Part shown: piece after piece, positions 1 to 20,820 of the stretch
Numbering within the stretch: the stretch's first letter is position 1
Layout: each line of letters starts with the position of its first letter
Origin: a virus
DNA: 20,820 nucleotides
Virus record (IMG/VR): IMGVR_UViG_3300017782_000291
Location: 1-20,820 of that record
Direction: 5' to 3' (one strand)
The notes under the pieces: generated by a model
The model's input: only the letters and a program-made list of their open reading frames with translations
Database searches by the model: none
What the model was told of the DNA's origin: nothing
Program-made: the position numbers and the translations under genes

Positions 1-10
1 ATGCTGACTA

Positions 11-160
11 ATGAAGCCAGATGATTTGCTCATAGCGACAGGCGGTGTATCCGCACCGTTTTGGTTGCCAGCACTTAACCAGTGGGTAGGTCTGGTGTTT
101 GGTGTGCTGTCAATAATATACGTGTCGTGGAAACTCTGGAATATGTACAAGGATAGGTAA
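11..160 (+). CDS. small one-TM membrane protein, holin-like
   Basis: A 49-aa ORF reading MKPDDLLIAT... with one strongly hydrophobic stretch at about residues 15-42 (tryptophan, leucine, valine and isoleucine rich) and a basic tail ending KDR. That layout, a short protein with one membrane span and a charged C-terminus, is typical of small phage holins or inner-membrane lysis proteins, but there is no diagnostic motif. The ATG at 11 overlaps a TAA at 9-11 (TAATG), suggesting an upstream gene ends here and is translationally coupled. All three plus-strand frames contain a stop by position 24, so no upstream gene extends further. The stop is three bases before the next start. Holin is inferred from size, topology and its place beside virion genes; a virion membrane peptide is the alternative. 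Confidence 0.7.
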   Translation: MKPDDLLIATGGVSAPFWLPALNQWVGLVFGVLSIIYVSWKLWNMYKDR

Positions 161-163
161 GAC

Positions 164-1501
164 ATGCCAACGATTACCACAGACCAGCAGTTAGAAACCG
201 AAGTCGGAACCCTTGCAGGTGCTGGCCTTCCGGCTGCACAGGCAACCACTCAACAGGTTCAAACTGGTGAGTTACTAGGAACTACCCTAGGTCAAGTTCC
301 TGCGGCTCCTGTTGCGCCAACCGCACAGGCATCTACAACTGGTATCACCACAACCGCTCCAACAGCCCCTGCGGCTACCGTTGGGCAGATTGCCGGGATA
401 GCCGACGTATCCACAGACCTACAGCAGCTAGGCCCTGCACAAGCAGCCCAGCTAACACCTGCTGCCCCCTACATGACCGCCCCTCAAGGTCAGGTATCTA
501 GTCAGGCTGTAGCTACTGCTGCTACCGACACCTTGGACCCACAGGCCACCGTACAGTATCAGCTTGGGCAACTGATGTCGTCCCTGCAGTCTGGTGGTCC
601 TATGCCAGCTTGGGCTTCCCCACAAGTTCGCAAGGTAAACGCCATCATGCAACAGCGTGGCCTCGGCGCAAGTTCGATGGCTTCTGCCGCAATCACCACG
701 GCCCTTATGGAGTCTGGTGTACAAATCGCCGCGCAGGATGCGAACAAGTATGCAGCAATCCAGCTACAAAACCTAAATAACAAACAACAAGCAGCCTTGC
801 AAAACGCCGCGACCTACGCTGCGATGGACAAGGCAAACCTAAACGCCCGTCTCCAGTCTGCAGTTACCAACGCTCAAGCCTTCTTGTCTATCGACCTGAA
901 GAACCTTGACAACCAGCAAAAAAGCGATACATTAACATACCAGTCCCTTGTCACAGGTTTGTTCAAGGACGCTGCTGAAGATAACGCCCGACAGCAGTTC
1001 AATGCCAAGAACGAGTTGCAGGTAGACGAGTTCTTTGCCGAACTAGGCGCACAGGTGGATACAGCTAATGCTAACCGTGTAGCTTCTATGGAGCAGTTCA
1101 ATGTATCCGAAGCTAACTCGATGGGTCAGTTCAACGCTTCCATGCGAGACTCGCGGGACAAGTTCAACGCGCAGATGCAGTATGCAGTCGACCAGTCGAA
1201 CGCGGTTTGGAGACGAAACGTAAACACAGCAAACACTGCCCTGCAAAACGAGACGAACCGTATCAACGTGCAGAACGAGTACAACGCCAATCAAAACGCC
1301 CTAAACAACCTGTGGATGATGTACCGTGATAACGCCAGTTGGAACTTTCAAAAAAGCGAAAACGCTTTAAACCGCGAACACGATATGGGCTTGAACGCTA
1401 TGGAGTTTGCAAACAACAACCAGCTATACGACAAGCAGCAGAAGGATGGCTTGGCAGCGGGGATTGGCAACTGGCTAGGTCGCTGGGCAGCGAACTTATA
1501 A
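164..1501 (+). CDS. Asn-ladder coiled-coil virion protein (internal virion/ejection type)
   Basis: A 445-aa protein. Residues 1-130 are low-complexity Ala/Thr/Pro/Gln-rich sequence; residues 140-190 are a short ordered-looking segment; residues about 190-420 are helical and Asn/Gln/Ala-rich. In the helical part Asn recurs every 11 residues (203, 214, 225, 236, 247, 280, 302, 313, 324, 335, 346, 357, 368, 390), often as QFN or KFN, as expected of a hendecad, right-handed coiled coil. There is no enzyme motif. It begins three bases after the membrane peptide, with an AGG-type ribosome site six bases upstream of the ATG. Its place at the head of the large-protein cassette fits an internal virion or DNA-ejection protein analogous in position to T7 gp14-gp16. 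A tail-fibre or scaffold role cannot be excluded. I do not recognise a named family. Confidence 0.8.
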   Translation: MPTITTDQQLETEVGTLAGAGLPAAQATTQQVQTGELLGTTLGQVPAAPVAPTAQASTTGITTTAPTAPAATVGQIAGIADVSTDLQQLGPAQAAQLTPAAPYMTAPQGQVSSQAVATAATDTLDPQATVQYQLGQLMSSLQSGGPMPAWASPQVRKVNAIMQQRGLGASSMASAAITTALMESGVQIAAQDANKYAAIQLQNLNNKQQAALQNAATYAAMDKANLNARLQSAVTNAQAFLSIDLKNLDNQQKSDTLTYQSLVTGLFKDAAEDNARQQFNAKNELQVDEFFAELGAQVDTANANRVASMEQFNVSEANSMGQFNASMRDSRDKFNAQMQYAVDQSNAVWRRNVNTANTALQNETNRINVQNEYNANQNALNNLWMMYRDNASWNFQKSENALNREHDMGLNAMEFANNNQLYDKQQKDGLAAGIGNWLGRWAANL

Positions 1502-1517
1502 TAGGAATTAAATAGTA

Positions 1518-2024
1518 ATGTTTGATAAAGTATTTAACTTCGTAAAGGACTTTAGTCTGGACAAGGCACTAGATACAGTTGTTGACTATGGTGCTGACCT
1601 CGTTCTTGGTAAAAAACAATATGGCTATGATATAAGCACGGGCCGTATGACAGAAGAGCGGTCTGAAAGTGGCTTTCTAGACCTAGTATCCACGGGTGCA
1701 AAACACTATATGGATATGAAAGACGATAAAGAATCTCAGTATTTCAGTACTCCTGAGATAGAAAAGTTTCAGGCTCGTAGCAGATACCGCCCAACTGCTG
1801 GCGGTCTAGCCGGAGGTCAAACCCGCTGGTCGCCTCGCAGCCCCCAGTTTCAGGATGCGCTTCGCCGCCGTTTACAAAATCAAAACTTCGAAACCAACCT
1901 AGAGGCGAAGACAGCGCAGTACACTGTACGACCTACTAAGGGACGCGCCCGACCTGTTTCGCCGGGAGCAGCCACAATCAAGCGCACCACAGCCGCACCA
2001 CGCATTAAAGTAACTGGAGACTAA
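1518..2024 (+). CDS. virion-associated protein of unknown function
   Basis: A 168-aa protein. The N-terminal half is acidic to neutral (MFDKVFNFVKDF..., residues 1-95). The C-terminal half is Arg/Gln/Pro/Thr-rich and very basic (RSRYRPTAGG, LRRRLQNQ, then a KGRARP segment), which could be a disordered nucleic-acid-binding or scaffold-binding tail. No catalytic motif or membrane segment is visible. An AGGA-like site precedes the ATG by about 12 bases, and the gene ends one base before the next start, so it belongs to the same late transcript. By position it is likely a minor virion or ejection component. I do not recognise the family. Confidence 0.75.
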   Translation: MFDKVFNFVKDFSLDKALDTVVDYGADLVLGKKQYGYDISTGRMTEERSESGFLDLVSTGAKHYMDMKDDKESQYFSTPEIEKFQARSRYRPTAGGLAGGQTRWSPRSPQFQDALRRRLQNQNFETNLEAKTAQYTVRPTKGRARPVSPGAATIKRTTAAPRIKVTGD

Positions 2025-2025
2025 C

Positions 2026-2574
2026 TTGGCAGAGCAAACCCTAGGACGTTCGCGGGATACCGCGCAGTTAGACCCTTTCGCTGCTGCGCCACCCGGTCAT
2101 TCCCTAACAGAAGATAATAGCAAGTGGCCTTGGGGCAAACCGCCTAAGTACGCCGACCCGGACGAAGCGTTTGAACGGTCTGTTGAAAGTATTACAAACG
2201 AAAAGAACAAGCAGGAACTATTCAAGCTATTGATGGTTGGTGTGTCTGTTGAGGTGCTTGTAGAGGGGATGCTCTTTCAAGGGTTTCGCGATGGTTACTA
2301 CACACCCGATGTTGGGCTGCTGTTGAAAGGCCCATTAGCAATTATCATCTCTGACATGGCAGAGGAAGAAAACATCCCCTATCGCCTGTTTGAAAACGAT
2401 GACACCATGACAGAGGATGAGATGGACGACGAGACCTTCTTCCGCATGATGCAGCAAAACAACCCGAGGATGTTTGAGTATGTTCGCGAGAATGTCAATG
2501 CCGCAATTCGTGCTGGCAACACCCCGCAAGAGCCTAACTTTATGAACATGTCTCGTGAAGAGGGAGAAGAGTAA
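2026..2574 (+). CDS. virion-cassette protein of unknown function, TTG start
   Basis: A 182-aa acidic protein. The best start is TTG at 2026, preceded by a GGAG element about eight bases upstream and one base after the previous stop; the next in-frame ATG codons lie well inside conserved-looking sequence. Residues 45-115 contain a Leu/Val-rich region (LFKLLMVGVSVEVLVEGMLF) that could be an amphipathic or buried helix. Residues 120-145 are a dense Asp/Glu/Met tract, and the tail ends EEGEE. The TAA overlaps the following ATG (TAATG), indicating coupled translation with the 618-aa gene. No family is recognised; a structural chaperone or a minor internal virion protein are both possible. Confidence 0.75.
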   Translation: MAEQTLGRSRDTAQLDPFAAAPPGHSLTEDNSKWPWGKPPKYADPDEAFERSVESITNEKNKQELFKLLMVGVSVEVLVEGMLFQGFRDGYYTPDVGLLLKGPLAIIISDMAEEENIPYRLFENDDTMTEDEMDDETFFRMMQQNNPRMFEYVRENVNAAIRAGNTPQEPNFMNMSREEGEE

Positions 2575-4430
2575 TGGGTATCGGTATCGCTTTTGCTACA
2601 GGCTTCCTGAAGGGACATACTGATGTTGCTAAAGAAAAGGCTGCTGAAGCACTCAAGAAACAAGAACTAGAAGCAGAACAGCGGGGTAAGTTTGCAGATA
2701 ACTTCATAGACTACATGAAGAGTGACGACCCCCAGCAGAATGTAGCTGAGTTTTTGAGAGATAAGGCAGGTTACAGCCCGTTGGATTTGTCGTATCTAGG
2801 TAATACCATGAATGATATTGAAAATACCATAGCATTTGGTAGTTTTAAGTTACAAAAGCCTGAGAAGTGGGATGAAGATATCAGAGACGATAATATGCTT
2901 CGTGCGGGCGGCACATGGCTACGCACCGTACAAGGGCTATTCACCAATGAAGAATCTGGTGCTGCGCTAATTAAAGAGTTGGAAAGCAATCCGACCGCTT
3001 TAAGAGTCTTCAATGATAAGTTTAAGATGTACTCAGACTATTATGTCATGGGTATGCGAAAGGAAAACACCAACTCAGCTACAGGTGTTACTAGTGCGTA
3101 TCTCCCACCTAGCGTAGCGTTCGGACCTTTGTTTGAAGCCGTGGGTAATCTTAGACAACCCACACCCGACAACACTAATCAGATTACTATCCAAGACAAC
3201 CCCGATATCGAGAACCCCGCGAACTCAGTTGTGTTCAAGTTCCGCGACGAAAGTGGCAAACAAAGTTTAGAGGCTCGTGAGTTCGATGAGGGTGTGTACA
3301 CTAGTCTACAAGCCCTAGCTATAAACTTGGGCTACAAGGGCAGTCAGAATGTGTCGCCAGTGCAGCAGATGGTAGATAGCTATGATGATGTCATGTTCGC
3401 AAACAATGCTGATGAGGCTTTCAAAACCTTGTTTATTGCTGCCGAACTAGAACGGGCAGGGGCTGGGGCTTTCAACATGACAGGCGGTGGTAGTGAAGCC
3501 ACACGAGCCAACATAGGCAACTTATTAGAAGAGAAGTTTCAAGGTGACCGCTTCTTGATGGCGCAAGCTATGGCTCCCTTGATGGTCTTGGATGAAGACC
3601 AGTTCAACAAGAGCAGCCGCCTTACCTACTCCATGCAACCCGCTGCTACCTACTTCAAGAAATACCTGAACGTAGATGTAGCGCAAGTTCGCGAACAAAC
3701 CGGGGAAACACAGGAAACCCTGAGATTGTTGGAACAGCTAAAAGGCAAGCTAGGTAAGGAATCAACCCCTACTGGTTTCGTAGCTGCGTTGAAAAGCGTA
3801 TTCGGCGGGGCGTTCGGTGAAGGCGGTCAGGTTAGCCAGTTGCTTGGTGACAACACCGACGGCGTTAGCAGCGATGAGGTCATGCAACGTGCAAAGGACA
3901 TGGGCTTTATCAGCACCACGGTCATCAAAGACCTATCTGAAATGGAAGCCTTGAAGCTAACCCTAGCTGCGAAGATGGCACGGGCTATTGACCCGTCAGG
4001 CCGTTTGTCTAACCAAGACTTTGAAGTTCAGCTACAACGCTTGGGTCAGTCAGGGTTTTTCACTTCAAAGGTACAGGCTCAATCAAAACTCGATACCGTA
4101 ATCGAAGATTTTACAGCCCGTTCGAAACGCCTGACAGTATTGGACGAGATTGCAAACGCCCCAACATTCGGTGCGAGGGAAGCTCGTCTACTCAAGGCGA
4201 ACATGGCAGTTCAGAGTGCCTTAGATGCTAGGAGAGCGGGTTCATATACTACGTCAACCCAGCGAGGTTCGCAAAAAGAGCCAGCAGCAGTCCCGGCAGA
4301 ACCCCTAACCCTAGACTCTGACATGGGTTTCTATACCGACGGAAAAGGTAACTACTTTAAGGACGAGCAGGGGCAATCACCTGTATCTACAGAAGAGTTT
4401 AACGCTAAGTTCAACGAGGTATATACATAG
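2574..4430 (+). CDS. large virion/ejection-type protein, 618 aa
   Basis: A 618-aa protein with a Gly/Ala-rich N-terminus (MGIGIAFATGFLKG), then a Lys/Glu/Ala/Gln-rich helical segment (residues 18-45), then a mixed alpha-helical body. I see no protease, lysozyme, transglycosylase or nucleotide-binding motif. The C-terminus (about residues 560-618) changes to a Pro/Ser/Thr linker followed by a compact segment containing FYTDGKGNYFKDEQG, which reads like a small separate domain. It overlaps its upstream neighbour as TAATG and its downstream neighbour by one base (TAGTG), so three genes form a coupled unit. Size and order resemble the internal core/ejection proteins of podoviruses; the assignment rests on context rather than homology. 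Confidence 0.8.
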   Translation: MGIGIAFATGFLKGHTDVAKEKAAEALKKQELEAEQRGKFADNFIDYMKSDDPQQNVAEFLRDKAGYSPLDLSYLGNTMNDIENTIAFGSFKLQKPEKWDEDIRDDNMLRAGGTWLRTVQGLFTNEESGAALIKELESNPTALRVFNDKFKMYSDYYVMGMRKENTNSATGVTSAYLPPSVAFGPLFEAVGNLRQPTPDNTNQITIQDNPDIENPANSVVFKFRDESGKQSLEAREFDEGVYTSLQALAINLGYKGSQNVSPVQQMVDSYDDVMFANNADEAFKTLFIAAELERAGAGAFNMTGGGSEATRANIGNLLEEKFQGDRFLMAQAMAPLMVLDEDQFNKSSRLTYSMQPAATYFKKYLNVDVAQVREQTGETQETLRLLEQLKGKLGKESTPTGFVAALKSVFGGAFGEGGQVSQLLGDNTDGVSSDEVMQRAKDMGFISTTVIKDLSEMEALKLTLAAKMARAIDPSGRLSNQDFEVQLQRLGQSGFFTSKVQAQSKLDTVIEDFTARSKRLTVLDEIANAPTFGAREARLLKANMAVQSALDARRAGSYTTSTQRGSQKEPAAVPAEPLTLDSDMGFYTDGKGNYFKDEQGQSPVSTEEFNAKFNEVYT

Positions 4431-7400
4431 TGGCTGAGCAGCAAATCCCACAGGCTTTCGAAGAAGCCACCCAAGACGAAGTTCAAATCGGAAGACAAGA
4501 CCCAGTTCTTGGGGTTGGCTCTGAGATTGTAAAGGATGAAACCATTCCTGAAGCGGCTCGTGAAGACGTGGCTGTACAGCAGGAAGGCGTGGACTTCCGG
4601 GAAGTATTGGCAGGAAACGTCTCTAAGGTTGGTTCTATGAACATAACCCCGAAGGCGTTAGAAGCTGCTAAGAAGAACCCATCTTTGATGATGCGGATTA
4701 AGTCTGAACATGCACGGGCAGGTCAAGCCACTCCAGAAGACCAGCCGATTATACCTATGCTTCGCAATGGCGAGTTCGTTCCGACACCTGAGATAATCTC
4801 TGACCCTACAACTATGGACAAGACAGAGAAGCTTGTCATGGCTCGTAAAGCTGTCGATGACCTCATGGTTCAGCAGGGAATTGAAAACCCGATAGTTCGT
4901 CAGATATTTGTCGACGACTTTGCTACAGGGGATTTCTACGAGTCATTATCAACTCGGTTGGCACAGGCCGGGCAGTTCATACCTGAAGGTCTTGCAAGTC
5001 TTGCTATTCTCCCGTATCACGCAACAGGGGCTTTAATAGATTCAAGAAACAAAGGAACCGACTGGTCTGCAGAGTGGGGTTCGCGGCAAAACGATATACA
5101 GCAAGCATTTCGAACCACTAGAAATGCCATAGATATGGTTATTCCTAGACCGACTATGGCTATGGCCTTCAATGACCACGTTGAAGAAGAGTTAAACAAA
5201 AAGCTTGAGGCTGGGACAATAACACCAGACCAGTACAAGCAGACCATGTTTATCACTGATGAAGAGGGTAAAGAAGTTCGCAGGGATTTCTTCAATGATG
5301 AACAGGCACAATCTCTGATAGACCTAGGCTTTGAAGAACTACCAACCTTAGAAAAGTTTGGCGTTATCTTTGTGGAAACTGCTGCTCTCATGGGGGGGCC
5401 GGGACAAGCCAAAGGCATCTTGGCTATGCAGAAGTTCAACAAACTTGTCAAGCGGTATGATGAAACCACAGACATCGGCAAAGCTATCGCTGGCAAAACC
5501 GACCCGTTTGAAGTTGTCAACATCATGGAAAGCATGGGGGTCAAGACCCGCATCAATCGCAACGCCCTGTCTATCGGTGTTATGCAACAGCGCACAGACC
5601 GTGCTTTAGATACCCTTGCTGACCAGATTGATGAGGCGGGTACAAAGCTAGATGCGTTACGTATAAGCGGCGTACCTAAAAACAGCACCCAATATAAGGT
5701 GGCCCAAGGCGAGTATCAAAACCTAACCAGCCGTATGCTTCGTGCTAAGTACACAGCAAAGGTATATCCGTACGTCAAAGAAACTACGCAGGATGCCCTA
5801 GTGATTTCGGCGGGACAGCTAACTGCGCGGGAATGGCTTCCTGAATTTACTGGTCTTAGTCCTGAAACCTCAGAGGTGATTGGGGCAATCAGCATGGTTG
5901 CTGGGGGTCACCAGCTTTTACAGTCTCTTGGTGGAACGCTTATCAAAATGACAGCCAGCCCTCGCGGAGGTGCGCCTCGTGTGTTCGCATCCTCTATGGA
6001 CTTCATGGCTAACGTAGCCACCTTGGGTTCGTTGAGATTGGCAGGTGTAAAGCTAACAGATAGTACCATCGAGAATTTCGAACTAGCTACGGGACGTAAG
6101 CTGTCTGGCGATGAAATAAAAGGCATCAACGCTACTATCAAGATGATGAACAGCTTGAACGACACCGAGCGTGAAGTTGTAATGGGTGCTATCGACGAGT
6201 ACGTGAATTTGCGTGATAGTATCGTCAAGGCATTTCCAGAGGGTGAGCAAGCAGAAGCTATGGAACTGTTTAACCTGTCCTTCTCAAATGCCTCGGGTTT
6301 GAACTTCATGTCCGCAGTAACTTCTGTAAACGCCAACAAGCTAGATGTTCGCGAACTGGGTAAGATGGAACTAAGTTCTATCTATAAACAGATGAACGCT
6401 GCAAACAAACAGGTTGAAGTGACCGAAGCTGCTTTGGCTAATCTGGAGAACATGGTGCAACGCTCTGGTATTGAAAACCCAGAAGTTGTTACTGAATTTA
6501 TCGCATCTAACAGAGCAGCACTCAAGTCCTTCCAAAATGCACAGATTAAAACAGCAGAAGAGCAGCTTGCAATACTGGGCGATATACGCAAGACAGCACT
6601 TGCTGACCCTACAATAGACCTACCTGAAAACTTCTTGCTAGACCTAACTGAAGCAGATTCTGCCCTGCGAACACAGCTAGGCCAAACCCTAGACAAACGC
6701 ACCCAAGTAAAAGAGGTTATGACTGACCTGTTCACAGGGTTGTCTACTCGTCTGGAAAGTATGCGTGGTTATCGCGGCAGGGGTAGGGAATACTATAGAA
6801 ATTTAGGCAGAACTACAGAAGATGTGATAGACACCCAGATTGATTCTATCTGGACTATGGGACATGCTGCTTATGATGGCGTTCGCAAAGCGTCGCAAGG
6901 TGAGCCGGGAATCGACCTAACTGATGCCGTAGACTACATGGTAAATCAGGCAGCCCCGGGAACAGCCTTCAAACGCTTCTTCAGTCCAGAGGGTCAGTTC
7001 TTCAGTGGTCGTCTGGGTAGGCAGAACATGATTGTATTTAATGACATGGTCGAACGTGCCTTACCAAACCTAGATGAACTACGGGCTGAATTGAAGACTG
7101 GCGGTGTCGACCAAGCCCTTGTTGACAGCATGACAAACATCGAACTGGCTATGGAACTGAAGCGCATCCAGCCAGACTTCAATCCGTTCTCTCAGGCTAA
7201 TGCCTACGAGGTGGATGTCCTGAAACGTGCATTTACTGATTACGCCTACAAGGTTGATAATGGTGCGCTAGCCGATACCTACAGAAACTACGGTCAAACT
7301 TTAGATAACGCTATCCGGCAGCAACAGCCAGAAACTTTCAAGCTATTGCAGGAGGCGCGTACAACGTACCGCTCTGAAGTTGGTGACCGCTTACGTCCCG

Positions 7401-8809
7401 GGGGTTTTTTGTACAAGGTTGACATGTCTCGTCAGGGTGGGCGAATTGTAACTGCAACTGGTGACGATATGTTCCAGTATGCTTATAAAGGTGTGAACCC
7501 GTTAAACCTATTCAAAGGCGTTACGAACAACATCAGCAAAGCCCTGAAAGGTAACTTCGATGCAGAAGCAGACCTAACAGCAGAAGTCGGTGCTATCGTA
7601 ACCCAGTTTGCTGACACGGTTGATGGGAAGCGGGTGTTCGATTTGTCAACCGATGCTGGTCGTGCCAAGTTCGCGGCATTACAAAACGCAGTTGGCGAGA
7701 AGGCGTTTGCAGACTGGGCAGATAACCAGATAAAAGTTTTCGAACGTGTTAATAGCGTCGAGGCTGTTAAGCAAGGCGGTTACAAGCTAGACAACCTAGC
7801 TGACATGGACTCTGTACATAGCCTGATGCAAGTGCCAGTTCGAAATGCAGACGGCACTGTGGAGATGAAACCACTTGTAAACCTATCTGAGTTGTACTCT
7901 GACCACAGAAACTTAGATGAGTTTGTCAGGGGTAGCGAAAAGGCACGTAAAGAATACGCATCGTACATATCAGATTTTAATAACGTTGACAGCAAACTTC
8001 GCACAAACATCCAGAACAACATTCGTATTCAGGATGACGCACTAGACCAACTAAAACCATTCACAGGCGGCTTGAACGCAGAGGCATTTTATCAAAGATA
8101 CATTATTGATAGCAGCCCTGCAGAGATAGAAAACCTAAGAACCCTGTTCGTAAACTCACAGCGCAAGGCGGGTAAGTCTGCAGACGAAGCTGCTGATATG
8201 TTTGATTCAGCAGTAGGTCGCCTAGTTGCAAAAGGTTTCCAAAGCAGGGGTGGTCTAGCCCCTATCCCAGAGGCCGTACTCCCAGCAACACGCAGGGATG
8301 TTCCTGTAGCGCGGCAGTTTACAACCCCAGAGAACATGCTGGATGATATACGCGACCACCGCGAGAAGCTGGTAAATGTTCTGGGTGATGAACACGTAGA
8401 TTACTTAGAAAACATAACCAAGTTCCTTGCACGTTCGCGGGACATGAGTGTTCGCTTAGATGGCATGACATCTGGATATTCCTTGAATGAGGGACTCAGC
8501 CGCACGTACAACATCTCTCGCGGAATGGTTAGCCCTCTCTATGTTACCTCTGAGTTCGCGGTTCGTCTTATGGCCCGTTCTAATATAGACGTATTACAGT
8601 TAGCTGCTGGAAACCGTGACGCTGCAGACATCATACATAAGATGTTCAAGACACCTGAACTGGTCACCCAGCCCAACATGAAAACCCTCAATGCTGCTCT
8701 TACAGAGTTCGCATTTACAGAGATGGCACGTAACGACCTGTTCGCACCCGAACTAAACGAAATGTTCTTACTACCCGAGAAGGAAGAAGCAAATGATGAA
8801 CAAGAATAA
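4430..8809 (+). CDS. giant internal virion (DNA ejection) protein, 1459 aa
   Basis: This is the largest gene in the window, read from a GTG at 4430 that overlaps the previous TAG. The 1459-aa product is mostly helical, with long Gln/Glu/Leu/Ala-rich stretches (e.g. residues 640-760). A few hydrophobic segments look amphipathic or weakly membrane-active: near residues 180-200 (LASLAILPYHATGAL), near 306-325 (FGVIFVETAALMGG), and near 480-505. T7 gp16 and similar ejection proteins are of comparable size and also insert into membranes, but gp16 has an N-terminal lytic transglycosylase that I cannot identify here. Oddities are a G7 run at 5392-5398 and a GGGTTTT heptamer near 7400, both spanned by an intact frame. 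It overlaps the 93-aa gene by 17 bases. Confidence 0.85.
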   Translation: MAEQQIPQAFEEATQDEVQIGRQDPVLGVGSEIVKDETIPEAAREDVAVQQEGVDFREVLAGNVSKVGSMNITPKALEAAKKNPSLMMRIKSEHARAGQATPEDQPIIPMLRNGEFVPTPEIISDPTTMDKTEKLVMARKAVDDLMVQQGIENPIVRQIFVDDFATGDFYESLSTRLAQAGQFIPEGLASLAILPYHATGALIDSRNKGTDWSAEWGSRQNDIQQAFRTTRNAIDMVIPRPTMAMAFNDHVEEELNKKLEAGTITPDQYKQTMFITDEEGKEVRRDFFNDEQAQSLIDLGFEELPTLEKFGVIFVETAALMGGPGQAKGILAMQKFNKLVKRYDETTDIGKAIAGKTDPFEVVNIMESMGVKTRINRNALSIGVMQQRTDRALDTLADQIDEAGTKLDALRISGVPKNSTQYKVAQGEYQNLTSRMLRAKYTAKVYPYVKETTQDALVISAGQLTAREWLPEFTGLSPETSEVIGAISMVAGGHQLLQSLGGTLIKMTASPRGGAPRVFASSMDFMANVATLGSLRLAGVKLTDSTIENFELATGRKLSGDEIKGINATIKMMNSLNDTEREVVMGAIDEYVNLRDSIVKAFPEGEQAEAMELFNLSFSNASGLNFMSAVTSVNANKLDVRELGKMELSSIYKQMNAANKQVEVTEAALANLENMVQRSGIENPEVVTEFIASNRAALKSFQNAQIKTAEEQLAILGDIRKTALADPTIDLPENFLLDLTEADSALRTQLGQTLDKRTQVKEVMTDLFTGLSTRLESMRGYRGRGREYYRNLGRTTEDVIDTQIDSIWTMGHAAYDGVRKASQGEPGIDLTDAVDYMVNQAAPGTAFKRFFSPEGQFFSGRLGRQNMIVFNDMVERALPNLDELRAELKTGGVDQALVDSMTNIELAMELKRIQPDFNPFSQANAYEVDVLKRAFTDYAYKVDNGALADTYRNYGQTLDNAIRQQQPETFKLLQEARTTYRSEVGDRLRPGGFLYKVDMSRQGGRIVTATGDDMFQYAYKGVNPLNLFKGVTNNISKALKGNFDAEADLTAEVGAIVTQFADTVDGKRVFDLSTDAGRAKFAALQNAVGEKAFADWADNQIKVFERVNSVEAVKQGGYKLDNLADMDSVHSLMQVPVRNADGTVEMKPLVNLSELYSDHRNLDEFVRGSEKARKEYASYISDFNNVDSKLRTNIQNNIRIQDDALDQLKPFTGGLNAEAFYQRYIIDSSPAEIENLRTLFVNSQRKAGKSADEAADMFDSAVGRLVAKGFQSRGGLAPIPEAVLPATRRDVPVARQFTTPENMLDDIRDHREKLVNVLGDEHVDYLENITKFLARSRDMSVRLDGMTSGYSLNEGLSRTYNISRGMVSPLYVTSEFAVRLMARSNIDVLQLAAGNRDAADIIHKMFKTPELVTQPNMKTLNAALTEFAFTEMARNDLFAPELNEMFLLPEKEEANDEQE

Positions 8810-9074
8810 AAAAACCCGCAAGTCATACGCCTACGGGTCTATGGTTCGCAAACCAATGCAGATGGGTGGCACAGCAATGTCTGCCAATCCTATGATGCCA
8901 CGAACCCAGCAGGGTATGCAGCAAGGTATGAGCATGGGTATGCCGAAGATGGCAGACGGCGGCAAACTGAAAGAGCCTACCAATCCCGGCCTGAAGAAGT
9001 TGCCAAAGCCTGTACGTAACAAGATGGGTTACATGGCCTATGGCGGCAAGATGAAGCCTAAACGTAACGGGTAG
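8793..9074 (+). CDS. Met/Gly/Lys-rich small protein with GGK repeats
   Basis: A 93-aa strongly basic protein. The N-terminus is Lys/Arg-rich (KNKKTRK), the middle is Met/Gln/Gly-rich (GMQQGMSMGMPKM), and two similar units, MADGGKLKEP and MAYGGKMKPK, appear in the second half. No hydrophobic span or enzyme motif is present, so it is probably largely disordered. Similar short Met/Gly/Lys proteins next to virion genes are common in marine phages, from memory, with no established role; nucleic-acid or capsid-interior binding is possible. It starts inside the end of the giant gene (17-base overlap; AGGAAG site at 8781-8786; ATG at 8793, alternative ATG at 8796). Its 3' end overlaps the converging minus-strand gene by 17 bases. 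Confidence 0.75.
   Translation: MMNKNKKTRKSYAYGSMVRKPMQMGGTAMSANPMMPRTQQGMQQGMSMGMPKMADGGKLKEPTNPGLKKLPKPVRNKMGYMAYGGKMKPKRNG
8808..8838 (-). terminator. weak candidate terminator for the leftward operon
   Basis: Read on the minus strand there is a 5-bp stem (ACCCG paired with CGGGT; plus-strand arms 8814-8818 and 8834-8838) with a 15-base loop, followed directly by seven T residues (A7 at 8808-8814 on the plus strand). It lies in the opening codons of the 93-aa plus-strand gene, about 220 bases past the last leftward stop. The T-tract is good but the stem is short and the loop long, so this is only a candidate. Confidence 0.3.
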
Positions 9075-9279
9075 AGTTCGCCATTACCTCATCGCCTGTC
9101 TCTCGTAGATAGCGAACGAGGCTAGCAACCTTGAACGTCCCCTCATATTCGGGGAAGCCCTGTTCCATAGTCTTAACAAACTCTTCTGGGTCTACCGCTT
9201 GATAGTCCAGTTCTATGTGACCGTTTGTGTTCATCATACACGTTAGAGTAAACAATTCAGCTTTAGCTTTCTTTGCCAT
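9058..9279 (-). CDS. small protein of unknown function, last gene of the leftward operon
   Basis: A 73-aa protein starting MAKKAKAELF. It has a possible beta-hairpin segment (ELFTLTCMMN, then GHIELDYQAV) and an amphipathic helix (PEEFVKTMEQGF), ending in VASLVRYLRE. There is no known motif. I chose the ATG at 9279 rather than the longer reading from 9348 because an AAGG element lies about 11 bases upstream and the shorter form overlaps the previous gene by only 17 bases. It is the final gene of the replication operon, and its stop converges with and overlaps the end of the plus-strand 93-aa gene (9058-9074). Function unknown. Confidence 0.65.
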   Translation of the reverse strand: MAKKAKAELFTLTCMMNTNGHIELDYQAVDPEEFVKTMEQGFPEYEGTFKVASLVRYLRETGDEVMANSTRYV

Positions 9280-9682
9280 TTTTATACGCCTTAAATACAT
9301 CCGTTGAAAATAGCTTCTGAAGGCTGAGTAAGTACATACGAGCCGCACCGTTATCCCCCCCGGATACGGTGCGTTTTTCGTCTAGGTTGTTTATTATTCG
9401 TTTGAGAGATGGGACATCAAACACGAGGGTTGCGAAGGTCTCGTCCCCAATGCAGAGGTTGTGAAACCAGTAGTCAGACTCTGTCTTGTTGATACCGCTA
9501 GGCTTACCATAGCACTCATACTCTATGGCGATGTTGCCAGTTCGAACCCACATGTCTCGCTCTGACTTCACCTCAATCTTCTTGTCCTGTAGCATATCAG
9601 CAACACGCTGTTCGCGAACCTTGCCGTATGCTAGGTCTAGGTCAAACTTCTTACGGTCAGCTACCTGTGGTTCAAGACTCAT
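9263..9682 (-). CDS. PD-(D/E)XK nuclease-like small protein
   Basis: A 139-aa protein starting MSLEPQVADRK at the ATG at 9682, supported by an AAGGGGAAG ribosome site just upstream. The core has an acidic helix (residues 12-30) leading to KKIEVKSERD (E37, K39) and then TGNIAIEYE (49-57) and GKPSGI (59-64). An E-x-K motif followed by a strand containing IEYE, then a Lys/Gly-rich turn, matches the layout of PD-(D/E)XK nuclease-fold proteins. The first acidic residue is not certain, so catalytic competence is unproven. It overlaps the preceding micro-gene by 11 bases and the following gene by 17. A plus-strand terminator hairpin is embedded in codons about 102-113. A DNA-processing role is inferred. 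Confidence 0.7.
   Translation of the reverse strand: MSLEPQVADRKKFDLDLAYGKVREQRVADMLQDKKIEVKSERDMWVRTGNIAIEYECYGKPSGINKTESDYWFHNLCIGDETFATLVFDVPSLKRIINNLDEKRTVSGGDNGAARMYLLSLQKLFSTDVFKAYKNGKES
9344..9378 (+). terminator. rho-independent terminator for the plus-strand late transcript
   Basis: The plus strand holds a 12-bp G+C-rich stem with one bulged T (left arm 9344-9356, right arm 9362-9373), a loop of five C residues, and a run of five T residues (9374-9378). It is oriented to stop rightward transcription coming out of the virion cassette, 270 bases past its last stop codon. It sits wholly inside the coding sequence of the minus-strand PD-(D/E)XK-like gene. No T-tract follows it on the minus strand, so it should act in one direction only. 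Confidence 0.8.
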
Positions 9683-9806
9683 TTTTCTTCCCCTTAAATC
9701 TATGCTTGAAGAACACAATAGTATTCAAGCCTGTGTTGATAGTTACCATAGCTAGCAACCACCATTGCCACCAGAGTAGCGTAAACTGTCCTGTGTCGTC
9801 AAGCAT
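9672..9806 (-). CDS. 44-aa Trp-rich membrane micro-protein
   Basis: A short ORF (MLDDTGQFTL...) with an acidic start, a dense hydrophobic, tryptophan-rich span at residues 8-33 containing LWWQWWLLAMVTI, and a basic tail (KHRFKGKKNES). This is the pattern of a single-span membrane peptide with N-out/C-in charge bias. It is supported by overlap chaining: its start lies within the end of the 36-aa gene (8-base overlap) and its stop is 11 bases inside the next gene. Function unknown; a small membrane effector or lysis accessory is possible. Confidence 0.55.
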   Translation of the reverse strand: MLDDTGQFTLLWWQWWLLAMVTINTGLNTIVFFKHRFKGKKNES

Positions 9807-9909
9807 CTTTTTCCGCCTGTTTTAGTCTAAGTTCTACCCACTCTTTATAGCAAGGGTGGTCTTTGGGCGGGTCGTACTGAACCCACCCGTCTCCACGTTT
9901 CCAAATCAT
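9799..9909 (-). CDS. 36-aa micro-protein coupled to RNR
   Basis: A short ORF starting MIWKRGDGWVQYDPP and ending KQAEKDA. It contains PPKDHPCYKEW and a charged helical tail. Its ATG overlaps the RNR stop as ATGA (9906-9909), the same junction used throughout this operon, which is the main reason to accept so short a gene. Without it the RNR stop would be followed by an unusual gap. No family is recognised. Confidence 0.55.
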   Translation of the reverse strand: MIWKRGDGWVQYDPPKDHPCYKEWVELRLKQAEKDA

Positions 9910-11834
9910 GCTGCTGTCAAGTCCACAACTTCACACACACCCGCAGTACAGGCTAGTTCCCGCGAACCACTGGTATTGTCTTCCTTCTCAAATAGAGATA
10001 GCTGATTCCAATCTAGTGTGATATGTCCGTAGGTATCCTGCCAATCGAGGTAATCTTCTCGTTCGATATCCTGATACGGTGCTTGTTGATAGGTGTGGTC
10101 ACTATGCGGCAAGAAAGATACCCCAGAAGCCACATCGAAGTTCTCATACACCCACGCACCTACATCCATCCACTCTTCTTCCTTGACAGAGATAGTGACC
10201 GACGGTTTGTGTTCACACCAATGCAGCGCGTATGTTTTCCACAGTTCTAGCTGTTCGATAGCTGTCATCTGGGTTCGCGTTACGGCGTTGCTGGGAGACT
10301 TCATAGCAAAGCTGAACACAGTAGTCGAGTCCGGCTTCATCACATCTCGTTCGTTTGGTACACCCGCCTCAATCATAAACTGAGTTAGCGGGTCTTTGTT
10401 ATCCCCGCGAACAGTTCTGATATAGTAATCGTTGTGACGTGCATGAATACCGCTAGCGGTGTCGGTTAGCTGTGACACAGTACCCGACGGCTTTACACAG
10501 GTGATTGCAGCGGATACCGGGATTCCAAGCATGTTCGCATACTTGTCGTTGGTATCTACCGCTTCCTGTCTCATCTCCTGCAGCCACCTTTCGCTGTCTA
10601 CGTTTTTGGACAACACCGAGTGGTCCATGATACCAGTTAAGGATACGCCCAACAAACGTTCTTCTTCTGTGTTCTTCTTCCATACGTTCCTCAGATATTT
10701 GAAGTCGGTTAGGGTTGACTGTAATGTGCCAAGTATGGTTGCTAGACGAACCTTACGCTTCAAGCTGTTCAGGTCGTCGCTCTCACGAACCATCACCTCT
10801 GATAGGTTACAGAACTGATACGGACGCAAGATGATTTCAGAACACGGGTTAGTTCCCCACATGTATCCTGTTTCCCGCCGCTCGTTTCGGGCAACCTGTT
10901 TGTCAGCAGCCTCACGATTGAACATGCCCCGCTCACCAGACTTACTCTCATACAAAGAGACCCACTCCCGCATGAACGTACCAATCTCTGGCTTACCCTT
11001 GTAGGCCACAGAGTTGTTAGCCAAGGCACGTTGGCCCTCGTTCTCCCACCACATACCAGACTTAGCATGTGCCATTTGGTCGTCGTTTAAGTTCGACAGA
11101 CTAATCAAAGCTGACCGTCTGACTCCCCCAACAACTACAATCTCACCAATCTTACACATCAGGTCGTGGCACTCGATAGGAAACAGTCTGCGTCCCTGTG
11201 CCTTTTTGAAGGTATCTACTGTAAAGCGAAACAGGTCATCAAGCGGCTGTGGACCAGACGCTCTGCCACCCATAGTCTTGAGGCGTTCCCCTGCCTCGCG
11301 AACTTGTGACATATCCCACATAGGAATCTGTCCAGCATACAACAGCGCAATTAGTTCGCGAAGTGATTTGGCCCAGCCGGGCTTCGAATCGCCCACCTTA
11401 ATTACTGTGTCTGTCTCGTGCATGGCATCGCTAACCACAGGCAGCTTATCTACGTTCTCACGCTCAACTGAGAAACCCACCCCAGTACCACACATAAGAA
11501 TATACATACACTCGTCGAATGACCGTGAGCTATCCACAGGAATGTAGCTACAGTTATAACCTGAGATGTTATCTCGTGCCAAGGCTGGACCAGATGTCAT
11601 CATCGCCCTCATGCTCGGCATAATCTCTAAGTTCAGGATAGCTTCCCGAATATCTTCCACGTCCTTCTTAGGCAGTTCGAAGTTGTTCTTACCGCGAACT
11701 TGATTGACCATAAAGTCAACGTAACGGTCAACCGTCTCGTCCCAATCCTCACGGCGTTGCTCGGAATCCAGCCAACGTGCATAGCGTGACTTGTGTATAA
11801 ATTGTTGATAAGTGGTGGGTAACATATTATTCAT
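9906..11834 (-). CDS. class II (adenosylcobalamin-dependent) ribonucleoside-triphosphate reductase
   Basis: Reduces ribonucleotides to deoxyribonucleotides for phage DNA synthesis using adenosylcobalamin as radical generator. From the ATG at 11834 the protein is 642 aa. C95 (YNCSYIPVD) and C342 (QFCNLSE) match the redox pair; the active-site triplet N329, C331, E333 lies in TNPCSEI; and the C-terminal shuttle pair C629/C634 lies in CTAGVC. The 331-342 spacing of 11 and the CX4C tail match the monomeric Lactobacillus-type RTPR (C408/C419, C731/C736), but this enzyme is about 100 residues shorter, with the loss partly between the first Cys and the active site. The GGRASGPQPL loop and the VKPSGTVSQL segment are also family features. 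The ATG at 11834 overlaps the zinc-ribbon gene by 8 bases. It needs host or environmental B12 and works with or without oxygen. Confidence 0.95.
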   Translation of the reverse strand: MNNMLPTTYQQFIHKSRYARWLDSEQRREDWDETVDRYVDFMVNQVRGKNNFELPKKDVEDIREAILNLEIMPSMRAMMTSGPALARDNISGYNCSYIPVDSSRSFDECMYILMCGTGVGFSVERENVDKLPVVSDAMHETDTVIKVGDSKPGWAKSLRELIALLYAGQIPMWDMSQVREAGERLKTMGGRASGPQPLDDLFRFTVDTFKKAQGRRLFPIECHDLMCKIGEIVVVGGVRRSALISLSNLNDDQMAHAKSGMWWENEGQRALANNSVAYKGKPEIGTFMREWVSLYESKSGERGMFNREAADKQVARNERRETGYMWGTNPCSEIILRPYQFCNLSEVMVRESDDLNSLKRKVRLATILGTLQSTLTDFKYLRNVWKKNTEEERLLGVSLTGIMDHSVLSKNVDSERWLQEMRQEAVDTNDKYANMLGIPVSAAITCVKPSGTVSQLTDTASGIHARHNDYYIRTVRGDNKDPLTQFMIEAGVPNERDVMKPDSTTVFSFAMKSPSNAVTRTQMTAIEQLELWKTYALHWCEHKPSVTISVKEEEWMDVGAWVYENFDVASGVSFLPHSDHTYQQAPYQDIEREDYLDWQDTYGHITLDWNQLSLFEKEDNTSGSRELACTAGVCEVVDLTAA

Positions 11835-11985
11835 CGTCTTCTCTTTCCTTTGGTAGCCAAACATCAACATGGGATTGACAGTTTGGGCAGTGTAGATTTG
11901 TTAACATAGCGATGTTCTCGCTTTCTTCTGACACGTCGTGGTCGCATCCCCAAATTAATTCAGTCTTGCAGTGCCAGCAATTCAT
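11827..11985 (-). CDS. 52-aa zinc-ribbon micro-protein
   Basis: A short ORF starting MNCWHCKTELIWG. Two Cys pairs, C3-x2-C6 and C33-x2-C36 (HCPNCQ), are separated by a 26-residue acidic linker; an extra C14 and His residues lie nearby. This is a treble-clef/zinc-ribbon layout and resembles small zinc-ribbon proteins often seen in tailed phages, from memory. Its start overlaps the DUF3310 stop as ATGA (11982-11985) and its end overlaps the RNR start by 8 bases. Nucleic-acid or protein binding is likely; the partner is unknown. Confidence 0.75.
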   Translation of the reverse strand: MNCWHCKTELIWGCDHDVSEESENIAMLTNLHCPNCQSHVDVWLPKEREDDE

Positions 11986-12266
11986 TGTGTTATCTCCTCA
12001 ATCAGTTCTCTGAGGTAGAACTCTGCTTTCTTGAGGTCTTCGATTCCGTTTTTGTAGCGGTATCTCCAGAGGTACTTGAGGATGTTTCCTTGGAGATAGA
12101 ACTCGTAGCCATCACCCGTCGCTGCGCGGATTGCCTCAAGGCACTCGATACCTGCCTGATTGTAGTGTGGCGGCTTGTTAACCATGTCGACATTTCCGTA
12201 CGCCTCTTTACCTGCTTGCTCGTATTGTTCGTCAAGGTCTTTCATAATATTATAATAACTCGTCAT
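11982..12266 (-). CDS. DUF3310 family protein (T7 gp1.7-related, nucleotide-kinase-annotated)
   Basis: A 94-aa protein. Residues 30-35 are NKPPHY and residues 60-82 contain NILKYLWRYRYKNG followed by DLKKAE, the signature of the DUF3310 family. T7 gp1.7, reported to have dTMP/dGMP kinase activity, carries a related domain, so phage members are often annotated as nucleotide kinase; whether this short form is active is unknown. The N-terminal 28 residues are an acidic extension. The ATG at 12266 follows GGAG by eight to nine bases and overlaps the MazG stop as ATGA. It lies between MazG and RNR in the nucleotide-metabolism block, which supports a role in dNTP supply. Confidence 0.85.
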   Translation of the reverse strand: MTSYYNIMKDLDEQYEQAGKEAYGNVDMVNKPPHYNQAGIECLEAIRAATGDGYEFYLQGNILKYLWRYRYKNGIEDLKKAEFYLRELIEEITQ

Positions 12267-12598
12267 CTGTTATCTCCATCGCCAATAATCTTACCACGGT
12301 TGGCACGGTCCTGCAACTTGTTAAGATTATCTTGGGCTATATCAGACAGGCTAAAGCCAAGGTCTGTAGCAAGGGCAGAGCAATACCAAAGAACATCACC
12401 AATTTCTTTGCTTAGTTCCTGTTTCTTCCAGCCCAACTCTACCGGGTCATAATCGTCCCGTAAAATCTTCTTAACCTTGTTCGCAATCTCACCCGCCTCA
12501 CCTGTTAGACCAAGAGCAGGATATATCAAAGTATGTTCTTCCTTGTAGATAGCGGTCTTAGATGCTCTCTTCTGATAATCTGCCAGTGACATACTCAT
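12263..12598 (-). CDS. mazG: MazG-like NTP pyrophosphohydrolase
   Basis: A 111-aa all-helical protein with the paired metal-binding motif EXXE-27-EXXD: E34-x2-E37 in GLTGEAGEI and E65-x2-D68 in KEIGDVLWY. Family members hydrolyse nucleoside triphosphates to monophosphates and pyrophosphate. In phages they are proposed to adjust (p)ppGpp or nucleotide pools or to clean damaged nucleotides. This is a single-domain form, much shorter than the two-domain E. coli MazG. It is joined by ATGA overlaps on both sides, between a 123-aa unknown and the DUF3310 gene, so its dosage is tied to the replication operon. Confidence 0.9.
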   Translation of the reverse strand: MSMSLADYQKRASKTAIYKEEHTLIYPALGLTGEAGEIANKVKKILRDDYDPVELGWKKQELSKEIGDVLWYCSALATDLGFSLSDIAQDNLNKLQDRANRGKIIGDGDNR

Positions 12599-12966
12599 TG
12601 ATTCTCTCCGAAGTTTACCTTAACTATGTTGTCTTCACGCTCAAGAACTTTGTCAGTTACTTCCTGTAGGTTCTCTGCGTCATCGTCGTTTTCGAACTCA
12701 GCCCTAAAACTTTCGGCTAGGTTTACAAAACTAATACGAGCCATGCCAGCATCCCAAACACGTTCAAAATCGTTCTCAATCATCTCTATCAAGCCACTCA
12801 GTATAACCATACCAGCAGGTACATCTTCTAGGTCTACCGTGTCAGGTTCAGTAGTGTCGTAGGCTGTCATGTTGAAGCCGTCGGCATCTGTGTTGTTAAG
12901 AATTAGGTAGAACCTGTTCTTCAACAGGCTGGCCTTTTCCATTTCACGTTCTAGGTCTTCACTCAT
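12595..12966 (-). CDS. acidic protein of unknown function
   Basis: A 123-aa, strongly acidic protein (MSEDLEREMEKASL...). Residues 18-42 look like beta strands (RFYLILNNTDADGFNM), residues 48-75 contain a conserved-looking helix (AGMVILSGLIEMIENDFERVW), and the tail is Asp/Glu-rich. There is no catalytic signature. Its start overlaps the end of endonuclease I by 8 bases and its stop overlaps MazG as ATGA. A DNA-mimic or a small regulatory protein are possibilities given the charge, but this is speculation. I do not recognise the family. Confidence 0.75.
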   Translation of the reverse strand: MSEDLEREMEKASLLKNRFYLILNNTDADGFNMTAYDTTEPDTVDLEDVPAGMVILSGLIEMIENDFERVWDAGMARISFVNLAESFRAEFENDDDAENLQEVTDKVLEREDNIVKVNFGENQ

Positions 12967-13330
12967 TTTTCAGCCACTCCTCTGGGATTGCTTTCTCTGC
13001 CCACTGGAAACCGTGCTTGGTTGCCCAGATAGCGTAGGTAGTCTTGCTGCCTCGATAAATCTTGTTGTTCGCATTTAAGAAAACAAACCTTATATCTAGG
13101 TCAGGATACTGCTGTTTGATAAGCAACATCTTTACGCGGTCACCTTTATCTAGGTGTCCCTTCGCCTCAATATACAAATCCTTGTGTGGAATATAGAAGT
13201 CAGGTGTGTAGTTACGAGGCTTTGGTATATACGTAAGCTTCTTCGATTCGTATTCGAAAGTCACACCCTTTTCTGCGAGGGATTTGGCTATGTTGATTTC
13301 AAACATAGACCTGTATTTTGTGTTTCTCAT
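12959..13330 (-). CDS. T7-type endonuclease I (Holliday-junction resolvase)
   Basis: Cleaves branched DNA and, in T7, helps break down host DNA and resolve replication intermediates. In the 123-aa reading the T7 catalytic set is complete: E11 (FE), E26 (FEYE), D44 (TPDF), E55 and K57 (IEAKG), matching T7 E20, E35, D55, E65, K67. Later blocks YPDLDIRFVF, IYRGSKTTY and PEEWLK also track T7. Start choice: the ATG at 13330 overlaps the previous stop as ATGA, like most junctions here. An in-frame ATG at 13453 with a GGATGGG site would add 41 basic residues but overlap the upstream gene by 127 bases. I prefer 13330 but cannot exclude the longer form. Confidence 0.9.
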   Translation of the reverse strand: MRNTKYRSMFEINIAKSLAEKGVTFEYESKKLTYIPKPRNYTPDFYIPHKDLYIEAKGHLDKGDRVKMLLIKQQYPDLDIRFVFLNANNKIYRGSKTTYAIWATKHGFQWAEKAIPEEWLKNE

Positions 13331-13722
13331 AATTCTAGCAGGGGATACGATGTCTTGGCTATTGATAGCCGCTTTAAGAGATACTGTTCTACTTTTGGTG
13401 TATGCTTTTCTAGGTAGTTTAGTTCTTCGCTTATTAGCATTGTCGGCAGACATACGGTAACGCCCATCCTCAAGTGATGATTAATTTGTTGACATTGTTC
13501 TTCTATCAGAACGATATCCCTAGCTTCTGTATTTGAAACAAGGTAACCAGTCGAACTGTAGTTGTTACGAAGGGTGAGGGGCAGCGAGTTTTCCAAGCCG
13601 CGAACATGCACGGTTGCTGGGTCGCCGCCCCTCTTCTCGTGTGATTCCACATACACACACCGCAAGGCTGGGTTCATGCTCAGCAGTTTGCGAGGATATG
13701 TTTCTGTGTATATGACAGGCAT
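13327..13722 (-). CDS. conserved-looking phage protein of unknown function
   Basis: A 131-aa protein starting MPVIYTETYPRKLL. The region NYSSTGYLVSN followed by MGVTVCLPTMLISEELNYLE and ending with KVEQYLLKRLS resembles a small uncharacterised family in other phages that carries an N-terminal Thr/Ser-Gly-Tyr segment, a beta strand V-x-[IL]-P-T and a C-terminal tyrosine-containing helix; this is from memory. No catalytic role is known. The ATG at 13722 overlaps the nuclease stop as TGATG; an upstream GTG at 13725 is possible but less likely. The stop overlaps the short endonuclease I start as ATGA. Its place between two nucleases suggests DNA metabolism. Confidence 0.75.
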   Translation of the reverse strand: MPVIYTETYPRKLLSMNPALRCVYVESHEKRGGDPATVHVRGLENSLPLTLRNNYSSTGYLVSNTEARDIVLIEEQCQQINHHLRMGVTVCLPTMLISEELNYLEKHTPKVEQYLLKRLSIAKTSYPLLEL

Positions 13723-14609
13723 CACATTGCTCTTTTGACTATCTTAGTGTACCAAGCCTTCGGTGGAAACTTGGCCTTAGATGTTACCTTATCATGGTAC
13801 TCTGCGTTTTTCCAACACTTTTCTTTGAAAGAGCAGAAAGTACACGTCTTCGGCATTAGTTTGTTGCCTGTGTAAATCTTCTCTCCCTTGACCGTGTAGG
13901 ACTCATCTACAGCCTCGAAGGGTATCTTGAACTTATCGTCCTTGAGAAGGCTCTCTACGCGGCTGTGAGCGTCAGCAATGTACCTTTTACGGTCCTCTTC
14001 TTGGTCGGCAGGTGCTTCAACGAAGTCCCACTCTCCAGAAGATTTGTTGATTGCTATCCAACCACCGAAGGGCTTACCCTGTGACTCAGCATACAGGTAG
14101 CCCTGCATCATGTAGCCAAAGGGGTCATCCTCTTTGATTACCTCGTAGCCGCCCCGTCCTGAGAACTTGTTGTCGAAAGACCAAGGGCTAGTAGACTTGA
14201 TATCCCAAACCTTCTCCTCACCATCGTCTAAGATGATGTCGAGAGTACCTCGTATCTTTTCACCACCAAGTTCTAGTTCGCAGGGTGTTTGGGTATCGAC
14301 TACTTTAACACCAGCAGCTTTCATAGTAAAGACAGCAACGGCCTCAACAAGGTCACCCATCAAGAAGCGCACCATGTCGTTGTAGGCCATCTCTTGCTTG
14401 TTGCCCTGCTTCTCCATCTTCTGCTGACAGAGAGGACGGCCTAGCCCAGACATCCGCATACGGTAACCACCGCGAGGTGACAACTGCTTACGTAAGGAAT
14501 CCTTGCAGTCCTCTCCGAACTGCTCAATCAAGTCTTCCAGACGGGAAGAGTCAATCTCTCCCCGTCCAGCTTTCTTGAGAAAGTCCTGTATTTCTACAAG
14601 GGCTATCAT
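13722..14609 (-). CDS. Cas4/RecB-like PD-(D/E)XK nuclease with probable Fe-S cluster
   Basis: A 295-aa nuclease. The PD-(D/E)XK core is D124 (RGTLDI) and D136-x-K138 (VWDIKST), followed by the MMQGYLYA helix (motif-QxxxY-like, residues 167-174) typical of RecB/Cas4 nucleases. One Cys in the N-terminal part (C61, GRPLCQ) and three at the C-terminus (C256, C259, C265 in CTFCSFKEKCW) match the split four-cysteine 4Fe-4S arrangement of Cas4 and AddB. In the operon it takes the place of T7 gp6 exonuclease, so host DNA degradation, RNA-primer removal or recombination-linked resection is likely (inference). The ATG at 14609 overlaps the previous stop as ATGA. No CRISPR array or other cas gene is in the window. 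Confidence 0.9.
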   Translation of the reverse strand: MIALVEIQDFLKKAGRGEIDSSRLEDLIEQFGEDCKDSLRKQLSPRGGYRMRMSGLGRPLCQQKMEKQGNKQEMAYNDMVRFLMGDLVEAVAVFTMKAAGVKVVDTQTPCELELGGEKIRGTLDIILDDGEEKVWDIKSTSPWSFDNKFSGRGGYEVIKEDDPFGYMMQGYLYAESQGKPFGGWIAINKSSGEWDFVEAPADQEEDRKRYIADAHSRVESLLKDDKFKIPFEAVDESYTVKGEKIYTGNKLMPKTCTFCSFKEKCWKNAEYHDKVTSKAKFPPKAWYTKIVKRAM

Positions 14610-15442
14610 CCGGCTAACCGATTAGCAAGGTCGATGTCTTCATCAGACACGCTTTGCTTCAGGGCTTCTTTGTGTTCGCCAAGAATCTTAGAGTTAGCTG
14701 CACCTACAGTATCCAAGAACTTCTGCATAAGTTCCTTACGCTCTGGTGTAAAAGATACTTCCTTCACCAACTCCGGTTGTGGTATCCAGTAGGTCACCCC
14801 ACCGTTAGCCATACGCTTAGTCTTCAGTTCGACAAGAGAAGTAGGCAGTGGAATTTTGCCCAGCTTCTGCTGGATGAAGTCGTTCATAGGGCGGAACCCA
14901 GAACGCTTGAAGTATCCTACAAACGGTAGGTTTTCTACTGGAGAAGCTTCCCCTGCGGCGTTGACGGCATCCTTCATGTCTAGCTGACCGTAGATAATGA
15001 TGTTGCAGGTTACTGACTTACTGAGCAACAAGCGAGGGTCATCCTCTAACAAATCAGCCTCTTCATTACGGGTGAGCCTACCGCACTTCAAGCCACCATT
15101 ATTATCTGGAAAGGCTTCAGTCATTTTCTTCCGCTGAACTGAGCGACAAGTAAACGCACCTTCTTCTTGGTCGTAGATAGAATACTCGAAAGTACGTAGC
15201 ATTGGGTTGATAACCACTGAGTCAGCGTAGACATTCTCAGAGCCATTCCACACCTTCCAAGTCCCGCGCTTGAGCGTATGACCGTCTTCAGTATCTGCGT
15301 CGTAGTTAATACGCAAACTTGAAAGAGAGGACTTTTTGGATTCAGTGACTCCATCTTGACCAAGAGCCGCCAGCAAAGCGTCCTTATCATCCGTAATATC
15401 GATAGCAAATTCATTTGTTACCATTTCTAAATCGTTACCCAT
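14606..15442 (-). CDS. probable single-stranded DNA-binding protein
   Basis: A 278-aa protein starting MGNDLEMVTNEF. The ATG at 15442 has GGAG six bases upstream, better than the in-frame ATG at 15454 or the longer readings. The middle is rich in beta strands (e.g. GTWKVWNGSENVYADSV, FEYSIYDQEEGAFTC, CNIIIYGQLDM) as expected of an OB-fold, and the C-terminus is helical and ends SDEDIDLANRLAG. No sequence motif proves SSB function. The assignment rests on its fold pattern and its position between the polymerase and the exonuclease/endonuclease genes, where T7 has gp2.5 near its nucleases. The 37-base stretch before it (15443-15479) is the only intergenic gap in the operon. Confidence 0.55.
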   Translation of the reverse strand: MGNDLEMVTNEFAIDITDDKDALLAALGQDGVTESKKSSLSSLRINYDADTEDGHTLKRGTWKVWNGSENVYADSVVINPMLRTFEYSIYDQEEGAFTCRSVQRKKMTEAFPDNNGGLKCGRLTRNEEADLLEDDPRLLLSKSVTCNIIIYGQLDMKDAVNAAGEASPVENLPFVGYFKRSGFRPMNDFIQQKLGKIPLPTSLVELKTKRMANGGVTYWIPQPELVKEVSFTPERKELMQKFLDTVGAANSKILGEHKEALKQSVSDEDIDLANRLAG

Positions 15443-15479
15443 GACATTCTCCATTGGGTTAAAGTTGAACGTAAATCGA

Positions 15480-17015
15480 TTATACCTCAAACACAGCTTC
15501 TAAGTCAAGCCAGTTTTTTCCCATTTTTAATTCTATTCCTACGGGCATGGTATACTCCTTGTTATATCTGCGTTTTGTCTCCTGTGATAAACACAGCATT
15601 GCCGTAGACATAACCTCAATACACTTATCTTCTTCACCGGGATATACATCAATCACGATAGAGTCGTGTACTGTGTTGCAGATAACAGACTTCATGTCCT
15701 GCATATCACTATGCAGTTTGACAAGAGCCATTGGCAATAGGTCGGCAGTGGCAAAACCTTGAACAGGGTAGTTACAGATAGCTGTTCTATTTGTAGCTGT
15801 ACCCCACTCAGTCCACTTGGCATCGGGAAAGGCGTACTGTCTGCCAGATGGTAGGGTAATCTCTTTCTTGGTTACCGCATCCTTCTGCAAAACTTTATGC
15901 CAATCTGTAACGCCACGATACTTATCTTTAAACGCACGGTAGTAACGTTGCTGGTCTTCCGTCCCGCTAACGCCCCCATACAAAGGTTTGAAGGTGTGGG
16001 CTTTCGCTTCCTGTCTAGTACAACCAATCACGCTGGCAGTATAGCTATGCACATCTGTACCAGCCTCAACATCATTAAGCACCATCTCATCACTGGCAAG
16101 GTAGCCAGCAACCCTAAATTCTAGCTGGCTGTAGTCACCCTCTAAGATAGAGCCGCCATCGAATCTACTCTCTACTGCCTTACGAATGGCAAACGTAGAA
16201 CCACGCGGCATGTTTTGAAAGTTGGGATTGCGGCTGGATAACCTGCCCGTTGCTGTAACACACTGCATGAACTCGGTGTGGATGAAGCCGTTGTCATCCA
16301 TGTTGTTCTCCATGCCTTCAACAAACGAGCGTAGATAGGTTCGCAGGGCAGAGTATCTAATATATGACTGTGCAAACTCACGGGCATCACCTCGCAAGGA
16401 TAGTGACATATCCTCTAGGGTTTCTTTATCTGTCTTGAAGCCCCCTGCTGCAACGTCAAACGCATCACGGGGAACCATCTTAAACCCAGCAACCTCGCCC
16501 GTGCTGGTATAGACAACGCCCTTACCATTACACGTCTTACAGATACGAACAGCTTTACCGACTGAGCCATCCTTACGCAAGGGATTGTACCTACCCTTAC
16601 CGTTACAGTCCGAACACTGAGAGCCTACAGTTTTGTATACCACGTCAGTTTCACGCACGACGTATCCCTTGAACTCAGCACGAGACATCCGCTTACGCTG
16701 TTTAGGTTTACGTGTTGCACCCCGCAACTCATGTCCCAGATTAAATATCACTGCCCATGTCTTCTTGTCAGCAACCTTGCAAGAGTACATCAGCATAGAC
16801 CTGTCGTCTGGACTATCGAGGTTGACGGGGGTATCACCCATCGCGTTCGCGGCTAGTTCGTTTAGTCTGCGTTCTAGCTGAAACAATTCTTGTTCGTATT
16901 CCTCACGAATCTCAGCTAAAGTTGTCTTGTTTATCTTGATGCCGTTCTGTTCTATGTGAGCCAGAACGTTCGTCATTTCAAGCGACAGACGAAGTGTCGG
17001 TATTAGATTTGTCAT
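15480..17015 (-). CDS. family A DNA polymerase (polymerase subunit, zinc-motif thumb insertion)
   Basis: A 511-aa replicative polymerase lacking its own exonuclease domain. Motif A is D294YSQLE; motif B is R334-x3-K338-x3-F342-x3-Y346-G; motif C is V449HD451. TGRLSSRNPNFQNMP (256-270) is the conserved template/primer-binding block. F342 corresponds to E. coli Pol I F762 (T7 Y526). Between the NLDSP helix (65-69) and the GGFKTDKETLEDM segment (191-203) lies an insertion with two DnaJ-like CXXCXGXG motifs (C134/C137 and C159/C162), absent from T7 gp5, whose thioredoxin-binding insert lies upstream of the equivalent helix. The ATG at 17015 has a GAGGAA site and overlaps the exonuclease gene by 38 bases; a TTG at 17042 is less likely. 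Leftmost and rightmost polymerase blocks are complete. Confidence 0.95.
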   Translation of the reverse strand: MTNLIPTLRLSLEMTNVLAHIEQNGIKINKTTLAEIREEYEQELFQLERRLNELAANAMGDTPVNLDSPDDRSMLMYSCKVADKKTWAVIFNLGHELRGATRKPKQRKRMSRAEFKGYVVRETDVVYKTVGSQCSDCNGKGRYNPLRKDGSVGKAVRICKTCNGKGVVYTSTGEVAGFKMVPRDAFDVAAGGFKTDKETLEDMSLSLRGDAREFAQSYIRYSALRTYLRSFVEGMENNMDDNGFIHTEFMQCVTATGRLSSRNPNFQNMPRGSTFAIRKAVESRFDGGSILEGDYSQLEFRVAGYLASDEMVLNDVEAGTDVHSYTASVIGCTRQEAKAHTFKPLYGGVSGTEDQQRYYRAFKDKYRGVTDWHKVLQKDAVTKKEITLPSGRQYAFPDAKWTEWGTATNRTAICNYPVQGFATADLLPMALVKLHSDMQDMKSVICNTVHDSIVIDVYPGEEDKCIEVMSTAMLCLSQETKRRYNKEYTMPVGIELKMGKNWLDLEAVFEV

Positions 17016-17559
17016 CAAACAGTTCCTCAAATGTTGTGCCAAAGGCTTTGAGTTGGGCTAGTGCTACATCTTCTGTAGCGATTACATCGGCAATGCCGTA
17101 CTCTACTATAGTGTCCCACGGTATGTCAAAGAATGTGTAACCTTCCTTGAAGTACGGCGTGATAAGGTCTTTCTCTTTTTGCACTCCACCATACTTTCCT
17201 GCAACAGCAGCAAGGTTGAGAGGCCAACGCCTCGCCTTGGAAAGAATGTATTCCGCAACCATTGTATCATAAATATGTCCCTCGTATTTGAAATTGCACT
17301 CGCGTATCCAAGATAGGTCGAACTTGATGTTGTGACCTACAACTACATCAGCTAGGTTTAAGGCATCTTGAAAGATGTTGAAGCCATCCTTGCTAGGTTG
17401 CTGGGTACTGTGGTCGAAGCAGAGATAGTGAACATTGTCATTACCCTTCCACTTGTACCCGACAGATACCAGTGTGTTGCCAAAGTAAGGCAGGGGTGTA
17501 GATGAGCCATTAGGCTTCTCCTTGTGGGTTGTCTCCACGTCAAACGTCAGGACTCTCAT
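16978..17559 (-). CDS. DnaQ-like DEDDy 3'-5' exonuclease (split polymerase proofreading subunit)
   Basis: A 193-aa exonuclease corresponding to the proofreading domain normally fused to family A polymerases. Exo I is D7-x-E9 (FDVET), Exo II is D81 in GHNIKFDLSW, and Exo III is Y154-x3-D158 (YGIAD), giving the DEDDy class; D98 in YDTMVAEY is also conserved in family. The tail after residue 180 is acidic/Ser-Thr-rich and may contact the polymerase. The ATG at 17559 overlaps the helicase stop as TGATG, with GGAG 11 bases upstream. It overlaps the polymerase start by 38 bases, consistent with one ancestral polymerase gene now made as two chains, presumably assembled as a complex. Confidence 0.92.
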   Translation of the reverse strand: MRVLTFDVETTHKEKPNGSSTPLPYFGNTLVSVGYKWKGNDNVHYLCFDHSTQQPSKDGFNIFQDALNLADVVVGHNIKFDLSWIRECNFKYEGHIYDTMVAEYILSKARRWPLNLAAVAGKYGGVQKEKDLITPYFKEGYTFFDIPWDTIVEYGIADVIATEDVALAQLKAFGTTFEELFDDKSNTDTSSVA

Positions 17560-18797
17560 CAATAATATACTCCCGTGTGAACATCAATGTGGCTGGTAAA
17601 CATACCGTGCCACCCGTTTAGTTTGTTCTTAGAGATACAGATATGTCGTGCTGTATTCTCTTCCTCAGATGTGCCAGTCTTGCCAATCCCGATGATTACG
17701 TCAGCCTCACCAGCCTTACCAGTTCGCGAACCATCTAGCATCGAGTAGTCAATAAACTGGCGGTCATGTGCTTCGAAGCTAGCCTGTGACACAGACCATA
17801 CCAGAAGCTTGTTACGCTTGGCAATCTCACGAGCAGTGACATATATCTCTTTCAGCTTCTCATCCCCACGGTTGAACTCGCCACCAATCCTGAACTTGTC
17901 AAGCTGGTCACAGAACATAACGTCCGGCTCGTTTAGCTGGGCATACTCGTTCAGTTCTTCCATAGATGTACCTACCGAATCCATAACAATTAAGTACGGT
18001 GCTACCTCTTCTTCGAATCGCTGTTGCAACGTATGTCGCTCTTCAAGCATTTGTTGTCGGGTACGTTCAAAAAAGGACTGAATGATACGCAACTTAATCT
18101 TTTCGGCTGGCTCTTCGTTAGCCCAGTATACTACCTTTTGTTTGTGCCGTATGTAGTTCGCGGCAAGAAACGCACAGAAGGTTGTTTTGCCTACCTCTGG
18201 ACGGGCAAAGATAATACCGAGGTTGCCCCTGTCCATGCCCGACAAGTTCTCTGACAGCAAGTCCCAACCAAAAGGGAAGTCTGGGTCACCTGTCTCTTCT
18301 TCTACTAGCTGTGTAAAATCTTTATCCATCTCGCTATATGTCGTCTTATCTGTCATCCGCCCATCTTCAACCATGTCGATGAGCGTCTTGAGTTCGCCAA
18401 AGTGTTCCGATTCGCCAGTGAAGATAGCAATCGCCTTCTCACCAATCTGTCTAGCCCTGTCTCGAACCCAGAAATTCTTCACCACATCCAGTTCGAGGGA
18501 CATCTCAGTGGACACATTCCCCGATAGGTTGTCTATTATACTATGTATCTCAGCTATTGCGCTAGACGGCATGGCTGGATTGCGGTCACTGACTAATGCC
18601 GACAACTGATTCGGCTCTATGTCTATGCCGTACTCTCTGTGTCCGTAGCTAATCACGTCAAAGATTGTAGCATCACGTCCCGCGAACATGTCCTTACTAA
18701 CAATGTTCTTTACTTTGTTGTAGAAATCATGATGGAGCATAAAGCCCAGCACCTGATGTTCAAGTGTATTTGGAGAGAACTCTTTCTCTTGTTGCAT
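17559..18797 (-). CDS. replicative DNA helicase, DnaB/T7 gp4 superfamily
   Basis: A 412-aa helicase. Residues 1-105 form a DnaB-like helical N-terminal region (TLEHQVLGFML), and a linker reaches to about 175. The RecA-type motor has Walker A at about 199-206 (RPEVGKTT), the H1a glutamate in YWANEEP, Walker B at 293-300 (VMFCDQLD), and a sensor-like WSVSQAS. FGWDLLSENLSGMDRGNL is the typical lead-in to Walker A. In T7 the helicase is fused to its primase; here it is a separate gene immediately after the primase. The ATG at 18797 lies 38 bases inside the primase gene, with AAGGA about 11 bases upstream. It presumably forms a hexamer on the lagging strand. Confidence 0.92.
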   Translation of the reverse strand: MQQEKEFSPNTLEHQVLGFMLHHDFYNKVKNIVSKDMFAGRDATIFDVISYGHREYGIDIEPNQLSALVSDRNPAMPSSAIAEIHSIIDNLSGNVSTEMSLELDVVKNFWVRDRARQIGEKAIAIFTGESEHFGELKTLIDMVEDGRMTDKTTYSEMDKDFTQLVEEETGDPDFPFGWDLLSENLSGMDRGNLGIIFARPEVGKTTFCAFLAANYIRHKQKVVYWANEEPAEKIKLRIIQSFFERTRQQMLEERHTLQQRFEEEVAPYLIVMDSVGTSMEELNEYAQLNEPDVMFCDQLDKFRIGGEFNRGDEKLKEIYVTAREIAKRNKLLVWSVSQASFEAHDRQFIDYSMLDGSRTGKAGEADVIIGIGKTGTSEEENTARHICISKNKLNGWHGMFTSHIDVHTGVYY

Positions 18798-19560
18798 TAT
18801 CCATGTCCTTCAAGTCTTGATTCAAAATCATTAAGTTAGTTGGCACAATGCCTTGTAATTTTCTTACAATATCTAGGGCCTTTTGGGTAGCATCCTTATC
18901 AAGGGCTACAAACACCCGCTCGTACTTTCGCAAAGTAGCTATGTGTGTGTCAAGTAGGTTTGTTCCGAGCAGGGCTACCCCCGAAAAAACATCTGATACA
19001 CAGCAAGCACTAGCACAGTCTTCCACAATAACAGCCACACGTCTGCTACCGCAAACGAAAGGATTGCCTGACTTTCCATATCTCCACCATTTAGGCTTCT
19101 CACCCGTAAGAGTTCGACCTGCGGCATCGACAACCTTACGCCCGTCAGTAATCATGTACACAATGCGGTTACGTTGAAAGTCGAACCGCAAGTCTACACG
19201 ACCATCGAGGTAGGCATCGTAGGCATTGACCCGCTTGAGGTAGGCAACTGATTCTGGACTGCGGGATATCGGAACGAACGTGCTGGGAATCTCGAAAGCA
19301 GCACTACCCACCGTTGGAGGAACAGAAGATTTCTTGTTTGCTTTCAGTAACATAGGGTGTGTAGTTACATCCTTAGTTAAACGAAAGCCTGTCCGTCCCG
19401 AAGCAGAACAGTCAGCATGGAAGCAGTGAAATAGGCGTTGCCCATTCTGTTCTCCCACGCTAAACGTGTTCTTCTTACCGCACATAGGACAATCCATACG
19501 CAACCGACCATTAGGTTGCAGTGGTAAGTCCATCACAAAGTCTGTTATCCAGTTAGCCAT
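18760..19560 (-). CDS. DNA primase (zinc finger plus Toprim), first gene of the replication operon
   Basis: A 266-aa primase. The N-terminal zinc motif is C24-x2-C27 (DCPMCGK) with C46 and C51 (HCFHADCS), as in T7 gp4 and DnaG. The Toprim part has VIVEDCASA (glutamate motif) and VALDKDA (DxD motif), with a conserved-looking basic/aromatic stretch (PKWWRYGKSGNPF) between them. At 266 aa it matches only the primase half of T7 gp4. I place the start at the ATG at 19560 (MANWITDF), not the longer in-frame reading from 19620, because a strong leftward promoter occupies 19567-19595 and would lie inside the longer form. The inferred transcript start is at or next to this ATG, so the mRNA may be leaderless; an AGG six bases upstream is the only possible ribosome site. 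Confidence 0.92.
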   Translation of the reverse strand: MANWITDFVMDLPLQPNGRLRMDCPMCGKKNTFSVGEQNGQRLFHCFHADCSASGRTGFRLTKDVTTHPMLLKANKKSSVPPTVGSAAFEIPSTFVPISRSPESVAYLKRVNAYDAYLDGRVDLRFDFQRNRIVYMITDGRKVVDAAGRTLTGEKPKWWRYGKSGNPFVCGSRRVAVIVEDCASACCVSDVFSGVALLGTNLLDTHIATLRKYERVFVALDKDATQKALDIVRKLQGIVPTNLMILNQDLKDMDNATRERVLSKYT

Positions 19561-19566
19561 GACATA

Positions 19567-19595
19567 CCTATACGACAAACTAAAAACACTGTCAA
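19567..19595 (-). promoter_or_regulatory. sigma70-like leftward promoter of the replication operon
   Basis: On the minus strand a perfect -35 TTGACA (19595-19590) is followed by a 17-base spacer and TATAGG (19572-19567) as -10. The spacing is ideal and the boxes are the same as those of the promoter at 20331-20359. Transcription should start near 19560, at the primase ATG. This is the only strong promoter I see for the 10.5-kb leftward operon. Confidence 0.75.
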
Positions 19596-19614
19596 CCTGA
19601 TTTTTTTTGTTGAC
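19591..19614. repeat. inverted repeat GTCAAC-N12-GTTGAC linking two divergent -35 boxes
   Basis: GTCAAC at 19591-19596 and GTTGAC at 19609-19614 are exact inverses around a 12-base, T-rich centre containing eight consecutive T residues. Each arm contains most of the -35 element of one of the two divergent promoters. It may simply reflect two consensus -35 boxes back to back, or it may be an operator through which one regulator controls both directions. Confidence 0.6.
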
Positions 19615-19638
19615 CGACAAACTTATCCATGCTATTAG
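19610..19638 (+). promoter_or_regulatory. sigma70-like rightward early promoter
   Basis: TTGACC (19610-19615), a 17-base spacer and TATTAG (19633-19638) read rightward, giving a predicted start near 19645 and a leader of about 57 bases to the ATG at 19702. Another possible -10, TATAAT at 19693-19698, is too close to the ATG to serve that gene with a normal leader. This promoter should drive the 63-aa, RHH and 82-aa genes as far as the terminator at 20291-20326. Confidence 0.6.
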
Positions 19639-19662
19639 TAGGTATACCCTGTAAGGAAACCC

Positions 19663-19701
19663 TGTTATATTTACTTATTATAATAATTGTTATATAATGT
19701 T
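19663..19701. other. AT-only tract with a 12-bp palindrome
   Basis: Nearly every base from 19663 to 19701 is A or T. It includes the perfect palindrome TTATTATAATAA (19675-19686) and TATATAAT (19691-19698). It lies in the 5' leader of the first rightward gene. It could be an easily melted element (origin or promoter opening) or a binding site; there is no clear ribosome site before the ATG at 19702. Confidence 0.4.
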
Positions 19702-19893
19702 ATGAAGAAAAGAAACCCTATAGCTAAACAAATACGTAACCCTTCATATAGGACAAGAGTTGTGCCTAACAAACGAGGCGTAGACGAAACCTACGATTGG
19801 GTTGCTGAATGGATGGATGAAGATGGCGAGACCCCCGAAGATAGAAGAGAAGACAAAGACGTACAATCTACTGATGACAGTGGGTCAGTATGA
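19702..19893 (+). CDS. small basic-acidic early protein, DUF7230-like N-terminus
   Basis: A 63-aa protein. The N-terminus MKKRNPIAKQIRNPSYR followed by VVPNKRG resembles very short phage proteins grouped as DUF7230-like, from memory; those are usually little more than this basic block. Here a Trp-containing acidic tail (DWVAEWMDEDGE and beyond) is added, making a bipolar protein. The ATG at 19702 is chosen over an upstream in-frame TTG at 19687; neither has a clear ribosome site. Its last 71 bases overlap the start of the RHH gene in another frame. Function unknown, likely an early host-interaction or DNA-binding role. Confidence 0.6.
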   Translation: MKKRNPIAKQIRNPSYRTRVVPNKRGVDETYDWVAEWMDEDGETPEDRREDKDVQSTDDSGSV

Positions 19894-20038
19894 CAAACTT
19901 GCCACGATATCTGAGCAGAGACAAAAAACCGACCTATCACAAGTCAGTGTTGCTGACCTAATACGGGAAGCGATAGATTTGTATATTCATGTAATCGAAC
20001 AAGAGGATGAAGATGAAGAGACGCGAACTGAAGGCTGA
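19823..20038 (+). CDS. ribbon-helix-helix transcriptional regulator
   Basis: A 71-aa protein starting MARPPKIEEKTKTY. The beta-strand segment KTYNLLMTV (about residues 12-20) precedes two predicted helices, YDKLATISEQR (23-33) and a Val-Ser-start helix VSVADLIREAIDLYI (41-55), in the order of Arc/MetJ/CopG-type ribbon-helix-helix DNA-binding proteins. The tail is very acidic (EDEDEETRTEG). RHH dimers bind inverted or direct repeats in pairs, so the palindrome at 20345-20369 and the repeat at 19591-19614 are natural candidate operators. The ATG at 19823 follows a GGATGGATGA-like site and lies inside the 63-aa gene; a start further upstream is possible but has no ribosome site. Confidence 0.75.
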   Translation: MARPPKIEEKTKTYNLLMTVGQYDKLATISEQRQKTDLSQVSVADLIREAIDLYIHVIEQEDEDEETRTEG

Positions 20039-20261
20039 AGTAATCGAACGAGAGTTTGACGCGGCGTGGCAAGTAGTTACGCCAGCTAGTTTAGTTAGGC
20101 TGAACGAGACAAGCCGAGAACTTGTTAGGACGGGCGAGGCTGTCGACTTGACAAGGTGGGTAACAGTGTTTGTTGGGAAAAGTAAAAAAGAATGTGACAA
20201 ATGGCTTGACACTAACAGAGGTTCTGTGTTAAGACTAAGTACGCCCTATGAGGTTGCATAG
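20013..20261 (+). CDS. small early protein of unknown function
   Basis: An 82-aa protein starting MKRRELKAEVIEREF. It is rich in charged residues, with a Trp-Gln-Val-Val segment near residue 19 and a hydrophobic WVTVFVGKSKKECDKWL stretch (about 49-65) before a short Arg-containing tail. The ATG at 20013 is six bases from an AAGAGG site (20001-20006); the in-frame ATG at 20007 abuts that site and is less likely. It overlaps the RHH gene by 26 bases and ends about 30 bases before a terminator, so it closes the first rightward transcript. No family recognised; antitoxin-like or regulator-partner roles are conceivable but unsupported. Confidence 0.6.
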   Translation: MKRRELKAEVIEREFDAAWQVVTPASLVRLNETSRELVRTGEAVDLTRWVTVFVGKSKKECDKWLDTNRGSVLRLSTPYEVA

Positions 20262-20290
20262 ACATAGGGTGTCCTTTCTGTTGGTTGGGA

Positions 20291-20326
20291 GCGGGGTTAT
20301 CTTTCGGGATAGCCCCGTTTCTTTTT
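20291..20326 (+). terminator. rho-independent terminator ending the first rightward transcript
   Basis: A 10-bp stem (arms 20292-20301 and 20308-20317, with one G-T wobble) has a six-base loop TTTCGG and is followed by TTTCTTTTT (20318-20326). It lies 30 bases after the stop of the 82-aa gene and five bases before the next -35 box, separating two transcription units. On the minus strand no T-tract follows. Confidence 0.85.
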
Positions 20327-20330
20327 GTGC

Positions 20331-20359
20331 TTGACATGTTCGATAGTTTCATGTATAGG
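20331..20359 (+). promoter_or_regulatory. strong sigma70-like promoter for the 94-aa gene
   Basis: TTGACA (20331-20336), a 17-base spacer and TATAGG (20354-20359). The -35, spacer length and -10 are identical to those of the leftward primase promoter. The predicted start is near 20366, about 30 bases before the ATG at 20396, which has GAAGGG (20381-20386) as ribosome site. The -10 lies inside a perfect inverted repeat. Confidence 0.8.
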
Positions 20360-20369
20360 TAATGAAACT
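20345..20369. repeat. candidate operator: AGTTTCAT-N9-ATGAAACT over the -10 box
   Basis: An exact 8-bp inverted repeat has arms at 20345-20352 and 20362-20369. The central nine bases contain the TATAGG -10 box, so a bound dimer would block polymerase. The same symmetry could also form a hairpin only if transcribed, which the arm upstream of the start is not. A nearby RHH regulator is a plausible ligand. Confidence 0.65.
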
Positions 20370-20395
20370 GCAAACAAACAGAAGGGAAAGCAGAG

Positions 20396-20680
20396 ATGAC
20401 TGACACACTACATATACCAGAGTTTGCACATGGCTATCTGTTGTCAGAGTCGTACATGATATTTAGCGTTGTACTAGAATCAGGTGAAACAGAAGAGGAT
20501 TGGCAACAGATAAACGATGTGCCTCTGTATGCAGGGGAGCATTGTGAGTATGCTGACTATGACCTAAACTTCTGGTACAGTGAAGAAGAAGACAAGTGGC
20601 ACTGTACTGCCTATGAGATATATCGTGACGAAGAAGGCGTAGCAGATACAATTCAATCAGAGTATAGGAGATTGTGGTAA
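20396..20680 (+). CDS. acidic early protein of unknown function
   Basis: A 94-aa protein, highly acidic and Tyr/Trp-rich (e.g. YADYDLNFWYSEEEDKW, residues about 49-65), with a beta-rich start (SYMIFSVVLESGE). The charge and aromatic pattern resemble small phage early proteins and DNA-mimic inhibitors in composition only; no motif links it to a known one. The ATG at 20396 has GAAGGG nine bases upstream. It has its own promoter and candidate operator, and overlaps the next start by one base (TAATG). Function unknown. Confidence 0.65.
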   Translation: MTDTLHIPEFAHGYLLSESYMIFSVVLESGETEEDWQQINDVPLYAGEHCEYADYDLNFWYSEEEDKWHCTAYEIYRDEEGVADTIQSEYRRLW

Positions 20681-20820
20681 TGCCTAGATATAAAGTGATG
20701 GCAACAGAGTATGTATACAAAGATACCTTTGTTTATGCAGAGGACGCAGAAGAGGCGTACGAAAAAGCACAGGGAGATATACATTGGGAAGTTGTAGGCG
20801 GGGACTTTGAAATTCACGCA
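20680..20820 (+). CDS. small protein, partial (cut by the window end)
   Basis: An open frame of 47 codons that runs off the right edge: MPRYKVMATEYVYKD, then FVYAEDAEEAYEKA and an HWEVVGGDFEI segment. The pattern of a strand, then acidic Ala/Glu-rich helix (DAEEAYEKA), then strand recalls small phage proteins with a V/Y-A-x-D-A-E-E-A core. The ATG at 20680 overlaps the upstream stop (TAATG), so it is translationally coupled. Length and function cannot be judged from this fragment. Confidence 0.6.
   Translation, partial: MPRYKVMATEYVYKDTFVYAEDAEEAYEKAQGDIHWEVVGGDFEIHA

Follow-up and report, generated by a model that had tools for sequence, protein, structure and literature searches.

In the ocean, HMO-2011-type phages are reported to dominate and to be widely distributed (passages of PMC9038755), and their DNA polymerase is used to identify them. 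The hallmark of this polymerase, in passages of PMC9038755 and PMC6918029, is a pair of CXXCXGXG motifs in a 'partial DnaJ domain', and this two-motif module serves as a criterion for HMO-2011-type polymerases (passages of PMC8528129 and PMC9038755). The passages of the HMO-2011-type literature searched give no function for the module. The motif pair is thus an already published hallmark and is not itself new. A long thumb insert is likewise present in another phage family A polymerase, T7 gp5, where it binds thioredoxin and occupies residues that we take to be 258-333. Pol theta likewise has an enlarged thumb loop, insertion loop 1, which is described as a longer version of the equivalent loop that touches DNA in Taq and Pol I (passages of PMC9841435). 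Loop 1 strengthens DNA binding and is linked to processivity (passages of PMC9841435 and PMC5042397), and its deletion raised the Kd from 29 to 138 nM (PMC9841435). In the open-licence literature searched, the nearest case of a split family A polymerase is that of the OM43 phages MEP401 and MEP402, also marine, in which the enzyme is encoded by two ORFs (passages of PMC10580990).

The polymerase of the window and its relatives

The window analysed here is the whole of a 20.8 kb viral record. Its replication genes are the following.

15480..17015, minus strand: family A DNA polymerase without an exonuclease domain of its own (P0001; 511 aa, ATG start; from PF00476, the structure model and structural neighbours)
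16978..17562, minus strand: separate 3'-5' exonuclease ORF (PF01612), with a 38 nt overlap with the polymerase start (ORF list, Pfam, PHROG)
17013..17028, minus strand: likely ribosome-binding site GAGGA (17028-17024) and polymerase ATG (17015-17013), inside the exonuclease gene (from the sequence)
17559..18797, minus strand: DnaB-like helicase (Pfam, PHROG, phage-record matches)
18760..19620, minus strand: DNA primase (Toprim; Pfam, PHROG)

P0001 is a family A DNA polymerase, as its PF00476 match (E 4.5e-49) scores 167.8 bits against a Pfam cut-off of 34.3 and its predicted fold is Pol I-like. The longest polymerase ORF begins with a TTG at 17042; the ATG at 17015, which follows a GAGGA box, gives the 511-residue P0001, and the residue numbering of the original prediction matches this ATG and not the TTG. 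AlphaFold2 models of P0001 (pLDDT 86.8) and of a fused relative (87.5) are both confident, with predicted strands flanking the motifs. Bst, Taq, Pol theta and T7 polymerases were the structural neighbours of the P0001 model among solved structures, with about 380 of its 511 residues aligned. The Z score of the model was 26.9 with Pol theta, 26.7 with Bst (2hvh; 383 residues, rmsd 2.4) and 23.8 with T7 (1tk0; 381 residues, rmsd 3.0). No separate structural match to the zinc insert was present in the best 50 Foldseek rows per library when the whole model was the query.

Among isolates, the polymerase matched pelagiphage HTVC033P best (47.5%). HMO-2011-type polymerases (HMO-2011 gp12, HTVC033P gp22, CRP-1, CRP-2, CRP-3 and others) have the zinc module at an identical position and with identical motif spacing, at 37-48% identity over the polymerase part, and gp12 of the HMO-2011 record NC_021864 is annotated with a Pfam note for a partial DnaJ domain. 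The 95-residue stretch bearing the motifs matched 12 of 50,697 phage records, all HMO-2011-type and representing 11 phages (HMO-2011 twice), and the 11 top records of the helicase were these same phages. Similarly, the ribonucleotide reductase of the window shares 70.4% identity with its HMO-2011 counterpart, and the primase-helicase-polymerase gene order is the one found in HMO-2011-type phages. P0001 thus carries the two-motif partial DnaJ module of the type. In HMO-2011-type polymerases this module lies between the exonuclease and polymerase domains within a single polypeptide (8 isolates and 240 listed loci of three families are fused), whereas the exonuclease of the window is a separate, overlapping ORF, and we therefore filed the window polymerase as a split relative and not as a typical member.

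The primase and helicase genes overlap at 18760-18797 and the helicase and exonuclease genes at 17559-17562 (minus strand), the replication genes forming one tightly overlapped run. Elsewhere in the window, the plus strand encodes two large proteins (618 and 1459 aa; 2574-8809) that gave no tblastn match in the 50,697 phage records and no PHROG, and no capsid, portal or terminase gene was identified. The window possibly joins a known, HMO-2011-type replication module to an undescribed structural module.

Conservation and nature of the zinc motifs

The polymerase contains the following elements of the zinc module.

16593..16616, minus strand: first CXXCXGXG motif, CSDCNGKG, residues 134-141 (sequence and alignment)
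16518..16541, minus strand: second CXXCXGXG motif, CKTCNGKG, residues 159-166 (sequence and alignment)
16491..16637, minus strand: zinc hairpin on a stalk of two predicted strands (127-133 and 167-175; AlphaFold2 model)

The two motif starts are 25 residues apart in P0001, as had been noticed from the sequence with coordinates right to one base. When the residues of P0001 were shuffled 200,000 times, 230 shuffles contained at least one CXXCXGXG and none contained two. Five scans of viral contigs yielded at least 80, at least 80, at least 80, 36 and at least 80 loci, which are samples of best matches. The conservation alignment comprised 358 HMO-2011-type rows, the window and 8 isolates among them; left out of it were ten distant matches (L250-L255 and L288-L291), one locus without a match (L287), one that was the window again (L083) and, by count, two short rows below the coverage limit. 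Among these best matches, C134, C137 and G139 are kept in 355/355 rows reaching them and C159, C162 and G166 in 356/356. The original prediction depended on the cysteines being conserved in homologues, and among the matches listed they are so without exception. Since no shuffle gave two motifs and the cysteines are invariant in homologues, the two-motif pattern is not due to chance. In the same alignment, G141 is present in 348 of 355 rows but G164 in just 234 of 356, hence the second motif is, across the HMO-2011-type family, strictly CXXCXXXG.

The residues between the cysteines differ among clades, while the cysteines are constant. Positions invariant at the level of at least 99% in a non-redundant set of 83 rows include G139, G141, G150, G166, A176, G177, G192, F193 and T195. 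The spacing of 25 is found in all complete rows except one; the exception is Roseobacter phage CRP-738, whose longer hairpin has motif starts 37 residues apart. A further 16 contig loci, in several of which the ORF runs off the contig end, comprised seven with two C..C.G motifs, one with a single motif and eight with none. CXXCXGXG was absent from six isolates fetched as distant family A polymerases (L250-L255). Six polA-like matches from the plasmid collection (H77-H82, from Salmonella, Citrobacter, Klebsiella and Enterobacter) begin at P0001 residue 153, inside the zinc stretch.

The central domain of DnaJ has four CXXCXGXG motifs and two zinc centres. The best match of a profile of 65 modules among solved structures was the Cys-rich domain of E. 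coli DnaJ (1exk, 3.4e-5), on its second and third motifs, which we take to be zinc centre II and which likewise have the form CXXCXGXG-hairpin-CXXCXGXG; anti-TRAP (0.006) and lambda-type Q (0.012-0.015) came next. Pfam DnaJ_CXXCXGXG matches all 65 modules at E values up to 0.5. With PF00684, however, the module scores 25.6 bits and the whole of P0001 20.9, below the gathering cut-off of 32.7; the module has two motifs and not four, and no J-domain family was among the Pfam matches of P0001. A true DnaJ domain was rejected on these grounds. The term 'DnaJ-like' in the original prediction holds for the resemblance of the motifs and no further. A pair of CXXCXGXG-like motifs is likewise found in lambda-type antiterminator Q, another phage protein associated with nucleic acid, and PHROG Q-like families match P0001 at about residues 130-171 (16503-16628, minus strand; 1.2e-4 and 0.0057), although the remainder of Q is unrelated and the E-values (PHROG 1.2e-4, PDB profile 0.012-0.015) are marginal. 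Judged from its sequence, the module belongs to a type of two-motif CXXCXGXG hairpin that has been used repeatedly in phage proteins, any descent from DnaJ being conjectural. In HMO-2011-type polymerases it is a constant feature that defines the lineage, and not a DnaJ domain, and its four invariant cysteines probably bind zinc, with one probable site. A published parallel is phage Loki gp45, which has been read both as an incomplete DnaJ and as a lambda Q match (passages of PMC5313236). For the lambda Q zinc finger, which is inserted in a phage DNA-associated protein, a role in DNA recognition has been suggested (passages of PMC9371919); the passages of PMC11654794 and PMC7824862 concern other proteins. 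'DnaJ' labels on two-motif phage proteins such as Loki gp45 may, perhaps often, mark members of a wider Q-like class.

The separate exonuclease gene

An in-frame stop lies 13-36 residues upstream of the matched polymerase start in the window and in 77 of the 80 best window-like loci, the other three being at a contig edge. The exonuclease is in another frame, and its stop falls 20 nt past the start of the PTL stretch in 79/79 loci with this marker, window included. GAGGA precedes the polymerase ATG in every one of these loci, at a distance of 8 nt in 76 of them and of 5 nt in three. The exonuclease stop is TGA in every one of them, formed by the T of a polymerase-frame CTT (69 loci) or TTT (10 loci) codon and the following GA. 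The polymerase codon that makes this stop ends in T in 79/79 loci, whereas at the other positions of these genes the share of codons ending in T is 18.8% for Leu and 44.5% for Phe; the loci are related and not independent, and the change between CTT and TTT nonetheless keeps the T. All three exonuclease motif patterns are kept in 61 of the 64 complete exonuclease ORFs, and the separate exonuclease therefore looks active. The ORFs of L068, L074 and L076 do not have the first two patterns and are possibly degenerate proofreaders or pattern misses.

Exonuclease and polymerase are fused in 80/80 HMO-2011-like, 80/80 HTVC033P-like and 80/80 CRP-603-like best-matching loci, in 24/24 assessable CRP-3-like loci (seven more are at a contig edge) and in 8/8 isolates examined. 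Loci L288-L291, scored as split in the CRP-3 group by count, are 27% matches over 231 query residues and were left out for this reason; the distant isolates ICP2 and L253 (doubtful), scored as split by script, were also left out. In the tree, the 17 split rows form one clade (SH-aLRT 100), so that one fission is enough. The HTVC033P-like polymerases are its sister (SH-aLRT 93), a place which we weigh less than the unity of the split clade, as the outgroup was not one clade and there were long-branch warnings.

The split would be unreal if it were due to a sequencing error, or if a programmed +1 frameshift produced a fused exonuclease-polymerase protein; the frame relation is constant in 79/79 loci, hence a single shift would fuse the two. 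However, the identical overlap in the window and 77 other contigs, that is, in all assessable window-like loci among the best matches, excludes sequencing error, which was rejected as the cause, and the conserved GAGGA, ATG and TGA point to termination and re-initiation. An unreal split is accordingly very improbable in our estimate. As the exonuclease stop lies inside the polymerase gene, and the polymerase ATG with its ribosome-binding site inside the exonuclease gene, translation of the two is probably coupled. The proofreading exonuclease would have split off once, into an upstream gene, in the clade of the window, and the exonuclease and polymerase proteins probably act together. The titles, abstract starts and passages of the open-licence literature searched describe no split exonuclease-polymerase of this kind. 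The polymerases of MEP401 and MEP402 differ in that the break falls within the polymerase domain and a small ORF separates the two parts, and they are without the unusual domain structure of the HMO-2011 type (passages of PMC10580990). The separate, overlapping exonuclease gene is likely the new part of the present locus.

Position and possible role of the thumb hairpin

The position of the module is defined by the following features.

16809..16823, minus strand: NLDSP at residues 65-69, which corresponds to NLSST of Pol I (from 579; profile alignment)
16431..16775, minus strand: insert in the thumb at about residues 81-195, occupying the counterpart of the E. coli Pol I 595-608 loop (profile alignment and motif distances)
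16680..16712, minus strand: basic stretch RKPKQRKRMSR, residues 102-112 (not family-wide)

A profile-to-Klenow alignment (E 2e-44, 384 columns) set P0001 residues about 81-195 opposite Pol I 595-608. The distance from N-x-x-S to TGR is 191 residues in P0001, as compared to 87 in Pol I and 92 in T7 gp5, whose NPSS was measured at 335. This alignment gap and these distances place the insert of about 100 residues within the thumb, after the N-x-x-S helix and with a zinc motif, whereas the insert of T7 lies before that helix. Thus, P0001 does not have the T7-type arrangement, and the proposal of a thumb insertion on the side of the helix opposite to that of T7 was borne out. A global profile alignment to T7 gp5 put the T7 insert over the zinc insert; it was uninformative on position, and the motif distances were used instead. 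In the AlphaFold2 model, residues 131-180 have block pLDDT values of 84-93, and predicted strands 127-133 and 167-175 frame the motifs. The thumb-loop placement refines the literature's 'between exonuclease and polymerase' and gives the module a testable role. From the wording of PMC9841435, we infer that Pol theta loop 1 and the zinc insert are at the same place; loop 1 differs in having about 30 residues and in being disordered, with zinc not mentioned in the passages of that paper, and the likeness meant here is one of position.

The insert would thus present, as a loop at the thumb tip, a CXXCXGXG hairpin on a predicted two-stranded stalk, with one probable zinc site. Our preferred reading, to which we give a probability of about 0.45 and which is therefore tentative, is that this hairpin rigidly grips the primer-template duplex behind the active site, and that the exonuclease split off once and is translated in coupling with the polymerase. 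With such a grip the enzyme would hold DNA without a thioredoxin-type partner. A DNA grip is the simplest reading because the hairpin is presumably stiffened by zinc, mostly basic and at the position of a DNA-touching loop. Averaged over each of the five groups, the hairpin has a positive net charge (+3.4 to +6.4), which drops to 0 in some HMO-2011-like relatives. The stretch RKPKQRKRMSR, pointed out earlier as a very basic flank, is indeed present in P0001 but is not conserved across the family. Residues 100-130 have a mean net charge of +7.8 in the split clade, +6.9 in CRP-3-like and +5.4 in HTVC033P-like polymerases, and of only +2.0 in CRP-603-like and +0.6 in HMO-2011-like ones; the flank was rejected as a core feature for these low values. 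The missing flank in HMO-2011-like relatives and the hairpin charge of 0 in some of them count against a purely electrostatic grip. Our open-licence literature search found no paper on deletions at the Klenow thumb tip.

The invariant cysteines fit a structural or a protein-docking role equally well. The main rival to the grip is that the hairpin is a docking knob for a replisome member (helicase, primase or SSB-like) or a host factor, the partner giving processivity as thioredoxin does for T7 gp5. The partner-binding insert of T7 is on the same thumb, one helix away (by the bounds assumed above), and residues that vary by clade between constant cysteines are expected if partners co-vary; the partner is still hypothetical, however, and we hold this reading to be possible but doubtful. 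The module might instead have a structural role only, in which zinc staples and stabilises the enlarged thumb loop and no dedicated contact is made. The cysteines and a few glycines do make up most of the invariant part, but an insert of about 100 residues is kept family-wide with G150, A176, G177, G192, F193 and T195 invariant outside the motifs, and a mere staple seems improbable.

Docking of the separate exonuclease, one option of the original prediction, would suit the clade of the window, where exonuclease and polymerase are separate, but the module is also present in all 240 listed fused exonuclease-polymerase loci of three families. Since fused relatives carry it too, the module did not arise for the split; such a dock was rejected as the main reading of its origin and is highly unlikely as its purpose. 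The observation behind that prediction was correct and well placed, while its DnaJ name and its dock idea are weak. A DnaJ-like role in bringing the DnaK chaperone of the host to the replisome of the phage is the most far-fetched reading considered, the E. coli DnaJ domain being the best solved-structure match (1exk, 3.4e-5) and DnaJ having a role in lambda replication (passages of PMC9038755), but only two of the four motifs being present, lambda Q and anti-TRAP matching as well, and no J domain having been detected in P0001.

Going beyond the preferred reading of a grip on DNA, a zinc-dependent thumb clamp might confer partner-free processivity and, in one uncultured marine clade, might have let the exonuclease become a separate, co-translated subunit. 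This combination we regard as unlikely; if true, the enzyme would be a natural two-subunit family A replicase. PMC9038755 took polymerases of more than 540 aa into its tree and accepted matches covering at least 80% (passages of that paper), and the split clade, with P0001 at 511 aa, may be overlooked by current surveys.
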